Assembly (NCBI GenBank): GCA_003166865.1
Contig: PMUP01000048.1
Coordinates: 1-32,812, forward strand
Origin: Bryobacterales bacterium
GTDB taxonomy: Bacteria > Acidobacteriota > Terriglobia > Bryobacterales > Bryobacteraceae
Reading direction: 5' to 3'
DNA length: 32,812 nt
Shown here: in pieces, positions 1 through 32,812 of the stretch
Numbering within the stretch: the first letter of the stretch is position 1
Layout of the letters: each line of letters begins with the position of its first letter
Notes under the pieces: model-generated
Told to the model about the DNA's origin: nothing
Seen by the model: only the letters and a program-made list of their open reading frames with translations
Database searches by the model: none
Translations under genes and position numbers: made by a program

Positions 1-654
1 TGCGCTCCGCTACGAGTCTGCATCATCGAGCTGCAGGCCGGCGAGAAGATCGTTGGCGAGCCGCACATCGGCGATTCGGTCCGGTGGAACATCTCGCCCG
101 CGATGTATGGGACCGGTGATCAAGCGACTGCGGTCATTATCCTCAAACCGCAGACACCCGGCCTCGACACGAATCTACTGATTACTACGGATCGCCGCGC
201 CTATTATCTCCGACTCATCTCAAAGCCCGAAGACTACATCGCGCGTGTCGCGTTCGCATATCCAGACGACGATGCCCGCAAGTGGCAACAGCATCTGGTG
301 GAACAACAGGCTCTAGCGAAACAGGAGAAACACGCAGCGGAAATGCCGGCGGCCATGATTACCGTCGAAAAGATGAACTTCGATTACACGATCCGCGGTG
401 GCGATGAGCACATTCGCCCGGTGCGTGTGTTCGATGACGGTGCAAAGACCTATATCCAGATGCCGCCGGAGCTTCAGCATCGGGAAGCGCCGGTATTGCT
501 TGTCGTGGGGAACGACGGCAAAGGCGAGATGACGAACTACCGGGTGAAAGACCAAACCTATATCGTGGACCGCCTCTTCGATCGCGCCAACCTCGTGCTT
601 GGAGCGGGCAAGAAGGCCCAGAAAGTGGAGATCAGCCGTGGACACAAACAATAA
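1..654 (+). CDS. trbG: TrbG/VirB9-family conjugal transfer protein (5' truncated by window edge)
   Basis: The reading frame is open from base 1, so the gene begins outside the window; the first ATG in view (103) is internal. TrbG/VirB9 is a periplasmic/outer-membrane part of the type IV secretion core complex that contacts VirB7 and VirB10. Visible hallmarks are the N-terminal-domain stretch 'IELQAGEKI' followed by 'VRWNISPA' and a block with 'TTDRRAYYLRLIS', and the C-terminal domain running from 'MNFDYTIRGG' through 'VRVFDDGAKTYIQMP' to 'YIVDRLFDRANLVLG' and 'KVEISR', all characteristic of the family. It overlaps the next gene (trbI) by 17 bases, the usual trbG-trbI order. It belongs to an integrated conjugative element whose bulk lies to the left of the window. 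Confidence 0.9.
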   Translation, partial: CAPLRVCIIELQAGEKIVGEPHIGDSVRWNISPAMYGTGDQATAVIILKPQTPGLDTNLLITTDRRAYYLRLISKPEDYIARVAFAYPDDDARKWQQHLVEQQALAKQEKHAAEMPAAMITVEKMNFDYTIRGGDEHIRPVRVFDDGAKTYIQMPPELQHREAPVLLVVGNDGKGEMTNYRVKDQTYIVDRLFDRANLVLGAGKKAQKVEISRGHKQ

Positions 655-2119
655 CCCCGATCACCAGCCGCTCGAAGCACCAAGCGAGGAGCTACTAAAG
701 GGAGCAGCTCCCAGCGGAATCGATCTCCATCCCCAGCCTGCGAAAGCAGTTCGCATCAGCCGGCGGACAACCGTGATGATCTTGTCCGTGATCGTCCTTC
801 TGCTGCTGGGATTTGCCTACGGTGGGTACCGCCGAACTCTTAGCAATCAAAACGCTGCGCGCGAGGCGGGTCTGCCAAAGAGCGTCACTCCCGCAACACA
901 GGCGGCCTCGGAGTTTATGCAGACGACTCCGGCGGGCACCGTGCCGATGGCCCTGCGGCCGCCTGATGTGCCGGCGCTTCCGCAAACGATGACATCCCCG
1001 TGCGTCGCCGATCCGAAAACCGGGCAGCCCTACCGGTTCAATCCACAAACCGGCCAGCCCTGCGACGGCCTTCCCCAGGAACGAGTCGTCGTGCGGCAAC
1101 CGAACGCAATACGAACACCTCCGGTCGCTCCAATGCCAGTCCACGAGGAGACACCCGAACAGCGCCTGATTGCAGCAGCCTACCAGCGAGAGCAGGAAGC
1201 CATCCAGGCTCCGACGAGCGTTCGCAATTCCGCCGCATCGTCGTTGTCACCAACCATCGCGCAGCCCGCCTCGAACGATCTTTCTCAGGTCGAAGCGCTG
1301 AGCCATGCTCTGAGCGCACGGCAGGGGGGTGATTCTGCTGCTCCGGCAAACGGACAGGCTCTCGAAAACGACTACGACAGCCAGAACATGCAATCCCGCA
1401 AGGAAGCTTTCCTCGCCGCTAATCGGACGCGCCGGGCTGATGACTATCTTCGCTCCAACCGCGAAGCTCCGCTCTCGCGATACGAAATCAAAGCGGGCTG
1501 GGAGATTCCAGCCGTTCTCGAACAATCCCTCAACTCAGATCTTCCAGGAGAGCTAAAGGCGCTGGTGACTTCCAACGTCTACGACACTGCTACGGGCCTC
1601 TACCTCTTAATTCCGCAAGGTTCCCGCCTGATCGGAAGATATGACTCGCGCATTTCCTACGGACAGGATGGCGTTCAAGTCGCCTGGAGTCGCGTCATCT
1701 ACCCAGACGCTTCCTCGGTGGATCTCGACGGCATGATGGGCCTTGATTCCCATGGTAACGCTGGCCTACGAGACAAGGTGGATCACCACTACCTCCGAAT
1801 CGTTGGATTCTCGGTCCTCACTAGCATGTTCACCGCTGCCTTCGATATCTCGCAGAGGACCAGCCAAAGCGCTCTTACGTACCCGACACCAGCTCAAACA
1901 GCCGGAAGCGCGGTGGGCGAGGAACTCAGCCAAACCGGTGCTCAGATCACCCGTCGCAACCTCAATGTGCAACCGACGATCAAGGTGCCCGCAGGCTACA
2001 AGTTCGTGGTCCGCGTAAATCGTGACATCTTGTTCGAATCTCCGTACCAGCCGATTCAAGCTGGCAGCGCGAACGAGAGTTCTAAGAGCACGCTGACCAG
2101 GACACCTGGTTTGCGGTGA
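638..2119 (+). CDS. trbI: TrbI/VirB10-family conjugal transfer protein
   Basis: TrbI/VirB10 spans the inner membrane and periplasm of the type IV secretion channel and links the inner-membrane ATPases to the outer-membrane core. The 493-residue product has a short cytoplasmic tail, one membrane helix at about residues 45-65 ('VMILSVIVLLLLGFAYGG'), a long Pro/Gln/Ala-rich periplasmic linker, and a C-terminal beta-barrel domain with the family signatures 'SDLPGELKALV', 'VYDTATGLYLLIPQGSRLIG' and 'DLDGMMGLDSHGNAGL'. I chose the GTG at 638 over an upstream ATG at 599 because it has a GGAG ribosome-binding site 7 nt before it and only a 17-base overlap with trbG. Four bases separate its stop from the next gene. 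Confidence 0.9.
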   Translation: MDTNNNPDHQPLEAPSEELLKGAAPSGIDLHPQPAKAVRISRRTTVMILSVIVLLLLGFAYGGYRRTLSNQNAAREAGLPKSVTPATQAASEFMQTTPAGTVPMALRPPDVPALPQTMTSPCVADPKTGQPYRFNPQTGQPCDGLPQERVVVRQPNAIRTPPVAPMPVHEETPEQRLIAAAYQREQEAIQAPTSVRNSAASSLSPTIAQPASNDLSQVEALSHALSARQGGDSAAPANGQALENDYDSQNMQSRKEAFLAANRTRRADDYLRSNREAPLSRYEIKAGWEIPAVLEQSLNSDLPGELKALVTSNVYDTATGLYLLIPQGSRLIGRYDSRISYGQDGVQVAWSRVIYPDASSVDLDGMMGLDSHGNAGLRDKVDHHYLRIVGFSVLTSMFTAAFDISQRTSQSALTYPTPAQTAGSAVGEELSQTGAQITRRNLNVQPTIKVPAGYKFVVRVNRDILFESPYQPIQAGSANESSKSTLTRTPGLR

Positions 2120-2123
2120 GCCT

Positions 2124-2360
2124 ATGCAGCCGAATCAGGATTTGCACGAACCCGAGTCACCCGGCGTGGCTTTCGAGCGGGTTCTAAACACTGAGGAAGC
2201 AGCCGCCCTACTCCAAATTCATCCAAAGACTCTCCAGCGGATGGCGCGACAAGGCTTAGTTCCAGGATTCCGTGTCGGAGACCTCTGGCGGTTTCGGGCT
2301 TCGGCCCTAGACGAGTGGCTGCGTTCTGGCGTATGCTCAAAACGCCACTCGTGTCGTTGA
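2124..2360 (+). CDS. Excisionase-like helix-turn-helix DNA-binding protein
   Basis: This 78-residue protein has a MerR/HTH_17-type 'excisionase family' DNA-binding domain at about residues 20-65: 'LNTEEAAALLQIHPKTLQRM' followed by 'GLVPGFRVGDLWRFRASALDEWL'. The pattern of a recognition helix followed by an arginine-rich wing ('WRFRASALDEWL') is typical of small proteins next to phage and ICE integrases, where they bend DNA for excision or regulate the element. It starts 4 nt after trbI and ends 19 nt before the integrase, so it is most likely co-transcribed with both. Whether it acts as a directionality factor or a transcription factor cannot be told from sequence. Confidence 0.85.
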   Translation: MQPNQDLHEPESPGVAFERVLNTEEAAALLQIHPKTLQRMARQGLVPGFRVGDLWRFRASALDEWLRSGVCSKRHSCR

Positions 2361-2379
2361 TACGAAAGGAAGGTTTTTC

Positions 2380-3564
2380 GTGTTTACGCGCACGCGATAT
2401 CAGTATGGAAGTTTGGAAACCAAAGAACGGAAAAAAGGAAAGGAGGTATGGGAGTTTCGATACTACGAACCTGATGCTCGGGGCGAACGCCAGCGCCGGG
2501 CTGTCATGGTTGGGACCCAGGAAGAGTATCCGACCGAATCCGCCGCGAGAAAATCTCCTGTTGTGCAGGCGATCCTATTGCGGCTGAATGCAGAGCAACC
2601 GAGTGCGGCCGGTGCTGCCAATTTTGGAGCAGTGATCGCGCGATACGAGCAGGAAGAAATGCCGGAACGGTATTCAACAAGCGCAGCTTACCAGTCGTAC
2701 ATCAAGAACCAGATCAGGCCGCGCTGGGCCGATACGCCCGTGAGTGCCGTCAAGCCGATGGCAGTTGAGGACTGGCTGAGGAATCTGGCTCTGGCCCCGA
2801 AGACCAGAAGCCACGTCCGAAGTCTTATGCACACGATTTTTCAGTGTGCGGAGCGGTGGGAACTGATCGATAAGAACCCGATCAAGCTGGTTCGGGTTAA
2901 GGGTGGGACCAAGCGCCTCAAAACGCCTCGCGTCCTGGCTCCCGAGCAGTTCCATTCGTTGCTGCCGTTGATTCGGGAGCCGTACCGGACAATGGTGCTG
3001 ATCGCGGGGTGCCTGGGCCTGCGGGTTAGCGAGATCGTTGGACTTCAGTGGGGGGATTTCGATTTCCCTGGATTCACGCTGTTGATCCAAAGGAGCGTGG
3101 TTCACGGCAGGGTCGGGGACGTGAAGACCGAATACTCGCGGGATAGCGTTCCGCTCGACACGGCGGTTGTCGAGGCTCTAGTGTTGCATAAGGCACGGTC
3201 GTTCTCCACGCCGGAGGGATGGCTGTTCGCCAATCCGGCTACGGGGAGGCCATACCATCAGGAGGAGATTCAGAAGAGGCACATCCGCAAAGCTGGCGTC
3301 GCAACCGGAATCGGTGGCGATATCGGATGGCACACATTCCGTCACAGCTATCGATCGTGGTTGGATGAAACTGGAGCGCCTCTCACCGTCCAAAAGGAGT
3401 TGATGCGTCACGCGAGCATCCAGACGACGATGAACATTTATGGGAAGGCCATGACGGACAGTAAGCGTCAGGCTCACAGCAAAGTTGTTGAGATGGTCTT
3501 AAATAGCAGCAAATCGAAGGAAACCGTTGGCCGGAACAACCCGGCTACTGCTATTGGGAGTTAA
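2380..3564 (+). CDS. int: Tyrosine-type site-specific integrase of the conjugative element
   Basis: This 394-residue recombinase would cut and rejoin the element's attachment sites. It has an N-terminal arm-binding region, a SAM-like core-binding domain (about 85-175: 'YQSYIKNQIRPRWADTPVSAV', split here by its own ends) and a C-terminal catalytic domain with all expected residues: R215 in 'GCLGLRVSEI', K249 in 'DVKTEYSRDSVPLD', H318 and R321 in 'HTFRHSYRSWLD', H344 in 'LMRHASIQTT' and the nucleophile Y354 in 'MNIYG'. The GTG start at 2380 has an AAAGGAAGG ribosome-binding site 7 nt upstream. The gene appears intact. It reads toward, and ends 48 bases before, the 3' end of an initiator tRNA gene, the normal layout for an integrase beside its attachment site. 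Confidence 0.93.
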   Translation: MFTRTRYQYGSLETKERKKGKEVWEFRYYEPDARGERQRRAVMVGTQEEYPTESAARKSPVVQAILLRLNAEQPSAAGAANFGAVIARYEQEEMPERYSTSAAYQSYIKNQIRPRWADTPVSAVKPMAVEDWLRNLALAPKTRSHVRSLMHTIFQCAERWELIDKNPIKLVRVKGGTKRLKTPRVLAPEQFHSLLPLIREPYRTMVLIAGCLGLRVSEIVGLQWGDFDFPGFTLLIQRSVVHGRVGDVKTEYSRDSVPLDTAVVEALVLHKARSFSTPEGWLFANPATGRPYHQEEIQKRHIRKAGVATGIGGDIGWHTFRHSYRSWLDETGAPLTVQKELMRHASIQTTMNIYGKAMTDSKRQAHSKVVEMVLNSSKSKETVGRNNPATAIGS

Positions 3565-3594
3565 TGGGAGTTTTTTGGGTCGCTCAGAATCTGT

Positions 3595-3612
3595 GCAACC
3601 GATTGAAAGGAT

Positions 3613-3619
<7 letters not shown>
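3595..3619. repeat. Inverted repeat overlapping the tRNA 3' end; candidate attachment-site core
   Basis: GCAACC (3595-3600) and GGTTGC (3614-3619) form a perfect 6-bp inverted repeat around a 13-base centre; flanking GATT/GATT copies add weaker similarity. The right arm is the tRNA acceptor and CCA end itself. Tyrosine recombinases commonly bind such inverted half-sites in the 3' part of tRNA genes, so this is a plausible recombination core, though a chance repeat or a tRNA-terminator hairpin is also possible. Confidence 0.4.
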
Positions 3620-3689
<70 letters not shown>

Positions 3690-3694
3690 GTTAG

Positions 3695-3723
3695 ATTCTA
3701 ACGCAGGATGTTGAATCGGTCAA
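3695..3723 (-). promoter_or_regulatory. Sigma70-type promoter of the initiator tRNA
   Basis: On the minus strand TTGACC (-35, 3718-3723) and TAGAAT (-10, 3695-3700) are separated by exactly 17 bases. Only five bases (CTAAC) lie between the -10 box and the first base of the mature tRNA, so the transcript should begin within about three nucleotides of the mature 5' end. Confidence 0.75.
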
Positions 3724-3798
3724 ACTTGCCGGCGATTCTTCAGCGTCACGATCCGCTACAGGGCCCTCCGATCCACGATGCAGTAAGCTCAGCTGCCG

Positions 3799-3804
3799 TA
3801 TGCT
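3799..3804 (+). promoter_or_regulatory. -10-like box immediately upstream of the adenylate cyclase start
   Basis: TATGCT ends 6 nt before the ATG at 3811, and no ribosome-binding site is visible. No good -35 box is seen 16-18 bases upstream. The placement would give a leaderless or near-leaderless mRNA. Confidence 0.4.
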
Positions 3805-3810
3805 AATGAC

Positions 3811-5949
3811 ATGGCGATGGCCGGTAATAGGCAAGCCAGACGGGTTCAGTACCGCGTAGGACTTGGGGTCACCGTAAGTCTGCTGCTGGCGTCCACCGTC
3901 GCGCTGGTTGCGTGGGCCAGCCTCGCCAATACACGCGCGGCGATTATCGAGCTGACCGACGAACAAGTCCGCGAGCTTCTCACCAGCCTGGACATACGAG
4001 TCCGCGAACACTTGCAGAGCGCCGTTACCGCGGCGGAGCTTTCCGAGAAAATGCTCAACAATGCGGTCCTGCGCGAGGACCGGGACGTGCTCGCGCGGCA
4101 CTTTACCGAGGTGCTGCGCGCCAATCCCACGTTTGCCTGGGCCAGCTACAGTAACGAGCTGGGAAATTTCACGGGCGCCTATCGCGCTCCCGACGCTTCG
4201 TTACACGTGAGTCAAACGACGATCAAGGACAGCGGGTCCCTGCTGGATGCCACAGTGCGGGATGACGCGACTTGGCTGCGGCACTATGAGCAGACCGCGA
4301 ACGACTACGATCCGCGCGACGAAGAGTTCTATCAGGCCGCCAAGAAGGCCGCCCAGGAGGGCGGGAAGATAGTATGGATCGGCCCGGTAATTTTTTACGA
4401 CGAGGGAGTCCCTGGCATTACGTGCGCCAACCCTCGCATCGCGAAGAATGGAAGCTTGCTCGGGGTCCTAACTGTCGACTTCAACGTCAACTTCCTTTCG
4501 GATTTCATCAGCAAGTTGCATTTTGGAACGCACGGGAAAGTGTTCATTTTTGATGAAAACCGTCACGTGATCGCTTACCCCGGGCTTCAATTGAAAGAGA
4601 ATGCCGGGCAAGGGGCGCAGGGCAAGCTGATAACGGAAGCGGACGTGGCCGATCCGGCATTCCAGGCATTCATCGCGAAGGTGACGGCGACCGATGCTCT
4701 CGCGGGTTCGCGCAAGCAGGCCTTGTCCGAGGAGCAGTTTCCCGTGCTCGCAGCGGGGCATAGTTACGTGGCTGGATACCGGCGTTTGAAGGTGGCGGGT
4801 GGTCCCACATGGTTTCTTGGAGCCTACGCCCCTGAGTCGGATTTCACGGGTGTGCTGGCGCGAAACAGGCGGGATGCATTCGTCATCGCGGTGGTTGCCT
4901 TGTGCGTCGGCCTGCTCTTAACCATGATCCTGGCGCGGCGCATCTCCGTTCCTCTGACGCGACTCGCAGCGGAAATGGAGGAAGTGGGCGATTTTCAACT
5001 GAACGTTCGTCCAGCGGTGAAAACCATCTTTAAAGAAGTCGCCACCATGGATCAGTCGCTGCTCCACATGAAGGGCAGCTTGCGGTCGTTTTCTTACTAC
5101 GTGCCCAGAGATCTGGTGCGCGCGATGCTGGAGTCCGGCCAGGAAGCCACGCTGCAAGGGCAGAGCCGGGAAATGACCGTCTATTTCTCAGATATCGCCG
5201 GGATGACTTCGATGGCCGAGATGATGACGCCGGATCAACTGGTGCATTTGCTGAGCCGCTATTTCGACGAAATGACCCAGATGATCGCGTCGCAGGGCGG
5301 AACGGTGGACAAGTTTATCGGCGACGCCATCATGGCGTTTTGGGGAGCGCCCGCTCCGACTGCCGATCACGCGGCCCGGGCCTGCGAGGCGGCCCTGCGC
5401 TCGCAACGCAAGCTGGCCGAGCTGAGAGCCGCGCCCAATGTTCCCGAACTTGCGAAAATTTATGCGCGCATCGGCATCGCCACCGGAGACGCGCTGGTGG
5501 GCAACGTGGGCTCACACGATCGGTTCAACTATACGGTGATGGGCGACACGGTGAACCTAGCTTCGCGGTTGGAAGGCTTGAACAAGCTGTACGGCACCGA
5601 GATTTTGATCAGTGACCCAACCGGCCAAGCCCTTCGCGAGGGAATCATTGCGCGGCCAGTGGGCGTCGCTCAGGTAAAGGGCAAGCGCCAGTGTGTGGAA
5701 GTCTGGGAGCCGCTCTGTCTTGCCTCTGAAGATAATCCTGTTGCTCGCGAGCTAACCAGGCTGTTCGTCGAGGGCCTGGCGGCCTATCTCGAGCGAGACT
5801 TTCAAGCAGCCGCCGCGCAGTACGAGGCGGCCTTGCGCCTTCGCCCGGAAGACAAACCGGCGGCAGTGCTTTTGGAACGTTGCCTGGAGTTACTGATCGC
5901 TCCGCCTCCGGAAGCCTGGAACGGAGTCTACATCGCGACTGAGAAGTGA
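3811..5949 (+). CDS. Membrane-bound class III adenylate/guanylate cyclase with extracellular Cache-like sensor
   Basis: This protein would convert ATP to cAMP at the inner membrane in response to an extracytoplasmic ligand. The 712 residues show TM1 at about 18-38, a large periplasmic dCache-like domain (about 40-350, with 'YDPRDEEFYQAAKKA' and 'KVFIFDENRHVIAYPG'), TM2 at 355-376, a HAMP-like region, and the cyclase domain from about 455 to 610. Metal-binding D461 ('FSDIAG') and D505 ('FIGDAIMAFWGAP') are present, as are transition-state N582 and R586 ('VNLASR'). The base-selecting pair is K501 and T575, which favours ATP over GTP. A TPR-like helical pair follows at about 650-700. A second ATG lies 6 bases inside. 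The next gene begins 38 bases after the stop. Confidence 0.9.
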   Translation: MAMAGNRQARRVQYRVGLGVTVSLLLASTVALVAWASLANTRAAIIELTDEQVRELLTSLDIRVREHLQSAVTAAELSEKMLNNAVLREDRDVLARHFTEVLRANPTFAWASYSNELGNFTGAYRAPDASLHVSQTTIKDSGSLLDATVRDDATWLRHYEQTANDYDPRDEEFYQAAKKAAQEGGKIVWIGPVIFYDEGVPGITCANPRIAKNGSLLGVLTVDFNVNFLSDFISKLHFGTHGKVFIFDENRHVIAYPGLQLKENAGQGAQGKLITEADVADPAFQAFIAKVTATDALAGSRKQALSEEQFPVLAAGHSYVAGYRRLKVAGGPTWFLGAYAPESDFTGVLARNRRDAFVIAVVALCVGLLLTMILARRISVPLTRLAAEMEEVGDFQLNVRPAVKTIFKEVATMDQSLLHMKGSLRSFSYYVPRDLVRAMLESGQEATLQGQSREMTVYFSDIAGMTSMAEMMTPDQLVHLLSRYFDEMTQMIASQGGTVDKFIGDAIMAFWGAPAPTADHAARACEAALRSQRKLAELRAAPNVPELAKIYARIGIATGDALVGNVGSHDRFNYTVMGDTVNLASRLEGLNKLYGTEILISDPTGQALREGIIARPVGVAQVKGKRQCVEVWEPLCLASEDNPVARELTRLFVEGLAAYLERDFQAAAAQYEAALRLRPEDKPAAVLLERCLELLIAPPPEAWNGVYIATEK

Positions 5950-5959
5950 AGCCCGGCGC

Positions 5960-5965
5960 TATACT
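5960..5965 (+). promoter_or_regulatory. -10-like TATACT upstream of MFS transporter
   Basis: TATACT ends 22 bases before the ATG at 5988, which would give a leader of about 15 nt. It lies just after the cyclase stop, so the transporter may have its own promoter. No strong -35 is visible. Confidence 0.35.
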
Positions 5966-5987
5966 AGATCTCGCTACCGAGCCCGCC

Positions 5988-7349
5988 ATGAGTACACCCC
6001 CGCCGCTGAATGTTTCCGAAGCGATCGACAACAGTAGGTTCGGGAGCTTTCAACTTGGTCTGTGCATCTTGTGCGGGCTGTGCCTGATCATGGACGGATT
6101 CGATGTTCAGGCCATGGGCTATGTTGCGCCGGCCATCCTGCAAGAGTGGCACATCCCCAACTCGCAGTTCGGCCCGGTATTTGGCGCGGGATTGTTTGGC
6201 ATCTTAGTCGGCTCGCTGCTGTTCAGCATGCTGGCGGACAAGATCGGACGGCGGCCCGTGTTGATCGGCGCAACGCTGTGCTTCTCCGTCCTGACGTTTC
6301 TGACAGCCCATGCCGCGAACGTCAACCAGATGCTTGTGATCCGCTTCTTCGCGGGCTCGGTGCTGGGCGCCATCATGCCGAACGCGGTCGCGCTCGTTGG
6401 CGAATACAGCCCGCGCCGCCTGCGGGTGACGGTCATGATGGCGGTGGGTAACGGATTCACCGCCGGGGCCGCGTTCGGAGGCTTCATCGCAGCCTGGCTG
6501 ATTCCGCACTTCGGCTGGCGCTCGGTCTTCTATTTCGGCGCGGCCGCCCCTTTGGTGATTGCGGCGATCATGATCATGGCCCTTCCCGAATCCCTGCAGT
6601 TCATGGTGCTGCATCGCAAACACTTGGGAAAGGCCGTGCGATGGTTACGGCGGATTGACCCGGACGCGCCGGCCGATCCTGACCGATACTTCATTGCCGA
6701 GCGGGAGAGAAAAGGCGTTCCGTGGATTCGGCTGTTTCACGAAGGCCGCGGCGTGGGAACAATCCTGCTTTGGATCGTCAATTTCATGAATCTGCTGAAC
6801 GTGTACTTTCTGGCGAGCTGGCTGCCGACGGTCGCCAAGCAGGCTGGACATGCCATGGGGACATCCGTTCTGGTAGGGACGATGGAGCAGTTGGCGGGAA
6901 TGATTGGAGGGTTCAGCCTAGGTTGGTTCGTCCATCGGCTCGGTTTTGTTTCGGTATTGACCGCCTGCTTTACGCTCGGGTGTGTCAACATCGCGCTGAT
7001 CGGCCGGCCGGGCCTTTCGCTGCCTCTGTTAATTACGGTAGTGTTCCTGGCCGGGTTTGGCGTCGTCGGAGGACAAACCGCCATCAATGCGTTATCCGCC
7101 ACCTATTATCCGACCGAGATACGAGCAACGGGAATCGGCGCTGGACTGGGCGTAGGCCGGATCGGCGCCATCGTCGGTCCAGTGGTTGGCGGCGTTCTGA
7201 TGGGCCTGCATTGGTCGTCGCAACGTCTGTTCCAAGCGGCCGCCGTACCGGCCTTGGTCTCGGCTATCGTGATGGTGGGTATGCACTGGGTGCTCAAGTC
7301 GCAAGCACCGTCCGCGGCGAGGATTCAAGTCCCGGAGTCCGTCACTTAA
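5988..7349 (+). CDS. MFS transporter, aromatic acid:H+ symporter (AAHS)-like
   Basis: This 453-residue, 12-helix protein would import a carboxylated aromatic compound or similar acid with protons. Helix 1 carries the AAHS-type signature 'MDGFDVQAMGYVAPAI'; the loop between helices 2 and 3 has 'LADKIGRRPVLIG'; helix 4-5 has 'RFFAGSVLGAIMPNAVALVGEYSPRRLR', all as in PcaK/BenK/MhpT-type carriers. The open frame extends back to a GTG at 5946, but the ATG at 5988 gives the usual short cytoplasmic N-terminus, so I prefer it. Its 3' end overlaps the stop of the convergent permease gene by 8 bases. The nearby decarboxylase-like and lactonase-like genes support an aromatic substrate, but the exact compound is unknown. 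Confidence 0.85.
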   Translation: MSTPPPLNVSEAIDNSRFGSFQLGLCILCGLCLIMDGFDVQAMGYVAPAILQEWHIPNSQFGPVFGAGLFGILVGSLLFSMLADKIGRRPVLIGATLCFSVLTFLTAHAANVNQMLVIRFFAGSVLGAIMPNAVALVGEYSPRRLRVTVMMAVGNGFTAGAAFGGFIAAWLIPHFGWRSVFYFGAAAPLVIAAIMIMALPESLQFMVLHRKHLGKAVRWLRRIDPDAPADPDRYFIAERERKGVPWIRLFHEGRGVGTILLWIVNFMNLLNVYFLASWLPTVAKQAGHAMGTSVLVGTMEQLAGMIGGFSLGWFVHRLGFVSVLTACFTLGCVNIALIGRPGLSLPLLITVVFLAGFGVVGGQTAINALSATYYPTEIRATGIGAGLGVGRIGAIVGPVVGGVLMGLHWSSQRLFQAAAVPALVSAIVMVGMHWVLKSQAPSAARIQVPESVT

Positions 7350-8847
7350 TGTGATGCTCTTCCACGCCTCTCCACCAGCGCGCTGAGTAGACGATCGCCC
7401 CAGCAGCCAGCCAGCCTGCGGCATAATCCGGCTGCGCTGCCCATCGCATGATGGCGGAGTGCATCAAGCCGAACCAGGAGAACACGGCGGCGACGAGGCA
7501 CCATATGGCCGCGCGGCCGAAGCGCCGGTCGATCAATTCGGAGATCACTGAGGCCACGACTAAAACCAGGAACAGGAATCCGTTGCCCAGTCCCAAGACC
7601 GATGACCAATAGATGGAGCGGTTCAGTTCGGTCTGAACTACCGGGTTGGCGGCCGACAATTTCAGCGCGGGCAGCGCCGAGTTGACCGCAGTCGCTACCA
7701 CCGCGCCGGCGGGAAGAACGAAGCCGAGCAGAACCGCGCCCAGATACTTCGGGTCGACGCGCCGCAGCGTCGCCATGCCAACGCCGATGGAGACGTAAGC
7801 GATGATGGCTGCGAGAATCGGCCAGGGAAACAGTTGCGCGACAAAGAGCGTGAGCCCGCTCATGACGATCGCAAGAACGACGACTGGCGTCCAGAGCGCG
7901 AAGCTGATGCGCGCGCCAACGGCTTTGTAGGGCGGATGCATCGCATAGATCACCGGAGTAATCACGCTTCCCGCGAGACCACACACCAGCGTTCCGAGGC
8001 CGTCACAGGCCAGCACAGCACGCACATCGTAGTCGTCGCCGGCGGCTGCGGCTCCGGCGACCGAGGCGATATCTTGGAGCACTTGGTAAATCGCGATGGG
8101 CGCGATCACGGAAAGATAAGGGAGCGCGAGGGCCATGGCGCGCAGGGGTTCCCTCGTAGCGGCGAAAGGAAGCTGGAGTGACAATCCGGACCATGTCGGA
8201 TGAACATATCCGATTACTAGCGCGACGGACAGAGGGACGATCCAGGCTGCGATGAACGGAGGAATGCGCCAACGAGTGATCGGTATGTTAGCCAGGATGC
8301 CGGTGGCGATGATTGCCAACGCGATCAGCCCGACCAGCGGCTGATCGAATACCCGCTGCAACAGGACCAGCGCCAGGTAGCTGTACATGGCAGCGCCGAA
8401 GACCGTCATCGAGGCTGGCTGCGGGATGAACCTGCGAAACAGCGCCGCAAAGGGCGCCGCGGCGAGCTTGATGACTCCGGTCCAAACCACCGCCGCCGCG
8501 CCGATCTCCCAAGCGCGAGCGATATCGTGGTTCTCGAGATAGACCGGGAGCATGATGGACAGCGTGTACGCGATGATGGCGGGCACGTTGTTGCCATAAA
8601 CGTGGGCCGTGACGTCGGCGCGCTTTTCCCGGTTGGCCAGCCTGGCGGCAAGGAAAACCAAGCCGAGCGATCCGACCAGAAAACCGAGGGCGTAGCCGGG
8701 CAGCAGGTGAGTGACGGTAAAGCCAGCCGAGATCCCGACAGGGAGCAAGAGGAAAACCGGGATCACCATCTGAGCGAGATTGAAGCCGACCTGCGCGATG
8801 GTGGTGTCGAGATCGCCGCGGCTGAGCGCCCACCATCGCTGTGTCAT
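7342..8847 (-). CDS. NCS2/SulP-fold-like permease of unknown substrate
   Basis: The 501-residue product is almost wholly hydrophobic, with about 12-14 predicted helices. The pattern 'VLQDIASVAGAAAAGDDYDVRAVLACDGLGTLVCGLAGS' followed by 'TPVIYAMHPPYKAVGAR' resembles the nucleobase-cation-symporter-2 half-helix region, where a polar motif is followed by 'DGLGT..GA..G..PP.T.Y'. It diverges from typical xanthine/uracil permeases, so the substrate is unclear. It begins 6 bases after the decarboxylase-like gene and is clearly in its operon, which suggests that it carries the substrate or product of that enzyme. Its stop overlaps the convergent MFS gene by 8 bases. Confidence 0.7.
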   Translation of the reverse strand: MTQRWWALSRGDLDTTIAQVGFNLAQMVIPVFLLLPVGISAGFTVTHLLPGYALGFLVGSLGLVFLAARLANREKRADVTAHVYGNNVPAIIAYTLSIMLPVYLENHDIARAWEIGAAAVVWTGVIKLAAAPFAALFRRFIPQPASMTVFGAAMYSYLALVLLQRVFDQPLVGLIALAIIATGILANIPITRWRIPPFIAAWIVPLSVALVIGYVHPTWSGLSLQLPFAATREPLRAMALALPYLSVIAPIAIYQVLQDIASVAGAAAAGDDYDVRAVLACDGLGTLVCGLAGSVITPVIYAMHPPYKAVGARISFALWTPVVVLAIVMSGLTLFVAQLFPWPILAAIIAYVSIGVGMATLRRVDPKYLGAVLLGFVLPAGAVVATAVNSALPALKLSAANPVVQTELNRSIYWSSVLGLGNGFLFLVLVVASVISELIDRRFGRAAIWCLVAAVFSWFGLMHSAIMRWAAQPDYAAGWLAAGAIVYSARWWRGVEEHHIK

Positions 8848-8853
8848 TTGCTC

Positions 8854-9846
8854 TCAGATTTTAAATGACTCCAGCGATTCCGGCGCGAAGAGTTCGGCCG
8901 GTGTGAGTAGCCGCTTCGCCAGACCTTGCTCATGGGAATAGCGCAGGAAGGTCTGCAGCACCTTAACGTTGGGCTCTAGACCATACGGCCAGAAGTCGCG
9001 GCCCATCAGCTTCTCGGTGTCTTCGACGTGTTGCACCAGCCAGGGCAGCATGGACTTCAGCGCTCCCATTTCGTGCAGATCTTCGTAGGTGTCGCGCTGC
9101 GCGAGCGCGAATGCCTTGCACAGGGACTGCGCCAGCCAGCGATGCTTTTCGTACACATCTCGGCGAATCACGACCACGTGCATAGTCGGGAAGATTTTGG
9201 TCTTGAGATAATACGCGCGTTCGACCGGCTGGTAATCCGGGAACAGCCGGCGAACATTTCCCGAGCCTGAAGCGAATGTCGAGGGAGCGCGCGCCGTATA
9301 GAGCGCGTCGATTTCGCCGGAGTGGATCATTTGCGAAAGAGTCTTGGTGGCGGGTATCGGTTCCACGCGAAACTCCGGCGGCAAGGACAGCGCGATTTTC
9401 TCGCGGCGACCAGGCTGCTCCTCGCCTCCGGTGAAGTACGACGGGCTGGTGACAGGCACGCCGTATTCGTCGCTCAAGATGCCGCGAATCCAGACCGGCG
9501 CGGTCATCTGATACTCGGGGCTGCCCACGCGTTTGCCGATCAAGTCCTTCGGCTCGCGAATTCCGCTGTTGGCGTTGATATAAATGCAGGAGTGCCGGAA
9601 CATTCGCGATGGAAAAACCGGAATCGCGATGAACGGAGGGTTTTCGCGGAACAGCGACAGCGTATACGAGGACAGCGACATCTCGGCCACGTCGAACTCG
9701 GCGTGCCGCAGCATGCGAAAGAATGTTTCTTCGACGGGCAGGTTGAGATAGTTGAGATCGACGCCGTCGATGGTGACGCGGCCTTCGAGCAGGGCGCGCG
9801 TTCGATCGTAATTCCAGCAGGCCAGCGTGAGCTGGAGTTTGGGCAT
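8854..9846 (-). CDS. 4,5-dihydroxyphthalate decarboxylase-like / periplasmic-binding-fold protein
   Basis: The 330-residue protein resembles the Pht5-type family usually annotated as 4,5-dihydroxyphthalate decarboxylase, which shares the two-lobed fold of ABC solute-binding proteins. Visible features are 'LACWNYDRTRALLEGRVTIDG' (here interrupted at its end), 'FRMLRHAEFDVAEMSLSSY', 'DLIGKRVGSPEYQMTAPVWIRGIL' and 'GEIDALYTARAP'. There is no signal peptide, which fits a cytoplasmic enzyme better than a binding protein. It lies between the lactonase-like gene (13-base gap) and the permease (6-base gap). If it is an enzyme it would turn a dihydroxylated phthalate into protocatechuate; a non-enzymatic binding role cannot be excluded. 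Confidence 0.75.
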   Translation of the reverse strand: MPKLQLTLACWNYDRTRALLEGRVTIDGVDLNYLNLPVEETFFRMLRHAEFDVAEMSLSSYTLSLFRENPPFIAIPVFPSRMFRHSCIYINANSGIREPKDLIGKRVGSPEYQMTAPVWIRGILSDEYGVPVTSPSYFTGGEEQPGRREKIALSLPPEFRVEPIPATKTLSQMIHSGEIDALYTARAPSTFASGSGNVRRLFPDYQPVERAYYLKTKIFPTMHVVVIRRDVYEKHRWLAQSLCKAFALAQRDTYEDLHEMGALKSMLPWLVQHVEDTEKLMGRDFWPYGLEPNVKVLQTFLRYSHEQGLAKRLLTPAELFAPESLESFKI

Positions 9847-9859
9847 GGACGAATCCGGA

Positions 9860-10714
9860 TTACTCGTAGTAGGCCGGCGACTTTTTCAGCTTGGCGTTAG
9901 CCGCATAATCATGCTCGATCCAGAGTTGAGCGCCGCTAGTTTTGAGGAATTGCTCAACCTTGGCCCGGCTCGCGAGCGACTGCTCCTTGTTGAACTCGAA
10001 CGTTGGCACGTGATCCGTATTGCGCTCCTCGTTGTAATGATACAGGTCGCCCGCGATGAGCACGGGGCCGGTTTTGGGGAGTTTCAGAAACAATACCTGG
10101 TGGCCGGGCGTGTGTCCGGGAGCGGGCTTGATGATCACTGTTCCGTCGCCGAAGACATCGTAGTCGGACGTTGCCGGAAGGATTGTGGTTTTGCTGTCCT
10201 TGAGGGCGCTGAAATTCTTTTCAGTTCTGACAGGCGCGGGCTTATCGGAAAACATGATGTCGCGCTCGGCCTGCTCGACCAGCCAGGTGGAACCGGCGAA
10301 CATGTTGGCGTTCGCGCTGTGGTCGATGTGGTAATGCGACATTGCCAGGTACTTGATGTCTTCGGGCTCATAGCCCAGCGCCTCCAGCTGCGGCTTCAGA
10401 GGCTTGGAGACTTCCATGAAGCCTTGGCTGACCGGGCTTCCATCGCCTTTGAAATCGCTGTCGGGAACCACGCCGACATCCCACATCATGGCGCCTTTCG
10501 GATGCGCCACCAGGAAACATGGCACCGACATCTTCAACTCGGCGACTTTGTCGAAACCGTACGACTTCGCGTCGGCGGGTTTTAGGACGCCGCAATCGAA
10601 AATGTAAAGGCGCAGTGACTTGGGCGGCTTGGGAGCGTGATGCGCAGGCCCGTTTTGAGCGGCCAGCGGAGACGCGGCGAGCGCGATGATGGCGAAAATC
10701 TTATTTCCTGACAT
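9860..10714 (-). CDS. Secreted metallo-beta-lactamase-fold hydrolase, N-acyl homoserine lactonase-like
   Basis: The 284-residue protein has a signal peptide (about 1-20, 'KIFAIIALAASPLAAQ') and a metallo-beta-lactamase fold. The two-zinc motif 'SHYHIDH' lies near residue 125, followed by 'HTPGHQVL', 'AGDLYHY' and a terminal 'WIEHDY', the AiiA/AttM-type arrangement that opens lactone rings. I chose the ATG at 10714 because it has a perfect AAGGAGG ribosome-binding site 7 nt upstream; a TTG at 10738 lies ahead of that site. It is the first gene of the three-gene minus operon ending with the permease. It may hydrolyse an aromatic-pathway lactone or a signal lactone in the periplasm. Confidence 0.85.
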   Translation of the reverse strand: MSGNKIFAIIALAASPLAAQNGPAHHAPKPPKSLRLYIFDCGVLKPADAKSYGFDKVAELKMSVPCFLVAHPKGAMMWDVGVVPDSDFKGDGSPVSQGFMEVSKPLKPQLEALGYEPEDIKYLAMSHYHIDHSANANMFAGSTWLVEQAERDIMFSDKPAPVRTEKNFSALKDSKTTILPATSDYDVFGDGTVIIKPAPGHTPGHQVLFLKLPKTGPVLIAGDLYHYNEERNTDHVPTFEFNKEQSLASRAKVEQFLKTSGAQLWIEHDYAANAKLKKSPAYYE

Positions 10715-10753
10715 GGGACCGCCTCCTTGATCGATCAACCATCTTATGCGATA

Positions 10754-11413
10754 TCAGGCTCCGGTATGGGCGCGGGCGGCTTCGCGCTGGCTGGGCGGCT
10801 GCATCTGGAAGAGGACGTATTCGAACTGGCGAGATTGGTTGAGGCGCATCAGGCGTTGGGAGCAGGCTTCGATCTGGTCCTTTGAAAAAACGAACCCATC
10901 TTGAGCTGGGTCGTATGGGATGCCTTTGTGTTTATGGAGTTCCAGGAGGGCCGCGGCGCGCTTGAGCTCGCGCTCTTGCTCGTGGCGGCGCTCGGATTGG
11001 ATTTCGCGGAGGTGGTCCACGGTTTTTTGGAACTGGCGGGAGAGTCGCTGGTAGTGCAGGCCGAGGGTGGCGAGCAGGGGGGTTAGGGATTGGGGGTTGG
11101 GGTTTTGGGAAAATAGCTCGGCTTCGAGGAATGGAATGCGGTTGAGACGCCAGGCGGTGTCGGCGAGTTCCTGGGTGAGCTGGGTCTCGGTAGGAGTGGC
11201 GGGTTGGTATTCGTCGAAGAACTGGCGGCAGTGGGCGTCGTACGCTGCGCGGTCTTCGGAGGGGAGGACGGCGCTGGCGGCCGTTAAGCCATGGCGCAGC
11301 GCATTCAGCGAGGAACGCTGCTTGCCGGAATCGGTGCGAGGTCCGGTGGAGAGAAGCGCGTTCGCGCGGTTGGCGAGGTAGCGGGACACAGGGTCAGGAG
11401 TCGGGTTTGTCAT
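10754..11413 (-). CDS. Unknown protein with N-terminal 'STGPRT-GK-SSLNALRHGLTA' signature
   Basis: I do not know a function for this 219-residue protein. Its N-terminus (about residues 10-45) carries 'NRANALLSTGPRTDSGKQRS' followed by 'SLNALRHGLTAASAVLP', a signature I recall from many uncharacterised, often multicopy proteins of Acidobacteriota and Planctomycetota. The rest is helical, acidic/basic mixed, with 'TETQLTQELADTAWRLNRIPF' (21 with its last residue dropped here: ends at RIP) and no membrane segment or signal peptide. A GGAGG ribosome-binding site lies 7 nt before the ATG. It is flanked by unrelated genes. The codons for 'NPNPQSLTPLL' make the complementary strand extremely G-rich (see the G-quadruplex entry). 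Confidence 0.75.
   Translation of the reverse strand: MTNPTPDPVSRYLANRANALLSTGPRTDSGKQRSSLNALRHGLTAASAVLPSEDRAAYDAHCRQFFDEYQPATPTETQLTQELADTAWRLNRIPFLEAELFSQNPNPQSLTPLLATLGLHYQRLSRQFQKTVDHLREIQSERRHEQERELKRAAALLELHKHKGIPYDPAQDGFVFSKDQIEACSQRLMRLNQSRQFEYVLFQMQPPSQREAARAHTGA
11077..11109 (+). other. G-quadruplex-prone G-run cluster inside the unknown gene
   Basis: On the + strand five G-runs (6, 3, 5, 4 and 3 Gs at 11077-11082, 11086-11088, 11092-11096, 11099-11102 and 11107-11109) are separated by loops of 2-4 bases rich in T. This satisfies the usual G3+N1-7 quadruplex rule with a spare run. It is on the template strand of the minus-strand gene, so it could form in DNA during transcription or replication but not in that gene's mRNA. 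Confidence 0.7.
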
Positions 11414-11545
11414 AAGAAGGCCTCCGATGCGGTTCTAGCACGGGCGGATGGCGTTTTCGCGCGCAGAGTGGCGGAAGTTGTTGGGTGGGAGCGAGAGATT
11501 GGAGAGGGAGTGGCGTGAATGGGACCAAGTGGCCCAACGTCGCTG

Positions 11546-12667
11546 CTATCTGGTCGTCCGGCTTCCGTCAGCCGTTCGTAGAAGGGTCTCCCTCGACGTG
11601 ATCTCGTACTTGAAGCTGTCCGGATCGAGGCTGTCGAGCCGACCGTCGGTCGTTTCAGCCTGCGGGTACATGAGGAAGCCGACTGGCGCACCGGCCGATG
11701 TCGGCAGCGCAACATCGTGCGCGAAGTTAAACGCCATCCAATTCATCTCCCAGGAGCCAAATAGCCGGGCGCGAGCCTTCTTTACCATCTCGTCGTCAAG
11801 CGGTCGGTTTCCCGGTGGTTCTTCCAGCACAACCTTCCGTACGTCCGCGGGATCTACAGGCACCCAGCCATAGCCACCGATGTACACTTCGGCGCGGCAG
11901 TGCTGTGCTTTCGTGATGTTTTCCGACGAGGTACCAAGGCTCTTGTATCCCAGTTCCGATTTGGCGATGCGGATGCCATACACATCGCGCGCTGGGAGGC
12001 CCGCAGCACGGGCCAAGCCGACATAGAGCGCGTTGAGGTCGGCGCATTTCCCGCCCAGATCCTTAGACTCCAGCATGAAGCGGATGTCGCCGCGGCCGCA
12101 GCCACGTGTTTTCGGATCCCGAAACGTGTTATCGACGATCCACTCGTAAACTGCGCGCGCCTTCTCGATGTCGGTCTTCGCACCGCGCGTGATTTCGGTT
12201 GCCGTGGCTTTCACGATACCGTCGGTCGGCAAAAGCTTGGTAGGCCGAAGAAAATGCTCCAACTCCGCGCGGTTTCCGCTTTCGGCGCGTCGCCGGGCGA
12301 AGAGATCGACCGCATAGTTCCTTGTCGCGACCCGACTTGTGAGCGTGAGGACCGGCTTCACGCCGGCCGGGAATTCTGCTGCGATGATTCCGAGCCCGTC
12401 GGCCCTACCTTCCACGATCCGTGCGGTGCCGCCCTCAGCTCTGAACTCGTTAGAGAGCGTCTTCTGGTAAGGCGTCTTACTGCTGAGCGCCGCTGGCAGC
12501 CACACACGCGTTGCCCCTGAAGATTGCAGGATTTCGACGCGCGTTTTCACTTCAAACGTGCGCCAGCCGTCAGACGTTGCGCTCTCAGCGAGCAGGCACT
12601 CCGGTTTCGAGAACGCGAGGCTGGCGGACGCAGCGCCCGCGGATCGCACAAAATCGCGACGGTTCAT
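11546..12667 (-). CDS. Tat-exported transglutaminase-like (cysteine protease-fold) protein
   Basis: The 373-residue protein starts with a twin-arginine signal ('MNRRDFVRSAGAASASLAFS'), so it is exported folded. The transglutaminase-like core has the full triad: C208 in 'GGKCADLNALYVGLARAAG', H256 in 'QHCRAEVYI' and D272 in 'GYGWVPVDPADV'. An immunoglobulin-like N-terminal part (about 40-140) precedes it, as in many bacterial transglutaminase-core proteins. It probably cleaves or remodels peptide or amide bonds outside the cytoplasm; substrate unknown. The frame is open back to 12706, but the ATG at 12667 has a GAAAGGG ribosome-binding site and gives a correct Tat signal. A -10-like TACAAT lies at 12698-12703. 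No operon partner is evident. Confidence 0.88.
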   Translation of the reverse strand: MNRRDFVRSAGAASASLAFSKPECLLAESATSDGWRTFEVKTRVEILQSSGATRVWLPAALSSKTPYQKTLSNEFRAEGGTARIVEGRADGLGIIAAEFPAGVKPVLTLTSRVATRNYAVDLFARRRAESGNRAELEHFLRPTKLLPTDGIVKATATEITRGAKTDIEKARAVYEWIVDNTFRDPKTRGCGRGDIRFMLESKDLGGKCADLNALYVGLARAAGLPARDVYGIRIAKSELGYKSLGTSSENITKAQHCRAEVYIGGYGWVPVDPADVRKVVLEEPPGNRPLDDEMVKKARARLFGSWEMNWMAFNFAHDVALPTSAGAPVGFLMYPQAETTDGRLDSLDPDSFKYEITSRETLLRTADGSRTTR

Positions 12668-12813
12668 AGACGGGCCCTTTCGACCAAGGTGTTTGTCATT
12701 GTACACTCTGCCGGCCCGAAGGCTTCTTCAATCGGCCCCCTGAACTCGGAATAGAGCGTGAGCAGGGTTATCTAACGCGTCGTGATACGAACACCGTGAC
12801 GCACGCCGGGAAA

Positions 12814-14538
12814 TCAGGCTTCCATGCGATAGCGCGTTTCGGCGCGGCGGTAGAGCGGACGCCAGACCAGGCGGTTCACCGAAACCACCAGCGTCGCCAT
12901 GACGATGGTGGACAACAGAAGAAGCGCGAAGTTTCCAGAATCCGTCGCAGAGCTGATCTCGGCGCCGAGCCCGAAGGTGGATAGCACTTGTCCTTTGAAG
13001 TGGAAGTATTCGGCTACGATGCTCGCGTTCCAAGCACCGCCGGACGCGGTGACCAGGCCGGTGACGAGATACGGAAAGATCGCGGGAAGAATCACGGTGC
13101 GCCAGCGATCGATGCGGCCGAAGCGGAAAATGTCCGCGACCTCGCGGAACTCGGAAGGGATCGCGATAGCACCCGCGATTACGTTAAACAAGATGTACCA
13201 TTGTGTGCCGAGCAGCATCAGCAGGATGGATCCGGTATTGAGTCCGCCGCCGAGACTAATGAGGCCGAGCAGCAAAACCGGGAAGAGCGCCGTAGCGGGA
13301 ACCGATGCCGCGATCTGCGCCAAAGGCTGCGCGATTCGCGCCAGACGTGGGCTGAAGCCGATGGCGACGCCAGCCGGAATGGTCCAGGCCGATGCGATCG
13401 CAAGCGCCGCGATGACGCGCAACCACGTGGCGCCGGCGCTTTCCAATGTCGTCACAAATTCGGCCGTCGTGATGCCTTTGAGCAGCTGCAGACCTTGATA
13501 CACGCCGTAAAGAATCGCCAGCAAAGCAATGATACCGGCGAGAGCGACGAATGCTCTTTGCCAGGGGGATGCCTGCGACTTCTCTTCCGCCGGCCGGTGC
13601 GCGGCGGATGAGTATATGCGCTCCATGAGTGGCGAGGTAACGCCCGCTCGCAAACGAGTCAACAAAGGCGACTTGCGGAGCAGGTTAAGGACGGCCGAGG
13701 AGTGCGCCGCTGAACTCTCCACTTGCTCCTGTTTGAATTTATCGGACCACGCGATGGCGGGACGCCAGACCAACTGGTCTATCAGCACGACGACGCCGAT
13801 CATGGCGGCAACTCCCCAAATGATTGCGGCGGTATCGCCGGCGCTTGCGGCCGACTGCAGATACGACCCTAGTCCAGGCAGGCGAAAGTCGCGCTTGCCG
13901 AGCACGAACATTTCGCAAGCCATCAGGAAGAACCAGCCGCCGGCGACCGAGACCATGGAGTTCCACACCAATCCGATGGTCCCTTGCGGCAATTCCAGCT
14001 GCAGAAATCGCTGCATCGCGCCGAACCGGTACACGCGCGATGCTTCCACTAATTCGCGCGGCAGCGCCTTGAGTGACGCATAGAAGCTGAACGCCATGTT
14101 CCACACCTGGCCGGTGAAGATGAGCAGGATGGATCCGAACTCGACGCCCAACTGCCGCGATGGAAATAGCGAGACCATCGCCAGCATCACGCCTGGCAGA
14201 AAACTCAAGACCGGAATGGATTGCAGGATGTCGAGCACGGCGAGCATGCCGGCTTCCACGCGCGCGTTGTAGGCAGCTATGTATCCATAGGCGATCGCAA
14301 AGACCAGGCTCAGCAGGTAGGCGACGATCATGCGCACCAGCGAGTAGAAGGCGTAGCGCGGAATTGCCGTTGGCGAAAGCGAGATTTCGACGGCCGCCAC
14401 TGGCGCACTGAACCAGTAGCGCGCCACTGCGACGATGGCGTAGACCAAAGCGAAGAGGCCGGCGAATATGATCGCGTCCATGAAAAAGTTCCAGGTCCGG
14501 TCGGGAATCAGCGAGCGCGAGAGGCCTGGAACAGTCAT
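12814..14538 (-). CDS. ABC transporter permease, two NitT/TauT-type permease domains fused
   Basis: The 574-residue protein contains two binding-protein-dependent permease domains in one chain. The first (about 20-270) has the ATPase-contact loop 'LPRELVEASRVYRFGAMQRF'; the second (about 340-565) has 'IPSEFREVADIFRFGRIDRW'. Each is preceded and followed by several helices, about 12 in all. Such fused permeases pair with ATPases carrying a C-terminal AAA-associated domain, and this is what precedes it: the start ATG overlaps the ATPase stop as ATGA, so the two are translationally coupled. No solute-binding protein is adjacent. The substrate is unknown; the family handles nitrate, sulfonates and similar anions. 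Confidence 0.88.
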   Translation of the reverse strand: MTVPGLSRSLIPDRTWNFFMDAIIFAGLFALVYAIVAVARYWFSAPVAAVEISLSPTAIPRYAFYSLVRMIVAYLLSLVFAIAYGYIAAYNARVEAGMLAVLDILQSIPVLSFLPGVMLAMVSLFPSRQLGVEFGSILLIFTGQVWNMAFSFYASLKALPRELVEASRVYRFGAMQRFLQLELPQGTIGLVWNSMVSVAGGWFFLMACEMFVLGKRDFRLPGLGSYLQSAASAGDTAAIIWGVAAMIGVVVLIDQLVWRPAIAWSDKFKQEQVESSAAHSSAVLNLLRKSPLLTRLRAGVTSPLMERIYSSAAHRPAEEKSQASPWQRAFVALAGIIALLAILYGVYQGLQLLKGITTAEFVTTLESAGATWLRVIAALAIASAWTIPAGVAIGFSPRLARIAQPLAQIAASVPATALFPVLLLGLISLGGGLNTGSILLMLLGTQWYILFNVIAGAIAIPSEFREVADIFRFGRIDRWRTVILPAIFPYLVTGLVTASGGAWNASIVAEYFHFKGQVLSTFGLGAEISSATDSGNFALLLLSTIVMATLVVSVNRLVWRPLYRRAETRYRMEA

Positions 14539-15905
14539 GTTTCTGTTCCGACTTCGACGTTGGGCGGATCGCCAGGCGTTTCCTCGGGAAGGAAGAACCG
14601 CTTGCGTTCCGAATCGTGGTCGAACAGTTCCGCGTAGCGGCCCCAATTGATCGCGGTTTCCAATTGACGGACTGTTTCTTCTTCGCTGAAGTGCTCATCC
14701 AGAATGTCGTGAAAGAATTCGTCGGAAAGCGTGTGGTCGGACTTGGATTCCAGCGCACTTTTGATCTGCTTCAAGAGCGCGACGTGTTCGAGCGCAGCGT
14801 TGCGGAACAGCTCCTTCTGGCGCAGAATGTCGGCGTGCGTAAACTCCAGGCCCGCGGGAGTGATCTCGGCGTCGCCTTCGGTCAGCTTCACAAATCCCAG
14901 GAGGGCGGCCCCTTCGACGATCGGCAAAAGATCGTCGATTTCGAACGACAGCAGGTCCGCCAGCCGGTAGACGTCTTCGCGGCCATTGTGATCGGCGAGG
15001 ATTTCCAGGAATCCAGCGATGCCGCCGGTGCGGGCGTGCGGGAGCATGGGGTACTTGGGGCGCCTGTCACTTTGTGGCGAGCCGGATGCGGGCTGTGGCG
15101 AGCCGGATGCGGGCCCGGTGGCGGGCAGGACGTGGTCGGTGTCCGGTTGCGTGAGGACTTGATAGATGTAATCGACGATTCGAGTGAAGCGGGGATGCTT
15201 GCGATCGCGCGGCCGTGGGAGATCGACACGGAAGTCCGTGCGGATTCTGCCCGGATTCTTGCCGAGAACCACAATGCGGTCCCCCAGCAGGACGGCTTCC
15301 TCGATGTTGTGCGTCACAATGAACACCGCGCGCGTGGGCATTTTCTTGTCTTCCCACAACTCCAGTAATTCGCTGCGGAGGTTCTCGGCAGTTAAAACAT
15401 CCAGCGACGAGAATGGTTCATCCATGAATAGCACCTCGGGTTCCACAACCAAGGCCCGAGCAAAACCCACGCGTTGTTTCATGCCGCCCGACAATTCCTT
15501 GGGGTAAGCGTTCTCAAAGCCGTCCAGGCCGACTGCGTCGAGCACTCTGAGGCTCCTGGCGAATCGGCCTCCCGGCGAGATGCCGCGGGCTTTCAAGGGC
15601 GCCTCGACGTTTTCGATAACGGTGAGCCATGGGAACAGCGCGAAACTCTGGAAGACGATGGAGACGTTCTCACATGGACCGTTGACTGGGGAGCCGTGCC
15701 AGAGCACCTGGCCGGACGAGGCCGGAGAAAGGCCGGTGAGGATTCTGAGCAGTGTGGATTTGCCCGAGCCCGACGGTCCGAGCAGCGTGAGAATCTCGCC
15801 CGAATAGATGGCGAGGTCCAACGGAGCGATGACTTGGATTCGATTATCGCTCGGCTGGTCGTAGAACTTTTCTACCTGGCGTGCTTCAATCAGCGGGTCC
15901 GGCAC
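14535..15905 (-). CDS. ABC transporter ATPase, NitT/TauT type, with C-terminal AAA-associated domain
   Basis: The 456-residue protein energises the adjacent fused permease. The nucleotide-binding domain has Walker A 'GPSGSGKST', Q-loop 'VFQSFALFPWLTV', signature 'LSGGMKQRV', Walker B 'VLFMDEPFSSLD' and switch His 'FIVTHNIEEA'. After about residue 265 a Gly/Ser/Pro-rich linker with a duplicated heptapeptide leads to a C-terminal AAA-associated domain ('GIAGFLEILADHNGREDVYRL' truncated at L; 'INWGRYAELFDHD'). I chose the GTG at 15905: it lies 7 nt after a good promoter -10 box, and a TTG at 15926 would lie upstream of that box. No ribosome-binding site is visible, suggesting leaderless translation. 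Confidence 0.88.
   Translation of the reverse strand: MPDPLIEARQVEKFYDQPSDNRIQVIAPLDLAIYSGEILTLLGPSGSGKSTLLRILTGLSPASSGQVLWHGSPVNGPCENVSIVFQSFALFPWLTVIENVEAPLKARGISPGGRFARSLRVLDAVGLDGFENAYPKELSGGMKQRVGFARALVVEPEVLFMDEPFSSLDVLTAENLRSELLELWEDKKMPTRAVFIVTHNIEEAVLLGDRIVVLGKNPGRIRTDFRVDLPRPRDRKHPRFTRIVDYIYQVLTQPDTDHVLPATGPASGSPQPASGSPQSDRRPKYPMLPHARTGGIAGFLEILADHNGREDVYRLADLLSFEIDDLLPIVEGAALLGFVKLTEGDAEITPAGLEFTHADILRQKELFRNAALEHVALLKQIKSALESKSDHTLSDEFFHDILDEHFSEEETVRQLETAINWGRYAELFDHDSERKRFFLPEETPGDPPNVEVGTET
15073..15114. repeat. Perfect 21-bp tandem duplication in the ATPase linker
   Basis: Bases 15073-15093 and 15094-15114 are identical. In the minus-strand ATPase gene this encodes two copies of ASGSPQ plus a variable residue, between the nucleotide-binding and the AAA-associated domains. 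The unit is a multiple of three, so it changes linker length without shifting frame. Confidence 0.95.
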
Positions 15906-15912
15906 GCTGATT

Positions 15913-15941
15913 ATTATCGCAGCCAAGCCGGTTTACACCAA
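15913..15941 (-). promoter_or_regulatory. Promoter of the ABC transporter operon
   Basis: On the minus strand TTGGTG (-35, 15936-15941) and GATAAT (-10, 15913-15918) are spaced by exactly 17 bases. The GTG start at 15905 follows the -10 box by 7 nt, so transcription should start at or within a base or two of the start codon. Confidence 0.65.
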
Positions 15942-16007
15942 GTTCATGGAATCGTCATCGAAGGGCCCAAGTGCGATATCTTAAAGGGTTCGCCAAATCC
16001 CTACTTC

Positions 16008-16012
16008 AGGAG
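16008..16012 (+). promoter_or_regulatory. Ribosome-binding site of glnA
   Basis: AGGAG lies 5 nt before the glnA ATG at 16018 and fixes that start. A weak -10-like TATCTT sits at 15977-15982, without a clear -35 or sigma54 site. Confidence 0.7.
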
Positions 16013-16017
16013 CTTGC

Positions 16018-17427
16018 ATGACCCCTCAAGAAGTCCTCGAGTACGCTAAGAAGAATGGACTCAAGCAACTCGATTTACGGTTCTGTGACATTCCTGGCTT
16101 ACAACATCACGTGTCCTACCCGATCACCGAGCTTTCGGAGGATTCATTCCAGGAAGGCTTTGGGATGGACGGATCGAGCATCCGGGGCTGGGCCGCAATC
16201 AACGAAAGCGACATGCTGCTGATCCCGGATCCGAATACCAGGTTCACAGATCCCTTCTATGAGGTTCCTACGCTGGTGATGACCTGCGACGTGATCGATC
16301 CGATCACGCGGCAAAGCTACCAGCGCGATCCGCGGTGGATCGCACGCAAGGCTGAGATGTATCTGAAGAACACCGGTATCGGCGACACTGCTTATTTCGG
16401 CGCCGAAGCCGAGTTCTTCATTTTTGACAACGTTCGTTTCGATCAGAATCAGCACTCGGGATTCTACTTCATCGATGCCGAGGAGGGCCGCTGGAACAGT
16501 GGACGGGAGCAGAACAATCTGGGCTACCGGCCGCGCTATAAAGAAGGCTATTTTCCAGTGCCGCCGACGGACCATTATCAAATGCTGCGCAGCCAGATGG
16601 TGGAGACGATGATCCAGTGCGGTTTGAACATCGAATGCCATCACCACGAAGTGGCCACGGGCGGGCAGTGCGAGATCGACCAGCGCTTCGACACGCTGGT
16701 GAAGTCGGCCGACAACATGCTGGTGTACAAGTATGTGATCCGCAACACGGCTAATCTTCACGGCAAGACGGTGACGTTCATGCCCAAGCCATTGTTCGCC
16801 GACAACGGCAGCGGAATGCACGTGCATCAGAGTATTTGGAACGGAGGCAAGCCGCTCTTCGCCGGCGATGGGTATGCGGGCTTGAGCCCGATGGGCTTGA
16901 ACTATATCGGAGGCTTGTTGAAACACGCGCGCGCCCTGTCGGCGATTATCGCGCCGACTACCAACAGCTATAAGAGGCTTGTGCCGGGCTATGAAGCGCC
17001 GGTGAATCTTGCGTATTCGCGGCGCAACCGGTCGGCGGCCTGCCGCATACCGATGTACTCGGCCAGTCCGAAGGCCAAGCGCGTGGAGTTCCGGCCGCCG
17101 GATCCAGCGGCGAATCCCTATCTTGCGTTCGCGGCCATGTTGATGGCGGGACTGGACGGCGTGCTGAACAAACTGGATCCGGGCGAACCGCTCGACAAGG
17201 ACATTTACGATCTTTCGCCGGAAGAGATGGAGAGCGTGCCTTCGATGCCGGCCTCGCTGGAAGAAGCGCTGGATTGCTTATCGGAGGACCACGACTTCCT
17301 GCTCAAGGGCGATGTCTTCAGCGAGGACCTGATCGAGACATTCATCGAATACAAGCGCAAGAACGAAGCGGACGCGATCCGTTTGCGGCCGCATCCCTAC
17401 GAGTTCGCGCTGTACTACGACATTTAG
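16018..17427 (+). CDS. glnA: Glutamine synthetase type I (GSI-beta)
   Basis: This enzyme makes glutamine from glutamate, ammonia and ATP as a cytoplasmic dodecamer. At 469 residues it has the length of E. coli GlnA. Visible motifs include '[19 protein letters not shown]', the metal-site region '[13 protein letters not shown]', '[12 protein letters not shown]' with the catalytic-site histidine, and '[13 protein letters not shown]'. The loop 'DIYDLSPEE' places a tyrosine at residue 397, identical in number to the adenylylated Tyr397 of E. coli, and the insertion typical of the beta subtype is present, so the enzyme should be controlled by adenylylation (GlnE). The gene is followed 14 bases later by pgk and may be co-transcribed with it. 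Confidence 0.97.
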
Positions 17428-17441
17428 CGAAATCGATAGTT

Positions 17442-18611
17442 ATGCCGAAGCGTTCGATCCGAGACTTGGATCTCAAAGGTAAGACTGTTTTCATCCGGGT
17501 GGACTTTAATGTCCCTTTAGCGCCGGGAGGGCAGGAGATTACCAGCGACAAGCGGATTCGGGCGTCGCTCCCGACCATCCAATACGCCCTCGATCAGGGC
17601 GCGGGTTTGATTTTGGCGAGCCACCTGGGACGTCCCAAGGGGAAAGCGAATCCGGAGATGAGCCTGAAACCAGTGGCTGCGCGGCTGACGCAGTTGCTGG
17701 GGCGTCCCGTTGCGATGGCGCCCGATTGCGTGGGGCCGGAAGTGGAAAAGATGCGGCCGGGTGCGGGGCAGATTCTGCTGCTCGAGAACCTGCGTTTTCA
17801 CGCGGAGGAAGAGAAGAACGATCCAGGATTCTCGAAACAGTTGGCTGCGCTGTGCGACGTGTATGTGAACGATGCGTTTGGATCGGCGCATCGCGAGCAC
17901 GCCTCCACGGTGGGGATGATTCCGTTCGTTCGCGAGGCAGCTTCGGGTCTGCTGATGGACAAGGAGTTGGAGTATCTCACCAAAGCGACCAAGAACCCGG
18001 ATCGTCCGTGCGTGGCCATTCTGGGCGGCGCAAAGGTCTCCGACAAGATTGAAGTGATCGAGAATCTGATGAAGGTCGTCGATGAATTGCTCATCGGCGG
18101 CGCGATGGCTTACACGTTCTTGAAGGCGCAAGGTAAGCCGGTGGGCAAGTCGCTCGTGGAGGATGACAAGCTGGATCTGGCAAAGGAACTGCTCGCGCGT
18201 TCCGGTAAAACAATCCTGCTCCCGTTGGATCATGTGGTGGTGGATGAGCTGAAGGAGGGCGCGCCGTTCGAGGTGGTTGCGAATGTTCCGGAAGGAAAGA
18301 TGGGAGTGGACATCGGGCCGGCGACGGTGCAGGCTTACTGCGCGGTGATTGCGAAAGCGAAAACCATCATCTGGAACGGGCCGATGGGGGTTTTCGAAAA
18401 GCCGCCCTTCGATCGCGGGACAGTTGCGCTGGCGAAGGCCGTCGCGGCTTCTGGCGCCGTATCGGTGGTCGGCGGCGGTGACTCGGAGAAAGCGATCAAA
18501 TCCGCAGGTGTTGCGGATAAGATCTCGCATATTTCCACCGGCGGCGGGGCATCGATGGAGTTTCTGGCGGGGATCGAGTTACCGGGCGTCGCGGCGCTGC
18601 CGGAGAAGTAA
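17442..18611 (+). CDS. pgk: Phosphoglycerate kinase
   Basis: This glycolytic enzyme interconverts 1,3-bisphosphoglycerate + ADP and 3-phosphoglycerate + ATP in the cytoplasm. The 389-residue protein has the full set of family motifs: '[11 protein letters not shown]' near the N-terminus, 'SHLGRPKG', '[15 protein letters not shown]', '[12 protein letters not shown]', '[16 protein letters not shown]', '[11 protein letters not shown]', '[11 protein letters not shown]' and '[15 protein letters not shown]'. The frame is open back into glnA, but the ATG at 17442 gives the normal N-terminus. No strong ribosome-binding site is seen, so coupling to glnA is likely. Convergent with the following MFS gene, with 20 bases between the stops. 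Linkage to glnA rather than gap/tpi is unusual. Confidence 0.97.
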
Positions 18612-18631
18612 CTCGGGAGAGTAACTCGTAG

Positions 18632-19789
18632 TTAGAAAAATAGGGCAATTCCGCACACGACGCCGGCGGTTACAGCCCAAGTCGATAACAGCGAATGATC
18701 GATTAAGAAACCGGCCAGGGCCGGCGCCGCGATGGCCGAGATGGAGTTGAGCGATTGCGTCAATCCCAGGATTACTCCTTGCTCGGACCGGCCGGCCTTT
18801 TGCGTGATCATGCTGGTGACAGTGGGGCGAATGGTGCCCGTGCCGGAGGATGCCACTGCCGCCGTGATCAGCAGCAGCGGAATCGAGTAAGTGAAGCCGA
18901 GCGCGACTAATCCGACCAAGCCAAAGAAGAATCCAGCCCGCGCCAAGTTCGCTTCTCCTACCCACTTGACCAGGCGGCCGATCAAGCCGCCCTGCAAGAT
19001 CACACCCAACACGCCGAGAAACGCATAGACGTAGCCGACCTGCTGCGGTCCAAACGCTTGGCCATGCCAGGTGTAGCGCCGTTCGGCAAACAGCGGAAAC
19101 CCGGACATGAACATGGAGAACGCGAAGGTAAAAGCGAAGAATTGCCACAACAATGGCGCCAGGCCGGGCTCACGGAAGTAGCGTACGTAATTGCCCCAAT
19201 CGAGCACGGTGAACTTACGCGGGGTCAAGTTATCGCCGGCCGATGGAGTCACAGCCGGCAACAAGAAGTAAGTGGCCAGAATGCTTGTGGCGGAGAGTCC
19301 CGCGGCTACGAAGATCGGGTATTGATAGCCGTATTTCGAAAGAAAGCCCGACAGGCCGGGTCCAATCAAGAAGCCCATACCGAACGCAATTCCGATCAGC
19401 GCGAACGATTTTGCGCGATCCTCGGGTTTGGTGACATCCGAGATATAAGCCTGCGCCAATGACAGGTTGCCAGCGGTGATTCCGTCGATTGCACGCGAGA
19501 GAAAGATGACCCAAAGCGCATGGGCATACGCCAAAATCAGGAATCCGATGAAGGTGCCCACTTGGCTGACCAGCAGAAGCGGCCGCCGTCCCATGTGATC
19601 CGACAGCCGGCCGAGCATCGGGCCCGCAATTAACTGACAAAGAGCGTAGAGCGATACTAGCAGTCCGACCACCGCGGGCGATGCGCCGTAGTGTTCCGCA
19701 TAGAACGGAAGCAACGGAAGAATGATGGTGAGCCCCAGAACATCAACGGAGACGATCAGGAATATCGGAAGAAGCGGAGATTTGCGCAA
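18632..19789 (-). CDS. MFS exporter, TetA/multidrug (DHA1)-like
   Basis: The 385-residue, 12-helix protein resembles drug:H+ antiporters of the DHA1/TetA type. Helix 1 has 'IVSVDVLGLTIILPLLPFY', loop 2-3 has 'LGRLSDHMGRRPLLLVSQ' (motif A, GxLsDrxGRR), helix 4 has 'LSRAIDGITAGNLSLAQAYI', and helix 5 the antiporter motif C-like 'GIAFGMGFLIGPGLSGFL'. It should export a drug or metabolite, but substrate cannot be assigned. The only in-frame start near the N-terminus is TTG at 19789, with no ribosome-binding site. A -10-like TACTTT ends 6 nt before it. It is divergent from the gene at 19850. Confidence 0.88.
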   Translation of the reverse strand: MRKSPLLPIFLIVSVDVLGLTIILPLLPFYAEHYGASPAVVGLLVSLYALCQLIAGPMLGRLSDHMGRRPLLLVSQVGTFIGFLILAYAHALWVIFLSRAIDGITAGNLSLAQAYISDVTKPEDRAKSFALIGIAFGMGFLIGPGLSGFLSKYGYQYPIFVAAGLSATSILATYFLLPAVTPSAGDNLTPRKFTVLDWGNYVRYFREPGLAPLLWQFFAFTFAFSMFMSGFPLFAERRYTWHGQAFGPQQVGYVYAFLGVLGVILQGGLIGRLVKWVGEANLARAGFFFGLVGLVALGFTYSIPLLLITAAVASSGTGTIRPTVTSMITQKAGRSEQGVILGLTQSLNSISAIAAPALAGFLIDHSLLSTWAVTAGVVCGIALFF

Positions 19790-19849
19790 GAGAAGAAAGT
19801 ACGATGGTAACAGATGCCTGCGCGCCTAAGGCAGTGCGGCATCCCGCCT

Positions 19850-20491
19850 ATGGCCGATCAACTGTATCTTTCTTACTGGCTGCGAAACTTCACGGAGCCG
19901 ACCATGCTGCGGCACTATGAAAAGCTTCTGCGGCTCTTCCCGTTTTCGCGGCTCGCAACGCAGCCATCCACTTTCAAGGTGATCGCCGTGGATTACAGCG
20001 AGCCGGTGGTGCTGGAGGTTCCTTATCCAGCGCCCGTGCCAGTGGATGACATTTTGGCCGCGGCCAAGGACTTTCAGAACGCGGACTCCTGCTATCGGCT
20101 GGAAACGTGGTGGGACTTGTGGCAGTTCGCCGATGAATGGAAGCTTGAGCCCGCGCGCGTGGCGCTGTGCTGTTTTGGCCCGGAATTCGATCGGGGGACG
20201 GCCGGCTTCCACCCTGTGCAGCAGGCTGCCGTCACGGAATTTCCAGGTTTGGCTGAAGACGCCGCGGCAAACTGCGCGCTCGAGATTGAGTTTGGCATCG
20301 ATGCTAACTTTCTTCCGCAGCCGGACCTGCCGGATAGCCCGCGCGTGATCCAATCGAACATCAAGAGCTTACTCAAACTGGTGCACGATTTGGATGATGC
20401 GCTGCTGGTGGAAACGCGCATGCTGTGGTCGGAGTCTGGCGAGAATTTCGCGGAGAAGCTGCATCAAGCGCTCACGGCGACGGCGGAATAG
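19850..20491 (+). CDS. Conserved protein of unknown function
   Basis: The 213-residue protein has no signal peptide, membrane helix or motif I can name. It is acidic and Trp/Phe-rich, starting 'MADQLYLSYWLRNFTEP' and containing 'CYRLETWWDLWQFADEWKL' and 'VALCCFGPEFDRG'. It looks like a soluble globular protein. The frame is open back to 19814, but the ATG at 19850 gives a natural start. It is divergent from the MFS exporter (60 bases between starts) and its last 20 bases overlap the end of the convergent response-regulator gene. Codon use and composition match its neighbours, so it is very likely real. Confidence 0.7.
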   Translation: MADQLYLSYWLRNFTEPTMLRHYEKLLRLFPFSRLATQPSTFKVIAVDYSEPVVLEVPYPAPVPVDDILAAAKDFQNADSCYRLETWWDLWQFADEWKLEPARVALCCFGPEFDRGTAGFHPVQQAAVTEFPGLAEDAAANCALEIEFGIDANFLPQPDLPDSPRVIQSNIKSLLKLVHDLDDALLVETRMLWSESGENFAEKLHQALTATAE

Positions 20492-20864
20492 GGCCTTGCT
20501 TTAGCAGACTCTGCACCGCTTCCGCCAGCATTTTCGGCACAAACGGCTTTTGCAGGAAGGCCACCTGGCGTTGCAGCGAATTCGGCAGATTCTCGATGAA
20601 GAAGGGAGACCCGCTGCAAACCAGCACCCGAAGTTCCGGCCGGATTTCCAGCATCCGCGTCAACAGCGTGTCGCCGGGCATATCGGGCATGCCAAGATCG
20701 GCGATCACCAGGCCGTAGCGATCGGGAGCGGCCTCAAAGCTACGCAGCGCGTCAAGCGATTTCAGGTGGGTTTCCACTTCAAACCCGAGCCGCTGGAGAT
20801 ATTTCTCGATGAGCTGCAGCAGCGGCGGCTCATCTTCCACCAGAAGAATCCGTATCGCCGCCAC
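20472..20864 (-). CDS. Stand-alone response-regulator receiver (CheY-like)
   Basis: The 130-residue protein is a receiver domain with no output domain. The acidic pocket is in 'ILLVEDEPP', the phospho-acceptor Asp is in 'GLVIADLGMPDMPG', the switch Ser/Thr region is 'VLVCSGSP', and the conserved Lys is in 'FLQKPF'. It would be phosphorylated by a histidine kinase located elsewhere and act through protein contacts. The GTG start at 20864 lies 2 bases after the stop of the beta-barrel gene, so the two are translated from one mRNA. Its last 20 bases overlap the opposing gene ending at 20491. Confidence 0.9.
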   Translation of the reverse strand: MAAIRILLVEDEPPLLQLIEKYLQRLGFEVETHLKSLDALRSFEAAPDRYGLVIADLGMPDMPGDTLLTRMLEIRPELRVLVCSGSPFFIENLPNSLQRQVAFLQKPFVPKMLAEAVQSLLKQGPIPPSP

Positions 20865-20866
20865 GA

Positions 20867-22219
20867 TCAGCGCACCGACTCAAAAAGATCGCCCAAGCTA
20901 AACGCCAGGCCCACGCTCACGCGGTTGGAGTCCTTCTGCAAAATCGCATTCTCCGTTGTGTAGTGGCGATAATCATAGCGTACATCGAGGTGAGCGGCGC
21001 GCGTCAAGTTGTAGAACACTTCAGCGCCTGCCTGCGCGTTGGTGTACTTGCCGAGAGCCTGTCCGAGCGCGGAGAGCTCATTGAAGGCCGCGTTGCCGCG
21101 CGCCTCCCAGTTCCTTCCGGCAATGTATGAATAACCAATGGCCGCCGAAGTCTGACGCGAAGTGAGATAGTAGCCGTTGCCGGGCGTTACGCCCATCGCA
21201 TAGTCGAACGTCAGCGAAGACGTTTTGAATCTTCGGACCAGGCGGGCCTGGGCAACCGGGAGGTACGACACGCGGGAGAATGTTACCGTCGCGAAGCTTT
21301 GGCCGATCAGAGCCGCGATCGCCGGATCGAGCGCAACTTGCGTCAGGCCGAGCGTTTCCACGCGAGCCATTCCCGCCTGCGTGCTCAAGTCCCAGTGGCG
21401 CGCGAAGCCCGCCGAGTACCCGAGCGCTGGAATCTGCAGCCGTGAATTCCCGAAGGCGCGTTGATAATCGAAGTAAGTGTTGTTGTAGCTGGCCGAGATG
21501 GTCTGCCGGGACGTCAACCGGTAAGCCACGCTCGCTCGCGCGCTATATCCGTTGAGGCCGGCGAGCAAGAGCGATTGCCTGCGGACTATGAATCCGTCTC
21601 CACCGAAACCAAACGACAGCCGCTCGGTTTCTTGCCAGGTCAAATCCACTCGCGATTGCAGATAGTTTGTGCGGTTGTCGAATAGCTCGTTGATAGGCAG
21701 ACCGGGGAGGTTCAGGGTTGAGAGTGGCAGGTAGGTAAACGCCCCATTGGCCACCGTGGTTGTCCCGAGCGTGGTCTTCAGATCCAAAAGCAGGTGTTGC
21801 TGAAGCACGCGGCTGTAGGCGAGCTGGAAGAATTGATCCAGCCCATTCAGTAAGCTGGCGGTGGCGTACTGTCGATACGCGCCTCGGTACTCGATAGTGA
21901 GTTTGGCGCGGCGCCATCGACGCGAAACGGCGGCCCCGAAGCTGGTCTCAACCCCAAAACCCCCTTGGGGTGCAAGAGGCGTTTCATAGCTGGGCGCAAT
22001 GACGGGCGTAAGACCTGAATCATAGACGCCGCTGAATTTGACAAACATGCCGAACTCGAGCGGCTTTCCGGTGGAATCCATCAAGCCGGAGTCCCGGCCG
22101 AGAATGGAAGGTCCTTCGAAGGTGGGTTCCTGCTGATCCCGCGCGCTGGTATCAGGCTGGTTTTGCGCCGGAGCGAAGCCGACCGTCAGCAAAGCCAGGA
22201 AGAAAATTCGCGGTCCCAG
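20867..22219 (-). CDS. Outer-membrane beta-barrel protein, probably CTG-started
   Basis: The 450-residue product has alternating polar/hydrophobic strands with aromatic girdles throughout ('[16 protein letters not shown]', '[18 protein letters not shown]', '[11 protein letters not shown]') and ends '[19 protein letters not shown]', typical of Gram-negative outer-membrane barrels. Function unknown; it may be a porin or surface barrel. The conventional start is TTG at 22192, but that leaves a headless signal peptide. The codons between the upstream in-frame stop (22220-22222) and 22192 encode '[10 protein letters not shown]', which completes a good signal peptide, and CTG at 22219 has AAGGA five bases upstream. 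I therefore favour CTG. It is followed immediately by the receiver gene. Confidence 0.8.
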
Positions 22220-22289
22220 CTAATTCCTTGGTGCAGATTCAAGTCTGACTCCCCGGCGCAGGAGTGTCAAGCTCGTGGTCCAATCTCGT

Positions 22290-22295
22290 TATTAT
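22290..22295 (+). promoter_or_regulatory. -10-like TATTAT ahead of yjbQ
   Basis: TATTAT ends 8 nt before the ATG at 22304. There is no clear -35 and no ribosome-binding site, so a leaderless mRNA is possible. Confidence 0.4.
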
Positions 22296-22303
22296 CGACA
22301 GGT

Positions 22304-22717
22304 ATGCGATTTCACACGGAATATCTGAAGTTTCAAACCAAGCAACACCGCGAGTACGTCAATATTACTGGCGAGGTGAACGCCGCGCTGAAGAAAAGCG
22401 GCATTCGCGAAGGGATGATTTTGGTATCGGCAATGCATATCACTGCCGGTGTCTGGGTGAACGACGCCGAAGACGGGCTGCTGGCCGACATCGACGAGTG
22501 GCTGGAGAAGCTGGCGCCCTACCGCGACAATTATCGCCATCATCGCACGGGGGAAACCAACGGCGATTCGCACCTGAAGAGTCTGCTGGTTCATCATCAG
22601 GTGATCGTGCCGGTGACGGACGGGAAGCTCGACTTCGGACCCTGGCAGCAGGTGTATTACGCCGAGTTCGACGGACAGCGCTCCAAACGCGTCATCATTA
22701 AAGTGATGGGGGAATGA
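22304..22717 (+). CDS. yjbQ: YjbQ/UPF0047 family protein (secondary thiamine-phosphate synthase-like)
   Basis: The 137-residue protein has the length and motifs of the YjbQ family: '[20 protein letters not shown]' with the conserved His, followed by '[16 protein letters not shown]' with a second His, and '[26 protein letters not shown]' (shown here in parts) at the end. E. coli YjbQ has weak thiamine-phosphate synthase activity when overproduced; the physiological role is unclear. The start ATG is preceded by a -10-like box and no ribosome-binding site. The following gene starts 51 bases later on the same strand with its own good ribosome-binding site. Confidence 0.9.
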
Positions 22718-22768
22718 ACCGGCGTGAAAGGATCGCCGCCCCGCGGGCATTCCCATTGTAGGAGCTTT

Positions 22769-24790
22769 ATGCGACGATATCTTTGCTTGATGACCGGCCT
22801 CGGGCCCCTGATAGCCGCGTTGGCCGCGACGGCTTTGGCGGCCGACATTCCCATCCACGAAGTGGTTCTGTACAAGAGCGGCGTGGGCTATTTCGAACGC
22901 GGCGGCTTGCTGCGCGCGGGAGAATCCGGCCGCCTGGATTTCAAGGCTTCCGACATGAACGATGTCTTGAAGTCGCTCACCATTTCCGAACAGAATGGCG
23001 GCAAAGTCACTGGGCTGCGCTACGACTCGAGCGAGCCGTTGGACAAGAAGCTCGCCGATTTTCCGTTCAAGATCGATGGTCAGGCGTCGTTGGCGCTGTT
23101 CCTGGATCAAATGCGGGGCGCCAAGGTGGAGCTGAAATACGGCGCCGAAACCATCAGCGGAACGGTGGTCAGCGGGCGCATCGTTAGGTCCGACGATAAA
23201 CAGCCCGAACGTGAGCAGTTGGTAGCGATGCTCGATTCCGGCGAACTGCGGACGTTGGACTTGGCGGCAGCCAGCTCGATTCGCTTCGCCGATTCGAAAC
23301 TGCAACTTCAGCTGCGCGACTATCTCACCGTTGTAAACCAGTCGCGCTCCACTGATAAGCGCAGCATTTACATCGATTCCTCGGATGCCAAGGAGCGCCA
23401 GATCGCCGCCGGCTATATGCTTCCCACGCCGGTCTGGAAATCGAGTTACCGTTTGATCTTCAATGAGAAGCCCGAGCCTACGCTCGAGGGCTGGGCCATT
23501 GTCGATAATACGACCGGCGAGGATTGGACCAACGTGCGTCTCGCGGTGGTCTCGGGCCGGCCGGTGTCGTTCATCAGTAATTTATATGAGCCGAAGTACG
23601 TGGCTCGGCAGACCGTGGAATTGCCTGAGGATCGCGCGGCCGCGGCGGTGGTGTACGGAGGCGCCGTCGACGAGTTGAAACAGGCTGCGGTCGCGGGATT
23701 GCCCGCGCCTCCGCAGAGAGCGCTGGGCAGGGCGCAGGCCCGACTGGGAGGCACCATCGACGGGTTAGCATCTGGCGCAAACAGCTTCGTCACCAACGAG
23801 AGCTTGGTCGCCGTGAATGTCGCCGCGGAGGACCTGGGCGATCTTTTCGAATATCGCTTTGCCTCGCCCGTCACGGTGAAGAAAGACGAATCCGCCATGT
23901 TCCCTTTCCTGCAGCAAGCAATCGGCGCGCGCAAGCTGCTGATCTATTCCGAAAGCTATGGCGAGCATCCGATGAACGCGGCCGAGCTCACCAATTCCAC
24001 GGGCAAAACGCTGGACGGCGGCCCTATCACCGTTTTCGACGCCGCCAGCTACGCTGGTGAGGCGCTGGTGAACACTCTGAAGGCCGGCGACAAACGATTG
24101 ATCAGCTTCGCCGTCGACCTCGGCACGCGCGTGACTACGCGGTTTGATTCCGGCCGCGAGGTAGTGCGCGAGATCCACGTGAATCGGGGCATGCTGACCA
24201 CGCGGGCGGCGATCGACGAGACAAAGACCTACACCATCCGCAATGTCGATCAGAAGCCTAAAACATTGATTATTGAACAGGCGCAGCGGCCCGAGTATAA
24301 GCTGCTCGGGCAAAAACCTTCTGAGACCACCACTAACGCCTATCGCTTTGAAGTGAAGCTCAGCGCGGACGGCACCGAGAAATTTCCGGTGGCTGAAGAG
24401 CGCGTGTACGACACCACGACGGCGGTTTCCAGTCTCACACCGGATGTGCTGCTCGCTTACGTGCAGAATAAGGCGCTATCGGAAGCGGGTCGCCGCCAGT
24501 TGCAGCAGATCGCGAGCGCGAAGCGGCAGATCGCCGACTTCGACAACCAGATCCGCCAGCTCGACAGCAATGCAAATACGATTGTGAGCGATCAGAACCG
24601 GGTCCGGGAGAACATCGAAAGCCTGAACCGGGTGAGCGGCCAGCAGGATCAAGTGCAGAAATACGCGCGCCAGTTGGCCACCCAGGAAAGTGAACTGGCA
24701 GGGGTGCGGGATCAGTTAAGCGATCTCAAAAAGAAGAAGGCGGCGCAGGAATCCAGTCTGAACGCTTTGATCGAGACCCTGGACTTCTGA
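22769..24790 (+). CDS. Secreted DUF4139-like protein with C-terminal coiled coil
   Basis: The 673-residue protein has a signal peptide (about 1-28, 'LIAALAATALAA') and then 'IPIHEVVLYKSGVGYFERGG', the opening strand pattern of DUF4139/MuiA-like proteins. The central section 'YMLPTPVWKSSYRLIF' and 'EGWAIVDNTTGEDWTNVRL' is the family's most recognisable part. Residues about 585-665 form a heptad-rich coiled coil ('RQIADFDNQIRQLDSNANTI', 'QVQKYARQLATQESELAG'). Function is not established; the position points to the periplasm. The ATG at 22769 has TAGGAG 6 nt upstream. The end is 7 bases from the convergent ABC ATPase gene. Confidence 0.8.
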   Translation: MRRYLCLMTGLGPLIAALAATALAADIPIHEVVLYKSGVGYFERGGLLRAGESGRLDFKASDMNDVLKSLTISEQNGGKVTGLRYDSSEPLDKKLADFPFKIDGQASLALFLDQMRGAKVELKYGAETISGTVVSGRIVRSDDKQPEREQLVAMLDSGELRTLDLAAASSIRFADSKLQLQLRDYLTVVNQSRSTDKRSIYIDSSDAKERQIAAGYMLPTPVWKSSYRLIFNEKPEPTLEGWAIVDNTTGEDWTNVRLAVVSGRPVSFISNLYEPKYVARQTVELPEDRAAAAVVYGGAVDELKQAAVAGLPAPPQRALGRAQARLGGTIDGLASGANSFVTNESLVAVNVAAEDLGDLFEYRFASPVTVKKDESAMFPFLQQAIGARKLLIYSESYGEHPMNAAELTNSTGKTLDGGPITVFDAASYAGEALVNTLKAGDKRLISFAVDLGTRVTTRFDSGREVVREIHVNRGMLTTRAAIDETKTYTIRNVDQKPKTLIIEQAQRPEYKLLGQKPSETTTNAYRFEVKLSADGTEKFPVAEERVYDTTTAVSSLTPDVLLAYVQNKALSEAGRRQLQQIASAKRQIADFDNQIRQLDSNANTIVSDQNRVRENIESLNRVSGQQDQVQKYARQLATQESELAGVRDQLSDLKKKKAAQESSLNALIETLDF

Positions 24791-24797
24791 GTCCGAG

Positions 24798-25607
24798 TCA
24801 GGAGAGATGATAATAGCCGTCGCGGCGCGTCAGCTCCACCGGCAGGCCAAATAGTTCCGTGAGACGCCCGGTGGTAAGAAGCTCGCTCTTGCAGCCATCC
24901 GCGAACACGCGGCCCTGGCGCAACAAGATCACGCGCTCCATTTCGGGGATGATGTCGGGAAGATGATGCGTCACCATCAGGATTCCCGTGCCGGCCTGTG
25001 CAAGCTTGCGCAGCATATCGCGCAGCTCAATGGCCGCGCGAAAGTCCAGACTATTGCTCGGCTCATCGAGCAGAAGCGCCAGCGGATCGTGCACCAAGGC
25101 CCGGCCGATGAGTAAGCGGTGCGCCTCGCCGGAAGACAACTCGGTGATTTCGCGTTGCGCCAGGTGCGGGATTTCCAAGAGCTGCAGGACCTGCTCGGTC
25201 TTTTCGAGCATGGCCGGCGTGACGTGATGATAGGGCTGCACGCCGATGCTGCTGAAGAAACCCGAGAGCACCAGTTCCTGGCCCGTAATGTCTCTGGTGC
25301 AGCGGCGCATGAGTTCATTCGATACGATGCCCAACAGCGGACGGAGCTCGAAGACGTTCCAGGTATCGCGCCCCAGAATGGTGAGCGAAGAATCGGGAAG
25401 CGCCAACGGATAGCATTCTCGCGTGATGGTTTTGATCAGCGTGGATTTGCCGCAACCGTTCGGCCCTAGGATGGCTACGTGCTCGCCAGCGCCGATACTC
25501 AGCGTGATGTCCTGGAGGACGGTCTTTTCGCCGAGCATGACTGAAACGTGACGGAAGGCCAGCAAGGCGGGAGCATCGGCCGCGCTCGTTAACCCACTAT
25601 TTGTCAT
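24798..25607 (-). CDS. Orphan ABC ATPase
   Basis: The 269-residue single-domain ATPase has Walker A 'GPNGCGKSTLIK', signature 'ELSSGEAHRLLIGRAL' (SSGE in place of the common SGGQ), Walker B 'LALLLDEPSNSLDF' and switch His 'LMVTHHLPDI'. The N-terminus 'LLAFRHVSVMLGEKTVLQDI' is that of importer-type or ModF-like ATPases. No permease or binding protein is nearby, so it may pair with a distant transporter or act in a non-transport role. ATG at 25607 lies 5 nt after a -10-like TATGAT and has no ribosome-binding site. Divergent from nothing coding: the AhpD-like gene upstream points the same way and ends 40 bases before it. Confidence 0.85.
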   Translation of the reverse strand: MTNSGLTSAADAPALLAFRHVSVMLGEKTVLQDITLSIGAGEHVAILGPNGCGKSTLIKTITRECYPLALPDSSLTILGRDTWNVFELRPLLGIVSNELMRRCTRDITGQELVLSGFFSSIGVQPYHHVTPAMLEKTEQVLQLLEIPHLAQREITELSSGEAHRLLIGRALVHDPLALLLDEPSNSLDFRAAIELRDMLRKLAQAGTGILMVTHHLPDIIPEMERVILLRQGRVFADGCKSELLTTGRLTELFGLPVELTRRDGYYHLS

Positions 25608-25612
25608 GCGAG

Positions 25613-25618
25613 ATCATA
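25613..25618 (-). promoter_or_regulatory. -10-like TATGAT ahead of the orphan ABC ATPase
   Basis: TATGAT on the minus strand ends 5 nt before the ATG at 25607. No consensus -35 at 16-18 bases. A palindromic TATACT-like stretch lies a little further upstream. Confidence 0.4.
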
Positions 25619-25647
25619 CAGCCGCGAGTATACTGCAACCATGCGGC

Positions 25648-26211
25648 TCAGGCTTCCGGCAGCGGGCAAAACGCGCCTTCCGAGAATCCGTCCGCGAGAA
25701 TAGCAAAGGTGCGATTGAAACGGGCGCGATAGTTCTCCCAAGCGATGGCTGTTGCCAGTTCCACAAGTTGCGGTTCGGTGAATTCGGCGCGCAGGGCGGC
25801 GAAGAGCTGGTCGTCCACAGTCGCCGGTGTCTTGGTCAACGATACCGTGAGTCGCAACGCCAGCTTTTCGGCGGCGCCAAAGTCGTCGCTTTCTTCAAAG
25901 CGCGCCAGGTCATGTAACTGTCCTTCCGTAATTCCGGCTTCCCTGCCCACGGCAGAGTGAATGTCGATTCAAAACGGGCATCCGACCAGCATTGCGACTT
26001 TCAGCTGCACCAGCTCCTTGAGCGCCGGCGGAATCGTCCGCGCCGATGAGCATACGGCGTCCATCCACGTGGTTGCGAGCAGCGTCGGAGTGTGGTGGGC
26101 GGCGAGCGTCTTTGACTTGGGCACCCGCCCGAGGCGCTTGTGCAGCGCTCGGTAGAGAATCTTCGTGATCCAGCCCGCCTCGGAGGCGGTGACACCAGTG
26201 GCTCGTTCCAT
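25648..26211 (-). CDS. AhpD/carboxymuconolactone decarboxylase-fold protein, probable selenoprotein (UGA at codon 81)
   Basis: Two same-frame open pieces (26211-25972 and 25968-25648) are separated only by a TGA at 25969-25971. Read through, they give one 187-residue protein, the usual length of AhpD-type alkylhydroperoxidases. The active-site arrangement is exact: E66, then C78 twelve residues on, then the UGA at 81 (C-P-F-U), then H85. In M. tuberculosis AhpD the equivalents are E118, C130, C133 and H137, with C133 the peroxide-reacting Cys, so selenocysteine would sit at the attacking position. A hairpin fitting a bacterial SECIS follows (separate entry). No other stop, frameshift or deletion is visible. 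A single Cys-to-stop mutation (a pseudogene) is the alternative. A -10-like box ends 6 nt before the ATG. Divergent from the SnoaL-like gene. Confidence 0.8.
25941..25957 (-). promoter_or_regulatory. Bacterial SECIS-like hairpin downstream of the in-frame UGA
   Basis: In the minus-strand mRNA CUCUGCC (25957-25951) pairs with GGCAGGG (25947-25941) in seven pairs, one of them G.U, around a GUG loop (25950-25948). The stem begins 11 nt and the loop 18 nt after the UGA. Bacterial SECIS elements sit just after the UGA with a short apical loop whose first two bases include a G, at roughly this distance, so the element meets the known rule. Confidence 0.75.
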
Positions 26212-26217
26212 GTCCTC

Positions 26218-26223
26218 AGGATA
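26218..26223 (-). promoter_or_regulatory. -10-like TATCCT ahead of the AhpD-like gene
   Basis: TATCCT on the minus strand ends 6 nt before the ATG at 26211. GAGGA overlaps the gap but is only 1-2 nt from the ATG, too close for a normal ribosome-binding site. Confidence 0.35.
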
Positions 26224-26245
26224 AACCCTGGCTCCGGCAGACGGT

Positions 26246-26251
26246 TACAAT
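26246..26251 (+). promoter_or_regulatory. -10-like TACAAT ahead of the SnoaL-like gene
   Basis: TACAAT ends 8 nt before the ATG at 26260; no ribosome-binding site and no clear -35 are visible. Shares a 48-base divergent intergenic region with the AhpD-like gene. Confidence 0.4.
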
Positions 26252-26259
26252 GTCAGGGC

Positions 26260-26871
26260 ATGGCGGACGAAACATTCATGGAAGCGTTGGCGATTCGGAC
26301 CGTGGTCGACAACTGGGTGCTCTGGCGCGACGCAGGCGATTGGAAACGTTTTCGCGCGGTATGGCATGACGATGGCTACATGATGGCCACCTGGTTCCAG
26401 GGCACTGCGGACGAGTTCATTCGCGTGAGCAAGGAAGGCTTCAACCGCGGCGTCAACATTCTGCATTTTCAAGGCGCATTTACGGCGGATGTCGAAGGCG
26501 CGCGGGCCATCTCGCAGACCAAGATGACCATCAATCAGCGAGCTCTGGTACACGATGTCTTGTGCGACGTGGTTTGCACCGGGCGCTTTTACGACTTCTT
26601 CGAGAAGCGGAACAATCGCTGGGGCATTGTGCTGCGGCAGCCGATTTATGAGAAGGATCGCATGGACCCGGTGGATCCCGGCACGCTGCTGCCGCTCGAT
26701 CAGGAGTTGTTGAGGCGGTTCCCGGAGGGCTATCGCCACTTGGCCTACTTGCAGAGCAGCATCGGTTACAACGTGAAGACCGACATGCCGGGCCTGAAGG
26801 GCCCTGAAGTAGAAGCGCTGTACGCGCGCGGGAAACGATGGCTCGCGGGCGGCGAGATCGAGCGTGGCTAA
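26260..26871 (+). CDS. SnoaL/NTF2-like protein
   Basis: The 203-residue protein has the cone-shaped SnoaL/NTF2-type pattern: an N-terminal helix 'AIRTVVDNWVLWRDAGDWKR' (with 'D..W..F..VW.DDG'), then 'FNRGVNILHF' and 'AISQTKMTINQRA', and 'GRFYDFFEKRNNRWGIVLRQ', which is the family's final strand set. Members include polyketide cyclases, isomerases and dehydratases as well as non-enzymatic binders, so no reaction is assigned. There is no signal peptide. It is divergently transcribed from the AhpD-like gene, an arrangement that may mean shared regulation. Its stop codon lies within a tandem 16-bp repeat shared with the end of the convergent dehydrogenase gene. Confidence 0.8.
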   Translation: MADETFMEALAIRTVVDNWVLWRDAGDWKRFRAVWHDDGYMMATWFQGTADEFIRVSKEGFNRGVNILHFQGAFTADVEGARAISQTKMTINQRALVHDVLCDVVCTGRFYDFFEKRNNRWGIVLRQPIYEKDRMDPVDPGTLLPLDQELLRRFPEGYRHLAYLQSSIGYNVKTDMPGLKGPEVEALYARGKRWLAGGEIERG

Positions 26872-26900
26872 TTGAGCAAAGCTCCTAATTGAGCAAAGCT
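26868..26900. repeat. 16-bp tandem direct repeat spanning the stops of two convergent genes
   Basis: CTAATTGAGCAAAGCT occurs at 26868-26883 and again at 26885-26900, one base apart. The first copy contains the TAA of the SnoaL-like gene, and the last two bases of the second copy lie in the stop codon (26899-26901) of the minus-strand dehydrogenase. Each copy includes GAGC-AAA-GCT(C), a small self-complementary core. Confidence 0.95.
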
Positions 26901-28794
26901 AAGGAAGCGCGAAAACGACGAGCGCCTGATTGTTGCCCTTGCCTGGTCCGGCCGCGACGATCGCGACGTACTGCTTGCCGCTTTTGCCTTGATAGGTGAT
27001 GGGGTTTGCAGTCGCCGAGTATTCGAGCTGCGTGGTCCAAAGCTCTTTGCCGGTCTTTGAATCGAAGGCGCGGAAACGGGCGTCGCTGGTTGCGCCGATG
27101 AAAACCAAACCGCCGGCGGTTGCGATCGGACCGGCGAATGCTCCGGCGCGTCCCGTGTTGCGCTTCTCAGGCGGCAGAAAATCGGTGACGCCGAGAGGCA
27201 CTTGCCAGGCGATATCGCCGGTGTTCGCATTCACCGCGAACAATCGCTCCCAGGGTGGTTTGATACAGGGCAGGTTCCCCATGGTTTTGCCTTCAGCATC
27301 TTTATAGGGCGCGCTGAAGCTGAAGAAGCCCGGCCGCATGACATAGGGAAGCATGCCTTCTTCTTTCGCCTTGGGATTGTTCCGAAGCCAACCGGTGCCC
27401 GGACTGTCTTGCGAATTCACGAAGACATAGCCCGACTCGGGATCCGCCGTCGCGCCGCCCCAATTCGTTCCGCCGGTCGGCCCCGGTAAACTGATGGTCT
27501 CGTGCTGCGGCGTGCCTTCGCCCTGATAGGTCCACGGCGTAAACGGGCCCGAATCCTGAAAGCCGTGTTTGTCCCAAACCTCCTGGCACGTTTTGGCGTG
27601 CTCGGCGGAGGTGTCGTCCGCGGTCACGATGTCCTCACGCTTGATGCTGACGCGTGCGAGCGGAGGCGGCTTCAGCGGAAACGGTTGCGTGGCCGCATAC
27701 CATTCGCCCGGCGCGCTGCCTTGCGCCACGGGCCGTTCTTCCACGCCAAATACCGGCTTGCCCGTTACGCGATCCAGGATGAACATGTAGCCGGACTTGC
27801 CGGTCTGCACCAAGGCGGGAATCTTCTTGCCGTTTTTGACGATATCGATCAGCACCGGGTCGGGCGGAAGATCATAGTCCCAAAGCTCGTGATGCACCGT
27901 TTGGAAATACCATTTGAGCTTGCCGGTAGCGTAGTCCACCGCAACCACGGAATTGGCGAACAGGTTGTTGCCTTTGCGGTCGCCGCCCCAGTAGTTGGCC
28001 GCCGGGCCGCCCATCGGCATATACACGATGCCGCGCTTCTCGTCCACGGTAATGGCGTACGACCACATATTGTTGCCGGAGCGCGCCTTCCAATTGCCTT
28101 CCTTCCAATCGTCGTGGCCCACTTCGCCGGGCTGCGGGATGGCGTGAAAATCCCACAGCTTCTTGCCCGTGCGGGCGTCGTAGGCGCGCGAGTCGCCCGG
28201 CATGCCGCCCGGTTCTTCGTCCTGCTGATGAAGGTGCTCTTCGCCAGGACCGAACATGTTCATGCCGACCAGAATCACGTTCATGTAAATCGTCGGGACG
28301 CCGGCGAACGGAACGTCCATGGTCAGCTCGCCTTCATTCCCAAAACCGGGATCGAGCTTGCCCGTTTTTGCGTTCAGCGCCACCATCTTGTGCCCAGCGG
28401 TAAACAGAATGCGCGCGGGATTGTCTTTGTCGCCCGGCCAATAAGCGACGCCGCGCTGCGACGCCGCGCCGGTCTTCAGCTCGTAGCGCCAGATTTCGGC
28501 GCCGGTTTCTGGATCGAGAGCCAGGACTCGATTGCCCGCAGGGAGATACATCACGCCATTGACGACGATGGGCGTGACCTCGCTCATCGTGCCTGCGACC
28601 GGGCTTGTGGCGTCGGGGCGCAGCCGGTAGGTCCAAGCTTGCGCGAGCTTCGATACATTACCCGCGTTGATCTGCTTCAACGCTGAATAGCGCGTAGCGG
28701 CGAGGTCGCGATTGTAGGTAGGCCAGTCCGCCACGGTCTGCGCGCCGGCGGCCTGAATAAGAAAGGCCACAATTGCTATCCACTGAGGTTTCAT
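26899..28794 (-). CDS. Secreted PQQ-type quinoprotein dehydrogenase-like protein
   Basis: The 631-residue protein has a signal peptide (about 1-19, 'WIAIVAFLIQAAGAQ') and an eight-bladed PQQ beta-propeller. Repeated blade motifs are visible: 'VMYLPAGNRVLALDPETGAE' followed by 'IWRYEL', 'SRAYDARTGKKLWDF', 'SVVAVDYATGKLKWYFQ', 'LFAVNANTGDIAWQV' and 'FRAFDSKTGKELWTTQL'. The N-terminal 'DWPTYNRDLAATRYSALKQI' matches glucose/alcohol dehydrogenase-like quinoproteins. It would oxidise an alcohol or sugar in the periplasm and pass electrons to the respiratory chain; substrate unknown. No cytochrome c motif is present. A -10-like TATACT lies 12 bases before the ATG. Confidence 0.88.
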   Translation of the reverse strand: MKPQWIAIVAFLIQAAGAQTVADWPTYNRDLAATRYSALKQINAGNVSKLAQAWTYRLRPDATSPVAGTMSEVTPIVVNGVMYLPAGNRVLALDPETGAEIWRYELKTGAASQRGVAYWPGDKDNPARILFTAGHKMVALNAKTGKLDPGFGNEGELTMDVPFAGVPTIYMNVILVGMNMFGPGEEHLHQQDEEPGGMPGDSRAYDARTGKKLWDFHAIPQPGEVGHDDWKEGNWKARSGNNMWSYAITVDEKRGIVYMPMGGPAANYWGGDRKGNNLFANSVVAVDYATGKLKWYFQTVHHELWDYDLPPDPVLIDIVKNGKKIPALVQTGKSGYMFILDRVTGKPVFGVEERPVAQGSAPGEWYAATQPFPLKPPPLARVSIKREDIVTADDTSAEHAKTCQEVWDKHGFQDSGPFTPWTYQGEGTPQHETISLPGPTGGTNWGGATADPESGYVFVNSQDSPGTGWLRNNPKAKEEGMLPYVMRPGFFSFSAPYKDAEGKTMGNLPCIKPPWERLFAVNANTGDIAWQVPLGVTDFLPPEKRNTGRAGAFAGPIATAGGLVFIGATSDARFRAFDSKTGKELWTTQLEYSATANPITYQGKSGKQYVAIVAAGPGKGNNQALVVFALP

Positions 28795-28806
28795 TTCCGT
28801 CCGGTG

Positions 28807-28812
28807 AGTATA
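28807..28812 (-). promoter_or_regulatory. -10-like TATACT ahead of the quinoprotein gene
   Basis: TATACT on the minus strand lies 12 bases before the ATG at 28794, implying a 5' leader of about 5 nt. A perfect TTGACA on the same strand (28843-28848) is 30 bases away, too far to pair with it. Confidence 0.4.
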
Positions 28813-28841
28813 TCAACCTTTCACTCGTGGTTCGATCGTCT

Positions 28842-28871
28842 CTGTCAAACCAACAGTGTACTCGCTACACT
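28842..28871 (+). promoter_or_regulatory. Promoter of the RidA gene
   Basis: CTGTCA (-35, 28842-28847) and TACACT (-10, 28866-28871) are 18 bases apart. The -10 box ends 6 nt before the ATG at 28878 and no ribosome-binding site is seen, so the mRNA should be leaderless. Confidence 0.5.
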
Positions 28872-28877
28872 ACTAAA

Positions 28878-29273
28878 ATGAGCAATCGCAAGAGCATTGA
28901 AGTACCCGGCTTGGAACACGTGAATCCGATCCCGAACGCAAGCCGGGTGGGCCCTTTCCTGGTGAGCGGAGGTATCTTCGGAAAAGATCCAAGCACGGGC
29001 AAGGTCCCGGAAGGAGTGGAGGCGCAATGCGAGCAAATGTTCGCCAACGTGCGCAAAGTCCTGGAAGCTGGGGGCGCGGCGCCGGAAGACGTCATCAAGT
29101 TGAGTGTGTGGTTGAAAGATATGGCGAACCGGCCGGTGGTCAATAAATACTGGGTGCAAATGTTTCCCGACCCGCATTCGCGGCCCGCGCGGCATACTTT
29201 TCCGACTCCGGATCTGCGTGCTCCATTGCTCGTGGAGTGTGAGATCATGGCCGTCATTCCGGACAAGAAGTGA
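28878..29273 (+). CDS. RidA/YjgF/UK114-family imine deaminase-like protein
   Basis: The 131-residue protein has the RidA fold motifs: 'VGPFLVSGGIFGKDPSTGKV' early, 'ANVRKVLEAGGAAPEDVIKL' in the middle with 'SVWLKDM', and 'RPARHTFPTPDL' with the conserved active-site Arg, followed by 'VECEIMAV'. RidA hydrolyses reactive enamine/imine intermediates released by PLP enzymes; related branches act in catabolic pathways. The stop overlaps the start of the next gene (GTGA), so the two are translationally coupled. This pairing suggests a RidA-like enzyme of a catabolic pathway rather than the housekeeping form. Confidence 0.92.
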   Translation: MSNRKSIEVPGLEHVNPIPNASRVGPFLVSGGIFGKDPSTGKVPEGVEAQCEQMFANVRKVLEAGGAAPEDVIKLSVWLKDMANRPVVNKYWVQMFPDPHSRPARHTFPTPDLRAPLLVECEIMAVIPDKK

Positions 29274-30166
29274 AACTGGCGAGCTTCCGGGCGGGCGGCA
29301 AGGACCGCATTGGGATTTCATTTGACGGCGCAATTTTGGTCGAGATCTCGGGTCCCGGCAGCATTCTCGAACTCATCGAAACAGGCTCGGAGGTTGTGGC
29401 GAGCGCGAACAAATATCCCTTGAATGATGTTGTCTGGTATCCCCCCGTGCGCCGCCCATCGAAAATCTGCTGCCTGGCGTTGAACAACAGCGCGAACAGC
29501 GATCGCATATTGCAAGGGCCGAAGCATCCCGCCATGTTTATCAAGCCTGCGAGCTCGCTAATAGGCCACGGCGGCGCCATCGAGTGCAAGCCGCATTATG
29601 GACGCGTACATCCGGAACCCGAACTGGCCGTGGTGATTGGCAAGACCGCCAAAAACATCGCTGCGCGCGACGCTTACGAATATGTGTTCGGCTACACGAT
29701 TCACAACGACATCACGTCGCCGACCATGCGCGCCGAGGACACGTTTCACTATCGCGCGATCCATCCCAAGGCCGGGGATCCAAAGGCCATCGAGTATGTG
29801 GACACCTGGGTCAGCTATCCGGGCCGCTATAAGTGCTGCGATACGTTCGCATGCATGGGACCGTGGCTGGTTACCAAAGATGAAATCGCCGACCCGCACA
29901 ACTTGGCTGTGTCGTGCCGCCACCAAGATCAACTGGTGACCGAGGACAACACCGAAAATCTGTTCTACAAGATCCCGGAAGTGCTGGCGTTCTTATCCAG
30001 CCACTTGACGCTCCTGCCGGGCGATATCGTCTCGATGGGAACAGCGCTGAAGAAATCCGCGCAGGGCGGCGCAGTGCAGAATATCGATTTGAACAAGCTG
30101 GGAGGGCCGGTGTCGGTGACGATCGAAAAGATCGGCACGCTGACCAATGATGTGGTTCACGTGTGA
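29270..30166 (+). CDS. Fumarylacetoacetate hydrolase-family protein
   Basis: The 298-residue protein belongs to the fumarylacetoacetase family of C-C bond hydrolases, isomerases and decarboxylases. The metal-binding carboxylates are visible in 'RVHPEPELAVVIGK' and in 'GYTIHNDIT', and 'FIKPASSLIGHGG' and 'LLPGDIVSMGT' are standard family segments. It starts with GTG at 29270, overlapping the stop of the RidA gene by 4 bases. The pair would process an oxo-acid or enamine intermediate of aromatic or amino-acid breakdown. The exact substrate is unknown. The gene downstream begins 60 bases later. Confidence 0.92.
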   Translation: MKLASFRAGGKDRIGISFDGAILVEISGPGSILELIETGSEVVASANKYPLNDVVWYPPVRRPSKICCLALNNSANSDRILQGPKHPAMFIKPASSLIGHGGAIECKPHYGRVHPEPELAVVIGKTAKNIAARDAYEYVFGYTIHNDITSPTMRAEDTFHYRAIHPKAGDPKAIEYVDTWVSYPGRYKCCDTFACMGPWLVTKDEIADPHNLAVSCRHQDQLVTEDNTENLFYKIPEVLAFLSSHLTLLPGDIVSMGTALKKSAQGGAVQNIDLNKLGGPVSVTIEKIGTLTNDVVHV

Positions 30167-30226
30167 ACGGTTGCGTTGAACATCGCAAGCGATTCGTGTT
30201 CTCCTAGAAGAGGAGTCACCCACGCA

Positions 30227-31381
30227 ATGACACGGTCACTTTTGCTTTGCGCCCTGTTGGCGCTGCCAGCCTTCAGCCAGACTTTTACATCCACCCCTCT
30301 CGCGAATCCGTCTGGGCCGGGAAGCCTGCAACCGAATTGGTCAGTCGGTCCCGATGGCTCGGCGGTCTTCAGTTGGATCGAGCCGTCGCAAGGCGGTGCA
30401 TTCGCGCTGCGATACGCGGTTCGACACGCTGGCGCCTGGTCGCCTGCAATCACCATCGCGGCGCATCGCCACTTCTTTCACCATCCGGCGGAGATGCCGG
30501 AAGTGATCGCGATGCCGGGCGGACATTGGTTCGCGCATTGGGTGGAATCGCCGGGCGGCGATAGCGATGCCGAATATGTATACGTTTCCTCCTCCACCGA
30601 CGGCACACATTGGACCATGCCGCTCGAGGCCCATCACGATCACAGCGCGGTCCAGCACGGCTTGGCATCGATGATCGCAAACCCGGACGGCGGCGCGTCG
30701 ATATTCTGGCTGGAAGCGCTCAAAGGCGAGGATAACCCGGTATCGTTGAAACGCACCATCGTGGACGCATCAGGCAAGGAAATCAGAGAAGAGACCATCG
30801 ATGGCGACGTGTGCGGCTGCTGCCCAACGGCCGTCACGAAGACTTCTAAGGGACTGCTGGTGGCTTATCGCGCCCATACCAAGGACAACATTCGCGACAT
30901 CGCGGTCACTCGCCTGGAGAACGGCAAGTGGTCCCCGGGCAAGATTGTGCATGCCGACAACTGGGAAATCGAGGCCTGCCCGACCAATGCGGCGGCAGTA
31001 GCGGCCAAGGGCGATCACGTAGCGGTCGCTTGGTATACGGACGCTCAAGAATCCCATCGCGACCAGATGGCGTTTTCAAACGACAGCGGTTCCAGCTTCA
31101 CCAAGCCGGTGACCTTGAGCACCGGCCACGCGTTCGGCTACACGTCGCTGGCTTTGGACGAGGATGGCGGCGCGATCGTTTCCTGGCTGGAGCAGGATCC
31201 GGCGGGCGCGCGAGTGCTGGTCCGCCGCGTTACCGCTGCGGGCGTTGCCGGTCCTATCGTCGAAGTTGCCAAGGGCGGGAAGATGGCACTGGGGTACCCG
31301 AAACTATTTCACAACGGCAGCGACACGTTTGTTGCTTGGGGCAATGCCAAGCACGTCGAGACCGCGAGTCTCGCGAAGTAA
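30227..31381 (+). CDS. Secreted BNR-repeat/sialidase-fold protein with Cys-x-Cys-Cys motif
   Basis: The 384-residue protein has a signal peptide (about 1-16, 'SLLLCALLALPAFSQ') and a beta-propeller with Asp-box-like turns such as 'VYVSSSTDGTHWTMP' and 'MAFSNDSGSSFTKPVTLS'. A 'GDVCGCCPTAVT' motif lies near residue 200 and 'IEACPTNAAAV' follows about 50 residues later, cysteines that may form disulfides or bind metal. These propellers include sialidases, but the catalytic Arg triad is not evident, so enzymatic function is unproven. AGGAG lies 11 nt before the ATG at 30227. Convergent with the ctaA-like gene. Confidence 0.8.
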   Translation: MTRSLLLCALLALPAFSQTFTSTPLANPSGPGSLQPNWSVGPDGSAVFSWIEPSQGGAFALRYAVRHAGAWSPAITIAAHRHFFHHPAEMPEVIAMPGGHWFAHWVESPGGDSDAEYVYVSSSTDGTHWTMPLEAHHDHSAVQHGLASMIANPDGGASIFWLEALKGEDNPVSLKRTIVDASGKEIREETIDGDVCGCCPTAVTKTSKGLLVAYRAHTKDNIRDIAVTRLENGKWSPGKIVHADNWEIEACPTNAAAVAAKGDHVAVAWYTDAQESHRDQMAFSNDSGSSFTKPVTLSTGHAFGYTSLALDEDGGAIVSWLEQDPAGARVLVRRVTAAGVAGPIVEVAKGGKMALGYPKLFHNGSDTFVAWGNAKHVETASLAK

Positions 31382-31392
31382 GGACTCGGATC

Positions 31393-32223
31393 CTAATTCG
31401 CCCGAGTGACCGGCGATCCTTGCGCGTTATATCGGATTTGGATCGCCAAAGCCACGCTTGCACCAAATGTGAGAGTGCCTGTGAAGACGTGCAGGACGCT
31501 AGTGATCACCACTGCCGGGCTGGTCTCTGGGAACAGGATCAGCATCAGGAAGGTCGTGAATCCGAGCATTACCTGAATGGATGTGATGACGGCCAGGACG
31601 ACCGCGGCTGGCCGCAGGGTTGGATGCTGGGGGAATTGCCGGATCAGGAAAACGGCCACAATCAGGATCAGAAGCAGGACAATCATGGCGTTGAAGATGT
31701 GCCAAATGACGCCCAGGGCCCGATAGCGGTATGCCGCGCCGAGAGTGATCTGTAACAACACAATCGCTGGGACTGCTACAGCCAGGGACCTCAGCGACGG
31801 ACGCCAAGTGTCCTCAATGCGCTCCGGCCCGCTTTTCCAGCTTTCGGACGTCATGACAGCGATGGCGACCACCGCACCGAAGAATATCTGCGCAAGCAGC
31901 GCGTGCAGGATGCCGGAGAGCTCTGGCAGCGCGTTGGCTATCGCCCTGGCGCCCAAGACCCCGTCGACTATCCCGGCGCCAAGGCCGATCCAACCGAGTT
32001 GGCTTGAGAGCCCGATCGCCAGGCCGAGCATGAGAACCACAGCCGTGCCTCCGGCGACGTGGTGCCAGAACTCGAAAGAAACCGCAGCCGCGGGTCTGGC
32101 TGCAATTGGCCCCGCAATTGGCCGTAGCAGGCTTGTGACCACGGCGCCGAGAACGACCGCGATCACGGCGCAGAGCGCAACGAAGATGGCGTAGCGATGA
32201 AGCCAGGGACTCTCAGTTTTCAT
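31393..32223 (-). CDS. ctaA: Heme A synthase-like membrane protein (CtaA/COX15 family)
   Basis: CtaA oxidises heme O to heme A for heme-copper oxidases. The 276-residue protein has eight predicted helices and four histidines at the expected places: 'FEFWHHVAGG', 'SGILHALLAQ', 'VIWHIFNAM' and 'SVLHVFTG', the paired heme-ligand pattern of the family. It ends the operon whose earlier genes are a CtaG-like assembly factor and a 52-residue membrane protein; its start overlaps the stop of the small gene by 11 bases. It is convergent with the BNR gene, 11 bases apart. The assignment as CtaA rather than a diverged homologue is by pattern only. Confidence 0.85.
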   Translation of the reverse strand: MKTESPWLHRYAIFVALCAVIAVVLGAVVTSLLRPIAGPIAARPAAAVSFEFWHHVAGGTAVVLMLGLAIGLSSQLGWIGLGAGIVDGVLGARAIANALPELSGILHALLAQIFFGAVVAIAVMTSESWKSGPERIEDTWRPSLRSLAVAVPAIVLLQITLGAAYRYRALGVIWHIFNAMIVLLLILIVAVFLIRQFPQHPTLRPAAVVLAVITSIQVMLGFTTFLMLILFPETSPAVVITSVLHVFTGTLTFGASVALAIQIRYNAQGSPVTRAN

Positions 32224-32371
32224 GCCGAGCTTCCTTTATCCAGCGGGCTGCGCCAATTCCAATCGCGATCAGCCCGGCGGCGGAAACGATCCAGGTGGAG
32301 GCCGCGCCCCACAGCGTTAGCATCGCGCCGGCAGCCACGACGATCGGAGCATAACTTGCCGGCCTGGTCAT
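32213..32371 (-). CDS. Small 52-residue membrane protein in the oxidase assembly operon
   Basis: On the minus strand an ATG at 32371 overlaps the stop of the CtaG-like gene as ATGA, and the frame runs 53 codons to a TGA at 32215-32213, overlapping the ctaA-like start by 11 bases. The product starts 'MTRPASYAPIVVAAGAMLTL' and continues 'WGAASTWIVSAAGLIAIGIG' before a basic tail 'AARWIKEARHEN', giving two predicted helices with a cytoplasmic C-terminus. Size and position match the small subunit or assembly peptides often found in oxidase gene clusters. Function is inferred only from position. Confidence 0.75.
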   Translation of the reverse strand: MTRPASYAPIVVAAGAMLTLWGAASTWIVSAAGLIAIGIGAARWIKEARHEN

Positions 32372-32812
32372 GCGGTGATCTCCTCGCTATACCATCGCCT
32401 CACGACCGAAAGGATGCCCGCGAGATAGACAAAGCAGCCGGGCACCCACATCAACATTCCGCCCAATTGCTGATCGCTCTTGGGATCGAGTCCCCATAGG
32501 TGCTCCGGCGGATTCAGGTACGCCGGGTAGAGGCCGACTGCGGCGAACGTCAGAAACGCTCCGAGCAGACTGCAGCACACGCAGGCGCTGAACAAATATG
32601 CGACGGCTCCGAGCCCGGGAAGGCGCCTATTTTCGACGGGCGCGAGAATCGGCCACCAAAAAATTGTGCCGGTGACCAGGAAACTCAGGTGCTGGACGAT
32701 GTGCAGGCCACCGCTTGCAAGCGCGGCGTTGAAGAGCGCGGGAATGTGCCACACGAGCATGGTGCCGACGCCGAGCAGCCACGAAACGGGCGGCTGGCCG
32801 ATAGCGCGTTCC
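32368..32812 (-). CDS. ctaG: CtaG-type (caa3) cytochrome c oxidase assembly factor (5' truncated by window edge)
   Basis: The frame is open to base 32812, so the start lies beyond the window. The visible part encodes several helices with 'VSWLLGVGTMLVWHIPALFN', 'HIVQHLSFLVTGTIFWWPIL' and 'LGGMLMWVPGCFVYLAGIL', the pattern of caa3_CtaG-family membrane proteins that deliver copper to cytochrome c oxidase. The histidines in 'VWHIPA' and 'HIVQHL' and the Cys-Cys in 'ACVCCSLL' are candidate copper ligands. Its stop overlaps the next gene's ATG. It leads a set of genes for heme-copper oxidase assembly. Confidence 0.85.
   Translation of the reverse strand, partial: ERAIGQPPVSWLLGVGTMLVWHIPALFNAALASGGLHIVQHLSFLVTGTIFWWPILAPVENRRLPGLGAVAYLFSACVCCSLLGAFLTFAAVGLYPAYLNPPEHLWGLDPKSDQQLGGMLMWVPGCFVYLAGILSVVRRWYSEEITA

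Follow-up and report, generated by a model that had tools for sequence, protein, structure and literature searches.

In the 32,812-nucleotide stretch of Bryobacterales DNA analysed here (contig PMUP01000048.1, hereafter the window), the gene at positions 25648 to 26211 of the minus strand very probably (about 95%) encodes an AhpD-like selenoprotein of 187 residues from the carboxymuconolactone decarboxylase (CMD) superfamily, in which an RNA hairpin would direct selenocysteine (Sec) to residue 81 and for which peroxide or electrophile chemistry is proposed. The gene, the Sec machinery of its genome, the conservation of its in-frame UGA among relatives, the RNA hairpin downstream and the predicted protein fold are all computational findings. 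The gene is a member of a previously described class of bacterial selenoproteins and leaves the known kinds unchanged, as CMD/AhpD-like CxxU selenoproteins have been reported before and a nearby NCBIfam model is itself named for a "(seleno)protein."

Gene structure

Read from 26211 to 25648, the gene has an ATG start, a single internal TGA at 25971-25969 (codon 81) and a TGA terminator, while the plus strand of 25648-26211 carries unrelated stops. A preliminary description of this DNA had correctly given one frame with a single TGA at 25969-25971 and had left the strand, which is the minus strand, unstated. The sequence GAGGA at 26213-26217 (minus strand), just 5' of the ATG, is a probable Shine-Dalgarno element. 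The internal TGA is the last codon of a Cys-Pro-Phe-Sec (CPFU) motif (codons 78-81) that begins with Cys78; Glu66 lies 12 residues before Cys78 and His85 four residues after codon 81, so that the motif and spacing noted earlier hold in the window protein. The expectation that the gene would be annotated as two broken reading frames is also borne out: the mechanical list of open reading frames shows it as two pieces, 25969-26211 (80 aa) and 25648-25950 (100 aa), and the present reading corrects a gene that this list splits.

Protein family, predicted fold and proposed chemistry

The protein matches the Pfam CMD domain (PF02627) with 53.1 bits against a gathering cut-off of 23, over residues 57-122 and hence across the TGA. 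For the AhpD core domain (TIGR00778), the score is 43.2 bits against 27.8. It scores below the cut-offs of the AhpD subfamily (TIGR00777, 13.1 vs 191.95 bits), the peroxidase-related enzymes (TIGR01926, 38.5 vs 81.8 bits) and the YciW-related (seleno)proteins (NF053654, 96.6 vs 310 bits). NF053654 is the best NCBIfam match, covering residues 1-172, and the score below its cut-off means that the window protein is not a formal member; all 24 rows of the alignment with relatives (18 Sec and 6 Cys forms) match this model. The AlphaFold2 model, in which Sec is modelled as Cys, is all-helical, with a pLDDT of 94.7 and a pTM of 0.90, and in it Cys78 is predicted to lie just before a helix formed by residues 79-92, with Sec81 within its first turn. 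Structures of Bmp8 take the first three places among the fold matches, followed by the peroxidase-related and antioxidant-type proteins 2pfx, 3c1l and 2prr; 6k40 of D. radiodurans matches at a TM score of 0.83.

In AhpD, the second Cys of the CxxC motif attacks peroxide and the first Cys resolves the product, while a conserved Glu and a conserved His around the motif serve as a relay. For the window gene, we infer the insertion of Sec itself, chemistry of the peroxidase type and the identity of both substrate and reductant. In the proposed mechanism, SelB attaches to the hairpin that begins 11 nt past the UGA and delivers Sec-tRNA-Sec to codon 81, which would put Sec into the Cys-Pro-Phe-Sec motif where a helix of the all-helical fold begins. 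Because Sec occupies the position of the second Cys of AhpD, its selenolate would most likely attack a peroxide or some other electrophile, Cys78 would act as the resolving thiol and the selenylsulfide would then be reset by a thiol reductant. Of the Cys-x-x-Sec peroxidase originally put forward, the Sec part is strongly supported by the machinery, the conserved TGA/Cys column and the covarying hairpin described below, whereas the peroxidase activity is proposed by analogy with AhpD.

Glu66 and His85 of the window protein are at a spacing that we take to match the active-site Glu and His of AhpD. An AhpD active site can therefore be claimed for the window protein and its two nearest relatives, all of which have both residues, but not as a feature of the family, in which Glu is found in five and His in three of 25 aligned rows. 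Since the two residues are not conserved, the Glu/His relay does not belong to a mechanism common to the family. The protein may instead be a genuine selenoprotein that reductively cleaves a bond other than that of a peroxide, as the debrominase Bmp8 does, an explanation that contains the same Sec residue as the preferred one and that we consider improbable, although it is the best of the alternatives. Bmp8 not only provides the top fold matches but also matches in sequence over residues 18-168, and the lack of a conserved Glu and His fits such chemistry; the peroxidase-related proteins and the AhpD of S. pneumoniae, however, fit the fold about equally well, PA0269-type proteins match better by sequence and the neighbouring genes are not conserved. 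A slightly more doubtful suggestion is that the relatives form a subfamily, mainly Sec-bearing within one probable Acidobacteriota family, in which Sec acts without the Glu/His relay, possibly in reductive dehalogenation by the selenolate or in some other reduction of non-peroxide substrates by an enzyme related in fold to Bmp8.

Gene neighbourhood

None of the four neighbours of the gene in the window had a tblastn match at 27 loci of relatives with flanks of up to 1.5 kb, where the window protein, used as a positive control, was found in 27 of 27. Because the neighbours are not conserved within 1.5 kb, the neighbourhood provides neither an operon argument nor a functional hint. At the other end of the window, positions 103-3689 encode conjugal transfer proteins of the CagX and TrbI families and then a phage-type integrase, the end of which adjoins a tRNA-Met gene (3613-3689, minus strand); this region may be one end of a conjugative element that has integrated at the tRNA.

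Conservation of the in-frame TGA among relatives

Matches to the window protein at E ≤0.001, mostly distant, are present in 187 of 237 genomes of the same family. Thirty family loci were fetched, family matches without a fetched locus being left unread, and 25 of the 30 were aligned, the more distant CxxC relatives L045, L046, L047, L049 and L050 being dropped. The column of codon 81 holds TGA at 22 and Cys at three of the aligned loci (22 TGA and eight Cys if the dropped loci are counted), and Cys78 is present in 25 of 25. In the phylum-wide set, 34 of 396 genomes, the own genome counted, have matches at E ≤1e-15, and of the 29 new loci among them, 18 carry TGA and 11 carry Cys at the aligned site. 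The alignment of homologues at codon 81, proposed at the outset as a check, therefore finds TGA or Cys in the same column at all 54 aligned loci (25 family and 29 phylum), and the TGA is kept at the same codon in relatives down to ~30% identity. A scan of a named genome collection gave 75 loci, and the site, read in 14 of them, was Cys in every case; this result cannot count against TGA forms because the scan pattern itself demanded Cys. On the evidence of these aligned sequences, the TGA at codon 81 is almost certainly read as Sec.

Under the standard code the frame is broken, and the gene could be regarded as an inactive AhpD-like pseudogene in which a nonsense mutation has left two decaying fragments. 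This is very improbable in view of the 40 TGA loci (22 family, including the gene itself, and 18 phylum), which have TGA in one column, and of the covarying hairpin described below. The preliminary description had named other inactivating lesions in relatives as grounds for a pseudogene, and the matched stretches of these loci contain no stop besides the TGA. In 13 pairs (12 of Sec genes and one of Cys genes), dN/dS by the Nei-Gojobori method ranges from 0 to 0.51 on the 5' side of the TGA, with one value undefined, and from 0.03 to 0.22 on the 3' side, figures that are rough because many dS values are near saturation. The 3' part is more constrained than the 5' part in 11 of the 12 pairs that have both values. 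Comparison of the coding sequences thus indicates that purifying selection acts on both sides of the TGA, the 3' side included, and, with dN/dS below 1 on both sides and the 3' side the tighter, the gene is unlike a decaying one. Equally improbable is that the UGA is read through or reassigned to another amino acid such as Trp, or that two proteins are translated separately, for which the GTG start of the second half past the TGA would speak, as other relatives carry Cys rather than Trp at the site, the gene itself terminates in TGA and the CMD domain match straddles the internal one.

The own genome has seven CMD-family matches, of which only the window gene has an internal stop. Each of the genomes G214, G215, G309 and G492 has two matches to the window protein with one TGA in each, perhaps two selenoprotein paralogues. 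The genome G205 contains a homologue with two TGA codons in the match (C14:109129-109611), and in that genome the nearest relative of the window gene has Cys.

The downstream hairpin

A hairpin of the bacterial SECIS type is found at 25941-25957 (minus strand), with arms at 25957-25951 and 25947-25941 that form a 7-bp stem and a GTG loop at 25950-25948. Its first stem base follows the UGA after 11 nt and its loop after 18 nt, exactly as the hairpin had been placed from the sequence before. In the section of PMC13188914 that sets out the bacterial SECIS model, the limits are a loop of 3-9 nt, a stem of 4-16 bp, a G within the first two positions of the loop, a distance of 16-37 nt from the UGA and a minimum free energy of -7.5 kcal/mol or lower. 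The window hairpin is within every limit (7 bp, 3-nt GTG loop, 18 nt and -9.1 kcal/mol by a simple count), and by the same simple count so are the hairpins of 16 of the 22 family TGA loci, own included, while the remaining six miss the energy limit, three of them by 0.1. The three Cys relatives have hairpins of -6.3 to -8.8 kcal/mol 25 nt away, and the fit of the window hairpin to the SECIS model, another check suggested at the outset, is shared by two of these three controls at another distance.

The hairpin is unremarkable in its single-sequence stability, and its significance comes from the comparison across relatives. Single-sequence folding against shuffles gave no significant signal in four cuts (z of -1.59, -0.29, -0.56 and 0.55), and 162 of 2000 synonymous recodings of the window gene equalled or exceeded the hairpin in stability; over five genes, this control gave 162, 181, 139, 44 and 17 of 2000. 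Across 22 distinct sequences, 92.9% of the cells of the stem are paired, compared with 31-51% for partners displaced by 1-3 columns; this control gives an advantage to a structure drawn from the consensus. Both sides of the stem are changed in 18 cells, and the covariation score was reached by none of 500 shuffles; less extreme were two other measures, since 19 of 500 shuffles have as many doubly changed pairs (three) and 78 of 500 as many further pair types (seven). The clearest compensatory case is L037, in which three pairs differ and all still pair, and the innermost pair is unpaired in seven of the 22 sequences. Of the 17 genes that encode Arg at one position of the 3' arm, 16 use AGA or AGG there, compared with 22 of 268 Arg codons elsewhere in the same genes, a bias whose significance is overstated by Fisher's test (p of 6e-15) because the genes are related.

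A covariance model of the hairpin was built from the 22 sequences. The window site scores 60.7 bits, as expected of a site that helped to build the model, and the second-best site of the own genome reaches 16.7 bits among the 150 scored of 3318 first-look candidates. Among held-out loci, the model recovers seven of 18 TGA loci and none of 33 Cys loci at E <0.05, the best Cys locus having an E of 0.12; the 33 include one duplicate, as L052 and L033 are apparently one gene from two collections, and protein similarity helps the model since it holds sequence as well as structure. For the other 11 held-out TGA loci, the hairpin starts 1-2 bases later in nine and at the same place in L127, and L130 has none like it. 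At the gathering threshold, the Rfam search of the whole window had a tRNA as its sole match.

Seven distant CxxU relatives from the phylum-wide set (L133, L138, L140, L145, L148, L149 and L153), with motifs such as CEYU-LASH, CDYU and CRYU, keep the His at +4 and have a hairpin that begins 1-2 bases later than that of the window gene. They are apparently other Sec subfamilies.

Selenocysteine machinery

The genome from which the window comes (6.67 Mb in 107 contigs, ~96% complete) contains a tRNA-Sec with the anticodon tca at C18:100339-100430, which scores 68.2 bits and is also found by ARAGORN, together with SelB (375 bits), SelA (505 bits) and SelD (366 bits), all above their curated cut-offs. 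The absence of selA, selB, selC or selD, which would have argued for a pseudogene according to the preliminary description, is therefore not observed: all four are present and the genome, as judged by its gene content, is able to make selenoproteins.

Among the 237 genomes of the same family, SelA is above its cut-off in 187. Twenty of the 22 genomes with TGA have a strong SelA match, G214 has a weak one (1.7e-10) and G172 has none. In the 25 genomes tested (22 TGA and three Cys), most of them draft assemblies, SelB is above its cut-off in 24, and tRNA-Sec is matched by Rfam's own cut-off in all 25, although a tRNA-Ser from the own genome is among the matches of 47-48 bits at this level; with the threshold raised to 60 bits, tRNA-Sec is found in 22 genomes, those missing being G172, G062 and G148. 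The TGA genome G172 has neither SelA nor a convincing tRNA-Sec, possibly as a result of incomplete assembly. SelA, SelB and tRNA-Sec are also present in the three Cys genomes. Because most family genomes have SelA, the Sec machinery speaks for a capability and does not discriminate between TGA and Cys forms.

Comparison with known systems

CMD-domain and AhpD-like selenoproteins with a CxxU motif are described in a 2005 report on the Sargasso Sea (PMC1088965), which bears out the earlier statement that AhpD-like selenoproteins are known from bacteria. The counts from the Global Ocean Sampling survey include 299 AhpD-like 1 and 70 AhpD-like 2 (pfam02627) selenoproteins, and nonmarine samples are described there as richer in the latter (PMC2398784); both the CMD-domain and the AhpD-like kinds appear in recent reviews (PMC9312934, PMC13188914). 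For Acidobacteria, a table in a 2006 paper lists four selenoproteins in three families (PMC1794560), and a text search of the two recent reviews found no occurrence of "Acidobacteri..." (PMC9312934, PMC13188914). The present results indicate that CMD-type CxxU selenoproteins are scattered probably across the phylum Acidobacteriota. Related genomes carry one and the same protein with either Sec or Cys, which makes this protein suited to a direct test of what Sec contributes.

Among proteins of known structure, Bmp8 and the peroxidase-related CMD proteins (6ohi, 2prr, 3c1l and 6k40) are the best or near-best folds, with TM scores of ~0.78-0.83 by query length; they differ from the window protein in having 18-22% identity to it and mostly unknown substrates, and presumably in being Cys rather than Sec enzymes. 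The PA0269-type CMD proteins (2ijc, 2o4d and 7xw1) are the best solved relatives by sequence (E of ~6e-10), with TM scores of 0.66-0.69 by query and 0.87-0.92 by target, but their chains are shorter, the solved structures having 133-145 residues, and the identity is 26-27%. Of the proteins named AhpD, that of S. pneumoniae (6e8l) is a fold match with an E of 1.5e-5 and TM scores of 0.77-0.80, whereas that of M. tuberculosis (1knc and 1gu9) matches weakly (TM scores of 0.43-0.49 by query length, E of 0.46-0.94); the CxxC spacing is common to these proteins and the window protein, which has Sec in place of the second Cys. The closest parallel in kind is with the known CMD-like and AhpD-like CxxU selenoproteins (PF02627; COG2128/TIGR01926), which have a CMD domain, Sec at the last position of CxxU and a downstream hairpin, as is found here. 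The window protein is divergent from TIGR01926, and its likeness to these selenoproteins is drawn from their descriptions rather than from their sequences.
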